This document shows positions 1 through 64,000 of a stretch of DNA of 64,000 nt, piece by piece; within the stretch, counting starts at the first letter, position 1, and every line of letters begins with the position of its first letter. The translations under genes and the position numbers were made by a program. A model generated the notes under the pieces. The model was not told the origin of the DNA. It was given only the letters and a program-made list of their open reading frames with translations, and did not search any database. The DNA is from Phytohabitans rumicis (lineage in GTDB: Bacteria; Actinomycetota; Actinomycetes; Mycobacteriales; Micromonosporaceae), in contig NZ_BLPG01000001.1 in NCBI RefSeq assembly GCF_011764445.1, forward strand, positions 1,116,001 to 1,180,000, in the 5' to 3' direction.

Positions 1-166
1 GCGGTGGCAGGCCAAGTGTCATCGCCCGCAGCTCACGATCGGCCTGCCCGATCAGCGTCTGGCTCAGCGCGAGCCAGGCCAGCACGCCCACCGCGACCGC
101 CACGACCGTGACGGCGGCCCCGGCGATGACCGCCAGGCGGCGGCGGATGGACGGCCGGCGGATCAT
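1..166 (-). CDS. Sensor histidine kinase, N-terminal end only
   Basis: The gene runs off the left edge; only about 55 residues are visible. They begin with a basic stretch (MIRRPSIRRRLAV) followed by one hydrophobic helix of roughly 20 residues (VIAGAAVTVVAVAVGVLAWL), the usual first membrane segment of an EnvZ/MprB-type kinase, and then the start of the extracytoplasmic region. Its ATG overlaps the stop of the upstream OmpR-type regulator by four bases (ATGA), so the two are translationally coupled and very probably form a cognate pair. The catalytic part is outside the window, so the kinase call rests on the membrane helix and gene order. Confidence 0.75.
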   Translation of the reverse strand, partial: MIRRPSIRRRLAVIAGAAVTVVAVAVGVLAWLALSQTLIGQADRELRAMTLGLPP

Positions 167-870
167 CGCCGCACGCCGTGGCGCAGCACGAAGCCGACCC
201 CGCGTACGGTGTGCACCAGACGCGGCCGGCCACCGGCTTCCAGTTTGCGGCGCAGGTAACCGATGTAGACATCGAGGGTGTTGGACGACTGGTCCAGGTC
301 GAAGCCCCAGACGTGCTCGAACAGTTGGCTGCGGGTGAGCACCTGCCCTCGGTGTTCCATGAGGGTTTGCAGCAGGTTGAACTCCGTCCGCGTGAGGTCG
401 ACCGGTTCGCCGCTGAGGTGTACCTGGCGGGCACGGCGATCCACGACGAGATCACCCACCTGCTGTACGTCGGTCTGGCCGAGCAGCGGCCCGGTCCGGC
501 GCAACAATGCCCGCACCCGGGCCAGCAGTTCCTGCAACGCGAACGGCTTGACCAGATAGTCGTCGGCGCCCGCGTCCAGGCCCGCCACCCGGTCGGCGAG
601 CGCGTCCCGGGCGGTGAGCATCAGTACCGGCGTGCGATCCCCGCCGGCACGCAACCGGCTGCAGGCATCCAGCCCGGAAAGGCCCGGCATCATCACGTCC
701 AGCAGCACCAGGTCGGGCTTGAGTCTGGCGACCTGGGCGAGGGTGTCCGTGCCATCGGCGGCCAGATCCACCAGATAGCCCTCGAACCGCAGCGCGCGCT
801 CCAGCGCCTGCCGTACGGCCGTGTCGTCGTCGCTGACCAGCAGCCGGTAGCCCGTACTCACGGCGTTCAC
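163..870 (-). CDS. OmpR/PhoB-family response regulator
   Basis: A 235-residue DNA-binding regulator. The receiver domain (about residues 8-120) has the acidic pocket (SDDD), the phospho-acceptor Asp58 in LVLLDVMMPG, Thr86 and Lys108 (YLVKPF). The C-terminal winged helix (about 135-230) carries the typical TRTEFNLL and YIGYLRRKLE motifs. Length is normal for the MtrA/PrrA/MprA type. It is the first gene of a two-gene operon with the kinase at the window edge, which it overlaps by four bases. Start: ATG at 870; the Val/Ser-rich first residues are weakly conserved in this family, so an internal start a few codons later is possible. Confidence 0.93.
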   Translation of the reverse strand: MNAVSTGYRLLVSDDDTAVRQALERALRFEGYLVDLAADGTDTLAQVARLKPDLVLLDVMMPGLSGLDACSRLRAGGDRTPVLMLTARDALADRVAGLDAGADDYLVKPFALQELLARVRALLRRTGPLLGQTDVQQVGDLVVDRRARQVHLSGEPVDLTRTEFNLLQTLMEHRGQVLTRSQLFEHVWGFDLDQSSNTLDVYIGYLRRKLEAGGRPRLVHTVRGVGFVLRHGVRR

Positions 871-1030
871 GATAGGAAAGCCATGTCGGTACCCGGCACT
901 TTTCTTACGCTCTTCTTAGAATCGGCTCCAGCGCCGCCGTTCACCGCGCCTCTTCCTGCGCGCGGCAACGGGGTCCCGGGCCGACAAAGAAGCGGTACGA
1001 CGCATGCGGTTGCGCCTTGGCCGCGGACGA

Positions 1031-1397
1031 CTACAGCAACGGGTCCAGCCCATCGCGGCAGCAGCGGCCGGCGAGGCCGCGGGCAAGTCGATGAAGCAGG
1101 CCGCGAGGTCGAGGTACGGGCGGCTCCGGTGATCCAGAACAGCTCGACCAGCGCGGTCTCGACCCCGGGTGTCCGTCGAGCGCGTCCTCGTTGCCGTCGC
1201 TGAAGCGCCACAACGGCCGGCCACCCCGGGCGGTCGGGATCCACACTCCGCCGGCCCCCGAGGTCCAGGGTGAAGGTGCCGTGATACCAGCGCACCGGCA
1301 CCAGGCCACGCCGCCGCCGTGGGAACCGGGCCGAGGAATCGCCACTACGGCGGCGTTTGGCGGCGGCGAACCAGGCATCGGAGAACCTGCGCAACAC
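1031..1397 (-). pseudogene. Unknown protein, broken by four single-base frame changes
   Basis: No single frame is open, but a coherent protein appears if one base is added at each of four G/C runs (1255-1259, 1173-1176, 1118-1120, 1049-1051). The joined reading goes VRWYHGTFTLDLGG, then GVWIPTARGGRPLWRFSDG, then VETALVELFWITGA, then PYLDLAACFIDLPAA, and ends MGLDPLL-stop at 1031. I do not recognise the family; the 'GGRPLWRFSDG...ALVEL' part is faintly like SseB-type domains, but this is weak. The 5' end is uncertain; the ATG at 1397 is the most upstream choice. It is either a decaying gene or a real gene spoiled by homopolymer miscalls; four in about 210 bases is unusually dense. Confidence 0.4.
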
Positions 1398-1896
1398 CGG
1401 ACCTGCGGGTCACGGCGTCGGCCTATCGATCGTCGCCGTCATCGCCACCGCTCACGACGCCAAGCTTCGCGCTATGGCACTGCCCGATGGTGGCCTCGAC
1501 CTCCGGATCGCCTTCCCCGAATGATTCGGCAGCGGCGCCGCCAGGTGATCGGCCTCCATCGTGTGAAGGCGCTCGGCGCCGTACCGGCTGGCCAGCTCGG
1601 TGGCGGTGGCGCTATTCCGGCGGTGCAGGTCGGCGTCGCTGTCCCGCAGCGGGCGGCCCAGGCCTGTGGCGAGCCCGACGGCATCTACTCGTTCGTTAGC
1701 GGCGCCACTGGCTGGAGTCGGGTCTACACGACCACCAACGACACCAGCACCACGCACACGTGGAAGGTGGTGAGCAAGGCGTCGCCGACCGCCTCCGAGG
1801 CGTACCGGGTGAGTGGATGCTCGGCGGGCTTCTTGGTGTGGGCAACCCTGCGGGGGTCGGGTTCCGTTTCATGGCGGAGATGAGGAGGTGGCCACG
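1398..1896. other. No confident gene
   Basis: About 500 bases without a convincing coding region. A minus-strand open frame at 1452-1757 has no ribosome binding site and no recognisable motif. The last 15 bases hold the strong AGGAGG (1883-1888) of the following sigma factor. The promoter of the sigma factor gene presumably lies in the 3' part, but I could not identify a -35/-10 pair with confidence. Confidence 0.5.
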
Positions 1897-2409
1897 GTGG
1901 CTATGGACGTGGAGTCCTACCGCGATTTCGTGACAGCCCGGATGGATGGGCTGCGGCGTACCGCGTACCTGCTGTGCGGCGACTGGCACACCGCCGATGA
2001 CCTGGTGTCGACCACCCTGGTGAAGCTGTACCGGCAGTGGCGCCGGGTGTCTGTGATGGACAACCGGGATGCCTATGCGCGGCGCGTGCTGTTGCGGGTG
2101 TGGTTGGACGAGCGCCGCCGGCCCTGGCGGCGCGAGCACAGCACCAGCGTGATGCCGGACCACGTGGTGGCGCGGGGCGACGGGATCGAGGGTGCTCCCG
2201 AACGGCTGGCCATCCTCGCTCTGTTGGCCGAGGTGCCGCCGCGCCGGCGCGCGGTTCTCGTGCTGCGGTACTACTGCGACCTGTCGGTCGAGGAGACCGC
2301 CGCCGCCCTCGGCTGCTCGCCCGGAACCGTGAAGAGCCAGACCGCCCGGGCGCTGGAGGCGTTGCGGGCACGGATGGTCGGCTCGCAGTCCCTTACCCAG
2401 GAGGCGTGA
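1897..2409 (+). CDS. SigE-family (ECF-like) RNA polymerase sigma factor
   Basis: A 170-residue sigma factor of the actinobacterial SigE70 group. Region 2 is visible in the first 80 residues (YRDFVTARMDGLRRTAYLLCGDWHTADDLV, then YARRVLLRVWLDERRR) and region 4 at about 100-165 with the helix-turn-helix LSVEETAAALGCSPGTVKSQTARALEALR. The reading frame is open further upstream, but GTG 1897 is chosen because an AGGAGG sits 8 bases before it; GTG 1888 would touch the Shine-Dalgarno. The next gene starts two bases after its stop and encodes a single-pass membrane protein, the arrangement expected for a sigma factor and its membrane partner or anti-sigma factor. Confidence 0.92.
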   Translation: MAMDVESYRDFVTARMDGLRRTAYLLCGDWHTADDLVSTTLVKLYRQWRRVSVMDNRDAYARRVLLRVWLDERRRPWRREHSTSVMPDHVVARGDGIEGAPERLAILALLAEVPPRRRAVLVLRYYCDLSVEETAAALGCSPGTVKSQTARALEALRARMVGSQSLTQEA

Positions 2410-2411
2410 CG

Positions 2412-3164
2412 ATGCGTAATCTGACCGATGAACTCTACGCGGCTGTGGACAGCCCACCGCCGAGCGGCATCGACGTCGACCGGCTCATCACCGTCGAGCA
2501 GCGCCGTACCCGCCGGTTGCGCTGGGCCGGTGGCGGCGCCGCGCTGTCCGCGGCGGTCGCTGTCGCTTTTCTGGTATCACCAACCGCGGCCCGCGTGGAT
2601 AAGACGGATGCCGGCCCGGCGACCGGCGAGCTCGCCCCGGTCGCGGCCGATTGCCCGCGGGTCTCGGGTGGCGATCGGGAACGGCACGGGCTGCCGCAGT
2701 ACACGCGTGATCCGCGGCTGACCGAGTCGTGCGCGGACGCGACCGCCCGGCTGACCACGGTCCTGCGTCCGGCGTTCAGCAAGATCGTGCCGGGGATGAC
2801 CGCCCAGGGGTTCGTGCTCAACGACTACAACGCCCAGTACGAGAGCGTGACCCGGGTGACGACGACGGCGGGCGCCGGCAAGGTGAAGGTGATGCTGCGC
2901 ACGACCCAGACACAGCCCATGCCCACCGCCGAGGAATGCAAAGACGGCTGCTCCCACGAAGCCCGGCCAGACGGCACGGTCATCGAGGTGTTCGACGGCA
3001 CCCGCGAGCAGATCGCGCACCGGGTCGACGTCTACCTACCGGACCACACCGTCATCTCGGTACACGCGAGCCTCCTCGCCGAGGGCGCGGACCGGCACCT
3101 GCCGCTGTCCATCGCCGAGACGAAGGCACTGGCCCTCACCCCCGGCCTCACCCTCTTCCCGTAA
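2412..3164 (+). CDS. Membrane-anchored protein encoded with the sigma factor; possible anti-sigma
   Basis: A 250-residue protein with a short cytoplasmic N-terminus (about residues 1-36, rich in Arg at the end), one transmembrane helix (about 37-57, WAGGGAALSAAVAVAFLV) and a ~190-residue extracytoplasmic region with Cys pairs (ADCPRV, ESCADA, EECKDGC). ATG 2412 has AGGAGG seven bases upstream, inside the end of the sigma gene, so the pair is one transcript. The short cytoplasmic part lacks the HxxxCxxC zinc anti-sigma motif, so a classical ZAS-type anti-sigma function is not shown; proteins like this commonly accompany SigE70-group factors. No enzymatic motif seen. Confidence 0.85.
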   Translation: MRNLTDELYAAVDSPPPSGIDVDRLITVEQRRTRRLRWAGGGAALSAAVAVAFLVSPTAARVDKTDAGPATGELAPVAADCPRVSGGDRERHGLPQYTRDPRLTESCADATARLTTVLRPAFSKIVPGMTAQGFVLNDYNAQYESVTRVTTTAGAGKVKVMLRTTQTQPMPTAEECKDGCSHEARPDGTVIEVFDGTREQIAHRVDVYLPDHTVISVHASLLAEGADRHLPLSIAETKALALTPGLTLFP

Positions 3165-3184
3165 AAGCGACGGTTCTTCTGTCT

Positions 3185-3216
3185 CGGACCGGGTGTGCTA
3201 CCGCGTGCCCGGTCCG
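3185..3216 (+). terminator. Hairpin after the sigma/membrane-protein operon
   Basis: A perfect 9-bp inverted repeat (CGGACCGGG at 3185-3193, CCCGGTCCG at 3208-3216) lies 20 bases after the stop codon at 3164 and is followed by TTCCTT. Placement fits a transcription terminator; the T tract is poor, as is common in high-GC genomes. Confidence 0.55.
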
Positions 3217-3236
3217 TTCCTTGCCGAAGAGGCTAT

Positions 3237-3458
3237 GTGAAAAGGCTGCGGTGGCTGGCCATTCCAGCCAGCCTTGCCGTTCTCTGGGCAGCCCTACCGT
3301 GGAGGGTGGGCTCGGCGGAGACGGTGGTGCCACCAGGGTCCATCGAGGAGGCTAGTGGCGGCGTGGTGACGCTGGTGACAGGGACGTCGTCGAGGCTCGT
3401 GACGGCGCCGTTGTTTCGGTACGCCCTGGCACGGGGCGCGAGCGCGTGGGCTTCCTGA
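3237..3458 (+). pseudogene. Truncated secreted protein, subtilisin-like (S8) leader remnant
   Basis: 73 codons from GTG 3237, which has a GAAGAGG just upstream. The product opens with a clear signal peptide (VKRLRWLAIPASLAVLWAALPWRVGSAE) and continues GSIEEASGGVVTLVTG. The 'VVTLVTG' motif is typical of the propeptide of actinobacterial S8 serine peptidases, which are usually more than 1,000 residues, so this looks like the first 5% of such a gene with the rest lost. It may still yield a small secreted peptide. The family link rests on one short motif and is tentative. Confidence 0.4.
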
Positions 3459-3521
3459 CCCAGCGTCTGAACGGCCATCACTTGGGACCGCGTCTGGGGT
3501 GCCGGCGGCGAACGGCCCGTG

Positions 3522-3767
3522 CTACGGCATGAAGTCGGCCGGGTGCGAGTCCCGGATGAACCCGATGTCCCGCTCGGCGGACAGGTACCAGTTCAGCACC
3601 GCCTCGCCGTACCAGTTCTGCAGGCCCTCGTCCCAGGTCCGGCCGTACCCGTCGGCGGCGACCACCACATACAGGCCGAGCACGAGGAACAGCACACCAA
3701 GGAGGAGCACCGGCAGCCGACTCTCCACAAAGGAAGGTCGACGTGCCGGCGCGATCGCTACATCCAC
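3522..3767 (-). pseudogene. N-terminal fragment of a GT39/ArnT-like membrane glycosyltransferase
   Basis: 81 residues: a basic N-terminus, a hydrophobic helix (PVLLLGVLFLVLGLYVVVAA) and then DGYGRTWDEGLQNWYGEAVLNWYLS, resembling the first periplasmic loop of dolichyl-phosphate-mannose or ArnT-type transferases, where an acidic pair (here WDE) is catalytic. The frame ends ADFMP-stop; in relatives this position continues FMPYYG, so the TAG could be a point mutation of a Tyr codon. Real family members are 400-600 residues, and nothing matching follows, so this is a remnant. Confidence 0.5.
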
Positions 3768-3813
3768 GCCGGTACAGACACCCGACCGGCGCGAAAGGTT
3801 GAGTTACGTTGAG

Positions 3814-4262
3814 TTACAGGTTCAGGCGCAGAAACATCTCACCGGCGGCGTCGTCAAGCACGTCGTTGTCGGTCACCGCGTACCACTGGCCGTCGCCGCC
3901 GATGGTCGGCCCTTCCACCTTGTCCTGCATCCAGCCGTGGTCGGCGGCGAGCGCGGGCAGCAGGTCGGCGAGGAGCCGCTTGCTGGCCGTGGGCATCACC
4001 CCCGGGGTACCTCGACCGCGACGACCTCCGACAGGCCGATCCAGGCACCCGCCGGCGCGGCGTCCAGCGGGTACCCGAGCCACGCCCACGCACCGGTCGA
4101 CGGCGTGTACCGGCCGAGGCGTACCGTGCCGGCCGGATCGGTGCGCAGCTCCCGCTGGATCGCGACCCACACCTGCTCGCCCGCGCCGGCGCCGGTCACC
4201 GCCACGCCTTCGAACCCGTTGCTGGTGACCGCCGCGGCGGCCGCCCAGCGCCCTGGTCGGTG
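3814..4262 (-). pseudogene. C-terminal remnant of a phytase-like esterase (PF13449-type)
   Basis: The first part reads GFEGVAVTGAGAGEQVWVAIQREL, then LGRYTPSTGAWAWLGYPLD and WIGLSEVVAVEVP; after a frame change at the C/G run 3999-4007 it continues KRLLADLLPALAADHGWMQDKVEGPTI, then WYAVTDNDVLDDAAGEMFLRL-stop. The 'GFEGVAV', 'GLSE', 'DKVEG' and 'YAVTDND' motifs are characteristic of esterase-like phytase-fold proteins. The normal segment between GLSE and the DLLP helix is missing, and no N-terminal half exists upstream, so besides the one-base break there is real deletion. Likely a dead fragment. Confidence 0.6.
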
Positions 4263-4376
4263 ATCCGGGCCGGGCGTATGCGCCGATCGATGGATTCGAT
4301 GTGTTAGCCCGCTACGAGGTGCCGGTGATGCGGTCGCTGGAGGACGCCGACACCCAAGCTTACGGCCCGTGTTGCG

Positions 4377-4420
4377 CCTCGTGCGGGGCGCGGATACCTG
4401 AATCCGGGCCCCGCACGAGG
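4377..4420 (-). terminator. Strong hairpin downstream of the 4.4-4.9 kb gene
   Basis: Perfect 13-bp inverted repeat (CCTCGTGCGGGGC at 4377-4389 and its complement at 4408-4420), beginning eight bases beyond the stop codon (4428) of the minus-strand secreted protein gene. Position and stability fit a factor-independent terminator without a long U tract. Confidence 0.65.
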
Positions 4421-4427
4421 GGTCAGC

Positions 4428-4946
4428 TCAGAACCCGGTGAGGGTGGCCCGGGTGGACACCACCTTGAGCGGACCGTCGACGGCGGCGAACTCCACCGTC
4501 ACCAACGTGGTCCCCGACGTGATCCCAATGGGGTTAAGAAATTGGGTAGATTCCACTCGCGTTGGGCCAGCGTCGACGTAGCTAAGGCAGTCCACCACCA
4601 CTTGCCGCCAGATGGTGGCGCCGGCCTCCCGGAATGAGGCCGTCAGCCGGCAGACGTTCACCGGCTGCGCCGGGTCCGCGGTGATCGTCACGTTGGCGAT
4701 GCCGCTAAGGGCCTCCCCACCGCCGTACATGTCATCGCCTCGGCGGACACACGGTTCAAGCTGGAAGGTGGCACCGTCCACTGTGGCAGAACGGCTGGCT
4801 CCGCAGGTGAGCGTTTCGGCTGCCAGCACCTTGCTCTGTTGGGCGCTTGACGCCGTCGCCCCCGCCGCGGACAGGCCCGCGGCGACGACCAGCACCGCCA
4901 ATCCGCCGCCAATCCGGCTTATCAGGCGGCGTCGCGACATGTCCAT
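4428..4946 (-). CDS. Secreted protein of unknown function
   Basis: 172 residues starting MDMSRRRLISRIGGGLAVLV. The twin-arginine-like SRRR followed by a hydrophobic stretch and an Ala-X-Ala region (AAGATASSAQ) indicates export, possibly by Tat. The mature part has four cysteines (TCGAS, EPCVRR, VCRLTA, DCLSYV), probably two disulfides, and reads as all-beta. ATG 4946 is preferred because GGAGTGAGG lies six bases upstream; GTG 4958 in the same frame would overlap that site. I recognise no family. It is monocistronic, followed by its own terminator. Confidence 0.75.
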   Translation of the reverse strand: MDMSRRRLISRIGGGLAVLVVAAGLSAAGATASSAQQSKVLAAETLTCGASRSATVDGATFQLEPCVRRGDDMYGGGEALSGIANVTITADPAQPVNVCRLTASFREAGATIWRQVVVDCLSYVDAGPTRVESTQFLNPIGITSGTTLVTVEFAAVDGPLKVVSTRATLTGF

Positions 4947-5019
4947 TGTGGGCCTCACTCCATTCAGGAAGGATTACTACAGTTGCCATCCCGTCGGGGA
5001 TGGCAACGGCGCGACGGGG

Positions 5020-6471
5020 TTACAGCGTGGCGCAGCGGCGTACCTCGTATTGGTCGATCGCCGCGCCGAGCTGGGCGAACTTCTGCGTGTATTCGACCGG
5101 GACGACGCCGGTGGGTGTAGCCGGGCGCTGCGGGTCCTGGTATCGGTCACCGAGGTTGGAGAACACGGTGATGACGTACTGCCGGTGCGGTTTACCGGGC
5201 AGCGACTTCACGATGCCGGCGTCCGCGCCGGCGTTGGTGGTCCAGCCGGGCTTGTGCGCGAAGCTCACCTGTGCGGCCTGGTCGCAGGGCCGCACATCCT
5301 GCCCGAACCTGTTGCCGTCCACGGTCACGGTGCCGTCTGCGGCGATCCAGCGGTCCGCCGTGACCTGCGGGATGCCGGGTGCTGGATATCCGCGACCGCA
5401 GAAGTTCGTCGTCGACAGCATCCAGTTCCAGCCCTGCTGCCCGAGCTCAGCGGCGAACAGTTGGCGAGACGAGGCGCTCAGCGCCGACGACGCGGTCACC
5501 GGGACGCCGGCAGGGGTGGTCCACAGCGTTCCCGGCGCGCCGTTGATGAGCACCAGCAGCTTGGCAGTGTCCAGCGAGCTCATCGTGATGGCATTGGACC
5601 AGTTGCCGCCGTTGGACGGCCGGGTGCCGGCCAGCTGCAGAGTCTCGAGGCCAAGATCCTGGAACGCCTGGTTGAGCCCATCCATCGCGTTGTAATCCCA
5701 CAGCAGCTTGATCAGCGCGCAGGTCGCGGCGTTGGAGGACGCGGTAAGCGAGGCGTCGACGTAGGCGCGGATGGTGTTGCTGCTGGCTGGCCCGCACAGG
5801 GAGCTGATGGTCTCCGGCTGATAGCTGTACGTGTCGTCCAATCCGACCACGCCCTGGTCGACCAGGCGCAGAATCCCGAAATTCACCATCAGCTTGAGCA
5901 CCGACGCCGGATATGGCGACATGAAATCGAGCGGTGCTGATTCCCTGGCCGGCACCACGTCGATCGTGCCCTGCCCATGGTTGGCGTACCAGCCGGCAGT
6001 GTCCCACTGGCGGTAGCGCACGGCCGTGGTGTGGTGATTGGCATCGACCGGCACCACGACACCGTGCGGATACTGCGGGCTCATCAGGACAGTTCCCGAC
6101 GACACGATGCGCCCAGCGTCATCCAGTTCGAGCACCGACGCGTCGATCTGCGGCTGTTGGACGATCGGCTGCGGAACGGCAGCCACGGCGGCATACTGCC
6201 GCGCACGTTGCTCAGCCGTGGTTGCGTCCGCGTCGACGTCGGCATTCAGCGTATTAAACTGCGCGGTCGCGGGCGGCGCCAGGTCGACAACCTCTTGGAA
6301 CCCCAGCCCGTCCATGGTTTGCCGCAGATACTCGGCGATGGAGACGTCATCGCGCGATCCACTCGCCACCGCCGACGTGGTCGTCGTGGCATACGCCGAA
6401 GCACCAGCCGACGCCGCCACTGTGCCGAGGACCACGACCGCGGTCACCAGCCCGACTTTGCGTCTGTGCAT
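5020..6471 (-). CDS. Secreted serine hydrolase of beta-lactamase fold
   Basis: 483 residues with a signal peptide (MHRRKVGLVTAVVVLGTVAASAGASAYA). The central domain has the class A beta-lactamase/D-Ala-D-Ala peptidase triad motifs: SVLK with nucleophile Ser190 and Lys193 (context SPYPASVLKLMV), an S-x-N-like element (ASSNAAT), and HKPG in place of KTG (SFAHKPGWTTNAG). An N-terminal ~150-residue region of unknown role precedes it. The KPG variant and the long N-terminus argue against a true antibiotic-degrading enzyme; a cell-wall-related or esterase role is more likely. ATG 6471 has GGGGGAGG seven bases upstream. The gene is alone, with divergent transposase debris behind it. Confidence 0.85.
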   Translation of the reverse strand: MHRRKVGLVTAVVVLGTVAASAGASAYATTTTSAVASGSRDDVSIAEYLRQTMDGLGFQEVVDLAPPATAQFNTLNADVDADATTAEQRARQYAAVAAVPQPIVQQPQIDASVLELDDAGRIVSSGTVLMSPQYPHGVVVPVDANHHTTAVRYRQWDTAGWYANHGQGTIDVVPARESAPLDFMSPYPASVLKLMVNFGILRLVDQGVVGLDDTYSYQPETISSLCGPASSNTIRAYVDASLTASSNAATCALIKLLWDYNAMDGLNQAFQDLGLETLQLAGTRPSNGGNWSNAITMSSLDTAKLLVLINGAPGTLWTTPAGVPVTASSALSASSRQLFAAELGQQGWNWMLSTTNFCGRGYPAPGIPQVTADRWIAADGTVTVDGNRFGQDVRPCDQAAQVSFAHKPGWTTNAGADAGIVKSLPGKPHRQYVITVFSNLGDRYQDPQRPATPTGVVPVEYTQKFAQLGAAIDQYEVRRCATL

Positions 6472-6621
6472 TGTCAATCCTCCCCCGTTGTGATCAAGGC
6501 CGTTGCTCGAACCGTAGGGCGCCATCGATGAAGAAACCACCGCAATGTGGGCTTTTCCTCAGTCTTCTTTTCGAGGCAACCATTCCTTGGTTTCGTGAGA
6601 TGTGCGCCTGGCGGCCGCCCG

Positions 6622-6747
6622 GTGACCTATCCGCGACGTGACATTGTGGACGCGATCTGTTACCTGAAGCGCAACGGCGGCGTATGGCGGGCCTTGCCGG
6701 TCGACTTTCCGCCGTGGTCGATGGTGAACTACCACTTCAAGACGTGA
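6622..6747 (+). mobile_element. IS5-family transposase N-terminal remnant
   Basis: About 41 residues (YPRRDIVDAICYLKRNGGVWRALPVDFPPWSMVNYHF) match the DUF4096-type helical N-terminus of IS5/IS427-group DDE transposases, which read like 'RRDIVDAIFYLxRxGCxWRxLPxDFPPWxTVYxYF'. It stops after HFKT, before any catalytic domain. No inverted repeats were found, so it is a leftover fragment, not a mobile unit. Confidence 0.75.
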
Positions 6748-6876
6748 GAGCGTGACGGAACGTCAGGTCGGTTACACAACGGGCTGCGCAGAACTCATTG
6801 GTTTACCCTAACTCTCCGGTCGGCGGGAGCTTCCCAGGCTTACCGCCATACCTGTTCTGAGTCCGGGGAGGGACCA

Positions 6877-9800
6877 TTGAAACGACCCCTTGCCATCCTT
6901 TGCGTGCCCGTGCTCACCGGCGCGTTCGTGGCGGTTGTCGCATCGTCAAGCCTTGCGGCGCAACCGGAACCCTCGGTTGCCGACCGTGCGGCGCAAGCCG
7001 TATCGGCGCACGCGGCCGACGTCCGCAGCGCCAAAGATGATGCCTACCACCTTCAGCGGTCCAAAGTAGACCCAGATGGGGCGCAGCACGTGCGCTACAC
7101 GCGGACCTATCATGGCCTTCGGGTCCACGGCGGTGACTTCGTCGTGCACACCAAGGCGGACGGGAGCTACGGCGGGGTGTCGGTCGGGCTGAACCGGCCG
7201 TTGTCACTGTCCACCAAGGCGAGCATCAAGGCGGCGGTCGCCGCCGAAGCGGCGAAGGCCGCGTTCACGGGCACCATAACCGAGACCGGCCGGGCCGAGC
7301 TGTTCATCGACGCGAGCAGAGGCGACGGCCGCCTAGCCTACGAGACCGTTGTGCGAGGGTGGGCCACCGACGGCCAGACGCCGTCGGTGCTGCACGTCAT
7401 CACCGACGCCCACACCGGCGCGCTGATCGGCTCATTCGATGAGATCGAGGCGGTCCACGGCACCGGCGACAGCCTCTACGCCGGTACGGTCGCGATCGAC
7501 ACAACCGAGTCAGGCGGCCTGTACTCGATGATCGACCCGTCACGCGACGGCGGCTCCACATGCGACATGAACAACGGGACGACGACCTGTATCACCTTCA
7601 CCGACGCCGACAACGCGTGGGGCACCGGCGCGAACAACGACCGTCAGAGCGCTGCGGTCGACGCCCACTTCGGTGCGGCCAAGACGTTCGACTACTTTCT
7701 CAACGTCCACGGGCGCGACGGCATCTTCGGTGACGGGCAGGGCGTCCCCAGCCGGGTCCACTACGGCGACCGCTACGACAACGCGTTCTGGGACGGCCGG
7801 CAGATGACCTACGGCGACGGCCTGGAAAACGCCAGACCGCTTGTCTCCCTTGACGTTGCCGGACATGAGATGACGCACGGCGTGACCGAGGCACTCACGG
7901 GCCTGAACTACTACGGCGAGTCCGGTGGGCTCGACGAGGCCTCGAGCGACATCTTCGGCAACATGGTGGAGTTCTATGCCGCCACCGCCTCCGACCCGGG
8001 CGACTACGAGATCGGCGAGAAGATCAACATCGACGGCGACGGAAAACCGCTGCGCTACATGTACAACCCGTCGCTGGACGGCCACTCACACAGCTGCTGG
8101 TCGACCACCACCCAAAACCTCGATGTGCACTACTCGTCCGGCGTGGCCAACCATTTCTACTTCAACCTGGCCGAAGGCACCGGCGCGACGCCTTACGGTA
8201 CGAGCCCGGTCTGCGGTTCCGCGCCCCCGGTGACCGGCATCGGCCGCTCGAAGGCAGAGAAGATCTGGTACCGCGCCCTTGAAATCTACTTCACATCGAC
8301 CACTCAATACGTCAACCCCGTCAACCCCGCCAATGACTCGCGCGCCCATACCCTCAGTGCCACGACCGACCTGTTTGGACGGTGCTCGATGGAGTACCGG
8401 GCGGTGCAGGCGGCCTGGACCTCGGTCAACGTGGCCGGCAATGATCCGCCCTGCCCAGACAACGACTTCTACCTCACAGCGTCGCCGAACTCCGGCTCGG
8501 TCGACGCCGGCTCCTCGGTCACCTCGACAATCACGTCGACCCGGACCTTCGGCACGGCCCAGGCGGTGGACCTGACCGTCCAGGGCCTGCCCGTGGGCGC
8601 CAATGCGGTATTCAGCCCGGCTTCGATCGGCTCCGACGGCGGCGTGTCAACGATGACGCTCGTCACGAGCAGTTCGACCGCTGGCGGTACATATACCGTG
8701 GCAATCACCGGAACCGGGCCCGGCGCGACCCGAGTCACCACGTTCGCCCTCACCGTGAATGCGCTGCCGGGATGTTCGCAGATCAACGGCACGGATGTCG
8801 CGGTTCCCGATAAGTCCACTGTAGAGTCCCCGATTACCATCTCGGGCTGTGCGGGGATCGCCAGCTCCAGTTCCACGGTCGAGGTCCACATCATCCACCT
8901 CTCGATCTGGGATCTGACCGTCTCGCTGGTGGCCCCGGACGGCACCACCTATCCGCTGCACAACCAGTGGGGCGTCGGCGTCAAAAACATCCACCAGACC
9001 TACACCGTCAACCTCTTTGGCAAGGTGGCCAACGGCACCTGGCGGCTTCGAGTCCGGGATGTCATGGATCCGTTCCCGGGCATGATCGACTCGTGGACGC
9101 TGAACCTGGGCGGGTCCGCGCCGGCATGCACGGGGACCAACGACGCCGACGTGACCATCCCCGATCAGGTCGCCGTGGAATCGTCGATATCCCTCTCGGG
9201 CTGTGCGGGCACGGCCGGCGTGCGCTCGATGGTCGCGGTCCGCATCGTCCACCCCTACACAGTTGACATCATGGTGTCGCTCGTCGCCCCGGACGGTACC
9301 GCCTATATGCTGCAACAATCCATCTTCTCCGGCGGCGGCACCAATCTCAACAAGACCTACAGTGTCAACCTTTCCGGCGAGGCGGCCACCGGCACGTGGA
9401 AACTTCGGGTACAGGACGCCAAGGAATACCTTTCGTATCAAGGCACAATCGACTCGTGGACGCTGGACCTGACCGGGTCAGAGCACCCGGCGTGCACCGT
9501 CACCGCTGACACTGATACAGCAATCGGCAATCTGTCGACTGTGGAATCGGGGATCACTGTCTCGGGCTGCGAATTGGGCGGGGCGGGCGCGACCAAAGCC
9601 AGCTCCCGCTCCGTGGTGGCGGTCGACATCGCCCACCCTTCCATCAGCGACCTGGTTGTCTCGCTGATTGCCCCGGACGGCACCGCCTACCCGCTGCACA
9701 ACCGTTCGAGCGGCGGCGCCGATCTCATCCGGACCTACACTGTCGACCTTTCCGGCGAATATGCTGGGGCACCTGGAAACTACGGGTGCAGGACGCCTTG

Positions 9801-10199
9801 GATCCGCATTCGGGCACGATCGACTCGTGGAGGCTGGACCTGACCGACTCCGCGCCACCGCCTTGCGTCGCTAGCAACGCCAGCGACGTGCCTATTCCCG
9901 CGAACTCCACCGCGACCTCGGCAATCACGCTCTCCGGGTGCTCCGGCAACGCGTCGGCGCTCTCGACGATGGGGGTTCGCATCCTCCATCCGAGCAGCGG
10001 CAGTATACGAATCACTCTCGTCTCGTCGGATGGCTCCACCTACGTTCTGCACGATTACAACGGTGGCAGCGCCGATGACATAGACGTGATCTACCCCGTC
10101 AATCTGTTCACCGAGATGCGTAACGGGACCTGGACCCTGCAAGTCCGGAACAGCAGCGAGAATGCGGGCATCATCGACTCCTGGGCGCTGACCCTTTAA
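6877..10199 (+). CDS. Secreted thermolysin-family (M4) metalloprotease with four P domains; one frame break
   Basis: About 1,107 residues if one base is restored at the GGGG run 9766-9769, where the frame otherwise ends at 9843. Order: signal peptide (residues 1-28), FTP/PepSY propeptide (about 35-190), M4 catalytic domain (about 205-530) with the zinc site HEMTH at 330-334 and the third ligand Glu354 in GGLDEASSD, an Ig-like linker (about 530-630), then four proprotein-convertase P domains of about 115 residues, each with 'HP/HL..DL.VSLVAPDGT.Y.L' and 'GTW.LRV.D....G.IDSW.L.L'. The fourth P domain is only reached after the break. TTG 6877 is preceded by GGGGAGGG. Function: extracellular protein degradation. 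Confidence 0.93.
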
Positions 10200-10203
10200 G
10201 GTC

Positions 10204-10236
10204 GGGAGCCCAGGGGAATCGCGCCCCTGGGCTCCC
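10204..10236 (+). terminator. Terminator of the M4 protease gene
   Basis: Perfect 13-bp inverted repeat (GGGAGCCCAGGGG at 10204-10216, complement at 10224-10236, 7-base loop) starting four bases after the restored stop codon at 10199. Its position supports 10199, not 9843, as the true end of the protease gene. It may also serve the convergent gene ending at 10446, although that is 210 bases away. Confidence 0.7.
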
Positions 10237-10445
10237 ACACAACACTATGCGACCGGGTTCTTCGCCTACCCAAGCCATCCCGCCCGCCGGGCACCACCGG
10301 ACGGCCGTGCAAGCACGGGCCTGAGTTCCGGCTGGACACCCCGCACACCTGGCCCGCCCCGCAGCACCAGACGACCACCGCCATTTTGATGCCACGTCCG
10401 GCCACAATGGATCTTCGTGGTGAGCGTTCCCGTTGGCGCGTCCAG

Positions 10446-13400
10446 TCAAGTGCCAACCATGTTCACGGAGACATCGCCGGACGTTACCGAGCCGGTGGCG
10501 GTGCGCAGGTTGCCGTCGATCCAGAGCCGGAAGACGTCGCCGGCACCGCGCCTGCCGTTGTCTTCCACGTACGCCAGGAAGGTGCGGCCACCGGCTGACC
10601 CGGCGAACCAGGCGGCGGGCTTGCCCGCCGGTGTTTTCACGATCCCCAGCGAGCGCACCGGGATGGTGATCCGGCCGTTGCTGTCCTCCCACGTCAAGGT
10701 GCCCGACGTGGTCTGGCCTTGGCGCTTGGCGGTGAACGTGGCGCAGCCCCCCGCGGTGCGTACCGAGCCGGTGACGGTGCCGGTGGACTGGGTCACCGTC
10801 ACCCCGACCGGCGCCGCGGCGCCGGCCAGGTAGCGGTCCGTCGCGGCCACCGTCGCGCTGACCGTGTGCGCGCCAGGGCCGAGGGTCGCTACCGGTACGG
10901 TCGCGGTCCCGTCGGCTCCCGTGGTCACCGTCGGCAGTGCCGTACCGTCCACAGTGAACACCACTGGACGGCCGGTCAGGCTCGTCCCTTGCGCGTCCGG
11001 GTCGGTGACGGTCGCGGTGACCGTCGCCGCGCCGAACACCCCTGCGATGGCGGCCAGCCGCACGTCGGTGCGGTGCGCCACGACGGCGACGGACACGTCC
11101 GCCGAGCCGGTGGCCCCGTTCCGGTCGGCCGCCGTGAGCGTGGCGGTGTACCGGCCGGGGTCGGTCCAGGCGTGCCTGACCTGGGTGCCGTCGGCGGTCG
11201 TACCATCGCCGAAGGCCCACCGCGGGCTGAGCCCGGCGGCCCGGTCCTGTGGTCCGGGGTCGTCGACCGTGCCGGTCAGCGTGGTGGCGACGCCCCACGG
11301 CACGGTGACCGCCTCACCCGCCGTGACCACCGGTGCGGCGTTGCTCACCGCAATGGTCGCCGTGCGCACCACCGTGTGGGTGCCGTCGCCCACCTCAACC
11401 CGCACCGTCACGTCGGCCGGACCGTCGCCGGCGACCAGCGTGGCGGTGGTGGCGCTGCCGGTGATCTCGCCGCCGGTGGCGCTCCACGTCCATGTGAGGT
11501 TGTCGCCCTCCGGGTCGGTGGCCGTGGCCTTCAGTTCGACCGTGCCGCCTTCGACCGCGGTCTCGGGTGCCTCCAGCGCGACCTCCGGGGGCTCGTTCCC
11601 GGCCGGTCTGGTCACCTCGACGGTGACCACCCCGGGTGCCGAGGTGAGCCCGCCGTCGCTGGCCACGTACGTGAACCGGTCGGTGCCGTGGAAGCCGCCC
11701 GCCGGCGTGTAGGTGACCTTCCCATCGGTCACCGCCGACACCGTGCCGTGCGCCGGCGCGTCGACGACCGTCGCAGTCGGCTGGTCCACCACGTCCGGGT
11801 CGAACGGATCCAGCGCGATCTCGACCGCCGCGCCGGCCGCCGTCGCCGCCGACACGTCCCGCGCGACCGGTGCGTGCCGCGCGGTCATGATGAACCCACG
11901 GTCTGCGCCACGGTACTTGCCGTAGCCGACGATCTGCCCCAGTTCGTTGATGTCACGTGCCCTGACGAGTTGCCAGCCGCTGTCCGGCGGCAGCAGCGTG
12001 TTGAGGTCGACCGCCAGCCCACCCGGCTCGGCCAGGAAGGCTCTGGGCCCGGTGGGGCTGTCGAACTCGCCGACGATCTCGGACCGATCGTTGATCGCGC
12101 TTGGCCGCAGCGCCGCCGTCTGGAAGGCGGTGGTGATCTGCGTCCGGGCACCCTCGGCGTAGACAAAGCCCGAGACTTTACTGCCAATGGTGTCGGTGCC
12201 GACGGCGACGCCGAGGTTGTTGATGTCGGCCGCCTCTGTGCTGTGCAGGGGCTCGGTGGGCACGCCGTGGGCCTGTCCATCTGACCAGACCACGGCGGTG
12301 CTGTATCCGCCCTCTCCTTTCAGGACGCCGACGACCGATCCGTCGTCGGCACTGCTGACCGCCCAACCCGATTCCGCTCCGGGCAGCAGCGGCAGGGTCT
12401 GTACGCCCGACTGCGTCCACCGGGCCGGTAGGCCACGGCTGGATGATCCATCCACGACACGCACCTCGCCGACCACCGTCTGGCCGTTGTCGCTGACACC
12501 CATCGCGCCGCCCCTGTCAGCGGTCTCGGGTAGGGGCAGGACGGCGGGTGTTCCCGCGGCATCCCAGCGGACCGGTACCTGCCGGAGGTCGACGCCGCTT
12601 CCGGACCAGGCGTCCCCGTAGGCCGTGCCGGCCGCGTCCACGGCATCGATGCTGTAGTCGGTCATCCCCTCCGGAAGCCCGAGCCGCGTGGCGCGACCGC
12701 CGTACCACCGCACGGCGATCCCACGGCCGTCAGCCGCCCCGCCCACGACGACGCCGCGGTCATTGATCGCAACCGCGCCGGTGGCTGCGGTTACGTCATC
12801 GTGCGGCAGCTCACGGATCTCCCGGATCGCCGCCTGGCCGACTGTGAACGCGCTGGATCCGCTGGCCACCGTGTGCCCGGCGCCGTCCGTGACCAGCGCC
12901 CGTACCCGGTAGCCCCCGACCGGCAGGTTGTCGCCGGCCGGCAGCCCGGTGTCGCGTACCCAGGTCGTCCGGCCCTGGACCGGAAGCGTGGCGGCCTCGG
13001 TGACCCACGCGGACCCGTTCCAGTACCGGCCGCGGCCGTCACGCAGTTCCAGCACCACGTTGGCCACCCCGGAGGCGTCGTCGGCGGCTGTGCCGGCGAT
13101 CCGGTCCAACGCGCCCACCACGGCACCGTCCACCGGCACCCGAACGGTCGCGGTTGGCGCGCCGGGGTCCACCCGCACCCGCACGGTGCGGGCCGGCTCC
13201 CGGGTGCCGTCCGCGGCGGTGGCCCAGTATGTGACCGTCGTGGCTCCAGGCGCGGTGACGGCCAGGGTCGCCGTGTCGCCGTCCACCGTGCGCTCCGGGC
13301 CGTCCTGGGCGCCCGAGGTGCGGTACGTCACCGAGGCGACGCCACCCTCAGATGCTTGGGCGGCGAGGGTGACGGTGACCTTGCCCGGACTCCAGCCGGC

Positions 13401-16400
13401 GCCGGTCGGCGCCGGGTCGAGCGTCGCCGTGGTGAACAGGCCCGGCGCCAGGTCGGCCAGCGCCAGTTGGCGCGGCGCCGACCGGTTGCCGGCCCGGTCC
13501 TCGGCGAACACGGTCAGGTTCGGCGTCATCGCCGGGTCCAGTTCCAACTCACCCTGGTACGGCTGGAACTGGGTGCCGTCGGTGGACCATAGGATCCGCG
13601 CCACCCCGGTGCCGGTGTCGGTCGCGGACACCACGTACCGGGTGGTGCCGCCCTGGCGCAGCGCGGTGACGGTCGGCTCCGGCGCCGTGACGTCGGCCGC
13701 GTCGGTGCCGGCCAGTCGGGCGGTCGGCGGCACCGCCTCGTCCGGGGTGCCCTCGCCGTCGGTGTCCACGCGGAGTACGTCCACGCCGTCGGCGGCGGTG
13801 GTCAGCTCGGCCACCGTGCCGGCCGCCAGTGGCATGTCCAGCCAGCGGGTCGCTTGGGATGGGCGCTGTTGCATGCCTTCCAGCAGGGTGAGCCGTAGTG
13901 GGGCGCCGGTGCCGGTGAACCGGATGCGGTAGTTCTCGGTGCTGGAGACCGGGATGGTCGCCATCGCCGCGTCCGGCCGCGGGGACGGGAGCACCGTCAC
14001 ACCGTTGACGTACCCGGCCGTGCCGCCGAGCGGGTCGGTCGTGCCGCGGCTGTCCGTCACCGTCAAGTCGGTGGCGCCCAGCACGGAGACGTACCGCAGC
14101 GCCGTTCCCGGCGCCGGCTCGGCCACCTCGCCATCGGATGCGGCCCGCGCCCGCGCCGGCTGCGGGGTCTGGCCGCGGAAGCAGGAGAAGTTCTCGATGC
14201 CGGGATCCAGCAGGTCGCTGTGGTCGGCAACCTCGTCCTGCGGCGCCAGTGAATAGAGCCGGCTGAGCAGCGCGTCCAGTACCGCCGGGTTCTGGGCCAT
14301 CCCGGTGTGCTCGGAGTGGAAGTTGGCCGTCGCGCTGTTCGAGATGAACGGCAGCACCTCGGCCTTGGGGTCGTTGTAGTCCACGCCCCGCCCGGCCCGG
14401 ACCGCGCTGACGATCGGCACGGTGCCGTCGCCGCAGGTGAATTCCTCGCTGAACCATTGCTCCGTGGTGCACTGGACGATGAAGATGCCGCTGCACACCA
14501 CGCCCTGGTTGGCCACCGTGGTGCCGATGGTGTCGGCCCCGGCCTTCAGGCCCACGATATGCGTGTACTTGATCCCGCTCGTGTCGTTGCGCCAGTCGAC
14601 CTGCTGCCCGGAGCGGTGGGACTGGAAGGCCAGCGCCGTCGCACCCGGCGTGGTGTCCTCGAAGTCATCGTTGAGCAGCGTCCGGACGTCTTCGTCGGTG
14701 TAGCGCTGGTGGGCGCCCCCGACACCATTGAGGTCCCAACCCGCCTCCCGGATCACCGGCGTGATCGCGGCCGCACCGTACACCGGGCCGGGGGCCATCT
14801 CGTGCGCGGAGGTGAATCGCTCCGCGATGTGCTTGATGACGTCCACCGGTCCGTTGACCGCCCACGGCGCGAAATTCCCCGTGTACAGCACGTTGACCAG
14901 CTTGGGTGCGCCCATCCAGGGAGCCCCGATCGTGACCATCCGGTCGACACCGTGATTGTCGAGGTGGTCCAGCACGTACCGCCGGGCCACCAGGCTCCCC
15001 ATCGAGTGGGTCAGCACGTCCACCTCGCGGTCGGGCCAGAACTTCCGGATGCAGCCCAGGTAGTCGGCCAACTTCTCCGCGGCCTTCACGTTGCTGAGGC
15101 GCCAGTCGTAGGTGAAGACGAACAGGTTCGGACGGTTGGTGAGTTGGTCGGTGTCGCAGCCGGCCGTGGTCTGCCGGTCCAGGTCACCGTCCACCTTGTA
15201 CTCGGCGTACGTGTCGGTGCCGTTCAACCGCTCCAGCAGCGTCCCGTACGTGTTGAGTGCCGGGTTGAACCAATCGCCGATCTGGTAGCAGGTCTCCCGC
15301 CGCAAGACATCAGTGGGTTCTACCTTCTTCGGCGCTTTGCCTTCGTCGATGTCCTTCTGGTGGAGGCTGAGCTGGATCCGCCCTTCACTGCAATCCAGCC
15401 AGAGCTCCTTGAGCTCATTGCCGCCGTCGTCGAAACTGGCCATCCGGCTCGCGCCCATGCCGTGCACGAACACCACCGGGTCGACCGGCAGCGCGACGAA
15501 CAGGGTGTCCGCGCCGTGGCGGCCTCCGACGCCGGCGATGACGCCGTCGGCGTTGACCAGATTGGCCGTATCGAGGTAAAAGCCCGACTCGGTGACGACC
15601 AGGTCCTCCAGCCGGGTGAGGCGGCCGTCGCGCCAACTCACAGCGTGGCGATCACCGTTCTCCTCGTAGTATTCGCCGACGACCTGACCGTCGTCGCTGA
15701 TGTCGCGCGGGATCCACGTCCTGGTCACGCCGTCCTGCGGCAGTCCGATCCGCGTCCATTGGCCAGCGTCGCCGCGCACGAAATATTGCCCCGTCCCGGT
15801 CCACACCAGGACGTCCCCCGGTTGTTGATATCGGTCGCGTACGCACTGGTAAAGCCGGGCGGGAAGCCGAGGGACTGCCCCGGCGCTGTGCCGCCCCGCC
15901 AGATCGTGGGCTCCTCGAACCCCGGTGCGGGCCCCTCATGGCCGTCCACGTCCCGGTAGATCGAGCCGACGACGTCCATCGTGTTGTTCATCTGATTGGC
16001 TCCGCTGTAGGCGAAACCACTCCGAAGAGTGCCCCGCCGCTCGAACACCGCGTGGAAAGAATCAAACTCCCTCTGAAGCCTCAGCAGCAGGTCGCCGTTG
16101 CCGTTGACCGCGGTCACGCCGAGCCAGTCCACACCCAACTCGCTGCTGTCGGTCGCCACCTCGGGAAAGCCGTAGACCGAATCCTCACCAGCCGAGTACC
16201 GCAGCACACGCGTGACGCCGTCGTCGCCGCTGTGGTGGACGTAGACGTCCCCGTTGTCAGCGATCCCCACGGCCCGGTAGGGCAATGTCGCCCCCGGATC
16301 GGGCAACGGCAGCGGCTGCAGCGGCTTTCCCGGTACCCACACGAACGGGTAGATGCCACTGACCGACGCCGCGGTGCCGACCACCCTCCCGTCCGGGCCC

Positions 16401-16612
16401 ATTCCGTTCAGTGCGCGCAGCTGTTCCCCCTCGGCCAGCGGATGGAACAACCGGTAGCCCCGCATCCCCCAGCCGGGCGGATGCTCGTCGTGGGACGCCG
16501 GGACGGTCCGTTCTGGCGGCGGATCCCCGCCGGGTAGGACGACCGCCAGAATGGCGATCATCAACAGGCACAGCAGGCCGGTGGCGGGTCGCCGGCGGGT
16601 CCGTTCTGACAC
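10446..16612 (-). CDS. Giant secreted lipase-like protein with HAF, PKD and Ig-like repeats; one frame break
   Basis: About 2,055 residues if one base is restored in the run at 15815-15819, which joins DINNRG to DVLVWTG. GTG 16612 has GAGGAGAGG upstream and starts a signal peptide (TGLLCLLMIAILAVVLPGG). N-terminal HAF-type repeats (DINNRG, DISDDGQVVGEY) are followed by an alpha/beta hydrolase of the LCAT/PGAP1 type: VVFVHGMGAS, FVFTYDWRLSN, nucleophile in VLTHSMGSLVARRY (Ser codon 15003-15005) and MVTIGAPWMG. Next come Ig-like segments, a second HAF block (SAINDRSEIVGEF), a cadherin-like segment (GFHGTDRFTYVASDGG), a PKD domain (WAFGDGTTADGTQVRHAW) and a C-terminal beta domain. Probably acts on lipids or esters outside the cell. 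Confidence 0.85.
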
Positions 16613-16665
16613 GTTCCTCTCCTCGGTGCGTAGGCCGCGGGTATCCAGCGGGTAAATGGCCGCGT

Positions 16666-17313
16666 TCAGTCGCGGACGTCGGTCAGTGCGGGCCGTCGGG
16701 CGAGGATGAGCCCGAGTACGGCGTAGCCGATCAGCAGGTGTCCGGCGCCGACCCATTGGCCGGCCGTGTCGCCGAGCGCGATCGTCGCGGGGACGGTGAC
16801 CACGGCCCAGCTCTCGGCGACGAGCGGCCAGAACCGGGCGGGGCCGCGCCAGCGTCCGGCAACCGCGATCTTCACGCCGATGGCGAACATGCCGAGCATG
16901 GACAGCGGCCAGAACAGGTCGAGCACGGCCAGCCAGGCGTCGTCGCGCCAGGCGGGCACCGCGCCGTGCAGGATGCTCCACGCCGTGGCGAGCGCCAGCA
17001 GCACGTACTCGATGCGCAGCATGACCCGCGCGGCGCGGGACGTGCCGGCGGCGCCGGTTCGCGACTGGATGTGCACCAGCGCGAACAGGCCGAGCTGGAA
17101 GGGCACCGCGATCAGGTCGCTGAGCGACACACCCACCTCGGTCGGCGGGTTGAGGCCGAACGCCACGATGCCGGCGGCCCACATAAGAGCGCCCGCGGCG
17201 ACGACCGCGCCATGGCGGCGGACGCGGGTCGCGGCGATGGCCGGGACCGCCGGCTCGGCTCCGGCGGCGGTGAGGTCGGTACGGGCCGGAACGGGTTCGG
17301 TGGTGATTCCCAT
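16666..17313 (-). CDS. Multi-pass integral membrane protein
   Basis: 215 residues with about six hydrophobic helices (GAVVAAGALMWAAGIVAFGL, IAVPFQLGLFALVHI, MLRIEYVLLALATAWSIL, AVLDLFWPLSMLGMFAIGVKI, SWAVVTVPATIALG, GAGHLLIGYAVLGLIL) after a 30-residue cytoplasmic tail. No catalytic or transport motif was recognised. ATG 17313 has GAGG eight bases upstream. It is divergent from the histidine kinase at 17491, with 177 bases between them; these two could share control, so a function sensed or regulated by that pair is a reasonable guess only. Confidence 0.8.
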   Translation of the reverse strand: MGITTEPVPARTDLTAAGAEPAVPAIAATRVRRHGAVVAAGALMWAAGIVAFGLNPPTEVGVSLSDLIAVPFQLGLFALVHIQSRTGAAGTSRAARVMLRIEYVLLALATAWSILHGAVPAWRDDAWLAVLDLFWPLSMLGMFAIGVKIAVAGRWRGPARFWPLVAESWAVVTVPATIALGDTAGQWVGAGHLLIGYAVLGLILARRPALTDVRD

Positions 17314-17490
17314 GGCGGTTCCTCGTTCTCCTGTGCGGTGCGGAGTGCGTAGTGCCGGAATGACTGTCCGTCGTGCGCGTCCCGGGTGGGCAGGGCCAAC
17401 GACCCTCGATCCGGTCCCGCGTTCTGTCCCGGCCAGGTCGGGACCGTTGTCCTCGGGACCTCGGGACAGGGGTACTGGGAGGATTACGGC

Positions 17491-19572
17491 GTGCACGACT
17501 CCCGCCGGATCCCCACCGTCGCGGCCGCCGCCGTCGTCGCGGTGGCCGTCGCCGCGTCGGTGACCGCGGCGATCCTGGACGCCGGCGTCGACCCCGCGCA
17601 TCGGGCAGCGCTCGGGCAGGAGCCTGGATGGGTTGCCGGCATACCGGGTCTCGGCCTCGCGATACCGGGAGCGCTGCTGCTGCGCGGGCGGCCGCGACAC
17701 CCCGTCGCGTGGGTGCTGTGCATCATCGGCGTGCACTGGACGGTGGACGGGGTGGCCGCCTCCTGGCTGGCGTACGCGACCGCGAGCGACCCGGTTCTGC
17801 CCGGCGCCGGTCCGGCGTCGTGGCTGTACGACCGGTTGGGCGCCGCGCTTCTGCTCTCCCTGCCGCTGGTGTTGCTGCTGTATCCGGACGGGCGGCTGCC
17901 CGCGGGGTACTGGCGGGTGGCGTCGTTGGTCAGCCTCGCCGCGACCGCGCTGCTGCCGGTGACCTTGCTGTTCGTGCCGGCCGACATCGTCCAGGCCCAA
18001 TCAGGCGACCCGCTGCCGGACGCCCTCCGCTTGGTCGACCGGGACCTCACGCCGCTGCCGCTGCCGGATGCGGTGTGGCCGCCGTTGCTACGTGTGGCCT
18101 ATGCCGCGATCCCGCTCAGCCTTCTGGTGCCCTTCGCGGTGGTCGTGCGCCGCTATCGCGCGGCGGCCGGCGCGGACCGGGCCTCGATGCGGTGGCTCGT
18201 CTGGGCCGGTGTGGTCGACGTCCTGGTGATGCTGTCGTCGGCCGTCGCTCCGGAAACCTGGACCTCGGCCGGGCTGTCGATCGGGATCGCGTTGACCGGG
18301 ATCGCCATCACCATCGGCATCGTCAAACCCGACCTGCTCGACATCGACCGGCTGCTCGGCGCGACGCTGCGCTACGGCGGCCTCGCCGTGGCCGTGGTGC
18401 TCGTCGACGTCGCGGTCGTCGGCGCGACCGGGGCGGTGCTCGGTGAGCAGCTCGCCGAACGGGACGCCGCGCTGACCGCGCTGCTCGTCGTGACGGCGGT
18501 GTACGGGCCGCTGCGGCACCGTCTCTGGCGCGCGATCCGCCGGCTGGTGCTGGGCCGGCGCGACGATCCGTACGGGGTTGTCGCCGGCCTAGCCGAGCAA
18601 CTGGAGCGCTCCGGCAGCCCGGAGGACCAACTCCTGGCCGTCGCCCGGACCGTCGCCGAGGCGTTCCGCTCCCCGTACGTCAGCGTGGAGGTGGACCGTT
18701 CCGGCGGCGAGCGGCTGACCGTCGAGCACGGCACCCGGCCCGCAGCCACCCACGCGCTGCCGATCACGTACCGCGGCGAGGAGGTCGGCCGCCTGGTACT
18801 GCCCCGCGGCGGAGCCCGGGCGCCACTGTCCATACGCGACGAACGGCTCCTCGGCGACGTCGTACGACAGGCGGCCGCCGCGACCCGCGCCAGCTACCTG
18901 GCCATCGCGCTGCAGCGCAGCCGCGAGCAGATCGTCAACGCGCGAGAGGAGGAGCGGCGCCGGCTACGCCGCGACCTGCACGACGGGCTGGGGCCGAGCC
19001 TGGGTGCGGTGGCGATGCGGATCGACACCGCCCGCAACCTTGCCGCCACGGCACCGCAGGAGGCCGACCGGCTGCTGCGGCAAGCACGCGACGAGGTGGC
19101 CGCGGCGCTGACCGACGTACGCCGGCTCGTCCACGATCTACGCCCGCCAGCGCTCGACGACCTCGGACTGGTCGGCGCGGTGCAGCAGCAGACCGAGCGG
19201 CTGCGCACGCCGGGCCTGACGGTGCGCGTCGATGCCCACCCGGACCTCGCCGGCCTGCCCGCCGCGGTGGAGGTCGCCGCGTACCGCATCGCGTCCGAGG
19301 CACTGACCAACGTCGCCCGGCACGCCGGCGCCACCACCTGCCGGGTACGGATCGCGATCCAGGACAGTCACCTGCTCCTGGAGGTCGCCGACGATGGCAG
19401 CGGCATCGGCCCGGGTACCCGGGCCGGCGTCGGCCTGGTATCCCTGCGCGAACGCGCGGCGGAGCTCGGCGGCCAGTGCGAGATACTGTGCCCCGCGGGC
19501 CGGGGCACCCTCGTACGCGCCCGACTGCCGCTCGGCGACCGCGCCCAGGCTGTGGAGGTGACCGGTGCCTGA
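17491..19572 (+). CDS. NarL-type membrane sensor histidine kinase
   Basis: 693 residues. The N-terminal ~350 residues hold about nine hydrophobic segments; a GAF-like region follows (about 370-480). The HisKA_3 dimerisation helix contains EEERRRLRRDLHDGLG with phospho-acceptor His497, and the HATPase_c domain shows ALTNVARHAGA (N box), VADDGSGIGPG and GVGLVSLRERA. GTG 17491 follows GGGAGG by eight bases. The stop overlaps the next gene by eight bases, so it is co-translated with the LuxR-type regulator, its likely partner. The large membrane domain suggests it senses a membrane-associated signal. Confidence 0.95.
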   Translation: MHDSRRIPTVAAAAVVAVAVAASVTAAILDAGVDPAHRAALGQEPGWVAGIPGLGLAIPGALLLRGRPRHPVAWVLCIIGVHWTVDGVAASWLAYATASDPVLPGAGPASWLYDRLGAALLLSLPLVLLLYPDGRLPAGYWRVASLVSLAATALLPVTLLFVPADIVQAQSGDPLPDALRLVDRDLTPLPLPDAVWPPLLRVAYAAIPLSLLVPFAVVVRRYRAAAGADRASMRWLVWAGVVDVLVMLSSAVAPETWTSAGLSIGIALTGIAITIGIVKPDLLDIDRLLGATLRYGGLAVAVVLVDVAVVGATGAVLGEQLAERDAALTALLVVTAVYGPLRHRLWRAIRRLVLGRRDDPYGVVAGLAEQLERSGSPEDQLLAVARTVAEAFRSPYVSVEVDRSGGERLTVEHGTRPAATHALPITYRGEEVGRLVLPRGGARAPLSIRDERLLGDVVRQAAAATRASYLAIALQRSREQIVNAREEERRRLRRDLHDGLGPSLGAVAMRIDTARNLAATAPQEADRLLRQARDEVAAALTDVRRLVHDLRPPALDDLGLVGAVQQQTERLRTPGLTVRVDAHPDLAGLPAAVEVAAYRIASEALTNVARHAGATTCRVRIAIQDSHLLLEVADDGSGIGPGTRAGVGLVSLRERAAELGGQCEILCPAGRGTLVRARLPLGDRAQAVEVTGA

Positions 19573-20215
19573 CGACCCGATCTCCGTGCTGATCGCGGAC
19601 GACCACCCGGTCTTCCGCGAAGGGCTCGCCGCTCTGCTCGCCTCGGTGTCAGGCATCGAGGTCGTCGGCACGGCGGCGACCGGCCTAGAGGCGATCGACA
19701 TGGCGCTCGACGCGCAGCCCGACGTAGTCGTGATGGACCTACAGATGCCGCGGCTCAACGGAATCGAGGCGACCCGCCGGCTCGCCGCCGAAGCACCGTC
19801 GGTGGGCGTCGTCGTACTGACCATGTCCGAAGACGACGGCACCGTGTTCGCCGCCGTCCGGGCAGGCGCCCGCGGCTACCTGCTCAAGGGTGCCGAACAG
19901 GAGGAAGTCGTCCGCGCGATCACCACGGTCGCCACCGGCGGCGCGGTCTTCGGCGCCACCCTCGCCCGCCGCATCGCCGACTTCTTCGCCGCCGGGCCGC
20001 CCGCCGCGGAAGTGGCGTTTCCCGAGTTGACCACCCGGGAAAGGGAGATCCTTGAGCTGGTCGCCGCCGGACGCTCGAACGCCCAGATCGCCTCGGCCCT
20101 GTTCCTGTCACCCAAGACGGTACGCAACAACGTCTCCAACGTCTTCGCCAAGCTGCACGTCGCCGACCGCGCCGAGGCGATCGTCCGAGCCCGGAAGGCC
20201 GGCCTCGGCCAATAA
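19565..20215 (+). CDS. NarL/LuxR-family response regulator
   Basis: 216 residues beginning at GTG 19565, inside the last codons of the kinase gene. Receiver domain with the acidic pair in IADDHPVFREG, Asp58 in VVVMDLQMPRLNG and the conserved Lys in YLLKGA; C-terminal LuxR helix-turn-helix (about 150-210) with LTTREREILELVAAGRSNAQIA and SPKTVRNNVSNVFAKL. Standard length. Partner of the preceding kinase; targets cannot be read from the sequence. Confidence 0.95.
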   Translation: MPDDPISVLIADDHPVFREGLAALLASVSGIEVVGTAATGLEAIDMALDAQPDVVVMDLQMPRLNGIEATRRLAAEAPSVGVVVLTMSEDDGTVFAAVRAGARGYLLKGAEQEEVVRAITTVATGGAVFGATLARRIADFFAAGPPAAEVAFPELTTREREILELVAAGRSNAQIASALFLSPKTVRNNVSNVFAKLHVADRAEAIVRARKAGLGQ

Positions 20216-20257
20216 TCGACTCGCTCCGGCGAGGAGTCGGATACCGGCTGGCTACGT

Positions 20258-20714
20258 CATGCATCACATCGCGTTGGCCGTCGAATCACAAACACGGCCA
20301 CCCACCCGGGTGAGTGTCGCTGGCCACCTCGTCATCGGCCGCCGCGACCCCGACGCGATGCTGCACGGCTCGCTGGCCCGGTTCGCCCACCCGCCGAGCC
20401 CCGGCGGCTACCTAGCCCACCTCTACGCGATCACCGGCTCCCCCAACCCACCCTGGTCCTCGCCGGCGACGACGACCCCATCGTGCCACTCGCCACCGGC
20501 CGCCTCCTGAGCCGCCTCATCCCGACGCCGGGCTGCACGTCGTACCCGGCGGCGGCCACCTCATCCTCCTCGAAAGCCCCACCACGACTGCCGGCATCAT
20601 CACCGACTTCCTCCGCGACCGGCTGTCGAACCCCGCTGGCAGGGTTGACATTCGAGCAGTCGGCGCTGATCGCCGCCCGCCGGGTGACCGCCACCCGCTC
20701 AACGGGACACTAGC
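20258..20714 (+). pseudogene. Remnant of an alpha/beta hydrolase
   Basis: Pieces in three frames give a coherent C-terminal half: RDPDAMLHGSLARFAHPPSPGGYLAHLYAITG, then PQPTLVLAGDDDPIVPLATGRLLSRLIP, then DAGLHVVPGGGHLILLESPTTTAG. The 'LVLAGDDDPIVP' (acid) and 'GGGHL' (catalytic His) motifs are typical of alpha/beta hydrolases related to PHA depolymerase/PhaZ-like enzymes. About ten residues usually found between YAITG and LPQPTLVL are missing, and the nucleophile half is absent. One break (20521-20523) is again a one-base loss in a C run, but deletion elsewhere shows the gene is dead. Confidence 0.55.
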
Positions 20715-21105
20715 CGGTGGGTTCGATGCGGCCCGCTTCCAGACGGATGCCACCGTCCGCGGCAAAGATCCAGGTCATGGTCTCGCAGACGCCGTCCGCG
20801 CGCGCGACTTCGGTGCCCGCCTCGTCCAGCGCGATGCGCTGGACCTGGGCGCAGTCGTCGTTCACCGGCAGCGCCTCGGCGTCGCCGCCGAGCACCTGGT
20901 ACTCGTGCTCGGCGGCAGGTTTGACGACCCGGATGGTGATCGGCGTCGGGCGCTCGTTCCGGACTAACAGCGAGCGCGCGGCGGGCTCCCGGCCGCTGTT
21001 CCAGACCAGCACGGCCAGGGTCGAGCAGGCGACGAGCGCCACGAGGACGACCCCCGCCAGCACAAGCACGAGGATGCGGCCCCCGCCCGTCCGCGCGGTC
21101 GTCAT
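20710..21105 (-). CDS. Single-pass membrane protein of unknown function
   Basis: 131 residues: short cytoplasmic tail, one helix (RILVLVLAGVVLVALVACSTLAVLVW) and an ~95-residue outside domain (LLVRNERPTPITIRVV, then EALPVNDDCAQVQRIALDE, then DGVCETMTWIFAADGG) with two cysteines. The helix ends in VACS, so a lipoprotein reading is possible but the position is late. Its ATG overlaps the stop of the giant metalloprotease gene by four bases, so it is translated from that mRNA and may help anchor, process or inhibit that protein. No family recognised. Confidence 0.8.
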   Translation of the reverse strand: MTTARTGGGRILVLVLAGVVLVALVACSTLAVLVWNSGREPAARSLLVRNERPTPITIRVVKPAAEHEYQVLGGDAEALPVNDDCAQVQRIALDEAGTEVARADGVCETMTWIFAADGGIRLEAGRIEPTG

Positions 21106-24100
21106 GCACCCCCCTGCTCGATCCGGGTACCGGGCTCACTGGTCATCAACGGCTCGGGTGCGGGTTGGTCCGCACCCAGGCGCGATACGCCCATTGGCGG
21201 CGTCGGGCTGAGCAGGTACCGGCCGTCGATGGCCATCACCGCCGTGTACGGCAGGCCGGAGTCCCGCCCCTCGTCGGTGTCCACCTCACCCAACGAGTAG
21301 ACCTGGGCCCCCACCATCTGCGCGGCCGCGATGGCGGCCGTTTCGGAGGGCGCCGTGCCGTAGAAGACAGAGAAGAGCTTGCCCGCACCCGGCTCGATCG
21401 TACCAAGATTGATGTCGATCAAGGCGCCCGTGTCGTCCGGCCCGAAGTCGGTGAACCAGCCGGTCGCGCCGAGGTCGGTCAACGGGTACGACGGGTCCGG
21501 GTCAGCGAACCCGTCGTTGGTGATCCCACCGATGTAGCTGGTGTCACCGCCGAGGGTCTGCACGGTGTTGTACGACTGGAACAGGTTCGGCAACGGGTCC
21601 CAGTCGACGGCCCGCCGGTAGTGCACCGGCCCAATCGCCGCGGCGTTGGTGTTGTACACCGTGATCCGCAGTTCGAAGAGGTATGGACTGGTCGACGCCG
21701 CGGTGGTCTGTAGTACGGCCAGCCCGCCCGGCCCGGTCATCTTCGATGAGATGATGTTGCTGGTGTAGGTGAACTCGTCGATCGTCAAGTTCTTGACGCC
21801 TGTGTAATCGGTGACCGACGCGCCCACGCCGCCGGGTATGCCGACGCCCCAGCCCTCGCACCAGCACCCGTTGAGGACGGACTCGGTCTCGGGATGACCT
21901 GCCTGACGCAGGCCGACGCCCGTGGCGCTGGTGATGTTGCCGTAGCGGCCCATCCCGAGCTCCACCGAGCCGTTCGAGAGGATGCGGCTCTGCCGCACGT
22001 ACCCGATGGTGTAGTCGCCGTCGGTCCAGGTGCCCCAGCGGCCGGCCTCCTCAGCGTTGACGAAGGTGATGACCGCCTGTGGGCAGGTGGCGGTGAGCTC
22101 GATGATGGGGCCGTTCGACCGGTCGATGCCGACCGCTCCCCCACACGCGGCGCTCGGCGCGCCGGACGCGTCGAGCCGGATCACGCTGCCCCGGATGTCC
22201 GCGTCGTCCGCCGCGAAGGTCACCTGGAGATCCGCGGCGTACCCCTTCGGGTTGTTGATCTGGACGTAGTGCGCCCCGGTCTGCTGGATGTCGAACTCAC
22301 CATGCTCGGTCTGCACGTGCGCGCCGTTGTCGTTGATCTCGAACGCGTCGTGGGGCGGACGCTCGTCGGGGAGAGCCGGAGTCAGGCTGTCCTCCCACTT
22401 GTCGGCGTCGTCGTCGTAGAAACCGACCGGCGACTGGTTCGCGTCGATCACGTACGCCCATTGCCGGAACCGTTCGATCTCCTCGGCGAAGTTGCCGTCG
22501 ATGCGCTTCTCCTCCAGCAGCTCCTTGATCACCTCGCCGGGCCGGGGTGGCAACAGACCGCCCAGCCGCTCCCAGCTCCACCGGATCGCATGGGGGTCAA
22601 GCCGGGTCTCCAGGAACTCGGCGACGATGAAGGCGCCGTACTCCGGGCCGCCACCTTGCGCCACCGTGTCGCCCTCGTCGAACCGCTCGTCCGACTCGGT
22701 CAGGAATTCGCCGAGGGACTGGTAATACTGGTTGTCCAGCCCGCCCTCGCCGGCCAGGAACCCGCTGATGTGCGCGCCCCACTCGGCCGTCGCCTCCATC
22801 CACCAGCCCGTCCAGTAGTTCGCCGCCCGCAGGTGGTTCATGTACTCGTACTGCACGAAGTGGAACAGCTCGTGCCGGGCCAGGCTCTTGATGTCGGAGT
22901 AGTCCTCGGCCAGATACATCAGCCCGTCGCCGCAACGGCAACCCGGGAACGACGGGACGGACAGCCCGGAGGGCATGCCCGGGGTGACCGCGACCTCGAC
23001 ATGGTCGGGCACCCGGTACGCCAGGCTGCCGCTGTAGATCGCGCGGGCCCCCTCCAGGGTCACCATCAGCTTCTGGATGTAGTCCGGCCGGACGTTGGTG
23101 CCGGTCGTCGGGCCGACATTGTCCGCGAAGTAGTAGATGGTGAAGTGTTCCGTCCAGACCCGGCAGCTGAAGAGCTTGCTGCCGATCCTGGTCCAGAAGT
23201 CGCAGTCCGGGTTGTCCAGCTGGAGCGCGCTGGGCGACTTCCCGCTCGCCGGTGGGTCGGACGCGGTCGGCGACAGCCAGCCGGAGAGTTCGGCCTGCAC
23301 GTCCGCGGGCAGCATCGACCAGAGACCGATCAGCGAGTCGAGCACCGACCCGGTATCGGTGATCGCCGGGGCACCGTCGCGATAGCGCGCCGGCACGGCC
23401 TCGACGTTGACGACGGCGAACAGGCTGTACCGGACGTAGTCGACCACACCGAGCAGACCGGCCCGATAGTCCGCGGCGAGGCGGGCCAGCGGGTCGGCCG
23501 CGTTGGCCAGGGTGACGGCGACCGGTCCGGCGACGACGTCGGTGCCGTCGAGCGCGCGCAGTTCGTACGCCCCATCGGCCCATCCGGCCGCCGCACCCGG
23601 CGTGTGCCACGCGACCTCGCAGGTGCCATCACCGGCGGGTGCGGCCCCGACGGCTCGCCATTCCCCGCCGCCGGTGCGGGCCTGAATTGTCAGCGGGCCC
23701 GCGCTGCCGGGGCAGTCGACGGTGACCGCGACGGCGCCCCACACGGTCGACCCCGCACGCGGCGCGGTGAACGCGGTGGCCTGCGGTGCCACGACCACCC
23801 GGAAGTGCGCGGTCGCCCCGGCGGTGCCGGATGCGTCGATGCCGCGCACGTGCAGCCACCAGGTACCGGCGTCCAGGTGCGCACCGAACCGGGTCTCCGG
23901 GGTGGTGGTCGCCGTGCCGGGCACCGTGTCCGGGTGGTCGTCGAGCAGCACCGCCCAGCTGTCCGCCCATGCGGCGCCGCCCTCCCAGACGGCGACGAGG
24001 TCCCGGCCCGGGTACGCCGTTCCCGGCTGCGGGTGGGTGGGGCTGGTGATCAGCGGCGCGCTCGGCGGAGTGTCCGCGGTGATCTTCCGGTGCGCCGGGG

Positions 24101-27100
24101 CGCTGCGGTTGCCCGCCGCGTCGACGGCAACCACGTGCAGATACCACTCGCCCTCGCCGGTCAGCAGCGTGGTGTAGCTGGCGCCGGAGTCCGCCACGCC
24201 GAGCGGCTCGTCGTCCGCGCCGTGGGTCACCGAGACGGCGTACTCGGCAACGCCGGAGACGTCGGGCTCGACGGTGAACTGGGCATGCACGGCCAAGTCC
24301 GCCACGGGCGTGTCCGGATCGGGGTGGGACGGGACCACGATCGAGGCGACCACCGGCGCCGTGGCGTCCACTTTGATTAGTCGGTGCGCCACCGGGCTGG
24401 CGAAGCCGCTGGTGGCGATCGCGCGGACGTGCAGGTAGTGCGAGCCATCGGCGAGGGTCACGGCCAGGCTGGCGGAGGTCTGCGTCGCGGCCGCACCGGG
24501 ATCGGTCAGCGGCGCCGTGTCGACGACCACCGCGTAGCCGGCGATCGGGACCGTCGCCTCGGTGCTCCACGAGGCGTTGACGTCCCCGTCGTTCAACCAG
24601 TTCTCGGGAGCCGCCGCGCCGAGGACGGTGATGGTCGGGGTGCCGAGCCCATCGATCAGTTCCAAGCTCCACTCGCCGATCGCGGCGCTCGTGCCGGTCA
24701 GGGTGAGCCGGTGGCTGCCGGCCTCGGCGGCGGTGCAGGTCAGCTCGGTGGAGACCGACAGGGTGCCGGAGCAGAGCACGGCGCCGGCCGGGTTCCGGAT
24801 GACGGCGGCCAGTGTCGAGGGGCCGGACCGCATGTCGAGGACGATCGGCTGGCCGGCGCTGGCCGGGAAGTCGATCGCGGCCGAGACCCCCGGCGTCGGC
24901 AGGGTCACCGCGAAGGCGCCGCCGCCGATCGTCGCAGTGCCCGTCACATCGGCCGAGACGTCATGGACCCGCACCAGCACCGAACCGACCGCGAGCCCCG
25001 CCGGGTCGAACCGCACCGTGACAACGCCATCGGCGGCCAGCGTCACCGGGCCCAGCAGCCAGTCTGTGGTCGCGTCGGTGGACCCGGAGTCGAGGGTGAC
25101 GCCGGCGGCGGAGATGACCGAGGCCAGGTAGGAGGCTGCCTCCTCGCCCTCGACGACGTCCGCGCCGGATACCACGACGCTGACCCGCTGGCCGACCGTC
25201 CCGGCGAACGTCGCCTCGGCGACCTGGCCCGGCCGGGTGGTGGCGAGGGAAACGGCCGGGCCGCCCGGCGTGACCGGCACGGCCGGGGCGCGGTCGCGTC
25301 GAAGATGCGCACCCGCACAGCGCCGGCGGACGAGCCCGACGGGTTGATCGTGACCTGGTGGGTACCGGTCGTCGCCAGGGTGACCGGCCCGAGGGTGGCC
25401 TGGTCGCCGGCGTCGTACAGGTAGGTCGAAGTGAGCGACGTACCCGCGGGGTCGCGCAGCGCCACCACGGAGTAGCCGCTGGGGAAGGCGACGGCGTCCA
25501 GCACCACGTAGACCCGGGTGCCCGCCGACGCCGGGAAGGTCACCGTGCCGTTCTGCCCCGGCGTGCCGATGTTGACCTCGGTGGGCGTGCCATCCACCGC
25601 CGCTGCGGCCGTCAGGTCGGCCGGCACGTCGTAGAGCTGAACGGTGATCGACCCGACGGCCGCCCCAGACGGGTCGATCAGCAGCGTGTACGTGCCGGTC
25701 GCCGCCAGGGTTATCGGGTCGACGAAGCCCGAGGCGCCGACGTACCAGCGCGCCCGCAGATCGGTGCCGTCCGGATTCTTTACCGCCGCATAGACGCTGG
25801 CGGTGCCGCTGGCGAACCGGAGGCTCAGCCGTTGACCAGCCGTGCCGGTGAAGGTCACGGTGGCGTTCTGGCCGGGCACCGTCACGGTCGGGGTGACCGG
25901 CGGGCCGGACACGGTCGCCGCGTACCCCGGGTCGGCGGGAACGTCGTACACCTGGAGGGTCATCGTGCCGACGGCGTAGGTCGACGGGTCGATCTGCACG
26001 CGGTAGGTGCCGGTGGCGGGCAGGGTGATCGGGTCGACGAAGTCCGCGGTGCCGACGTACCAGCGCGCCCTCAGATCAGTGCCGTCCGGATTCTTGACCG
26101 CCACATAGCTCGACGCCGTACCGCTGAAGCGGAGGCTGAGCCGCTGCCCCGCCGTGCCGGAGAAGGTGATCACCGCATTCTGCCCCGGCACGGCGGGCGT
26201 GACCGTGGTGGCCGTGCCGTCGGTGGTCGCGGTGGCCGTCAGGTCGGCGGGCACGCTCCACGCCTGCACGCCCATCGAGCCCAGCGCGGAGCCGGTCGGG
26301 TCGAGCAGGACCGTGTAGACGCCGTCGGCTGGCAGGGTCAACGGCTCCACGAAGTCGCTGGAGCCGACGTACCAGCGAGCCCTGAGGATGGTGCCGTCCG
26401 GGTTCGTCACCTGGCCGTAGACGCTCCCGACCCCGCTGGTGAACCGCAGGCTCACCCGCTGCCCGGCCGTGCCGGAGAACGTGGCGGTGGCGTTCTGGCC
26501 CGGCACGGTCGTCGCCGCGGTCACCGCGGTGCCGTCGAGATCCAGGGTCACCGCGCTGTCGACCGGCACCGCGACGACCTCTACCAGCACCGAACCGGTG
26601 AGCACTCCTTGCGGGTCGAGCGACAGGGTGTAGGTGCCGTCGGCCGTCAGCGTCCGGGCGTCGAAGAAGAGGCCGCCGCTACCCACTCCGGTCGAGCCGA
26701 CCAGCGTGGTGCCGTCCGGTGCGGTCAGGGAGGCATAGAGGCTGCCGCTGGACGAGCCGTAGGTGCTGCCGGCCACCCTGACCGCGACGCGCTGCCCGGC
26801 CAGTCCGTCGAAGGTGACCGTCGCGTTCTGGCCCGGCACAGTCGTGGTGGCGGTGATCGCCGGGCCGCCCACGGTGGTCGCGAACGTCACGTTCACCGTG
26901 TCGAAGACCTGGACCGTGACCCCGCCGACCGCGGCGCCGCTGGGGTTCAGGAGAAGCGTGTACGTGCCGTCGCCGGGGATCGCGACCGGGCCGAGCAGCA
27001 CGCCGCTCGTGCCGAACCCGGTGGACGAGACCAGCGTGGTGCCGTCCGGCCTGACCACCGAGGCGTACGCCGCGGAGGAGCTGCTGCCGTACGTGCTGGC

Positions 27101-28896
27101 CGACAGCTGGATGCTGATTCGCTGACCGGCCGTCGCGCCGAAGGTGACCGTCGCGTTCTGCCCCGGCGTGCCGGTCGCGACCGGCACCGCCGGGCCACCT
27201 GGCGTGGCGGTGGCCGTGGGATCGGCCGGAACGTCGTAGACCTGTGCGGTCAGGGCACCGGTTCGAAACGAGGCGGGATCCAGCAGAATCGTGTACGTCC
27301 CGTCGACGGTCAGCGTCCTCGTGTCGATGGCGCACGAGGTGCCACAGTTGATGGCGCTGACGAAGGTGCTGCCATCCGGCGCGCGCACCGTGACGGTGGC
27401 GTACGAACTGGCCCCGAACGTGCCGGACGTGAACGCGAAGTAGACCCGCTGCCCGGCGGTGCCCGCGAACGAGATCACCGCGTTTTGCCCCGGCGTCGAG
27501 ATGGCCGCCGTAACGCCGTCACCGCCGGGCGACACGCTCACCGCCACGTCGGCCGGGACATCGTAGATCCGGACCATCAGCGAGCCCGTGTAGCCGCTCT
27601 GTGGGTCGAGGAAGATCGTGTACGTGCCGCCCGACGGCAGCACCCGCGTGTCGATCACGCAGGACGTGCCGCAGTTGAGCGCGCTGACGAAGCTGGTGCC
27701 GTCCGGCCGGCGCACCAGCACCGTCGCGTACGAGCTGGCTCCGTACGTACCCCGGTGAAGTTGACGAAGACCCGCTGCCCGGCGGTCCCGACGAAGGTGG
27801 CCACGGCGTTCTGGCCGGGCGTCGTGGTGGTCAGGGTGACCGCCTCGCCGCCGACGACCACGTCGAACGCCCCGTCCACCGGCACGTCGTAGAGCTGGAC
27901 CGTCAACGAACCGGTGTACAGGCTCTGCGGGTCTACCCGGATCGAGTAGCTGCCGGTGGCGGCGAGCGCGGTCGTGTCGTAGCGGCACGAGGTGCCGCAG
28001 CTGATGGCGGACAGCACAGTGCCGCCACCCGGTCCGGTGACGGAGACCGTGGCGTAGCTGGACGCGCCGAACGTTCCACCGCTGAATCCGAAGTAGACAC
28101 GCTGCCCGGTCGTGCCGTCGAAAGTGACGACGGCGTTCTGGCCGGGCGTCGTCGTGGTGACGGTGACCGCGGCGCCGCCCGGATTCGTCGCGGCCGTGGC
28201 GTCGGCGGGCACGTCGTACGCGGTGACCACGACCTGCCCAGTGGCCGTGCCCTGTGGATCGACGAGCACCTGATAGGTGCCGTCGGCGATCAGCGCCCGG
28301 GTATCCAGAAACACCCCGCTGGAGCCGAATCCGGTGGCGCTGACCAGGGCGCTTCCGTCGGGCCGGTAGACGCTCACCCGCGCGTTGCTGGTGGACGAGC
28401 CGAAGGTGCTGGAGGCCAGCCGCAGGCTCAGCCGATGGCCGCTCTGGCCGGGGATCGTCAGCAGGGAGATCCTGTTCGCGGTGGCGACCGCCGCCGTCCC
28501 CGCGACGCCGTAGGCGAGCCGCTGGGTGGTCTGCACGTCGGCGACCGTGAAGGTCGGCGGCGGCACGAACACGTCGCCGGCCGAGGTGGCCGCCCCGAGC
28601 GGGCTGGTCACCGTCACCGGCCCGGAGGTGGCACCGACCGGCATGGTCACGGTCAGGCTGGTCTCGGTGGCGGAGGTGACGGTGGCCGTAGTGCCATTCA
28701 GGGTCACCACGTTCTCGGCCGCCGCGGCCGAGAAGCCGTGCCCGGTGACCGTCAGCGTTTCGCCAGCGACCACCACCTGTGGAGTCACCGCGTCGACGGC
28801 GACCGGGTCCACAGCATGCGCGGCCGGGACGCGCACCAAGCCGACGAGTAGGACGAGCAGGACAAAAAGCGAAAGCCGACCTGAACCGCGGGCCAT
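21102..28896 (-). CDS. Giant secreted HExxH metalloprotease with about twelve PPC-like repeats; two frame breaks
   Basis: About 2,598 residues if one base is restored at each of two runs (27750-27753 and 25285-25288); both joins give seamless repeats. ATG 28896 starts a signal peptide (LSLFVLLVLLVGLVRVPAAHA), followed by an IPT/TIG domain. Then come about twelve ~100-residue beta repeats, each with 'PGQNA.VTF.GTAGQRV...' and 'DGTY..LLDP', resembling pre-peptidase C-terminal domains. Three Fn3/Ig-like repeats (YLHVRAIA, YLHVVAVD, WLHVRGID) follow. The C-terminal part has a gluzincin-type zinc site HELFH (22860-22874) and WWMEATAEWGAH. Probably a surface or secreted protease with an adhesive stalk; substrate unknown. 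Confidence 0.85.
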
Positions 28897-29139
28897 GGCG
28901 ACCCTCCCCGTGTACCAGTTTCAGGGCGGTGACGATATCGACGATCACCAGTGTTGTCAAAGGACGGTTTTCGTTGACGGTATACACCGTGGAATCCAAC
29001 GAAACATCGGCTTTCGCCGCCAGATAATCCATATTGGACAGATATGGTCGGCCACCAAGCGGCGCAGACTGAACACCGACGAGGGCATGGCGCTGGTCCG
29101 GGTGGACTACAACAAGATCGGTGAAGCGTCGGAGATGAA

Positions 29140-29268
29140 ATCAGCAAGGCCGAGATTGATGCGGTACCCCTCGCCCGCCACAACTTCCACGGCGAATGGA
29201 ACTACACGATCCACCCCGAACCAGAAACACAGCCCGGACCGGCCAAGCAATTTCCCGCCGAGCCCTAA
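29140..29268 (+). mobile_element. C-terminal remnant of an ISAzo13-type transposase
   Basis: A 42-residue open stretch reads ISKAEIDAVPLARHNFHGEWNYTI followed by a Pro-rich tail and a stop at 29266. 'LxRHxFHGEWNYTI' is the usual C-terminal signature of ISAzo13/Rhodopirellula-type transposases. Nothing of the catalytic domain is visible upstream, and the 240 bases between this fragment and the giant protease gene hold no other recognisable feature. A dead insertion-sequence fragment. Confidence 0.55.
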
Positions 29269-29309
29269 GCGTCGGCCGGGACGGGTGGCGCTATATCGGG
29301 TGGGATCGG

Positions 29310-30560
29310 CTACTCGAGGCCGAGGTTGCGTTGCAGGCGTTGGTACTGGTTGGTCAGTTCGGCGTCGATTCGTTCGGTCTGTGAGGTGGTGAGGGTGACG
29401 GCTGGTTCGCGGTGAGGGCGTGCGGTGAGCATGCGGGTGCGTAGTCCGGTGGGTGGATGTGAGGCGAACAGGGATACCTCGTCGCGGATAGACAGTTGGC
29501 GTAGCAGCGGTGCTTGGGCGGTGCTGGTGGTTCGGGCCTGGGCTACCGCGGTGTGCCAGTCGTTGAGGCCGCGTCCGGCGCGGGCTTCGCGGCGGATGAC
29601 CATGTCGATGACGTCGGTAGCGAGGAGGGTGTCCATCAGGTCGGCTACGGCGGTGGAGCCAGCGGCAGTGGCGGCGAGTTCGTCGGCGAGGTATTCGGCG
29701 CGTTGGGCGTCGCGTTGCCCGGTCCAGACCAGCAGCAGGTGCAGCAGGTACAGCACCCGGGCCGCGATGGCCTGCACGAGCGCGGCGAGTATTTCCCCGA
29801 CGCCTGTCGTTGCGGTGTTTACCGGTCGGATCAGGTCTGCGGTGGTGCCGAGCATGGTGAAGGCGGGTTGGGTCAGCAGCCCGCGGCGGACGTCGCCGTT
29901 GACGAAGTGCCCGAGTTCGTGGCCGAGTAGCGCGATGCGTTGTGGTGGTGGCAGTACCGCCCATAGTGGTAGCCCGAGGCACAGCACGCGGCGGCGGCGG
30001 ATGCCGACCGAGGTGGTGTAGGCGCTGACGCTCTGGTCGACCGCGATGATATGCGGCGCCGGTGCGCCGGTCGCGGCGGCGACCTGGTCGACGACCGCGA
30101 ACAGGGTGGGGGCGGTCTGCCGGGACAGCACGTCGATGGTCGGGTCCAGCCGGCCCAGGCGTGGGCGCAGTGTGAATGCCAGGGCGAGCGCGATGATGCC
30201 GAACAGGATCGTGACCCGCGGAAAGTCGTACAGCACCAGCCAGACACCGAACGCTGCCAGCAGGACCACAGCGGCCAGTAACAGCAGCGATGCGGTGACG
30301 GTCACCAGACGGGCCGCGCTGAGCATGGGACGGTCCAGCGTGCGCTGTGACAGGTCCGCGAATTGACGGCGGGCCAGCCGGTACGCCACCTGGTGCGTCC
30401 ACCGGTCAACAACGCGGACCCCGAACTCGGGCACCCGGCGGGCCGGCTCGAAACGGCCGAGGTTCCACTCGCACTGCGGGCACCACGGCAACGCACCATG
30501 GACGGTAACCGTGGCCGCAGCGCAACGGGCGCACGGCGCGGACGAATCGGTGGTGATCAC
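29310..30560 (-). CDS. M48-family (HtpX/Ste24-like) membrane zinc protease
   Basis: 416 residues. A short N-terminal zinc-ribbon-like segment (CARCAAATV, CPQCEW) precedes two adjacent membrane helices (LVTVTASLLLLAAVVLLAAFGVWLVL and ILFGIIALALAFTL). The catalytic HELGH is at residues 214-218 and the third ligand region is AEYLADELAA; two further hydrophobic segments follow the active site. It cleaves membrane or misfolded proteins at the inner face of the membrane in known relatives. GTG 30560 is a best guess: no good Shine-Dalgarno is visible, and the frame continues upstream into TetR debris. It lies between remnants but is itself intact. Confidence 0.88.
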   Translation of the reverse strand: MITTDSSAPCARCAAATVTVHGALPWCPQCEWNLGRFEPARRVPEFGVRVVDRWTHQVAYRLARRQFADLSQRTLDRPMLSAARLVTVTASLLLLAAVVLLAAFGVWLVLYDFPRVTILFGIIALALAFTLRPRLGRLDPTIDVLSRQTAPTLFAVVDQVAAATGAPAPHIIAVDQSVSAYTTSVGIRRRRVLCLGLPLWAVLPPPQRIALLGHELGHFVNGDVRRGLLTQPAFTMLGTTADLIRPVNTATTGVGEILAALVQAIAARVLYLLHLLLVWTGQRDAQRAEYLADELAATAAGSTAVADLMDTLLATDVIDMVIRREARAGRGLNDWHTAVAQARTTSTAQAPLLRQLSIRDEVSLFASHPPTGLRTRMLTARPHREPAVTLTTSQTERIDAELTNQYQRLQRNLGLE

Positions 30561-30621
30561 GGTGGCCGATCGTGCCTGATCGACGGGCGCCAGACCATTG
30601 GCCGTTCGTCGAGAGTGGGGC

Positions 30622-30893
30622 TCACCGCGTCGTCGTGTTGGGGAGGGCGGCGGCGATGCCGTTGAGTACGTGGTTGAACCCGTACTGGAAACGCGCGTCG
30701 GGGACATGTGGGAGAGCCGTCCTTCGTGGATGGTGCGGTTGAACATGGGGTACTTGCCGGACTCGACGACGTGCTTGACGTACGGTCCGACGTAGTCGGC
30801 CATCCATTGCTTGCGGTCCATGCCGGTGTGTCGGGCATGGCCGAGCCAGCCGATCTCGTCGCGGAACCACCGCGGGCACTTCGACTCGGGCAT
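30622..30893 (-). pseudogene. C-terminal ligand-domain remnant of a TetR-family regulator
   Basis: The reading WFRDEIGWLGHARHTGMDRK, then YVGPYVKHVVESGKYPMFNRT and HEGRLSHM continues, after a one-base break at 30700-30703, as SPDARFQYGFNHVLNGIAAAL-PNTTTR-stop. This is the style of a TetR C-terminal domain ('P.F.RT..E......D..F..GL..VLDGI'). The DNA-binding half is missing upstream, so it cannot bind DNA as such. The loss of the N-terminal half shows decay that the homopolymer break alone does not explain. Confidence 0.55.
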
Positions 30894-30924
30894 CTACCGC
30901 GCGTCCTAGCCGCGACTCCGCTGG

Positions 30925-30956
30925 CGCGGACCACTGTGGACACGCAGTGGTCCGCG
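30925..30956. repeat. Perfect 12-bp inverted repeat
   Basis: CGCGGACCACTG (30925-30936) and its exact complement (30945-30956) separated by eight bases. It lies between the TetR remnant and the TauE remnant. It could be an old terminator, an operator of the lost regulator, or an insertion-element end; no T tract follows on either strand. Confidence 0.6.
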
Positions 30957-31094
30957 TCAGCCATCCTGACGCGCCCGCTGGCGACGCTCGCGACGCGCTC
31001 GAACACCTTGACGGTTTACTGGGATGCTACGGCGTCGCGTTCACACCAGGCGCGGAACGTGCCAGGCCCCGTCCAAGGAACCAGCGCAAGACCA

Positions 31095-31367
31095 ATCGGC
31101 CTCGGCGGCGCCGAGTTCCGACTGCCGCTGCTGATCATGCTGTTCGGGCTCGCCGCCCTTCAAGCCGTCATCCTCAACAAGGCCCTCAGCCTCGTCGTGG
31201 TCATCACCGCCCTGCCCGCCCGCCTCGCGGCCGTGCCGATCTCAGCCCTGACGCCGCACTGGACCGTGGTCATCAAACTGCTCCTGGACAGCCTCGCCGG
31301 CGCCTGGGGCGGCGCCTCCTGGGCCACCCGCATGCGCTCGTCCACCCTCTACCGCGTCCTGGCTTGA
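31095..31367 (+). pseudogene. TauE/SafE-family permease fragment
   Basis: About 90 residues (IGLGGAEFRLPLLIMLFG, then LNKALSLVVVITALPARLA and SLAGAWGGASWATRM..STLYRVLA) match the first third of sulfite/sulfonate exporters of the TauE/SafE family, where 'GGGEFRxPxL' and 'G.GSxxAxRM' are typical. The start is lost and the frame stops just where the third helix should begin. Remnant. Confidence 0.55.
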
Positions 31368-31514
31368 CGGTCCCTGCGCTACGCGGCGCGCTATCACGCA
31401 TTAGCCCTGCTTACCGGCGAGGACCGCACCATCTTCGGCTTCCGCTTCAGCTCCGTTTCAGCACCGACGGCGACAGTGTGTCGGGGCACGATCCCCCGAC
31501 CGAAGGAGTACGTC

Positions 31515-31958
31515 ATGAGGAACCGCATAAGCATGCTGCGTCGCGTGATGGCCGTCGTGGCGGTCTGTATCGCCTTCATCGGCGCTACGGTGTGGGCCAC
31601 GCCGGCCTCGGCGTTGGAGCGGTCCACCGGCCATCCGGACACACTCAGCCGCTACTGCGCCGCGTTTCGCAGCGAGTACACGGAAACGCGCGACTCGTAC
31701 AGTTGCGATCTCGGCGAAGACGCGATCATGTGTTTCACCGATGACCGCGGCTGCCTCTTCTACGCCGCGGAGAGGAAGCCGGGACAGCTGCCCAGCAAGT
31801 GCGAGGAAGCCGGCGGCCGCTTCTTCGACGAGATCGTGATCTTCACGTGCGACAAGATCGCGGCTCTTCCCGACTTCGATCTCACGGTGGAGTGCACGTG
31901 GGAACAGCTGGGGAACCCAAAGCTCCCGTGCGTAGTCTATTCGGAGCCGCCGATGTAA
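31515..31958 (+). CDS. Small Cys-rich secreted protein
   Basis: 147 residues. ATG 31515 has GAAGGAG six to twelve bases upstream. A signal peptide (MLRRVMAVVAVCIAFIGATVWATPASA) precedes a mature domain of about 112 residues with eight cysteines (RYCAAF, YSCDLG, IMCFTD, RGCLFY, SKCEEA, FTCDKI, VECTWE, LPCVVY), an even number that suggests four disulfide bonds. It is acidic. No family recognised; such compact disulfide-rich exported proteins are often toxins, inhibitors or binding proteins. It ends 12 bases from the convergent SARP regulator gene. Confidence 0.8.
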   Translation: MRNRISMLRRVMAVVAVCIAFIGATVWATPASALERSTGHPDTLSRYCAAFRSEYTETRDSYSCDLGEDAIMCFTDDRGCLFYAAERKPGQLPSKCEEAGGRFFDEIVIFTCDKIAALPDFDLTVECTWEQLGNPKLPCVVYSEPPM

Positions 31959-31970
31959 CGGGCCGTCGTG

Positions 31971-34889
31971 TCAAGCCAATGGAGCCAGCCGCCTGGTCCC
32001 CGTTTGCGGCAGGCGCGGCGGCTGGCGGGACGCTCCGTTCGCCGGTCCCGCGATCGTCATCGTGGCGCGCCTGCTGATGCCGGTCAGGGCATCAAGCTTG
32101 CTGCGGATCGTGGCGGCGTCCTGGTGGCCGAGATCGTCGAAGATGTCCAGCGCCCGTCGCCACGCGGCGCGGGCGGCGTCGAGATCACCGGCCGCACGGT
32201 GGCTGTCGCCCAGGTGGTTGAGGGCGTCGGCCTCGTAGTAGCGATCACCAACGTCGCGAAACAGTTCGACCGCCTGCCGGTAGTGCTCGACGGCGCGGCC
32301 ATAATTTCCCAGATGGTGGTAGATGTAGCCGAGGCTGTCCGACGCACCGGCCTCGAAGTGGCGGTCACCGAGCCGTCGCAGCGCGACCAGCGCCTGTTCA
32401 CAGCGTGGACGGGCGCGCTCAAAGTCGCCACACAGGGCGTGATCCCAGCCCAGTGAGTTCAGCGTCCGCGCCACTCCGACCGGATGACCCGCCGCCCGGT
32501 ACAGGCGCAAAGCCTGCCGGGCGTGGCACAACGCCCGGTCGTGCCTGCCCTGCAGGTTCGACAACCAGCCCATCTGGTAGTAGGCGAAGGCCTGACCGGC
32601 GTGGTCGCCCAGCGCCTCGTACAGGTCGAGAGCGTGCCGAAGGTGGCTGTGGGCTTCGTCGTAACGGTGCAGCTTGGCACATGCGGTGGAGTAGCCGCAG
32701 TGGGAGCGCGCCTGCGCGACCAGGTGTCCCTGGCGTTGGGCGGCGTCGATGGCGGCGCGCTGGCTGGCGACGTGGTCCTCCCGATGGCCCCACCGGCTGA
32801 GGAAGTCTTGAACGGCCCAGGCCAGTTGCCAGGTGTGCGAGTCGAACCCGTTGTCCACGGCCTGCCTGACCACAGCGAGCAGCACGGCCCGCTCCGCGGC
32901 GAACCAGGCGACGGCCTGATCTCGGTCACCGGGCTGCTCCGACACCGCGGCGGCTTCAGGCGGCGAAACAGCGATCGGCTCCCGTTTCGGGTTGATGAGC
33001 TGACCCGCCGACAACGCGGTGTGCAGGTGGTGGTCGAGCAGCCGGCGCGCAGCCGCGGCCCGTTGCGGCTCGCCCTCCTCGCCGCGGCTCAGGCGTGCGG
33101 CGTATGTCCATAGTAGATCGTGAAGCGTGTAACGGTCCCGCGTGGGCTGCGTGAGCAGGTGTGCGCGTACCAACTCGGCCAGCGACGGGCGGACCTCGGC
33201 GGCCGGGACCCCGGCGAGGCTGGCCGCCGCGGCCACGGTGACATCGGGGCCGGGGTGCAGGCCCAGCAACCGGAACAGTCGGGCGGCATCGGGGGTGAGC
33301 GCCTGATAGGACCAGGAGAACACCGCCGCGATGTCGGTACCCACGTCCGCGGCGTTGAGGGCATCCAGCGTGCTGGTGGCTTCCCGCAACTGGCCGGCGA
33401 TCGAGGCGACCGAGAGTTCGGGGTGGGTGAAGCAGTTGGCGGCCGCGATGGCCAGGGCCAGCGGTAACCGGGCGCATCGCTCGATGACCTCCCGGGTGGC
33501 TGCCGGTTCGGCAGCCACCCGGTCCGTACCCAGTCGGTGCGCGAGCAGGTCGCGTGACTCGTCGCTGGTGAGAAGGTCGAGGGTCAGCGGGTACGCGCAC
33601 TCGGCCGTGACCAGGGCGGTGAGCTGGTTCCGGCTGGTCACCACCACGACGCACCCCGGCGCCCCGGGCAGCAGGGGTCGGACCTGCTCCACGTCGCGGG
33701 CGTTGTCGAGCACCACGAGAACCCGTTTTCCGGCCAGCACACTCCGGTAGAGGGCGGCCTGTTCGTCCACGCCGGCCGGGATCCTGTCCATCTCGATGCC
33801 GAAGGCGCTGAGAAAGCCTCGCAGCGCCACAGCCGGATCCACCACCAGCCCGCCCGGGTCGAAGCCGCGAAGGTTGACGTAGAGCTGCCCGTCGGGGAAG
33901 TGGCCGCGCACCCTGTGGGCCCAATGCACGGCCAACGCGGTCTTACCCACCCCGGCGGTGCCGGACACCGCGGCGATGACCACCGCCGCGTCCGGGCTCG
34001 CCGCACCGGACCGCACGTGCCCCGTCCGGATGAGCACGGTGTCGAGGCGGGCGATCTCCCGGGTACGTGCGGTGAACGCGGGCACGGCCAGCGGCAACTG
34101 CGCCGGCACCACCCCCACTTTCGGCGCGGGCTGTACGGTGATCGCGGGCGCGGGCGGGTCAAGCGACGCGTCCTGACGCAGGATGGCCGCCTCCAGCTCA
34201 CGCAGGGGCTGACTGGGGTCGATGCCCAGCTCTTCGCCAAGGCTGCGTCTCAGCCGCTGGTACGTCGCGAGCGCGTCGGCCTGCCGGCCGGCCCGGTACA
34301 GTGCGATCATCAGCTGACGATGGATGTCCTCATCGAACGGTCGCGCCGAGGTCAGCCGTTCGAGCTCCGGCACGAGTTGCGCGTGCTCGCCCAGCATCAG
34401 GCGGGCTTCGGTGAGGGCGCTTGCCGCCTCATGCTCGATCTGGACCAGGCGCTCGGCCTGCTCGTCCAGCCAGCCCAGCCCGGCCACGTCCAGCAGCGGC
34501 CGACCTCGCCACAGCGCGAGCGCGCCGCGAAGTTGCCTGACTTTGACGGCCGGATCCGTTGACTGTCGCGCCTGGCGGATCAGTCGCTCCGCGGTCTCGA
34601 CATCGGTGGCCTCGGCCCCGATGTTGAGCACATAGCCCGGTGGCCGGGCGACGATCGTGGCCTTCGCCCCGAGGACGTTGCGCAGGTAGGACATGTGGCG
34701 TTGGAGCGTGTTCTGTGCCGTGCTGGGCCCGTTGCCACCCCAGACGACGTCGATGAGGCGGTCGCTGCTGACAATCTGGCCCGGGTGCAGGCCGAGCACC
34801 GCGAGGACGGCCTTGCGCCGCAGACCTGGCACCGGGTGGCACGTGTCGTCGACGGCCACCTCGACCGGACCCAGAAGTCTCACCTGCAT
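31971..34889 (-). CDS. AfsR/SARP-type regulator with BTAD, NB-ARC and TPR domains
   Basis: 972 residues. OmpR-like DNA-binding domain at about 1-95 (VRLLGPVEVAVDD, then LIDVVWGGNGPSTAQNTLQRHMSYLR), bacterial transcriptional activation domain at about 96-245, NB-ARC ATPase from about 290 with the P-loop GTAGVGKTALA (Lys316) and LVVLDNARD, and C-terminal TPRs (about 690-940; ALGDHAGQAFAYYQMG, LGDRHFEAGASDSLGYIYHHLG). This is the AfsR-type layout used for pathway-specific or global control of secondary metabolism. ATG 34889 has GGGGAGA seven bases upstream. It is divergent from the DUF3103 gene (196 bp between), a plausible target. Confidence 0.95.
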   Translation of the reverse strand: MQVRLLGPVEVAVDDTCHPVPGLRRKAVLAVLGLHPGQIVSSDRLIDVVWGGNGPSTAQNTLQRHMSYLRNVLGAKATIVARPPGYVLNIGAEATDVETAERLIRQARQSTDPAVKVRQLRGALALWRGRPLLDVAGLGWLDEQAERLVQIEHEAASALTEARLMLGEHAQLVPELERLTSARPFDEDIHRQLMIALYRAGRQADALATYQRLRRSLGEELGIDPSQPLRELEAAILRQDASLDPPAPAITVQPAPKVGVVPAQLPLAVPAFTARTREIARLDTVLIRTGHVRSGAASPDAAVVIAAVSGTAGVGKTALAVHWAHRVRGHFPDGQLYVNLRGFDPGGLVVDPAVALRGFLSAFGIEMDRIPAGVDEQAALYRSVLAGKRVLVVLDNARDVEQVRPLLPGAPGCVVVVTSRNQLTALVTAECAYPLTLDLLTSDESRDLLAHRLGTDRVAAEPAATREVIERCARLPLALAIAAANCFTHPELSVASIAGQLREATSTLDALNAADVGTDIAAVFSWSYQALTPDAARLFRLLGLHPGPDVTVAAAASLAGVPAAEVRPSLAELVRAHLLTQPTRDRYTLHDLLWTYAARLSRGEEGEPQRAAAARRLLDHHLHTALSAGQLINPKREPIAVSPPEAAAVSEQPGDRDQAVAWFAAERAVLLAVVRQAVDNGFDSHTWQLAWAVQDFLSRWGHREDHVASQRAAIDAAQRQGHLVAQARSHCGYSTACAKLHRYDEAHSHLRHALDLYEALGDHAGQAFAYYQMGWLSNLQGRHDRALCHARQALRLYRAAGHPVGVARTLNSLGWDHALCGDFERARPRCEQALVALRRLGDRHFEAGASDSLGYIYHHLGNYGRAVEHYRQAVELFRDVGDRYYEADALNHLGDSHRAAGDLDAARAAWRRALDIFDDLGHQDAATIRSKLDALTGISRRATMTIAGPANGASRQPPRLPQTGTRRLAPLA

Positions 34890-35085
34890 GCGACCGTCTC
34901 CCCGGGCTAGATCGGATTCAGGCTAGCGGTGCGACACGGCCGGCAAGGGCGGACGGTCGCGCACCGGACAGGATCCTGGGATCCGGCGTTTCAGCCTCGC
35001 GTCAGGTCGGTGCCAGCCATCGACGCCACCGTGTCTTCGAGCCCGCCATGAGAGATCGGGCCATCGACGAAAAGGGGATACGGAA

Positions 35086-36243
35086 ATGTCGAAACGGAGA
35101 CTCAACTGGTCGGCCGCCGCGGTGGCGGGTGCCTTGCTCGCGTCACTCATCCCGCTGGCGGCGGGGTCGTCGGCCGCGGCTGCCGATGAGACGGAGGTCG
35201 GGCCGATCGAGCAGACGAAGACCGACCTCGCCCGGCAGTTGCGGCTGACCGCGACTGATCGGGTCGCTGGTCAGGCGCTGTTCGACGCGCTGATCCGCGA
35301 CGGGGTCGTCGATCCCGCCACCGTCTTCGCGAAGTCGGACTCGGCGGCTGGCGCGGGGTTCACCCGGCTGGCAGCCGCGGCGGACGCCGGCTTGAAGGAG
35401 TTCCTGGGGCTCACGAAGATGACCGACTCGACGCTGGCGGTGTACCTGGCCGACCAGGACGGTCAGCTCGCCAAGGGCGTCCCGCCGCTGTTCGCCGCCG
35501 CACCGGAGGAGGACGTCGAGGCGTCCACGCTCACCGCCGAGACCATGGACGGCAAGCAGGTGGCCGTCGATCTGACCACGGAGCCACCGGCACCGCTGAT
35601 CATGGTCAGCCTCAACATGGAGAACATCACGCCCCAGGCGATGTACGCCGTCAGCGCCGCGTTGAACGCCGCCGGCGTGCTGAGCGACGTCCTCGTCCCG
35701 GTCGACCCGCCCAAGGCGACGCGGCTGGACCGCATCAGACTCAAGGACGTCGAGGAGCCGGGAGCGGGCAAGTGGTGGTGCCCCGGGAGCCTCTGCGACG
35801 CGGAGGTCTTCGTGATCGCGATGGGTGGCAGCAACGGCCAGCCGCGGGCGGACGTCGTGCCGTTGTACGAGGTGAACGTCCCCAACAAGACCTACTACCC
35901 ATTCAAGACGATCGTGAATTGGGAGCGGTTCAGCTGGAGCAAGATCGACCTTCTGATCATGGAGAAGGACGCCACGGGTTGTCAGGCGCCCTACTCGAAG
36001 TACGGCACCGCCGTCGCCGGAGCGATCACCAGCCTGGCCGGCGGGCCCACGTACGTGCCGCTCAACACGGCCGCCCGGAACGCGCTGAAGGACAAGACGA
36101 AGATCTGCTCGTGGCCGCTCTCCTACACCGTCAACCCACCCGACTACATCGACCACTTCGACGGGGTGACCCAGGGGTTCGTGAACGACCGGGTCGGTGC
36201 CTCGGGCAACGCCAGCGTCTTCACGACGCTCGTCACCCTCTGA
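35086..36243 (+). CDS. Secreted DUF3103-family protein
   Basis: 385 residues with a signal peptide (LNWSAAAVAGALLASLIPLAAGSSAAAA). The N-terminal ~100 residues are helical; the rest has Cys pairs (WWCPGSLCDAEVF; TGCQAP; KICSWP) and motifs that fit DUF3103 (PF11301): VFVIAMGGSNG, YYPFKTIVNWERFSWSKIDLLIMEKD. The biochemical role of this family is unknown. AAGGGG precedes ATG 35086. It is followed by a strong terminator and faces the AfsR-like regulator, which may control it. Confidence 0.82.
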   Translation: MSKRRLNWSAAAVAGALLASLIPLAAGSSAAAADETEVGPIEQTKTDLARQLRLTATDRVAGQALFDALIRDGVVDPATVFAKSDSAAGAGFTRLAAAADAGLKEFLGLTKMTDSTLAVYLADQDGQLAKGVPPLFAAAPEEDVEASTLTAETMDGKQVAVDLTTEPPAPLIMVSLNMENITPQAMYAVSAALNAAGVLSDVLVPVDPPKATRLDRIRLKDVEEPGAGKWWCPGSLCDAEVFVIAMGGSNGQPRADVVPLYEVNVPNKTYYPFKTIVNWERFSWSKIDLLIMEKDATGCQAPYSKYGTAVAGAITSLAGGPTYVPLNTAARNALKDKTKICSWPLSYTVNPPDYIDHFDGVTQGFVNDRVGASGNASVFTTLVTL

Positions 36244-36260
36244 CAGCCTGACCGATCCGT

Positions 36261-36296
36261 CGCCGCGTCCCGGCCCAATCGGCCCGGGGCGCGGCG
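36261..36296 (+). terminator. Terminator of the DUF3103 gene
   Basis: Long GC-rich inverted repeat (36261-36275 pairing with 36281-36296, one mismatch and one bulge) beginning 18 bases after the stop at 36243. No U tract, but position and stability fit a terminator. Confidence 0.6.
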
Positions 36297-36377
36297 TCAT
36301 AAGCGCGTCCTGATGTCGTCGTGGATGTCTTTCATGAACAGCGGCATCGACGCCGCCGTGCACCCGCCATCACGCCA

Positions 36378-36403
36378 GTCCGTCCACCGACTGGTGGACG
36401 GAC
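36378..36403. promoter_or_regulatory. 11-bp inverted repeat upstream of the ABC exporter operon
   Basis: GTCCGTCCACC (36378-36388) and its exact complement (36393-36403) with a 4-base spacer (GACT). It sits 53 bases before the ATG of the ABC gene and far past the DUF3103 terminator, so an operator is more likely than a second terminator. A dyad of this size fits a dimeric helix-turn-helix regulator; the operon's own NarL-type regulator is one candidate. Confidence 0.5.
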
Positions 36404-36456
36404 ATGTCGGTCACTCCGTTGTCCCGTCCACTGTGTACGGCCGGCACGATGGACGC

Positions 36457-37305
36457 ATGAGCGATGACAGCGCGATCACGGTTCGTGGGCTGCGGAAGGT
36501 ATACGGAAAGCTCGCCGCCGTCGACGGGGTCGATCTGTCCGTCCAGCGGGGCGAGGTCTTCGCCCTCCTCGGGCCCAACGGTGCCGGCAAGACCACAACG
36601 GTCGAGATTCTGGAGGGGTACCGCAAACGCGACGGCGGCGACGTCAGCGTCCTCGGCATCGATCCGCGCGACGCCGGCCCCGACTGGCGCTCGCGCATCG
36701 GTATCGTCCTGCAGTCGACCGGCGAGTTCGAGGAGCTCACGGTCAACGAGGTGGTGAGCCATTTCGCCCACTACTACCCGCACGCGGACGATCCGGCGAA
36801 GGTGATCGATCGGGTCGGCCTCGGCGAGAAGCGCACGGCGAAGGCCAAGACGCTCTCCGGCGGCCAGCAGCGCCGGCTCGACGTGGCGCTCGGCATCATC
36901 GGCCGGCCGGAACTGCTCTTCCTGGACGAGCCGACCACCGGCTTCGACCCGGCCGCCCGGCGCGAGTTCTGGGATCTCGTGCGCGACCTGGCCGCCGCCG
37001 GCACGACAATCCTGCTGACCACGCACTACCTCGACGAGGCGGAGGCGCTCGCCAACCGGGTCGGCGTCATCGCGCGCGGCCGACTGGTGGAGGTCTCGAC
37101 GCCGGCGACGCTCGGCGGGCGCAACACCGCGAAGGCGACCGTACGTTGGCAGGCTTCCGGCCGGCCGCGGCAGGAGGACACCGACACACCCAGCGCGCTG
37201 GTCGTCGACCTGGCCCGGGAGTACGGCGGCGAGGTGCCGGAACTGATCGTCTCGCGGCCCACGCTTGAGGACACCTACCTGCGGATGATTGGTGAGGACG
37301 CCTGA
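36457..37305 (+). CDS. ABC exporter ATP-binding protein (DrrA-like)
   Basis: 282 residues. Walker A LLGPNGAGKTTT (about 39-50), signature LSGGQQRRLDVAL, Walker B ELLFLDEPTTGFDP and the switch His in LLTTHYLDEAE are all intact. The shape matches DrrA/CcmA-type ATPases that power drug, antibiotic or polysaccharide export with an ABC-2 permease. ATG 36457 is chosen because the similarity starts there; upstream in-frame sequence runs through the operator-like dyad. Its stop overlaps the permease start by one base (TGATG), the first of three tight couplings in this four-gene operon. Confidence 0.95.
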   Translation: MSDDSAITVRGLRKVYGKLAAVDGVDLSVQRGEVFALLGPNGAGKTTTVEILEGYRKRDGGDVSVLGIDPRDAGPDWRSRIGIVLQSTGEFEELTVNEVVSHFAHYYPHADDPAKVIDRVGLGEKRTAKAKTLSGGQQRRLDVALGIIGRPELLFLDEPTTGFDPAARREFWDLVRDLAAAGTTILLTTHYLDEAEALANRVGVIARGRLVEVSTPATLGGRNTAKATVRWQASGRPRQEDTDTPSALVVDLAREYGGEVPELIVSRPTLEDTYLRMIGEDA

Positions 37306-38126
37306 TGACCACCACGACCCGAGAGCGGTTCCGCCCCAACCCGGTCGCGCTGGGCCTGCTGCGCTCCGGGCTGGAGATCCGCCAGTTCTTTCGGGCCCGC
37401 GACTCGATGATCTTCTCGTTCGCGTTCCCGATCATGCTGCTGGTCATCTTCGCCTCGATCTTCAACTTCGAGATCGCACCTGGCGTCAAGTTCACGCAGT
37501 ACTTCATCGCCGGCATGATCGCCGCCGCGCAGCTGACCAACGGCTTCCAGACGCTCGCCATTCAGATCCCGATCGAGCGCGACCGCGGCGTGCTCAAGCG
37601 GCTGGCCGGCTCGCCGATGCCGCCGGCGTCCTACTTCATCGGCAAGGTCGTGATGGTGTACACCATCGGGCTGATCGAAACCGCGCTGATGCTCGCCATC
37701 GCCGGCACGTTATTCGACCTCTCACTGCCCGACACGCCCGCGAAGTGGCTCACGCTCGCCTGGGTGACCATGCTCGGCATCGCCGCGTGCACCCTGTGCG
37801 GCATCGCGTTCTCGTCGATCCCGCGCGAGGGCAAGCGCGCACCGGCCGTGGTCACTCCGGTGGCGCTGGTGCTGCAGTTCATCTCCGGCGTCTTCTTCGT
37901 GTTCACCAACCTGCCGAGCTGGATGCAGCACATCGCGGCGGTGTTCCCGCTCAAGTGGATGACGCAGGGCATGCGGTCAGTCTTCCTGCCCGACTCGTTC
38001 GCCAGCCAAGAGGCGGCCGGGTCTTGGGAACTCGGCAAGGTAGCGCTCATCCTGGGGGTGTGGGTGGTGATCGGGTTCACGCTGTGCGTGCTCACGTTCC
38101 GCTGGACGGCCAAGGAAGAGCGTTGA
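37305..38126 (+). CDS. ABC-2 family permease (DrrB-like)
   Basis: 273 residues with six predicted membrane helices, beginning MIFSFAFPIMLLVIFASIFNF, and the ABC-2 pattern ERDRGVLKRLAGSPMPPASYFIGK between helices 2 and 3. Membrane half of the exporter encoded with the preceding ATPase. The C-terminus overlaps the kinase gene by four bases (TTGA). Substrate unknown; a lipid or toxic compound is typical for this group. Confidence 0.94.
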   Translation: MTTTTRERFRPNPVALGLLRSGLEIRQFFRARDSMIFSFAFPIMLLVIFASIFNFEIAPGVKFTQYFIAGMIAAAQLTNGFQTLAIQIPIERDRGVLKRLAGSPMPPASYFIGKVVMVYTIGLIETALMLAIAGTLFDLSLPDTPAKWLTLAWVTMLGIAACTLCGIAFSSIPREGKRAPAVVTPVALVLQFISGVFFVFTNLPSWMQHIAAVFPLKWMTQGMRSVFLPDSFASQEAAGSWELGKVALILGVWVVIGFTLCVLTFRWTAKEER

Positions 38127-39316
38127 CCGAGCCGGCCGGCGCGGTCGATTTCTGGCAGCGGTACCTCGCCGGCTGGCACATCCTGGCCGGCGCGACGATC
38201 CTGATGGTGGCCGTGTTCGTCGCCATCGACGACTCGACCCCGTTCGGTCGCGGCATCGCGATGACCTCGCTCGCCCTGCTCCTCGGCTGGTACGCGCTGA
38301 CCGGCATCCCCGCGCTGCGCCACGAGGACGACCGGCTGGCGTTCGGCTACTTCGTCGGCGTCACGGTGCTGCTCAACGGGGTCTTCCTGGTCACGATGGC
38401 CGGTTCGTTCCTGCTGTTCATGCTCAACCCGCAGATCTTCGCGATGGTGCGCAGTTGGCGGGTGCGGTTCGGTGTGATGGCGCTGCTGTACGGCGAGATC
38501 GGCGCCTGGACACTGTTCCACATCGGACTCAACACGCACGCCCTCAGCATGGTCGGCCTGTGGGTGCTCATTCCCATGCTGTTCGCGCTCCTGATCGGCA
38601 CGTACATCACCGGCATCATCAAGCAGAGCCGCGGCCGGGCCGAGCTGATCGACGAGTTGCGGCGCACCCAGGCCGAGCTCGCGGCCGAGCGGCACGAGGC
38701 CGGCGTACGGGCCGAGCGCGAACGGCTCGCCATCGAGATTCACGACACGCTCGCGCAAGGCTTCACGAGCATCCTGATGCTGGCCCAGGCCGCGCGGGTC
38801 GCGCTGGACCGCGACCGGGAAACCGTCGAGAGCCAGCTCGACCTGGTCGAGCGCGCCGCCCGGGAAAACCTCGCCGAGGCACGGGCGCTGGTCGCCGCGC
38901 TCGTCCCGCCCGACCTCGCCGACCGCAGCCTGGTCGAGGCGCTCGTCCGTCTGGCCGACCGGCACACCCGCGACACCGGTGTGCCGGTCGACGTGGCCGC
39001 GTCCGGCCAGCCGGCCAGTTCGGCGCCCGGCACCGACGCGGTGCTGCTGCGTGCCGCGCAGGAGGCCCTGGCCAACGTCCGCCGGCACGCCGGGGCGTCC
39101 ACCGTCCACATCGCGCTGTCGCGCGACGACACGTCGTCGACGGTCGCGGTGACCGACAACGGTCAGGGCTTCGATCCGGCCGCGGTCGACGCCGGGTACG
39201 GCCTGCGGGGCATGCACAACCGGGCCGTCGCGTTCGGCGGCACGTGCACGATCGAGTCCGCGCCCGGCGCCGGCACGACCGTGCGCGTCAGCCTCCCGGA
39301 AGGACGGGCGATGTGA
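38123..39316 (+). CDS. NarL-type sensor histidine kinase of the exporter operon
   Basis: 397 residues. Six hydrophobic segments in the first 180 residues, a short coiled linker (RAELIDELRRTQAELAAERHE), HisKA_3 with His207 in RLAIEIHDTLAQGFTS, and HATPase_c with LANVRRHAGAS, VAVTDNGQGFDP and GYGLRGMHNRA. TTG 38123 overlaps the permease stop by four bases and has GGAAGAG upstream. Encoded between exporter and regulator, it probably senses the exported compound or membrane stress it causes. Confidence 0.93.
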   Translation: MTEPAGAVDFWQRYLAGWHILAGATILMVAVFVAIDDSTPFGRGIAMTSLALLLGWYALTGIPALRHEDDRLAFGYFVGVTVLLNGVFLVTMAGSFLLFMLNPQIFAMVRSWRVRFGVMALLYGEIGAWTLFHIGLNTHALSMVGLWVLIPMLFALLIGTYITGIIKQSRGRAELIDELRRTQAELAAERHEAGVRAERERLAIEIHDTLAQGFTSILMLAQAARVALDRDRETVESQLDLVERAARENLAEARALVAALVPPDLADRSLVEALVRLADRHTRDTGVPVDVAASGQPASSAPGTDAVLLRAAQEALANVRRHAGASTVHIALSRDDTSSTVAVTDNGQGFDPAAVDAGYGLRGMHNRAVAFGGTCTIESAPGAGTTVRVSLPEGRAM

Positions 39317-39941
39317 TCCGAGTACTGCTCGTCGATGACCACCCGGTAGTCCGGGTAGGGCTACGCGGCATGCTGGAGTCGGCCGACGACCTGCGCGTCG
39401 TCGGCGAGGCCGGATCGGGGGACGAGGCGCTCGTGCTCGTCGCCGCCGTGCACCCGGACGTGGTGCTGATGGACCTGCGGATGCCGGGCACCGACGGGGC
39501 GACCGCGACGGCGCGCATCGTCGAGCGCTTTCCGCAGACGCGAGTGCTGGTGCTCACCACGTACGACACCGATGCCGATATCCTGCGTGCGATCGAGGCA
39601 GGCGCCACCGGGTACCTGTTGAAGGACACGCCGATCGGCGCGCTGGTCGAGGCCATCCGCGCCGCCGCCCGGGCGAGACCGTACTGGCGCCACCGGTCGC
39701 CGCCCGGCTGGTCATCCGCATGCGCACCCCGGCCGGGGAACAGTTGACGCCGCGCGAGATCCAGGTGCTCGCGCTGGTGGCCCGTGGACTGTCCAACGCG
39801 GAGATCGGCCGCGAACTGTACATCGGCGAGGCAACGGTCAAGACCCACCTCCTACGAGCATTCGCCAAGCTAGGCGTCAACGACCGCACAGCCGCGGTAA
39901 CGGCCGCCCTGGCCCGAGGCATCCTCGATCCCTTCCGTTGA
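39313..39941 (+). CDS. NarL/LuxR-family response regulator; one frame break
   Basis: 209 residues if one base is restored at the GGG run 39671-39673. The receiver (VIRVLLVDDHPVVRVG, Asp54 in VVLMDLRMPGTDG, Lys in YLLKDTP) is in one frame. The LuxR DNA-binding domain (LTPREIQVLALVARGLSNAEIG, EATVKTHLLRAFAKLGVNDR) is in the next, and the joined linker ARGETVLAPPVAARLV is what relatives have. GTG 39313 overlaps the kinase stop by four bases. If the break is real, the regulator would be a receiver without DNA binding; a sequencing error is more likely. Confidence 0.88.
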
Positions 39942-40500
39942 TCAACTGGTGGTCAGGTCGAGGGCGGCACGGACCTCGTCGCCTTGCCAGCGGGATGGGA
40001 ACGCGTCTTGCAGGGTCCCAGACGGCCCGGATGAGCGTGCGTTGGCGTTCGATGTGGGTGGCGGGGCCGTCCGGGTGGACTCGGCAGATCAGTCCGATCC
40101 CGCCGACGCACAGGGCGACGGCCCAGCCGGGCGGCCCAGCCGGGCGGCCCAGCCGTCGTCTGCCCCAAGTGGACGGACGATCGGCGGCGGGGGGCGACGC
40201 GCTGTCCGCGAGGTGGTCCCCCGACGATCCCCGTTGCCCCGGTCAGCGACGTGACCACCAGCATCCACGACGGGCCCGCGTCACGAGCACGTTGAACAGG
40301 TTAGGGGTAGCCGGCGAAGCGCGACCTGGCCGGCGAGTCGCCGTCGACCAGACCGAGCGACGCGACGACGGCGTCGGCCTCGCCGCCCTGGAACGCGTGC
40401 ACGGTGCCGGCGCGCAGCCCGACGCGCTCGATCTGCTCGACGCTGAACGCCGCGTCAGGCGCGTGTGCTTCCCGACCCGCCCTGTCGAGCAAGGCTGTTT
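39942..40500 (-). pseudogene. C-terminal remnant of a superfamily I (DNA2/AAA_12) helicase
   Basis: Fragments in several frames give a continuous helicase tail: DRAGREAHAPDAAFSVEQIERVGL, AGTVHAFQGGEADAVVASLGLVDGD, then PNLFNVLVTRAR, MLVVTSLTG, then LICRVHPDGPATHIERQRTLIRAVW and LQDAFPSRWQGDEVRAALDL-stop. 'GTVHAFQGxEAD' and 'LFNVxVTRAR' are motifs V and VI of these helicases. At least three one-base breaks are needed (one at 40304-40307), and the ATPase half is absent. It ends against the convergent regulator gene. Dead fragment. Confidence 0.6.
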
Positions 40501-40753
40501 GCGGTCACGACGGCCGGCACCCTTCACCGTGAACGTCGATGTGATAGCGAGACAGGCCCTTGTAACGGGCCAGGTACGCGGCAACCGCGAGCGGCAGAAC
40601 GGCGGGATCAACAGCAACGGCCTGGCCAAGCCGAACAGGCGGGGAGGTATCCATGCTTCGACGCCGACCGCTCTCGGCGCGGCATAGTAGGTTCCGGCAT
40701 CCTGTACTGAACGTCTTGGCCGCGGCCGACGCGGCTCCGCGGAAGGAGACGTC

Positions 40754-41134
40754 GTGTCTGGCGAAGCAATCCGGTCACCGCGGATCCTGTCGATCTCGTG
40801 GGGTCGCATGGACGTCGAAGACCTTCGAGTGGGCAAGGACTTCATGCTCTACCCCGGCGGTGGCCGCCATTGGGACTGGTCCGAGACCGGCACCCGCCAC
40901 AGCCCAGGCATTCAGCCCGACGATGTCGAAGAACTCCTCACTCACGGCGCCACGACCGTCGTACTGTCGCGTGGCATGCAGCTGCAACTCAAGGTCGACC
41001 CGCGCACCCTCAAACTCATGGACGAGCGCCGGGTCACTGTCCACGTGGCCGAGACCACCGAGGCCGTCCAGATCTACAACAGCCTTGCAGTCAGTGGCGC
41101 CGCCGTCGCAGGGCTGTTCCACTCGACCTGCTAA
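40754..41134 (+). CDS. Mth938-like (DUF498) domain protein
   Basis: 126 residues, GTG 40754 with GGAAGGAG eight bases upstream. The whole protein matches the Mth938/NDUFAF3-like fold: PRILSISWGRMDVE near the start, then FMLYPGGGRHWDWSETGTRHSPGI, TVVLSRGMQLQLKVDP and TEAVQIYNSLAVSGAAVAGLFHSTC. In actinobacteria such short stand-alone proteins have no assigned enzyme activity. Single gene; the 250 bases upstream hold only helicase debris and the presumed promoter. Confidence 0.85.
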   Translation: MSGEAIRSPRILSISWGRMDVEDLRVGKDFMLYPGGGRHWDWSETGTRHSPGIQPDDVEELLTHGATTVVLSRGMQLQLKVDPRTLKLMDERRVTVHVAETTEAVQIYNSLAVSGAAVAGLFHSTC

Positions 41135-41237
41135 CCAACCACCGGGTGGACACGAGATTCCGCAACGCTCGATCACCAAACAGTTCACCGCCATGGCCGT
41201 GCTGCTGCTGCAACGGCGGCCGATCACGCTGCACCAT

Positions 41238-42994
41238 CTATGGTCCGCTGATCTTGACCGCGTCGATGGTGTAGTTGCCTTGGCTGCTGGATAGCAGCAG
41301 TCGTTCGCTGGTGCAGCGGTACTGCTGTGATTCCAGAAGGAACGAGGTCGGTCCCCGGCTGACGACGGCACCGTTGCGGCGCAGTTCGTTGGTCGAGTTG
41401 TTGCGGACCATGGACAGGACGTTGGTGTCGCCGTCGGCGTGGTAGCGGAGGGTCACGGTCCCGCGCATCACGTACGTGTAGGTGTTGCCTCGGTGTTTAG
41501 CGATCCGCGGTTTCATCTTGGCGTAGTTGGCTGTGTAGGTGTTGTCGGTCTTGTAGGTGAAGGTGGTGTCCGCGCCTCCGGCGTACTGGATCGAGTCGCC
41601 GTCGATCAGCCCGTACGCGGTGTTCATCGTGACCCGCCAGGTGCCCAGCAGGCACGGGTCTATGCCGGGCGGGTAGGTGGGCGACGGGCTAGGGGTCGGC
41701 GACGGGCTAGGGCTGGCCGAGGCGGTCGGGCCGGTCGCCGCACCCGGGTCGTGCGGATCGGTGGCGTAGAGCACGGTCGCGGCGAGGCCGAGGATCCCGG
41801 CGGTGAGGGCAGCGGCCAATCCGATCCGCCGTACCCGCGGGGCGCCGCCCCGGCCGGCACGGTCACCGGGACCTGCGCCGGCCAGTGTTCGCCTGGCTTC
41901 ATCGCCGGTGGCGGTGCCGTGGCGGCCCGTGCGCGCAGGCTGCCCTCGGCGACCGCCAGTTCGGGCTGGTCGACGGTGACCGGGGTGATGCCGAAGGCCC
42001 GGTGCAGGACGGTGACCACTGCCGGCATCCGGCTGGATCCGCCGGACAGGAGGATGGCGGCCAGGTCGGCCGTGTCCACCTTGGCCGCCTGCAGCACCTC
42101 GCGGACGGTGGCGACGGTCCGGTCGAGGATCGGCGCGGCGAGCGCGTCGAGTTCCTCCCGGCCCAGCGGCACCTCGATGTCCAGCAGCGGCAGGTGGATC
42201 AGCGTGGCCGTGGTCCGGGACAGCATCTCCTTACCGGCGCGCACGTTGTCCCACAACTGCTGCCGAGCGCGACGTTCGGTTGTGGTGGCGGGCTGGTTCA
42301 GCCGGTGCCAGGCGTCCGCGTGCGGCACTGCCGTGCTCAGGTGTGCCACGATCGCCGCGTCGATGTCCAACCCGCCGCAGTCGGATACGCCGCGGGCGGC
42401 GACCACCGTGAACTCGTCCCCGGTGCGCCGCAGGACCGCCGCGTCGAACGTGCCCGCGCCAAGGTCGTAGACCACCGCGGTCCTGCCTTCGGCCAGGTCG
42501 GCGCCGGCCAGGTCGACGAGGTGGTGCGCGGCCGCCACCGGTTCGTCGACCAGCCGCGCACCGGGCAGGGCCTCCAGCAGGGTCGCCCGCCGCCGCGGAC
42601 CCCACCCAGCGGGGCAGGTGAGCACCACCTCGACCGGCTGGTCGCCGACGCGCCCGGTGACGTGGTCCGCCTCGGCGAGCACCCGGTCCAGCACCGCCCC
42701 GTACAGCCTCGACACCGCGATTTCCGCGTCGCCGAGCAGCACCGTGACGTCGTCGACGCGCTGCTTCGGATGCGGCTCGAACCCCTGCGGCCTCGACATC
42801 GCCGTGTGCAGGGCGTCCCGGCCGACCAGGATCCGCCCGGTCGGGTCGACACAGACCGCCGAGGGCAACAGCGGCGAGCCGTCGAACAGCAGCGGCCGAG
42901 GATCCCGCTGCGGCAACGCGATAACCGCCACCGTGCTGGAGGTACCGAAGTCAATGCCCAACCGGGCCGCGGCAGCCCGGTGCGCAGCGATCAC
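41238..42994 (-). CDS. Hsp70-family protein with a transmembrane helix and an outside domain; one frame break
   Basis: About 585 residues if one base is restored in 41839-41851. The N-terminal ~380 residues are a complete Hsp70 ATPase: phosphate 1 LGIDFGTSSTVAVI, phosphate 2 VVYDLGAGTFDAAVL, adenosine motif ILLSGGSSRMPAV. There is no substrate-binding domain; instead a helix (LAAALTAGILGLAATVLYAT) leads into a Ser/Pro linker and a ~135-residue domain (CLLGTWRVTMN, YTYVMRGTVTLRYH, SERLLLSSSQGNYTIDAV) that would be outside the cell. GTG 42994 is the likely start. The ATPase may drive or signal through the membrane. Confidence 0.87.
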
Positions 42995-43142
42995 CCGCCC
43001 AACATAGCGAACACCATCGCGCGCGGCAGCCGACCAGCCTCGCGGCGGAACGTCCTGAACCGGCCGCCGCTGCGGTACCGGGCTCGGATCGGCCCGGCGC
43101 CGCCGACCGATACCGCCACGCGATCCGATCAACCCGGCGAAC

Positions 43143-43721
43143 CTAACGATGGGAGCCATGTCGGCGCGGGCCGGCGCCGTACAGGAGCGTGTCGATGATC
43201 CGACTGGCCAGGACGTCGGGGTCGGTCTCTGCGTCGTCGCCGTGCAGGGACTCGCCGATGAGCGCGTAGTACACCCGTCGGGTCCAGTCGAGATCTGCCT
43301 CCGCGTCGAGCACGCCGAGGTCCCGCACACGACCCAACAGCTCCAGACAACGGCGTACCACCTGCTGCTGCATCTCGGCGACGACCGAACCGGAAGGGGC
43401 CGGCTGTCCGAGCGCGAACCCCCAGCTGACCTTGGTCCGCAGGACGTTGACGGTGATCTGATGCAACGCCACCAGCGGGGGTGCTGCCTCCGGCCGGCCG
43501 GACTCGACGGCCTCGAGCAGCTGCTGCACGGCCATGGCGGCCATAGCGTCCACAAGCGCCTGCCGATTGGCGAACCGCCGGTGGATCGTCGTGCGAGCCA
43601 CCCCAGCTGCCTCGGCGACCTGCTCCAACGACGCGGCTGGATTGATGCTGAGCACACGCTCGGCAGCCTCCAGGATCGAGCGCACGCTGCGCTCGGCGTC
43701 GGCGCGCAACGGCCTGGTCAT
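43143..43721 (-). CDS. TetR-family repressor of the divergent dehydrogenase gene
   Basis: 192 residues. N-terminal helix-turn-helix (SLEQVAEAAGVARTTIHRRFANRQALVDAM) and an all-helical C-terminal ligand domain. ATG 43721 has GAGGAGAG five bases upstream. It is divergent from the SDR gene, with a perfect dyad over the SDR promoter in the 135-bp gap, the classic arrangement for a local repressor. The ligand is probably a substrate of the dehydrogenase, which cannot be named. Confidence 0.93.
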   Translation of the reverse strand: MTRPLRADAERSVRSILEAAERVLSINPAASLEQVAEAAGVARTTIHRRFANRQALVDAMAAMAVQQLLEAVESGRPEAAPPLVALHQITVNVLRTKVSWGFALGQPAPSGSVVAEMQQQVVRRCLELLGRVRDLGVLDAEADLDWTRRVYYALIGESLHGDDAETDPDVLASRIIDTLLYGAGPRRHGSHR

Positions 43722-43783
43722 CGCACTCTCCTCTGCTTCACATCTGGTTGAACGTTACACGACCGTTGCCGATATCCAACGAT

Positions 43784-43825
43784 CTGCAACACTTATGTTG
43801 CAGCTTTTTGAGAAACTGCTACTCT
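43784..43825 (+). promoter_or_regulatory. SDR promoter with overlapping TetR operator
   Basis: A perfect 20-bp dyad CTGCAACA-CTTA-TGTTGCAG spans 43784-43803. Its right arm contains TTGCAG (43798-43803), a fair -35, with TACTCT (43820-43825) 16 bases later as the -10. A TetR dimer on the dyad would block this promoter. The TetR gene's own promoter must also read out of this gap, so autorepression is likely. Confidence 0.65.
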
Positions 43826-43856
43826 TCAGTCCTACGTCTAGGAGATGGAGAAATCG

Positions 43857-44687
43857 ATGGAAAACCATGAGCAGACCCGCACCGCCCTCGTCACCGGGGC
43901 ATCCGCAGGACTCGGCGCAGAATTTGCCACCCAACTCGCCGAGCGCGGACACAACCTCGTCCTCGTGGCCCGCTCCGCGGACCGGCTGCAGCGACACGCC
44001 GAGCAGCTGCGCGCCGCGCATGGCATACGGGTCGAGGTAATCGTCCAGGACCTCACCGCACCGGACGCCACGGCCCGGATCAGCGCGGATCTCGCCGCGG
44101 CCGGGCTCACCGTGGATGTACTGGTCAACAACGCCGGCTTCGGCACCGCCGGCCGGTTCGAGGAGATCCCCGACGGGCGAGACCAAGAGCAACTGATGGT
44201 CAACGTCGTGGCGCTCGTCGGCCTGACCCGCGCCCTCGTTCCCGGCATGCTCGCCAGGGGCCACGGCTCGGTCATCAACGTCGCCTCGACGGCAGGTTTC
44301 CAACCCTCGCCCTACTTCGCCACCTACAGCGCGGGCAAGACATTCGTGCTCAACTTCAGCCTCGCGCTGCGATCGGAATACCGCGGCCGCGGCGTACGTG
44401 TCCTGGCACTGTGCCCAGGGCCGACCCAGACCTCCTTCTTCGACACAGTCGGTGAACGGGCCGCTCTCGGCGGGAAGATGATGGCCGCGCACGCGGTCGT
44501 GCGCGCCGCCCTCGTCGCCCTCGACCGCGACCGGGCGTACGTCGTACCAGGTCTCGGCAACTCCCTCAACGCGCACCTCACACCCCGGCGCCCCCGCCGA
44601 CTCGTCACCGCGATCGCCAAGCTGGTCACCCGATCGGTCCTGGACACGCCCGCACCGGCGGAGCCGAACCAGCCGCAGGCGGCGTAG
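43857..44687 (+). CDS. Short-chain dehydrogenase/reductase
   Basis: 276 residues. NAD(P)-binding TGASAGLG at 13-20, NNAG in VLVNNAGFGTAG, catalytic Ser144 (VASTAG), Tyr157 and Lys161 (TYSAGKTF). Classical SDR length, close in style to the DltE/YqjQ-type oxidoreductases (SADRLQRHAEQL; PGPTQTSFFDTVGE). ATG 43857 is chosen over 43845 because GGAG lies six bases before it and touches the earlier ATG. Controlled by the divergent TetR. Substrate unknown. Confidence 0.93.
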   Translation: MENHEQTRTALVTGASAGLGAEFATQLAERGHNLVLVARSADRLQRHAEQLRAAHGIRVEVIVQDLTAPDATARISADLAAAGLTVDVLVNNAGFGTAGRFEEIPDGRDQEQLMVNVVALVGLTRALVPGMLARGHGSVINVASTAGFQPSPYFATYSAGKTFVLNFSLALRSEYRGRGVRVLALCPGPTQTSFFDTVGERAALGGKMMAAHAVVRAALVALDRDRAYVVPGLGNSLNAHLTPRRPRRLVTAIAKLVTRSVLDTPAPAEPNQPQAA

Positions 44688-44805
44688 GCATGATCCCCTG
44701 ATATGACCGACCACATTGGAGTGTCCCGCTATGACCGCTGACAGCCTGGCCCGCGACGGCGCCGTCGATCCGGCCATCGTCGACCCGTGCTGTGCGAGCG
44801 CCTAC

Positions 44806-46668
44806 CTACGCGACCGGGCCGGCCGGCTGGTACCAGCACCGCATTCCACTGTGCACACTCGCGCGTAGGTGCGCGCCGATGACCGGATCGGCGCGGTCGA
44901 TCTGCGCCACCGCGCGCCGGATAGCCCGGCCCACCGCCAAGCGCGCCCGCTCCTCGTCGTTCGCGAAGGAGCGGCGCCGCCCGGCCAGGCTGGTGCCGGT
45001 ACCGAGCTGCGCGAGTACCCAATCCCGTTCCTGCTCCATGGTGGCGACGGCCGCGGCGACCCCGCGGTGCCCAGCCCCGTCGATGGCCTCGGTCAGCTCG
45101 GCCACCCGTTGCCGGTAGCTCCGCACGGCGGTCTCGTCGAGCAACGCCTGGGCGGACCCCGCATCGGTCGCGGCGGCTCGACCGAGCGCCTCCACGCCCG
45201 CCACCAACTCGATCGACCGGATCTCCGCCCCGGCGTTGGCGGTGAGCACGGCCAAGTGGAGCATGCCGACCATGTGGTCGACCGTGACCGATCGAGCACC
45301 CATCTCGACCCGCCACCGCCGGCCCTGCCGCACGCAGGTGACCGAGTGGGCGGTGGCGCCGGATTCGCCCGGCGGCGCCAGCTCCCCGGCGGCGGTGCGC
45401 TGCGCCGCGGCGGCCGCGGCGTCATCGGGACCACCGCGGCGGTCCAGAGCCTCGGCGAAGCGTAGCCGCGAGGTGCGCACCGCCGGCCAGTGCCCGAGCG
45501 CCAGATTTCGGTGCACCGCCTCGCGTAGATGCTCCATCGCCCGGTCCAGGTCGCCCATCGTCAACGCGGCCACGCCGAGGGCGTGCTCCACCGAACCGAA
45601 GCAGGCCACGCCGAGGCTGGCCATCATCGGCAGGTGCGCGAACGGCAGCAGCAGGCCGTAGACCCGTGCCGCCGCGTGCCGGTTGTCCAGCAGATACGCC
45701 GCCTCGACGATGCCGTACATCGTGACCAGCCAGCTGGAGGAGCGCGGCAGCCGGTCCAGACCGGACCCGCGTAGCGACGCCAGCGCGTTCTCCGCCGCCC
45801 TGCGGTCACCGGCCAGGGCCGAGGCGACCGCGACGGCGCCGACCAGGGAGTTGTCGACCGCGCTCAGCGTGGGTGCGCTGGCCGTCGCGTACAGCATCGG
45901 CAGCAGCTCCGGGAGCCGCCCCTGGTACCAGCGGATCGCCACGAGCTGGGCCACGTACCACGCCTGGGCGTCCACATCGCCAGCCTTGGTGCCCAGCTCG
46001 TAACACTGCTGGGCCAGCTGTTCCGCCTCCTCCAGGCGGCCGGCGCGGATGGCGAGCATGACGTCGACGGCGCCGGCCACGAAGCCGGCGGCCAGGTGCG
46101 GACCCTCGGCGAGCTGCGCCCGCAGCTCAGCCAGCCGCCGACCGGCGTGCCGGTCACCGCTCAGCAACATGTCGACGACCTGCCAGAGCAGGCTCATCAA
46201 CATCGGGCCACGCCGACCCGCGCGGGCCGCCTCCCCGATCAGCTCGTCGGCAAGACGGCGGCGCAGATGCACGTACTCCGGACCGAGCAGGCAGTGGTGC
46301 GCGATGCTCAGCGCCTCGATGCGGGCGGCGGGATCCGGCGAGGCCCGCGCCTCGTCGAGCAATGCCAGGATCGTCTCCGACCGCCCCACGCGGTAGTCGG
46401 ACTCGCCGGCCGCGCGGACGCGCAGGCGCAGCGCAAGGTCGCCGTGCTTCTCCGGGTCGAGGCCGGCCGCGGCGACCAACGTGCTCACGTACGCCGCCCT
46501 GCCCTCGAAAAGGCCCGCGGCGACGGCCGTCCGGTGCTCATGCACCCACAGCCCGCCGTATCCGACCACGGCACGCGCCATGACCGCGACGTCACCAGTC
46601 CGCTCCGCCTCGACGTACGCGGCACCGAACCAGCGACGCGCGCTCGCCAGGTCGCCGTCGTACTCCAA
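44806..46668 (-). CDS. TPR-repeat protein with a winged-helix-like C-terminal domain
   Basis: About 620 residues, mostly helical repeats (LASARRWFGAAYVEAERTGD, LAEGPHLAAGFVAGAVDVML, MGDLDRAMEHLREAVHRNLALG). The last ~190 residues (RRWRVEMGARSVTVDHMVGM, then LLDETAVRSYRQRVAELTEAID, ERARLAVGRAIRRAVAQI and GAHLRASVHSGMRCWYQP) are the domain usually found at the end of actinobacterial AAA-ATPase regulators, where it is described as winged-helix-like; here it is without the ATPase. TTG 46668 is uncertain: the frame is open to a stop about 100 bases upstream but has no ATG/GTG, so a start-region error is possible. Function unknown, probably regulatory. Confidence 0.78.
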   Translation of the reverse strand: MEYDGDLASARRWFGAAYVEAERTGDVAVMARAVVGYGGLWVHEHRTAVAAGLFEGRAAYVSTLVAAAGLDPEKHGDLALRLRVRAAGESDYRVGRSETILALLDEARASPDPAARIEALSIAHHCLLGPEYVHLRRRLADELIGEAARAGRRGPMLMSLLWQVVDMLLSGDRHAGRRLAELRAQLAEGPHLAAGFVAGAVDVMLAIRAGRLEEAEQLAQQCYELGTKAGDVDAQAWYVAQLVAIRWYQGRLPELLPMLYATASAPTLSAVDNSLVGAVAVASALAGDRRAAENALASLRGSGLDRLPRSSSWLVTMYGIVEAAYLLDNRHAAARVYGLLLPFAHLPMMASLGVACFGSVEHALGVAALTMGDLDRAMEHLREAVHRNLALGHWPAVRTSRLRFAEALDRRGGPDDAAAAAAQRTAAGELAPPGESGATAHSVTCVRQGRRWRVEMGARSVTVDHMVGMLHLAVLTANAGAEIRSIELVAGVEALGRAAATDAGSAQALLDETAVRSYRQRVAELTEAIDGAGHRGVAAAVATMEQERDWVLAQLGTGTSLAGRRRSFANDEERARLAVGRAIRRAVAQIDRADPVIGAHLRASVHSGMRCWYQPAGPVA

Positions 46669-46831
46669 GGCACGGTGACCGCACTCCCACAGTGACTCGG
46701 CGGACTCATGCCGCAGCGAATCATCGGTGTCGAGGTCCCCACCCAGTCCCCCACACCGTTCCTACGGCCAGATCGGTGCCTGGGTTCACTTACGCCGGCA
46801 GGTTTTTCGCTGCGTGCCGGCCGCAGTCCGC

Positions 46832-47751
46832 TCAGTCGACGTGGAGTACGGCCTTGCCGCCGATACGCCGGTGCAGCAACGCCTCGATGGCGGGGCGGGT
46901 TGGCGCCACGATCCTTCGAACTCGATCTGCGGGTCGAGCCGACCCTCAGCGACCAGCTTGCAGAGACGGGCGAGGTCATTGGTCGCGCTGGCGTGCGCCA
47001 CGAGTTCGTCGGGCATGTTCAGGGTGTAGATCCTCCCGCCGTACGCCCGGTCGAATCTCCCGGCCCGGAAGGTGACCATTTCGTCGTCCCGGAGCGTTCC
47101 CACGTTCACGACGACGCCGCGCCGGGCGAGGTGTTCGATGGCCTGTCCGAACGCCACCCCGCCGACGCAGTCGAGGATGAAGTCGAAGTCGCTGTCAAGC
47201 TGCTCGACGACGCTCGCGGCGCCGAGGCGGTGCAGCGGCTCCCGCGCCGCGGCGGCATCGCGGACCAGCGCGGTGACGTCGGCGCCGCTGGCGTGCGCGA
47301 GCTGAACCGCGATGCGCCCGACGCCACCGGTCGCGCCGGTGATGAGCACGCGCTTGCCGAGCAGCAGTCCTCCGACCTCCAGTGACCGTAGCGCCGTCAT
47401 GCCGGCGGTCGGGAGCGCGGCGGCTCGCGCGTCGGTGACCCGATCGGGGACGGGTACCAACCGGTCGGCGGAGATCGCAACCAGTTGCGCCCACGCGCCG
47501 CCGCCGGCCAAGCCGACCACCCGCGTTCCCGCTCCAGGTCCGCTGCCGTCGGCAGCCGGCCGTTCCACCACGCCGGCGGCGTCCCAGCCGATCGTCGACC
47601 CCTCGGGCAAGTCCGGCAGGCGGAGGACCTCACCGCGGTTGAGGGAGAACACTCGGACGCGGACAAGTGCCTCCCCGCGCGCCGGGGCCGGGGCGGGGAC
47701 GTCCGTCAGTGTGACGTGCGGCGCGGCTTTGGTCGTCGTCAGGGCGAGCAT
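46832..47751 (-). CDS. Zinc-type alcohol dehydrogenase/quinone reductase-like (MDR) protein; one frame break
   Basis: About 306 residues if one base is restored at GGGG 46892-46895, which gives the normal end [19 protein letters not shown]-stop at 46832 in place of a 45-residue aberrant tail. GroES-like N-terminal half ([41 protein letters not shown]) and Rossmann half with [25 protein letters not shown]. Zinc-ligand cysteines are absent, as in QOR-type NADPH reductases. ATG 47751. Divergent from the Ca-repeat protein gene (162 bp between). Confidence 0.88.
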
Positions 47752-47913
47752 GGCCGGCACTCTAGTCAACCGGTTCGCCGGTGGCAGGTCCCGACGCCGC
47801 CGAAGCCCGGCGGCTGAGGCTTCATGGACCGGCGATGCACCGGGGGTGGAACGGTATGTACCGCCCTGTTGGTGCGGTGGCGACGGGGCCGCCGCACGAG
47901 CAGAGGAGTGCAC

Positions 47914-48980
47914 GTGAGACTACGCACCATGGCCGGCGCGGCGCTGCTGGGCCTCGGGATCGCGACGATCCCGGCCCAGGCGCACGCGGCGACCGGCCCA
48001 CGGTCACGCTGGAGGACGGTGTCGTGACCGTCACCGGCACCGCCGACCTTGACCTGATCGGCATCACGACGAGCGCCACGGGGGTGGTCGTCGACTTCGG
48101 GTTCGACGGCACGGTGGACGCGCAGATACCCCGGCCCGGCATCAGCGGCGTGCGGGTACTCGCGCTCGACGGCAACGACCGGGTGAGCACCCGGAGCACC
48201 GGCGACATACCGGTCGCACTCAGCGGCGGCGCCGGTGCCGACGTCCTTTCCGCGATCGGCACGATCGACACAAAGGACACCGACGCGCTTGTCAAGGTCG
48301 ACGGCGGTGACGGCGACGACAACATCTTCACGGCCACGCCCGCACAGGTCACGGTCCTCGCCGGTACCGGCAACGACCGTGTCATCGGCGGCGCACGCGC
48401 CACCCGGCAGGCTGTCTCGCTCGGCGACGGCAACGACCGGTTCACGACCTCGCTCGACGCCTCTGGCGGCGACCGGCGGGACATTGTGGACGGTGGCGCT
48501 GGGCGGGACGTCCTCGACATGGAAGGCACCTTCGCGTCCGAGAGCGTCGGCCTATCCGCGGTGAAGGGACAGCTCTTCGTCCAGCACGACTTCCGCAACA
48601 ACGTCACCGCCGACGGCGTCGAGGACGTGACGTACCTCGGTTTCGGCAGTGTCGACTCGAGCGGCAGCGGTGACGCGGTCGCCGTCAACGACCTGTCGGG
48701 CACCGACGTCGTCCGGGTCACGGCGAACTTCAGCACCGACCAGAGCAGTACGGCGCCCAACGGCAGCGCCGACACGCTGACCGTACGGGGGACGCCGGGC
48801 GTCGACCACATCACCGTGCGCGGCGCGAAAGCGGACGTCCTCGTGTCCGGGCTCCGGCCCACCGTAGCCGCCGTCTTCCTTCAACCGCAGGACTTCCTGC
48901 TGATCGATACGCTGGCCGGCGACGACGTGGTCGACAGCTCCGGCCTCCAGCCCGGCCTCGTGCAGCTGCTGGTGCGCTGA
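47914..48980 (+). CDS. Secreted protein with haemolysin-type Ca-binding repeats; one frame break
   Basis: About 355 residues if one base is restored at CCC 47997-47999, which joins the signal peptide ([28 protein letters not shown]) to [15 protein letters not shown]. Degenerate RTX-like nonapeptides follow: [70 protein letters not shown]. These form calcium-binding parallel beta-rolls. No catalytic domain is visible, so a binding or surface role is likely. GTG 47914 has GAGGAG five bases upstream. Without the added base, signal and body are in different frames, so the break must be an error or the gene is dead. Confidence 0.82.
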
Positions 48981-49030
48981 CCACCTTTCCGGTTGCGCTG
49001 GCATCGCGCCAAGATGCCGGCGCAGCCGTA

Positions 49031-49117
49031 GCTCAGCGTCAACGCTGCGTTGTCCGCGCGCAGCAGCAGCCAAGCGGCATGCTGCGTACGCAGCGCCTCA
49101 ACCTCCTCGTACCACAC
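49031..49117 (-). pseudogene. N-terminal stub resembling DUF3375 (Wadjet JetA)
   Basis: From GTG 49117 (GAGGGG just upstream) the reading YEEVEALRTQHAAWLLLRADN and AALTLS matches the start of DUF3375 proteins ('..ALRxxHPAWRLLRADxAPLVLSFLGRVF'). After TLS the match is lost completely. DUF3375 is the JetA subunit of type I Wadjet plasmid-defence systems; no JetB, JetC or JetD is in the window. The similarity is only about 28 residues and from memory, so treat it as a hint of a deleted defence locus. Confidence 0.35.
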
Positions 49118-49550
49118 TTCCCCTCTGTGCCACCGACACAACCCTCCCACGCTGTGAGCGGGCCGGTTGGTACGCGCGCGTGGTGGGAGCTCCAGCGATG
49201 TGAGGCATGTGATCGGCCGGGTGTGCTGCTTCAGGGCCACCGCGCACTGACGTCGGCACCACCGCGTGCCGGGCGCCGCCGTTGTCACGTACCGGCGGCA
49301 TGACAGTGCGCGGAGTTCGCCGCCGGCCTGCGGGCCTGGTAGTGCGCCTGGCGCGCCGGCACTCCGTTCTCGCAAATATCCGTGCCGGCGGTCCCACGGT
49401 TCGTTGCCGTCCCGTCAGTGGTCAAGTCTGAGCTCAGGCATCCGTAAGAGCACGGCCCGCGGGCACCACAGAGGCGACGGTTCTAATCCTGGCTTCAGGT
49501 TGATCGGGGAGGATGAGCGGCAAAGCATCGACTGGAAGGGGCTGGCCGGC
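49118..49550. other. No confident gene
   Basis: About 430 bases between the DUF3375-like stub and the response regulator. Open frames here have no ribosome binding site or recognisable motif. The promoter of the regulator/kinase pair presumably lies at the 3' side; no clear -35/-10 was identified. Confidence 0.5.
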
Positions 49551-50243
49551 GTGCGGATCCTGATCGCGGATGATGACGGGGCCATCCGTGAGTCGCTGGA
49601 GCGGGTGCTCCAGGTCGAGGGTTACGACACCAGCACCGTCGCCAACGGTCTCGCCGTGCTCGACGGGGTCGGTGGGGCGGGCGGTGACGCGCTGGATCTG
49701 CTGATCCTCGACGTGATGATGCCTCGCCTCGGCGGGTTGGAGACCTGCCGGCGGTTGCGGGCCGCGGGTCGGGATCTGCCGGTGCTGATGCTGACCGCCC
49801 GTGACCAGGTCTCCGACCGGGTCGCGGGGCTCGACGCGGGCGCCGACGACTACCTGCCTAAGCCGTTCGCCACCGAGGAGTTGCTGGCCCGGGTGCGGGC
49901 CCTGCTGCGCCGGCGCACGCCGGCCGACGGGGAGTCGCAGATCCTGTCGTTCGCCGACGTCCGGGTCGATCCCGACAGGTTCGAGGCGTGGCGTGGCGGG
50001 CGGCCGCTGCGCTTGACCCGGACCGAGTTCTCCCTGCTGGAGGTTCTCGTGCGCAACGCGACCCGGGTCTTGACCCGCGACGCGCTGTTCGAGGCGATCT
50101 GGGGCTTCGACATGAGCGCCACCGCCAACAACCTCCAGGTATACGTGAGCTACCTGCGCCGCAAGATGGAGGCCGAGGGTGAGCCGCGATTGATCTACAC
50201 GCTGCGCGGCCTGGGATACACGTTGCGGGAGACTCCTCCGTGA
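49551..50243 (+). CDS. OmpR/PhoB-family response regulator (MprA/TcrA-like)
   Basis: 230 residues. Receiver with ADDD (7-9), Asp54 in [13 protein letters not shown], Thr in VLMLTARD and Lys in YLPKPFA; winged helix with [11 protein letters not shown] and [13 protein letters not shown]...[13 protein letters not shown] 49551 is where the domain begins, with AAGGGG about ten bases upstream. The stop overlaps the kinase start (GTGA). Together they form a two-component pair whose 3' end abuts, convergently, the MMPL transporter, a possible target. Confidence 0.94.
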
Positions 50244-51691
50244 GCAGGCCCGCCGGCCGGGAACCGCGCGGGCTGACCCGATGGTGGCGCCGGCGGTCCC
50301 TGCGGACCAGGCTGACGGTGATCGCGGCGACGGCCATCGCGGTCAGCGTGTTCGTGTCCTTCCAGGTGGCCAGCGAGCTAATGGACTGGGAGCTGCAGGA
50401 CACCGCCGAGGATCAGCTGCGCGCCGACTCCCGCGTCCTGGCGACGGACGCGGAGCACGCCGGTGTGGCGCAGGTCCAGCTACCGCCGTATCCCGGGTCC
50501 GGTCGGCTGGTGCGGGTCATCCTGCCCGACGGCTCGACCCGGACGCCGGTCGGCCAACCCGCGCTGCCTCCGGTCAGCGGGCCCGCCGGGCGCGTGGCGC
50601 AGGGCGCGTCGGCCGACCTGATGGAGTCGAACGACAGCGACGAGGACGGCTACCTCATCTACACGCTGCGGGCGGGCGACGGCGCGGTCCAGGTGGCCCG
50701 CGTCGTCGACGACAGCCCGATCAACCGGTTCGGGTTCGGGATGCTGCTGATCGGGCTGCTCTGCGTGGTCGGCGGCGCCCTTGTCGGGCGGACCGTGGCG
50801 CGGACCGGGCTGGCACCGATCGACCGGCTGACCGCCGCCGCGGTACGTGTCGCGCACACCCGGGATCTCGACGCCGACATCCCGGATGAGGGTGGTGGGG
50901 AGATCCGGCGGCTGATCCAGTCGATCAACGACATGCTCGCCGCGCTCCGGGACTCCCGGCGGGCCCAGCGGCTGCTCGCCGAGGACGCCGCCCACGAGCT
51001 CAAGACTCCGCTCACCAGCCTGCGCCTCAACGTCGAGCTGCTGGTCCGGCTCGATCGGCGCGGCACCCTGGACAGCGCACTGTCGGCGGAGAGCCGGACT
51101 CGGTTGCTCAACGATCTCGGCGTTCAGGTGGCCGAGTTGAGCACCCTTGCCGCCGAGCTGACCGAGGTGGCGCGCGGTGACGTCAGCGACGAGAGCACCG
51201 AGCTACTCGACCTCGCCGACGTGGTGGTGGCCGCCGCGACCCGGGCGCGTTCCCGCGTGCCTGACATCGAGGTCGCGCTCGACGTGACCTCCGTGTGGGT
51301 GAGCGGACGTCCCGCTGCCCTTCAACGGGCGGTGCTCAACCTCATCGACAACGCCGGCAAGTGGTCCCCCGCGGACCAGCCGGTCCAGGTCCGGCTGCGT
51401 GCCGAGGGCGCGTCGGCGGTGCTCGAGGTCGACGACGCCGGGCCGGGCATCGACGCAGTCGACGTACCGCGGGTGTTCGACCGGTTCTACCGTGCCGACA
51501 GCGCCCGGGGGTTGCCGGGATCCGGTCTGGGGCTGTCGATCGTGCAGCGGGTCGTCGACGCCCACGGCGGCCGGGCCGCTGTCGCCCGTTCCACACGCGG
51601 TGGCGCGCTGCTTCGGGTCGACCTTCCGGCCGCGGCCCCGCCCGCCCCGATCGCGCGCCGCGCCGCCGGGGAGGACACCGCGGCGCGCTGA
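50240..51691 (+). CDS. Sensor histidine kinase (MprB-like)
   Basis: 483 residues. Helix 1 ([20 protein letters not shown]), ~120-residue extracytoplasmic domain, helix 2 ([23 protein letters not shown]), HAMP linker, HisKA with His252 in [16 protein letters not shown], and HATPase_c with [20 protein letters not shown] and [21 protein letters not shown] 50240. The last ~10 codons were later duplicated downstream (see repeat at 51673). Confidence 0.95.
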
Positions 51692-51829
51692 CCCCGTCCC
51701 GGCTGTGCGGCGCAGGACAAGAGACGGCCGCCTTCGGGCATGACCCCGCGCCGTTCGCCTTCGGGGCCGGACACCGCGGTGCGCCGACCCCAGCCCTGGC
51801 GCGTGGCGCAGGACCAAAGGGCGGCGACC
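51673..51829. repeat. Imperfect 60-bp direct duplication of the kinase gene end
   Basis: 51673-51732 (last six codons and stop of the kinase gene plus 40 bases) and 51769-51829 are about 80% identical and share GGACACCGCGG, GACCCC, GGCGCAGGAC and GGCGGC blocks in the same order. In the second copy the stop codon is changed. The 36 bases between also carry a repeated CGCCTTCGGG. This looks like a tandem duplication that has drifted; no function is evident. Confidence 0.6.
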
Positions 51830-51846
51830 GGTGGGCCCATGAAAAG

Positions 51847-51876
51847 ATCCGGGACGGGCCTGAGCCCGTCCCGGAT
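51847..51876. terminator. Bidirectional terminator between kinase and MMPL genes
   Basis: Perfect 13-bp stem (ATCCGGGACGGGC at 51847-51859, complement at 51864-51876) with loop CTGA, preceded by AAAA and followed by TTTG. It lies between two convergent genes (stops at 51691 and 51895), so it can stop transcription from both sides. Confidence 0.85.
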
Positions 51877-51894
51877 TTGTCCGTGCCGCCGCGC

Positions 51895-54039
51895 TCACCG
51901 TTGCAGCGCGGGCTCCTCGTGGTCGGCGAGCGACTGTTGACCGTCCGGCAGCTCCGCCGCTGGACGGGACAGCCGGCTCGGCCACCACATCCGCCGGCCG
52001 ATCAGCAGGGTGAGGGCGGGCACCAGGACCGACCGCACCAGCAGGGCGTCGAGCAGCACGCCGAAGGCGACCAGGAACCCGACCTCGATCAGCATCACCA
52101 GCGGAAGTGTGGCGAGGACCGCGAACGTGGCCGCCAGGACCAGCCCTGCCGAGGTGATGACGCCACCGGTGGCCGACAGGGCCTTTAGCATGCCCTCTCG
52201 GGTGCCGAGACGCACGGTCTCCTCCCGGGCCCGGCTGGCCAGGAAGATGTTGTAGTCGACGCCGAGCGCCACCAGGAACAGGAATGCCAGCAGCGGCACC
52301 GAATAGTCGATACCTTTGAACCCGAGAATCGTGTCGAAGACGAACACGCTGCCGCCGAAGGCCGCCGCGAACGAGACGATCACGGTGGCCATCAGGACCA
52401 GCGGGGCCACGATCGCTCGCAGCAGCAGCCCGAGGACGATCAGGACGACGGCGAGCACCAGCGGGATCACCCGCTTCTCGTCGCGGCTGGTGGTCACCTC
52501 GGTGTCGAGGTTCTCCGCGCTCGGCCCGCCGACGATCGCCTCCGCCCCGTTCACCGCGTGCACGGCGGTGCGCACCCGCTTGATCGTGTCGTACTCCGCG
52601 GCGGTGTCCGGCGCGTCGGTCGGGAACACGGAGATGTCGGCCCAGCCTCCGACGGTCTGGCCCGGGACGGCCTCTGCCACGCCGGGAGTGCGCTTGACGA
52701 TGTCGAGCACCCGCTCCTGGTACGCCGGCCGCGTGTAGATCGTCATCGGCTGGCCGCCGAGCTCCGGGAAGTGCTGGCGGAGAACGGTGAAGCCGGTGAC
52801 CGACTCCGGCGCGGACAGGAACTGGTCCTGCTCCCGCAGGGCGCCAGTGTTACCCGTCAGACCGATGGCGAGCACGCCGAGGACTCCGAGCGAGCCGAGC
52901 GTGGCCACCCACCGTCGGCGGCTGATGCCGGTGCCGAGCCGTCCCCACAGCCCCGGCTTGTCCTGCACGGCCGTGCTGAACCGCGGGATGGCCGGCCAGA
53001 AGATTCGCCTGCCGAGCACCACGAGCACCGCCGGGAACAGCGTCAGCATGGCTACCAGCGCGCACAGGATGCCGGCGGCGCCGATCGGGCCCAACCCGCT
53101 GGTGCTGTTCAGGTCCGCGACGAGCAGGCAGAGCAGGCCGGCGACCACGGTGGCCGCGGACGCGACGATGGCTGGCGCCGCGCCGCGTAGCGCGTGGACC
53201 ATCGCGACCCGGACGTTCTCGTGGTGGTGCAGTGTCTCCCGATATCGAGCGATGAGCAACAGCGCGTAGTCCGTGCCGACGCCGAACACCAGGATCGTCA
53301 GCAGCGCCGAGTTCTGGTCGTTGACCACGATGCCGAAGCCCTTGACGAGCAGGTAGACGGTCGCCATCGCGGTCAGTGCGGCCGCGCCCACGGCCACCAG
53401 CGGGATGAGCCACAACACCGGGCTGCGGTAGGTGAGGATAAGCAGGACCGTGACGACGACGACCGTGGTGAGGAAGACCTGCAGGTCGATGCCGTCGAAG
53501 ACAGCGTCCATGTCGCCGTCGATCGCGGCCGGGCCGGTCACCTCGAGTTCCAGGCCGGCGGGGCGGTCCTTCGCGGCGTCACGCAACGGGCCGACGATGG
53601 CCTCCGGTGCGCCGTAGGTCGTGCTCACGTCGAGGGTGAACATCATCGCCTTGCCGTCGGTGGAAAGTCTTGTCGCCGGGCCCTCGTCGTCCTCGCCGGC
53701 CGCCGCCTTCGGCGGGTACCGCTCGGCAAGGGTGTTGTAGTGGCGCTCGACCGTCGCGCGGTCGGCGTCGGTCATGCCGCCGGCGCGGTGGTACACGAAG
53801 ACGAACGTGTTGTCCTCGCCGCCGGGGAGGCTGTCCTCCAGCACCGCCACCTTGGTGGACTCGGCGCTGGCCGGCAGGGTGTCCACGGCTTTGTCGGTGG
53901 TGACCGAGCTCAACTTTCCGCTCAACGGCACCATGACCGCCGCCAGCGCCAGCCACAAGCCGATCACCAGCCACGGCACCCACCGGCCTGTCAACCGACC
54001 GGGCGGCGCTTCCCTGGGCGCCGCTGCGTTGACTGACAT
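51895..54039 (-). CDS. MMPL/RND-family transporter
   Basis: 714 residues with about twelve membrane helices in two halves, each preceded by a large outside loop. Diagnostic motifs: GVGTDYALLLIARYRE in half one and ALGVDYNIFLASRAREE in half two, both with the Asp-Tyr pair that forms the proton relay. In mycobacteria MMPL proteins export cell-envelope lipids; here export of a lipid or hydrophobic compound by proton motive force is likely. ATG 54039 has AGGAGG six bases upstream; ATG 54063 would bypass it. A conserved 27-bp element lies 47-73 bases upstream of the start and is shared with the NarL regulator gene at 55.7 kb. Confidence 0.95.
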   Translation of the reverse strand: MSVNAAAPREAPPGRLTGRWVPWLVIGLWLALAAVMVPLSGKLSSVTTDKAVDTLPASAESTKVAVLEDSLPGGEDNTFVFVYHRAGGMTDADRATVERHYNTLAERYPPKAAAGEDDEGPATRLSTDGKAMMFTLDVSTTYGAPEAIVGPLRDAAKDRPAGLELEVTGPAAIDGDMDAVFDGIDLQVFLTTVVVVTVLLILTYRSPVLWLIPLVAVGAAALTAMATVYLLVKGFGIVVNDQNSALLTILVFGVGTDYALLLIARYRETLHHHENVRVAMVHALRGAAPAIVASAATVVAGLLCLLVADLNSTSGLGPIGAAGILCALVAMLTLFPAVLVVLGRRIFWPAIPRFSTAVQDKPGLWGRLGTGISRRRWVATLGSLGVLGVLAIGLTGNTGALREQDQFLSAPESVTGFTVLRQHFPELGGQPMTIYTRPAYQERVLDIVKRTPGVAEAVPGQTVGGWADISVFPTDAPDTAAEYDTIKRVRTAVHAVNGAEAIVGGPSAENLDTEVTTSRDEKRVIPLVLAVVLIVLGLLLRAIVAPLVLMATVIVSFAAAFGGSVFVFDTILGFKGIDYSVPLLAFLFLVALGVDYNIFLASRAREETVRLGTREGMLKALSATGGVITSAGLVLAATFAVLATLPLVMLIEVGFLVAFGVLLDALLVRSVLVPALTLLIGRRMWWPSRLSRPAAELPDGQQSLADHEEPALQR

Positions 54040-54085
54040 CAATAGCCTCCTGACGGGTTGCATCGCTTGTCTGAGGCCAACTTCG

Positions 54086-54112
54086 TACCGAGCGAATCTG
54101 AGACGACCGTTA
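54086..54112 (-). promoter_or_regulatory. Shared 27-bp promoter element, copy 1 (MMPL)
   Basis: Read on the minus strand: TAACGGTCGTCTCAG then ATTCGCTCGGTA. It matches copy 2 at 56407-56433 at 25 of 27 bases, and partial identity continues for nine bases past it. In both copies a TATGAA/TACGAA-like -10 follows, 40-50 bases before the chosen start codon. It is therefore likely to be a promoter/operator bound by a common factor. Confidence 0.7.
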
Positions 54113-54299
54113 ATCCGGTGATCAGACCGGTTGGCAAGGCCCAGGCGACACAGCCGTCGGACCGGATGAGCAACGCGGCACGGCTCTCGTGCGGGTGTCG
54201 AACGGCGCTCCGTGAGTAGTACCGCGGTACCACCTCCCTCCCGACGATGACGACCGCGGTACGACGAAACAAGACGGAATCTGTCCTAGCGTCCGGGCT

Positions 54300-55517
54300 A
54301 TGAGGAAATCTGACAGTCCACGGTGGAAGTTCGCGGCGGGCGCCATGACGCTGGTGACAGCGTTCGCTGCTGTCGCCGCTTGCGGGTCGGACGCCGACAA
54401 CAGTGCGGCGCCCCCAGCTGCCGGCCCGCACAGCATGCACGCGGGCGCGTCGTCGGCTCCACCGCAGTCGCTGCGCGCCGGCGAGCGGTTCCTGGACCTG
54501 AAGATGGCCGAGGCCTACACGCCTACGGCGCCGGAGGGCGGCGGCACGGACGAGTACCGGTGCCAGGTGATCGATCCGGGCCTGACCAAGACGGCGTTCG
54601 TGACCGGGACCCAATTCGCACCGGAGAACGTCGCCATCGCGCACCACGCCATCGTGTACGCGGTGCCGCCGGACCGCGCTGCCCTGGTGCGCAAGCAGGA
54701 CGCGATGACGCCCGGCCTCGGCTGGCAGTGTTTCGGCGGGACCGGCGTGCCCGGCGCCGACGTGGAGGGCGACGACCAGGGCGCGACGTGGGTGGACACC
54801 TGGGCGCCGGGCGCCACGGAGACGCTGCTCGACCAGGACATCGGCTTCAAGCTGGGGCCGGGCAGCCTGATTATCCTCCAGATCCACTACAACCTGCTCG
54901 CGACCGACGGCAAACCGGCCGGGTCGGACCGCTCGGCGGTGCGGCTGCGGCTGACGGACGGCACGCCCCAAACCCGGGAACTCGAAACGTGGTCGCTCGA
55001 CGCGCCGACCGACCTGCCCTGCGCCGCCGACGAGTCGGGTCCGCTCTGTGACCGGGCGGCCTCGATCGCGGACGTGACGAAGCGGTTCGGACCGGATGTC
55101 GGCGAGTCGGCGGACCGTCAGGTGGAGGAATGCAACCCGGGCGGCGTGCCGAAGCCCGGTAACATCCAGACCTGCGACCAGAAGGTGCCGGCGCCGATGA
55201 CGCTGTTCGCCGGTTTCGGCCACATGCACCTGCTCGGGCGGGCCATCAAGGTCGAACTCAACCCGGGCACGCCGAACGCCAAGGTCGTGCTCGACGTGCC
55301 GCAGTTCGACTTCGACAACCAGCGGCTGATGAAGTTGCCGTCGCCGGTGGAGATCGGTCCGGGGGACACGCTGCGGGTGACGTGTACGCACGACGCGAGG
55401 CTGCGCAGACAGCTGCCGCAGCTGAAGAAGCTGCCGCCCCGCTACGTGGTGTGGGGCGACGGCACCAGCGACGAGATGTGCACGGGCATCATGACGGTCT
55501 CCCCCCGCAAGTCCTGA
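54300..55517 (+). CDS. Lipoprotein with a PHM-like (copper, ascorbate-dependent) monooxygenase fold
   Basis: 405 residues. A lipobox (VAAC at about residues 25-28) suggests membrane anchoring outside the cell. Candidate copper ligands follow the order and spacing of peptidylglycine alpha-hydroxylating monooxygenase: His115-His116 (AHHAIVY) and His196 (QIHYN) for CuH, His308-X-His310 (GHMHLLGR) and Met393 (DEMCTG) for CuM. Bacterial members of this fold are largely uncharacterised. ATG 54300 lacks a good Shine-Dalgarno, so the start is fairly sure only from the signal. Divergent from MMPL (260 bp between). Confidence 0.85.
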   Translation: MRKSDSPRWKFAAGAMTLVTAFAAVAACGSDADNSAAPPAAGPHSMHAGASSAPPQSLRAGERFLDLKMAEAYTPTAPEGGGTDEYRCQVIDPGLTKTAFVTGTQFAPENVAIAHHAIVYAVPPDRAALVRKQDAMTPGLGWQCFGGTGVPGADVEGDDQGATWVDTWAPGATETLLDQDIGFKLGPGSLIILQIHYNLLATDGKPAGSDRSAVRLRLTDGTPQTRELETWSLDAPTDLPCAADESGPLCDRAASIADVTKRFGPDVGESADRQVEECNPGGVPKPGNIQTCDQKVPAPMTLFAGFGHMHLLGRAIKVELNPGTPNAKVVLDVPQFDFDNQRLMKLPSPVEIGPGDTLRVTCTHDARLRRQLPQLKKLPPRYVVWGDGTSDEMCTGIMTVSPRKS

Positions 55518-55530
55518 GGAAGCGTCGAAC

Positions 55531-55584
55531 GTGTGTGAGCAGACCGAGGTCGACGAGCCGAGAAACGGCTCTGAGCTCACACAC
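55531..55584. terminator. Nested hairpin between convergent genes
   Basis: Outer stem of 10 bp (GTGTGTGAGC at 55531-55540, complement at 55575-55584) enclosing an inner 6-bp stem (GAGCCG 55555-55560, CGGCTC 55566-55571, loop AGAAA). It lies 14 bases after the monooxygenase stop and faces the regulator gene ending at 55688, so it probably ends transcription from both sides. Confidence 0.55.
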
Positions 55585-55687
55585 TTCCGCACTGAACGGG
55601 CGGTGACGTGGAGGGCTGCAGGCGGACCCGGCAGCGGAGCGGCTGGGAACTACGGTCGCGCCCTCGACTGACGCGCGAGATGAAATG

Positions 55688-56353
55688 CTAGACCGGCCGG
55701 GTGAGTCCCAGGTTGTAGGCGAGGATGACCGCCTGGATCCGGTCCCGTGCGCCGATCTTGGCGAGGACCCGCCCGACGTGGGTCTTCACCGTCGACTCCG
55801 ACAGCGTGAACCGTTGCGCGATCTCGCCGTTGGTGAGGCCCTGGCCGATGGCGACGAGGACCTCGCGCTCGCGGTGGGTCAGGAAGCTCAGCCGGGGATC
55901 CTTCCGCACGGGTCCGCAGAGGTCATCGTCGAGCCGGTCGGCGAACGCGTCGAGCAGCCGCCGAGTCAGCGCCGGCGCGATCACCGCGTCCCCAGCGGCG
56001 ACGGCCCGGATGCCGGCGAGCAGCTCCTCCGGGCCGATGTCCTTGAGCAGGAAACCACTCGCCCCGGCCCGCAGCGCGGCGAACGCGTACCGTTCCACGT
56101 CGAACGTCGTCAGCACCAGGATCCGCGAACGCCCACCGGCTGCGACGATGCGCCGGGTCGCCTCGATCCCGTCGACGCCCGGCATACGGATGTCCATCAG
56201 CACCACGTCGGGGCGCAGCTCGGTGACCTGCCGAACGGCCTCGGCGCCGTTGCCGGCCTCGCCGACGATCTCGGTGTCGGGGGTGCACTCCAGCAGCACA
56301 CGAAACCCGAAGCGCTGCAGCGGCTGGGCGTCCACCACGAGCACAGAAATCAC
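55688..56353 (-). CDS. NarL/LuxR-family response regulator
   Basis: 221 residues from GTG 56353. Receiver VISVLVVDAQPLQRFGFRVLLE, Asp54 in VVLMDIRMPGVDG, Lys in FLLKDIG; LuxR domain LTHREREVLVAIGQGLTNGEIA and SESTVKTHVGRVLAKIGARDR. The pocket has only one acid (VVDAQ) where most have two, seen in some actinobacterial orphan regulators. An ATG at 56407 in frame is rejected as start: it falls inside the shared promoter element, and GAAGGG lies nine bases before GTG 56353. No kinase is adjacent. It probably regulates itself and the MMPL gene through the shared element. Confidence 0.92.
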   Translation of the reverse strand: MISVLVVDAQPLQRFGFRVLLECTPDTEIVGEAGNGAEAVRQVTELRPDVVLMDIRMPGVDGIEATRRIVAAGGRSRILVLTTFDVERYAFAALRAGASGFLLKDIGPEELLAGIRAVAAGDAVIAPALTRRLLDAFADRLDDDLCGPVRKDPRLSFLTHREREVLVAIGQGLTNGEIAQRFTLSESTVKTHVGRVLAKIGARDRIQAVILAYNLGLTRPV

Positions 56354-56406
56354 GAATGGCTGCCCTTCAGGGTCGAGACCCGCGTCGCCCGGCGATGCCC
56401 AGTTCA

Positions 56407-56433
56407 TACCGAGCGAACCTGAAACGACCGTTA
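56407..56433 (-). promoter_or_regulatory. Shared 27-bp promoter element, copy 2 (NarL regulator)
   Basis: Minus strand: TAACGGTCGTTTCAG then GTTCGCTCGGTA, differing from copy 1 (54086-54112) at two bases. TATGAA overlaps its end as a possible -10, which places transcription start about 40-45 bases before GTG 56353, the same geometry as at the MMPL gene. Confidence 0.7.
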
Positions 56434-56750
56434 GAAACGGCGCTCAGGCGGACTTGCACGGCGAGCGTGCCGGTTTTACGCCGCCTTTTTCAACGAAGGA
56501 TGAACAAGAATCTCTCCGTCTGCCTTCGCCAGCCTGCGGACAGATGCGCCTGATCATTGGTACCCAGCCGTCCGCACGGTCCATCCGGACAGAGCGCCAA
56601 CGCCTCTCCTGGCATCACGACGACGGTCAGGCGCCGCGGGGTGGCAGCGGCCACGTGCCATCCAGGACCGCGAACGTCGGATCGCCGTTGGCGCAGGGCG
56701 AAAGGGGCGGCGGCGATCGCCGCCGGCTCCGACCCTTGGCGGGTCGTGAT
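56434..56750. other. Intergenic; palindrome 56708-56725 is a possible terminator
   Basis: About 320 bases with no convincing gene. An 18-base perfect palindrome (CGGCGGCGATCGCCGCCG, 56708-56725) lies 26 bases beyond the stop codon of the OmpA-domain gene (56751) and may terminate the lipid-synthase operon. The same 16-base core recurs inside the OmpA-domain gene near 57075, where it encodes alanines. Confidence 0.4.
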
Positions 56751-57247
56751 TCAGCGGAGCACGGCCAGCGACGTGCAGTAGTACGGCATCTCTTGGCCGA
56801 AGGGGTTGAGCAATACGGCGCGCGGCGGAAAGTCGCAGGTCAGTTCCAGCCGATACCGGGCGCCGGTACGGAACGACGTCGCCATGCGGTCGGGGTACTT
56901 GTGCCCCACTGGATGCGACCGGCGGCGACGCCGGCGGCGACCAGGTTGGCGGAGGCGTTACCAGCCCGCCGGCGGCCAAGGTCGAGGTTGTCCGCCGGTG
57001 TTCCGGTGTCGTCGGTGAACCCCTGGATCAGGACGGTGGCGGAGGGCGTAGCGGCCACGCTGGCGGCCGCGGCGGCGATCGCCGCCGCGCCCCCCGCCGG
57101 CACCACGTCGGAGCCGGTCACGAACTGGTCGACGGTGTGCTCTGACACCAGCACCTTGGCCGCCTGGCGGGCGTTGGACAGCACCGAGTCCGTCGGCGTG
57201 GGCCGGTCGCGGTCGAACACCAGATAGTAGGTCTCGAAGTCCTGCAC
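56751..57247 (-). CDS. Small OmpA-domain protein at the end of the lipid-synthase operon; one frame break
   Basis: About 165 residues if one base is restored at CCCC 56904-56907. The centre is an OmpA/MotB-like peptidoglycan-binding fold: FVTGSDVVPAGGAAAIAAAA, VLIQGFTDDTG, then LGRRRAGNASANLVAAGVAAGRI. After the join it continues KYPDRMATSFRTGARYRLEL, then FGQEMPYYCTSLAVLR-stop. No signal peptide is visible, and the start is uncertain: GTG 57247 has no Shine-Dalgarno, and the frame stays open upstream (ESCADAVRGPGSITR) towards the synthase stop 77 bases away. A role in lipid release or envelope placement is a guess from position only. Confidence 0.6.
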
Positions 57248-57323
57248 GCGGGTGATCGAGCCGGGGCCCCGGACCGCGTCCGCACAGGACTCTCGGATAG
57301 CGGCGCGGCGGCGCCGGCGGGTG

Positions 57324-60300
57324 TCAGGGGTTGCCGGCGACCACCCGCACGCTGAACCGTTCGAGGCGGTAGATGCGGCGGCCGTCGACCCACAGCCAGG
57401 CGGTGGCCACGGCGGTCGTCCCGCGCAACTCGAGGACCTCCATCTCGATGGTGACCAGCCGGTCGCCGGGCACGATCTGGCCGCGGTAGGTCCACCGCAG
57501 CGACTCGTCCAGGGCGGTCGACTCGAAGCGGGGGTCGGGCAGGTCGGCGCCGATGCCGCGGTCGATGAGGTACCACTGCAGCAGTTGGCACATCGCCTCG
57601 ACCCCCAGCGAGCCGGGCATCACGGGGTCCTGGAAGAAGTGGGCCTTGAAGAACCACGCGCCCGGGTCGACGTCCATCTCGGCGCGGAGCCGGCCCAGGC
57701 CCGCCGGGCCGGCGTCGGGCCAGTAGCCGGTGATCCGGTCGAGCATCATCAGCATCGGTCCGGCAAGCCGGGGCCGACGGTCAGGGCGGTACAGCGGCGG
57801 CGTCGGCGAAGGGGCGCTTAGGCGTTCGCGTTCGGCGGGTGAGGCAGGCAGACCCGGTTGCGAAGCGAAGGCGGCCGTCGAGAAGTAGCCGAATACGGCG
57901 GTGCCGGTCAGTAGCGGCGCGCCGTCGGCGAAGCATTCGATCGCGAACGACTCGATGATCATCCCGTTGATGTGTGACACGGCGGTGAGTCGTGCCCTGG
58001 TGCGGATGACTCCGGTGGCCGCGGCCCGGATTTCGCGGAGCACGCGCAGGTCGCCGTCCAGGTTGCGGAACAGCAGCTCGGTGTCCATCTGGACGGGGCT
58101 ACCGACGTAGCAGCCAAGCCAGCCGCAGGGTTGCAGGGCGATCTCCATCAGGACCGCGGTGGGCATCGTGGGACTGCCGTTGCCGGCGAAGTACCACGCC
58201 TCGGCGGGCACGTCGTACTCGGCCTCCACAGTGGAGCCGACTGCCATGCCCTGATATGGGCCTTCCACGGCGGTGATGCGGGTCATGAAGTGGTACGGCG
58301 GTCCCGGCAGCCTTGGTCCCCGCCGTGGCCCGACGAACGGCGTGGCCATCGGCCCGAGCCCATCGGTGGGCCGGCCCCAGGCGCAGGCCAGCAGCGACGC
58401 GTATCCGAGGCGCAGCCCGCCGACCTCGGCGACGGGTTGAGGCTCGACGTGGCCGACGAGACCGCCGAGCCGCTCCAGCGGCAGGGTTTCGGCGGTGCGC
58501 TGGACCGCCGGCGGCCCGAGGTGTCGCCAGTGCTCCAGCGGCCAGTCCGGCGTCAGTTGCACCGCACAGTCGGCGACATGCAGCGCCTTGACGCCGTCGA
58601 CGGTGACCAGCACGTCGGCGATCACGGCGGGTATCGGGCCGGCCCGCACGCTGGACACGAAGACCTCGTAGACCAGGCGACGGCTGACCGGGGTGACCTG
58701 GCCACGGCAGCGCATCCGCGAGGCGCGCCCCGGCACCGGCTCGAACCGCCAGCCGTCGCGGCCGATGGTGTGTCCACTGGCCGCGAGGAAGAATGACACG
58801 GCCTGCAGGCAGCCTTCGGACATGAGTGTGCCGGGCATGCACGGATCGTTGGTGAAGTGGCCGTCGAAGTACCAGTCGTCGGGGCTGACCGAGGTCTCCG
58901 CACGCAGGTAGCCGCGACCCCAGGGGCCGCCCGTCGGGTCGAAGACGGGGACCTCGTCCAGCAGGCGCATGCGTCCGGACCCGATGCGAGGGCTGCGCAC
59001 GTCGGCGCGGGTGACCTCCCAGCCCGGGCCGAAGCAGGCATCGGGCCGGCCTTCGGTGAAGGCCAGGACCGCTGCGGTGTCGAATGATCCGGCGGTACCG
59101 CGAACAGCCGGCGGATCCGGCGGCACGCCCTTGGCAGGAGCGTCCACAGTGGGCTCCCATAGCACGCCGCCGGTGTTCGCCAGCTCCTCGTCGGAGAAGA
59201 ACCCGGCCTGGCCGTGGCGCACCGTCAGCACGAGTTCACCGGCGCTGCGGCAGTCGTATTCAAAAAAGAACAGCCGGGCCTTGCCGTGCACGACGTGGCC
59301 GATGATGCGGATCTCGTAGTCCAGGGTCGCACCGTGCGCGGGCGGGCTGGTGTGGAACGTGACCTCGCTGCCCAGCAGGCGGTAGACCCGCTCGCCGCGG
59401 TTGTGCAGGTCGGCGCCGAGCCAGCTGATCAGCAGGAGGTCCGCCTGGCCCGCCTCGACCAGCAGGCCAGCGGGCATACGGCCGGTGGCGTCGAGGTACC
59501 AGGCGTCGACGGTGACGTCGGTCTGGGTCCAGATCGTGCCGGTGCGCATGGAGCCGGGGACGGCGTCGATGCCGGTGACCCGGTCGGCGAGCAGCAGTGG
59601 TGGGCTGGGCATCCGAGTCTGGCGCGCATCGTCGTCCTGTACCGCGAACATCGGCCCGAACAGGTCGGAGATCCGGCCGACGGCGAGATGCTCGAGCTGC
59701 TGGCGATCAAAACGAGGACCAGGCTTCCGCGGTACCGCGGGTGCTGGTGCCGTCACGACGGACGCGCGCGGCCGGGTCAGTGTGCGCAGCGCCGCTGCCC
59801 GCGTTGCCATGAACTGGGCGTGGGCCTCGCCTTGTAGGCCAAGGTGTTCGTTGTGCGCGGCGGTGATCAGCGCCCGCCAGCTGGCGGCCACCGTAAGCGC
59901 CGTGGCCGGTTGCCGAGTCGGCGTCGGGACAAGCTCGGGTGCTCGTTCCATCACCGCGTACTCGATGGCGGGCACCGGCTCCGCAAGGCGAGCCGGCAGG
60001 TGGACGATCGCGCCGGGACGTGGCTCGGTCGGCGGCCCGAAGTACGCCGCGAGCGCGTCGACGCGAACCGCCGTGCCCGCGGCGGCGAGCTCGGCGACCA
60101 CAGTGGACAGCGGCCATAGCCCTTGGTCCTGCGGTCCGTCCAACGCGACCGCCAGGTGTTCCCGGTCGCCGAGGATGCGGCGGATCCAGCCGGTGCACTG
60201 CGCGCCCGGTCCGTGTTCGACGAACACCCGGACGCCGTCGTGCCAGGCGCGCTCGATCACGGCGGGGAAGTCGACGGGCGAGATCGCCTGCTCGGTGAGC

Positions 60301-63300
60301 GCGTCGGCGGCCGACTCTTCGGTCGGGTGGTACGGCTCGCCGGTAGCGCCACGGTAGAAGCGGATGCCCGGCACGGCCGTCGTCGGGCGCCGATGCAGGG
60401 CGTGCCAGCGGTCCCGGACCTCGGCGACTTCCGGCGCGTGGGCGACGAGGTCGTAGTTGATCAGTGTGAAGGCGCCGGGTTCGAGCCGCTTGACGAACTC
60501 CTCGCATGCCTGCCGCTCCCCGGCGATGGTGCAGGTGCCGGGAGCGCAGATGCCCGTCAGGTGTACAGCGGGCTCGTCTTCGACCAGCTCGCGCACCCGG
60601 TCCGCGTCGGCGGCGAGGACCACGCCAGCCCAGCGTTCGCCCGCGATGCCCCGCCGCGCCCAGTACCGCCGGACGGCGCGCAGCTCGCCACCCAGCTCTC
60701 GGGTGAACAGCTCGCTGGCGCGCGCGTCGGCGGCCATCGCGGGTGCGTCGTGCCAGACGCCCAGTGCCACCAGTGCGGCCGACTCCCCCGACGAGTAGCC
60801 GATGGCCGCCTGGGGTTCGACGCCGAGCACGTCGCGGCTGATCCGGGTATGCAGCCGGGCGAGGTAGCCGACGCCGAGGATCTGGTCGAGCGCGTCCTTC
60901 GGCCGCCCGTCGCCCCGGTGGGCCCAGGCCGCCAGGTCCGCGCCGGGCATCCCGGCCAGCGGCGCGAACGCGAGCATCAGGTCGGCGCCCATGCCGGCGT
61001 AGGCGGCGGAGCCCTTGGTGTAGACGAAGGCGGTCTCACCATCCAGCGGGGCAGCGCGGAAGGCGACACCGTCCGGGCGCGCCGCGTCCTCGGTGAGCCA
61101 CCGCCGGCTCGCGGCGATCTGGTCGGCCGCCGACGTGCGGGCGTCGGCGACGATGGCCAGCCGGGCCGGGCCGGCGGCGCCCTCCACACCGGCGGCGGCC
61201 GCCGCCAGGGCGCCGTCGCGGTCGGCGCCCGAGTACACCTGCACCTTGGGTGGTGCGGCCGGCGCCCACGCCGTGGCGTCGGCCGCGTGCAGCCGGATCC
61301 GGTTGGCGGCGGCGCCGAGCACCGGGGTGACGATGTCGGCGGTGGCGATGTCCGGCCGGGGCTCGGCGCGCTGCCCGCCGCGTGGTGCGCAGCGGTGGTG
61401 CAGGGCGAGTGCCGCGGCCGCCACGCCGAGCAGGCCGCGCGCCGCGTGCGGCGCGCCGAACACGTCGGCGGGGTCGAAGTCGACGGGCACCGTGGCGCGG
61501 TCGCCCACGACGAGGTCGGCCCGGGTGTCGTCGGGCGCCGGTTCGACGAGCGCGATCACCGGGTCGCCGTCGGCGCGGGCGTCGGCGAGCCGCTTGAGCA
61601 CCAGCACGACGGCCGCGTCGGCCGGCTCCGCCGACAGGCCGAGCGCGGCCGCGGCCGCGCGATGCACCGGCTCGTCGGACAGGTCGACGGCGCCGACCAG
61701 CGCCGCGTCGACTTCATGGGCGCGCAGCGCCCGGACAGCCAGGATCAGGGCGGTGGTCCCGGAGGCTTCTTCGGCGCAGACGGCGAATGCCGGACCGGCG
61801 AGGTCGAGCTGGGCACCGATGCGGTTGGCGGTGATGTTCGCCATGCTGCCCAGGACGCGGGCCGAGGTCAGCCGCGGGCTGAACGTCTCCCCCGCGCCGG
61901 CGAGCCCGTGCCGTGCGGGCCAGGCGTCCAGCCGCTGCTGGGCGTGGATGCGGGCGGTTTCCGGGTCGGTGCCCATCCCGACCAGGACTGCGGTGCGCTC
62001 CGGCGGCAGCCGGAGGCCGCTCGCCGCCTCGCGCGCCGCTTCCAGGACGAGCAGTTGCTGGCCGAGCGTCTCCTCAAGGTCACGCGGCGGGAACCGCAGG
62101 CCGGTCAGGGCGACCTCGATGTCGTACCGCATCGGCTTCTGGGTCTTGCCGGTCAGGAGGGCATCGCGAAACGTGTCGACGCCCCCGGCCGCGGTCCTGG
62201 TGCCGAGCGCGACCACGGCGATCTCGTCGCGCGGCGGCGGCAGGTCGCGTGGCACCGCGATGCTGGACGTGGCCGGATCTCCGTCGAATGCCTCGACGAT
62301 CAGGTGGGCGTTGTTGCCGCCGAATCCGAAGGCGCTGATCGCTGCCCGCCGACGTCCCGGCCACGGCTCGTTGGCCCGCAGCAGCCGCAGGGGGCCGGTG
62401 GACAGCTCGGCGATCGGTTCCTCGGCGCCGGCCGTGGCAGGCCGCACTCCGGTCTCGATGGCGCCAAGCAGCTTGAGGAGGCCGGCGGCGCCGGAGGCGG
62501 TGAGCAGATGGCCGACGTTCGACTTGGCGGAGCCGACGGCCAGGCCGTCGTGCCCGGCGAAGAACCGGGCGGTCGCCCTCGCCTCGACGGCGTCGCCGAC
62601 CGGGGTGCCGGTGGCATGACACTCCAGCAGGGACACGGTCTTCAGACCGAAGCCCGCTTGCCGGTAGGCCGCGTGCATCGCCCGGATCTGGCCGTCCTCG
62701 GCGGGCGCGAGGAACCCGCCGGTGCGCCCGTCGTTGGACAGGCCGACCCCGCGGATGACGCCGTGGATGGGCAGACGCGCGTCGATGGCGTCGCGGAGCC
62801 GCATGAGCGCCACGATCGCCGCCCCCTCGGCGGGCACGAGACCGTCGGCCCGGCGGTGGAACGGCCGGCTGCGCCCGGTGGGGCTCAGCCCGCCCAGCGC
62901 GGCGAAGCCGAGATTGATGATGAGCCCGTCGCAGCCGGCGACGGCACCGGCGAGCATCAGGTCCGCGGTGCCGTCGTGCAGCCGGTCGCTCGCGATCTTG
63001 ATGGCGTACAGCGCGGACGCGCAGGCGGCCTCCACCGTGACGGCGCCCGCGTCCAGGCCCAGTGCCCGCGCGGCGGTGTGCGCCGGCAGCCCGGAACAGA
63101 ACCGCGAGCGGGCGTCCACACCCGGCATCGGGGGCACGGTGGCGAGCAGGTCGGGGCGGTCGGCCAGCCAGACCCGCTCGGCGTAGGCGGCCAGTCCGCG
63201 GCTGGGAAACCCGAGACTGCCCAGGATCAGCCCGGCTCGCGCGGGCGGCACGGCGCGGCCCGCCTCGCACAGCGCCGACCGGGCCGCATGCAAGACCCAG

Positions 63301-63584
63301 CGCAGAGCCGGGTCGTAGGCGACGACCTCTTCGGCGTCGATGCGGAAGCCGGAGGGGTCGAAGACGTCGTCGAAGCCGGTCACCGCCCCAGCCGTCGCGG
63401 GCCGGCCGGCGACGGCCGGGGCGCCCGGTGGCATCCGCCAGTCCTCGGGCCGCACCGTGCGCAGGCTGACCCGGCCGTGCGCGATGTTGTCCCAGAACTG
63501 GCCGGGATCCAACGCGCCGGGCAGCACACAACCGCGACCGACGATCGCGACCGGCTCGAATCCCGCGGCGTCGAACGCTGTCAT
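57324..63584 (-). CDS. PUFA-synthase-like polyketide synthase, KS-CLF-AT-(DH'-DH)x2
   Basis: 2,086 residues. KS (about 10-430) with Cys188, His323 and His359 (VEAACASAL, ECHATGT, SNVGHLL). A second KS-like domain (about 450-780) has Glu at the catalytic Cys (FAVCAEEASGTT), so it is a chain-length-factor type. AT (about 845-1130) with Ser931 in GYSSGES. Two FabA-type double-hotdog dehydratases follow: a His-less half (AWYLDATGRMP, AWYFAGNGSPT) then an active-looking half with His1576 (FDGHFTNDPCMPG) and His1982 (FKAHFFQDPVMPG). No ACP or KR. This resembles PfaC plus an AT. ATG 63584 overlaps the upstream gene by four bases. Confidence 0.9.
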   Translation of the reverse strand: MTAFDAAGFEPVAIVGRGCVLPGALDPGQFWDNIAHGRVSLRTVRPEDWRMPPGAPAVAGRPATAGAVTGFDDVFDPSGFRIDAEEVVAYDPALRWVLHAARSALCEAGRAVPPARAGLILGSLGFPSRGLAAYAERVWLADRPDLLATVPPMPGVDARSRFCSGLPAHTAARALGLDAGAVTVEAACASALYAIKIASDRLHDGTADLMLAGAVAGCDGLIINLGFAALGGLSPTGRSRPFHRRADGLVPAEGAAIVALMRLRDAIDARLPIHGVIRGVGLSNDGRTGGFLAPAEDGQIRAMHAAYRQAGFGLKTVSLLECHATGTPVGDAVEARATARFFAGHDGLAVGSAKSNVGHLLTASGAAGLLKLLGAIETGVRPATAGAEEPIAELSTGPLRLLRANEPWPGRRRAAISAFGFGGNNAHLIVEAFDGDPATSSIAVPRDLPPPRDEIAVVALGTRTAAGGVDTFRDALLTGKTQKPMRYDIEVALTGLRFPPRDLEETLGQQLLVLEAAREAASGLRLPPERTAVLVGMGTDPETARIHAQQRLDAWPARHGLAGAGETFSPRLTSARVLGSMANITANRIGAQLDLAGPAFAVCAEEASGTTALILAVRALRAHEVDAALVGAVDLSDEPVHRAAAAALGLSAEPADAAVVLVLKRLADARADGDPVIALVEPAPDDTRADLVVGDRATVPVDFDPADVFGAPHAARGLLGVAAAALALHHRCAPRGGQRAEPRPDIATADIVTPVLGAAANRIRLHAADATAWAPAAPPKVQVYSGADRDGALAAAAAGVEGAAGPARLAIVADARTSAADQIAASRRWLTEDAARPDGVAFRAAPLDGETAFVYTKGSAAYAGMGADLMLAFAPLAGMPGADLAAWAHRGDGRPKDALDQILGVGYLARLHTRISRDVLGVEPQAAIGYSSGESAALVALGVWHDAPAMAADARASELFTRELGGELRAVRRYWARRGIAGERWAGVVLAADADRVRELVEDEPAVHLTGICAPGTCTIAGERQACEEFVKRLEPGAFTLINYDLVAHAPEVAEVRDRWHALHRRPTTAVPGIRFYRGATGEPYHPTEESAADALTEQAISPVDFPAVIERAWHDGVRVFVEHGPGAQCTGWIRRILGDREHLAVALDGPQDQGLWPLSTVVAELAAAGTAVRVDALAAYFGPPTEPRPGAIVHLPARLAEPVPAIEYAVMERAPELVPTPTRQPATALTVAASWRALITAAHNEHLGLQGEAHAQFMATRAAALRTLTRPRASVVTAPAPAVPRKPGPRFDRQQLEHLAVGRISDLFGPMFAVQDDDARQTRMPSPPLLLADRVTGIDAVPGSMRTGTIWTQTDVTVDAWYLDATGRMPAGLLVEAGQADLLLISWLGADLHNRGERVYRLLGSEVTFHTSPPAHGATLDYEIRIIGHVVHGKARLFFFEYDCRSAGELVLTVRHGQAGFFSDEELANTGGVLWEPTVDAPAKGVPPDPPAVRGTAGSFDTAAVLAFTEGRPDACFGPGWEVTRADVRSPRIGSGRMRLLDEVPVFDPTGGPWGRGYLRAETSVSPDDWYFDGHFTNDPCMPGTLMSEGCLQAVSFFLAASGHTIGRDGWRFEPVPGRASRMRCRGQVTPVSRRLVYEVFVSSVRAGPIPAVIADVLVTVDGVKALHVADCAVQLTPDWPLEHWRHLGPPAVQRTAETLPLERLGGLVGHVEPQPVAEVGGLRLGYASLLACAWGRPTDGLGPMATPFVGPRRGPRLPGPPYHFMTRITAVEGPYQGMAVGSTVEAEYDVPAEAWYFAGNGSPTMPTAVLMEIALQPCGWLGCYVGSPVQMDTELLFRNLDGDLRVLREIRAAATGVIRTRARLTAVSHINGMIIESFAIECFADGAPLLTGTAVFGYFSTAAFASQPGLPASPAERERLSAPSPTPPLYRPDRRPRLAGPMLMMLDRITGYWPDAGPAGLGRLRAEMDVDPGAWFFKAHFFQDPVMPGSLGVEAMCQLLQWYLIDRGIGADLPDPRFESTALDESLRWTYRGQIVPGDRLVTIEMEVLELRGTTAVATAWLWVDGRRIYRLERFSVRVVAGNP

Positions 63585-64000
63585 GCGGGAGTGGCCGCAC
63601 TGGTGCTGAGCGCGGATGGCATGTCGGGCCGGCGGATCAGGCTGACACCGAACAGCTCCACCCGCGGCGCTCCGTCCGCGTCGAGCAGGGCGATGTCGCA
63701 CCGCATCTGTCCATCTGCGACGGTGCCGGCTCGGACGAGGCAGCGCAGCGGACCTGGCGCCGGACCGGTGCGGTGCACGCGCAGCGCGTCCACGCCCATC
63801 GGCAGCGTCGCGTCGCCGACCGCATAGCTCGCCCATAGCACCGCTGTTTGCAGAGCGCCGTCGACGGCGGCCGGATCCGTCCACCATGGACCCCCGGGCC
63901 AACCCGCGTCGCGCAGGCCGCGGACGTGCGCGTCGGCGCCGTCCTCGGACAGCGCGTCGAGGCTGCTCAGCGTCTGGAATGCCGGTCCGTGGAAGAGTAC
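63581..64000 (-). CDS. C-terminal end of a modular synthase, polyketide dehydratase domain (PfaA-like?)
   Basis: The last 139 residues of a gene that runs off the right edge. VLFHGPAFQTLSSL at the start and DPAAVDGALQTAVLWASYA are the C-terminal hotdog of a PKS-type dehydratase (the DxxxQ/H Asp is present), ending LFGVSLIRRPDMPSALSTSAATPA. In PUFA synthases PfaA (KS-MAT-ACPs-KR-DH) ends this way, so the missing ACP and KR domains are probably just outside the window. Its stop overlaps the next start (ATGA). Confidence 0.85.
   Translation of the reverse strand, partial: VLFHGPAFQTLSSLDALSEDGADAHVRGLRDAGWPGGPWWTDPAAVDGALQTAVLWASYAVGDATLPMGVDALRVHRTGPAPGPLRCLVRAGTVADGQMRCDIALLDADGAPRVELFGVSLIRRPDMPSALSTSAATPA

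Follow-up and report, generated by a model that had tools for sequence, protein, structure and literature searches.

A probable Pfa3-type subunit of a three-gene Pfa secondary-lipid synthase in Phytohabitans rumicis

The last part of a 64,000-nucleotide stretch of the Phytohabitans rumicis genome (the window, G000:C1:1116001-1180000 of a 10.7 Mb assembly in three contigs) holds a gene, pfa3, that had been annotated from its letters as a PUFA or secondary-lipid synthase with an unusual KS-CLF-AT-(DH'-DH)x2 layout. This raises the question of which synthase the gene belongs to, whether that synthase looks able to work and whether its layout is in fact unusual. We are highly confident that the product is Pfa3 (a pfaBC fusion), the third subunit of an iterative type I synthase of the Pfa or "secondary lipid" class that is encoded by three genes.

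Relatives were collected by an alignment scan of the DH region in named genomes. At least 505 relatives were found among 588 candidate stretches and the best 80 were kept, a sample that leans to near kin. Together with the window protein and seven further relatives, these make up the 88 ORFs that were read, and the domain counts given below use profiles built from this same 88-ORF set.

Domain organization of pfa3

The ORF at 57324..63902, on the minus strand, opens at a TTG at 63902. The likely start of pfa3 is the ATG at 63584, because the KS begins directly after it and its ATGA overlaps the TGA of the upstream gene. This start makes the gene 57324-63584 (-), and window positions 63581-64000 would therefore be part of the upstream gene. 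The product is a Pfa3/pfaBC-type protein of 2,086 aa with the order KS-CLF-AT-DH'-DH-DH'-DH, as read from the ORF, its start, Pfam and the order in relatives. Pfam found PF00109 in two stretches, PF02801, and a FabA-like DH with 296.1 bits in three stretches. In profile order, the AT precedes the dehydratases and nothing follows DH2, whose match stops 3 residues before the end of the protein, leaving it without a C-terminal AGPAT. Pfam, the alignment to PDB 6RIW and a structure model (mean pLDDT 93.1) agree with the initial annotation that KS, CLF, AT and four hotdog halves stand in one chain.

The KS (62265..63560, minus strand, as are all domains of the gene) was recognized by PF00109/PF02801, its match to 6RIW and its residues; Cys188 and both His are kept. 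The Cys is conserved in all 63 rows with a letter at that position (best 80 of at least 505 relatives plus eight). The CLF (61080..62219) has no Pfam name here, and its assignment comes from a second KS fold aligned to 6RIW. This structure, listed as ORF10 and presumably the Moritella marina PfaC KS-CLF, is the top match of the KS-CLF region; it has both folds and carries Glu-Glu at the same active-site turn of the CLF. The Glu that had been noted in place of the catalytic Cys is indeed present (Glu606), but it is no oddity: of the 68 rows with a letter here (best 80 of at least 505 relatives plus eight), 60 have Glu, 5 Gln, 2 Ala and 1 Leu.

The AT (60030..61049) is PfaB-like, with a GYSSGE motif holding Ser931. 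Both models that match it do so below their cut-offs: PF00698 (Acyl_transf_1) gave 32.5 bits against 32.7, and TIGR02816 gave 67.8 against 144.3. The GYS motif and the His are both present. Among rows of the same 88-ORF set (best 80 of at least 505 relatives plus eight), the Ser is kept in 40/43 (Cys in the other 3), the His in 43/43, and the residue before the Ser is Tyr in 33/43, Phe in 6 and Leu in 4. An Arg at about the place that is typical of malonyl-specific ATs is found in the window AT and in 13/43 rows in that column. PfaB of Moritella and Shewanella is described as transferring long acyl chains and setting the final product, and the Tyr beside the Ser as conserved in bacterial PfaB and critical in Moritella (PMC12895367). 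By analogy with this long-chain transfer and this Tyr, the AT of Pfa3 more likely transfers acyl chains at a late stage than loads malonyl units.

The model of the dehydratase region covers the C-terminal 783 residues, was made with an alignment of 60 rows and shows four hotdog units in succession (mean pLDDT as above, pTM 0.93). The best PDB matches by Foldseek were 2cf2 (mammalian FAS architecture) and then FabA, which is the best single-domain structural match of the hotdogs. The first pair consists of the pseudo-dehydratase DH'1 (59085..59687) and the FabA-like dehydratase DH1 (58515..59057, His1576), and the second of DH'2 (57795..58382) and DH2 (57327..57782, His1982). DH1 and DH2 match PF07977; all four assignments also draw on residue columns and the model. 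As had been annotated, each dehydratase of the window protein keeps its His in one half only; both DH' domains have no His at the corresponding position and keep the Glu.

These residues are widely shared in the best 80 of at least 505 relatives plus eight (three ORFs, L026, L039 and L082, each without one of the four DH domains, are absent from the counts). The catalytic His is kept in 84/85 rows for DH1 and 85/85 for DH2, and Glu occupies the place of a FabA residue that we take to be Asp84 in all 83 DH'1 rows with a letter and in 85/85 DH'2 rows. Because of this pattern, the data suit a single composite FabA-type site per DH'-DH pair, to which the DH would give the His and the DH' the Glu. 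Counting against a clean rule, DH'1 has a His near the lost catalytic position in 39/85 rows (for example L024), where the window protein has Ala. Four contiguous hotdogs in the order DH'-DH-DH'-DH are already published for the PfaC family (PMC4882568). The four hotdogs, like the Glu in the CLF, were therefore rejected as an oddity, both being the norm.

The cluster, its proposed working and its integrity

Most of the cluster lies outside the window. The initial annotation had proposed to extend the contig in search of ACP, KR and enoyl reductase genes, and these are present next to pfa3 in a cluster of three genes: a PfaD-family enoyl reductase, a PfaA-like gene and then pfa3. Pfa1, the reductase (G000:C1:1185458-1187104, upstream of the PfaA-like gene), scored 623 bits with the PfaD model TIGR02814 (NCBIfam cut-off 449.25). 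The PfaA-like gene, pfa2 (G000:C1:1179581-1185444, minus strand), reaches into the window with its 3' end (63581..64000). Its domains are KS-MAT-ACP-KR-PKS-type DH, and the PKS-type DH that had been noted at the end of the upstream gene was recovered there (PF14765, 51.4 bits). The gene is frameshifted; its N-terminal frame gave 1123.8 bits with the PfaA model TIGR02813 (NCBIfam cut-off 1010.1). Pfam, a family profile and the motif all count one ACP in Pfa2. A separate PfaB is absent, the AT being fused inside Pfa3.

A search of the genome with PF01648 found no PPTase in or near the cluster. Its three matches, at C1:1.80, 3.62 and 5.95 Mb, are candidate partners for the ACP of Pfa2, and the nearest is about 610 kb away. 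In L010, a stretch chosen by guess as part of a PPTase locus matched nothing in Pfam. Fifteen neighboring ORFs were scanned with Pfam, and none of them looks like a tailoring or chain-releasing enzyme. A RecD2 helicase lies upstream; downstream are a short ORF with an OmpA domain and a response regulator of the LuxR type. Others encode an MMPL transporter, a two-component pair, an AAA ATPase, an RHS-repeat protein, a subtilase, a regulator of the AraC type and, some 11 kb off, a member of the epimerase family, and two ORFs have no Pfam match. Few gene families around 24 pfa loci are common to the surroundings of the window: regulators (L023, L029, L070), the MMPL transporter (L025) and RecD2 (L041).

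Two minor observations concern this neighborhood. The OmpA-family domain (38.8 bits) lies in a short ORF at window 56843-57247 (-), on the same strand and directly 3' of pfa3. At window 54300-55514 (+), weak copper type II monooxygenase domains were matched with 29.4 and 25.6 bits, the second below its cut-off.

From the domains we infer an active synthase that would work as follows. A PPTase encoded elsewhere would charge the ACP, and Pfa2 would load malonyl units on this single carrier and carry out condensation, ketoreduction and conventional dehydration. Pfa3 would supply a second condensing pair (KS-CLF), its two FabA-like dehydratase/isomerase pseudodimers could place cis double bonds, and Pfa1 would act as the enoyl reductase. 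Once complete, the long chain could be transferred by the PfaB-like AT to CoA or to a different carrier. The PfaA and PfaD models over their cut-offs, the 6RIW match, the FabA-like dehydratases, the conserved residues, the tree described below and the three PPTase-family matches favor a synthase of this kind. Myxobacterial synthases with a Pfa3 of the order KS-CLF-AT-DH-DH are described as making PUFAs in Yarrowia (PMC6731297). Counting against it are the single ACP, the lack of an AGPAT and of a nearby release gene, the AT scores below cut-off, the frameshift in pfa2 and the lack of a named product for the clade among the papers listed. On balance, the assignment to the PUFA/secondary-lipid class held up with the PfaA and PfaD models and the pairing of KS-CLF with FabA-like DH-DH. 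The cluster is a complete-looking Pfa secondary-lipid synthase, apparently made to function as the three-gene synthases of myxobacteria do, minus the AGPAT.

It is conceivable, if somewhat doubtful, that such a synthase serves not membrane lipids but a specialized lipopeptide or polyketide, with the AT or a fatty-acyl-AMP ligase delivering its chain to an NRPS line. In two relatives, AMP-binding, ACP and condensation domains are combined in a protein encoded near pfa3 (L022:16278-19676 and L050:10386-13820), and AMP-binding ligases occur in L041 and L104. Published hybrid clusters join PUFA-synthase-like genes with PKS and NRPS genes, Mycobacteriales being among their hosts (PMC13291983). The presence of one ACP would fit a low flux. 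Against this, no ligase or NRPS gene is among the neighboring ORFs scanned at the window cluster, and the C-terminal 641 of the 1,133 aa of the L022 protein, used as a query, found two weak matches in the genome (29 and 31% identity).

The frameshift in pfa2 bears on whether the cluster works at all. The reading frame changes between the KR and the PKS-type DH (ORFs P0001 and P0005, in different frames), which would suit a decayed, non-functional cluster whose genes are relics. The DH region was also matched in none of the five other genomes of the genus that were sampled. However, pfa1 and pfa3 each read through in one open frame, the catalytic residues of pfa3 are kept, and KR and PKS-type DH stand in one frame in 14 clade relatives (not in L032 and L047). 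Moreover, the essential rpoC is broken near model residues 539/546 and so occupies two open frames (G000:C1:3694907-3698625), and RecD2 is in three pieces (G000:C1:1187333-1188957). Since these genes are split too, the assembly probably contains indel errors, with the pfa2 frameshift among them, and we consider decay improbable. The same splits bear on the reading of other broken genes in the window.

Carrier proteins and the actinobacterial clade

A tree was built from 85 of the 88 ORFs, leaving out the three that lack a DH domain. It is a quick tree made without a mixture model, in which two long rows meet (L025 and L027). The window protein falls in an actinobacterial clade of 19 rows (SH-aLRT 99), with myxobacterial rows among the nearest neighbors; the closeness of myxobacterial to actinobacterial genes is also reported in PMC8436480. 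The nearest row among the best 80 of at least 505 relatives is Actinocrispum wychmicini L028 (NZ_SLWS01000007.1), with 82% identity over the DH region. It shares the Pfa3 architecture and the one ACP in Pfa2 but differs in having Pfa2 in one frame. The protein of G100, a genome of the same order, groups with Mycobacterium rows.

Fifteen of the 19 clade proteins end after DH2. Pfa2 could be read from MAT to KR in 12 of these (not in L021, L029 and L063), and all 12 have one ACP; the counts use a per-domain E-value limit, with which a diverged ACP could be missed. The four clade rows with a C-terminal extension have two ACPs (L041), one (L104) and, in partly readable genes, three (L032) and one (L047). 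Outside the clade, L061 and L070 lack an AGPAT and have three ACPs each. Among AGPAT-type rows readable from MAT to KR, one ACP is found in 6/25 (best 80 of at least 505 relatives plus eight). Because the rows share ancestry, the link between one ACP and no AGPAT is not a statistical result. The number of ACPs is given as two to over ten in one review (PMC4882568) and as typically 5-9 elsewhere (PMC12895367). The single ACP and the absence of a fused AGPAT are less usual traits, and both recur in one actinobacterial clade.

The distribution of the cluster is patchy. The DH region was matched in 8 of 101 genomes and, in a phylum sample, in 8 of 396, the window genome being included in each count. 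Among the papers listed, none names a product for one-ACP or actinobacterial PUFA synthases, or for the clade, in keeping with the initial description of this class as mostly orphans. For Kutzneria albida, three genes similar to omega-3 PUFA synthases are mentioned, and the passage of PMC4210621 that describes them gives no product.

It is conceivable, though less likely than not, that the single-ACP, AGPAT-less clade is a functionally distinct branch of Pfa synthases. Its AT might hand a long unsaturated chain not to a glycerolipid but to a separate acceptor, which could be CoA, a free-standing ACP or a ligase/NRPS line of the kind seen near pfa3 in L022 and L050, and the outcome might be a specialized lipid instead of a membrane PUFA. 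If active, the P. rumicis cluster would extend the Pfa synthases by a compact member with three genes and one ACP. It would then offer a natural test of two points: the need for tandem ACPs, and the ability of a PfaB-type AT to end chain growth by itself when no AGPAT is fused. The value of pfa3 is as a comparison case.

The layout among known Pfa synthases

The AT lies between CLF and DH in 35 of the 63 ORFs that hold KS, CLF and DH2 (best 80 of at least 505 relatives plus eight). Fifteen of these 35 have an AGPAT-type profile and 20 do not; AGPAT and PSDH are our labels for profiles cut from L024. The window protein is one of 17/63 ORFs, from the same best 80 of at least 505 plus eight, that end 15 residues or fewer after the DH2 match. 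The order KS-CLF-AT-DH2 is that of pfaBC in Types C and D of Shulse and Allen (PMC3098273), and the AT stands mid-Pfa3 in Aetherobacter (PMC4882568) and Minicystis (PMC8436480, PMC6731297). Because of the homologue counts, the published pfaBC fusions and the myxobacterial Pfa3 proteins, we judge the layout to be ordinary, and the position of the AT was rejected as an odd feature. On its own terms, the initial annotation is thus partly refuted: the architecture is common and, in myxobacteria, characterized, and no PPTase is nearby, although the ACP and enoyl reductase genes are present. With the DH and AT layout and the Glu in the CLF known already, the gene is an ordinary orphan member of its family.

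A close published likeness is to the Pfa1-2-3 sets of Aetherobacter and Minicystis, which share the order of an enoyl reductase, a PfaA-like protein with a PKS-type DH and a Pfa3 with KS-CLF-AT-DH-DH (PMC6731297, PMC4882568, PMC8436480). In Aetherobacter, the PPTase is likewise described at another locus. The sets differ in that the myxobacterial Pfa3 ends in an AGPAT, which the window protein lacks, and in the one ACP found here; the Pfa3 of Minicystis also has a further PKS-type DH that is missing from pfa3.

Type L of Shulse and Allen (PMC3098273) has pfaD first and was described from Streptomyces coelicolor, Nakamurella and Sorangium, among others. The P. rumicis cluster resembles it in the 5' pfaD homologue, the fused pfaBC, the actinobacterial and myxobacterial hosts and the uncharacterized product. 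Type L is printed as KS-CLF-DH2-AT, however, and since the AT here precedes the dehydratases, the cluster is not strictly Type L as printed. Aetherobacter, with its AT in the middle, is counted as Type L by PMC4882568. Types C and D share the pfaBC order, but Type D has a split pfaA and ACP5, and Type C has pfaD at the 3' end (PMC3098273). Nor is this a canonical marine PUFA synthase: Types A and B have tandem ACPs and a separate PfaB, and the cluster here has neither. In Moritella, the AT sits on a protein of its own, PfaB (PMC12895367).

It is very improbable that the protein represents a novel sort of PUFA synthase in which the layout of dehydratases and AT is new: the single ACP and missing AGPAT do set it apart from the published Aetherobacter and Minicystis sets, but the new layout is refuted by the homologue counts, Types C and D and the DH' pseudo-domains already in print.

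Some observations concern the ends of the relatives' Pfa3 proteins. In a review, the AGPAT domain is said to occur only in the myxobacterial Type L cluster (PMC4882568). Our AGPAT-type profile also matches non-myxobacterial Pfa3 proteins, for example in L073 and L079 (Paenibacillus) and L085 (Mycobacterium). When checked with Pfam, the end of L042 matched the acyltransferase PF01553 with 40 bits, and that of L024 gave no acyltransferase and a PKS-DH match below cut-off. In L086 and L090, both from Actinomycetes MAGs, the AGPAT-type and PKS-DH-type profiles after DH2 stand in reverse order compared to the other rows in which both occur.
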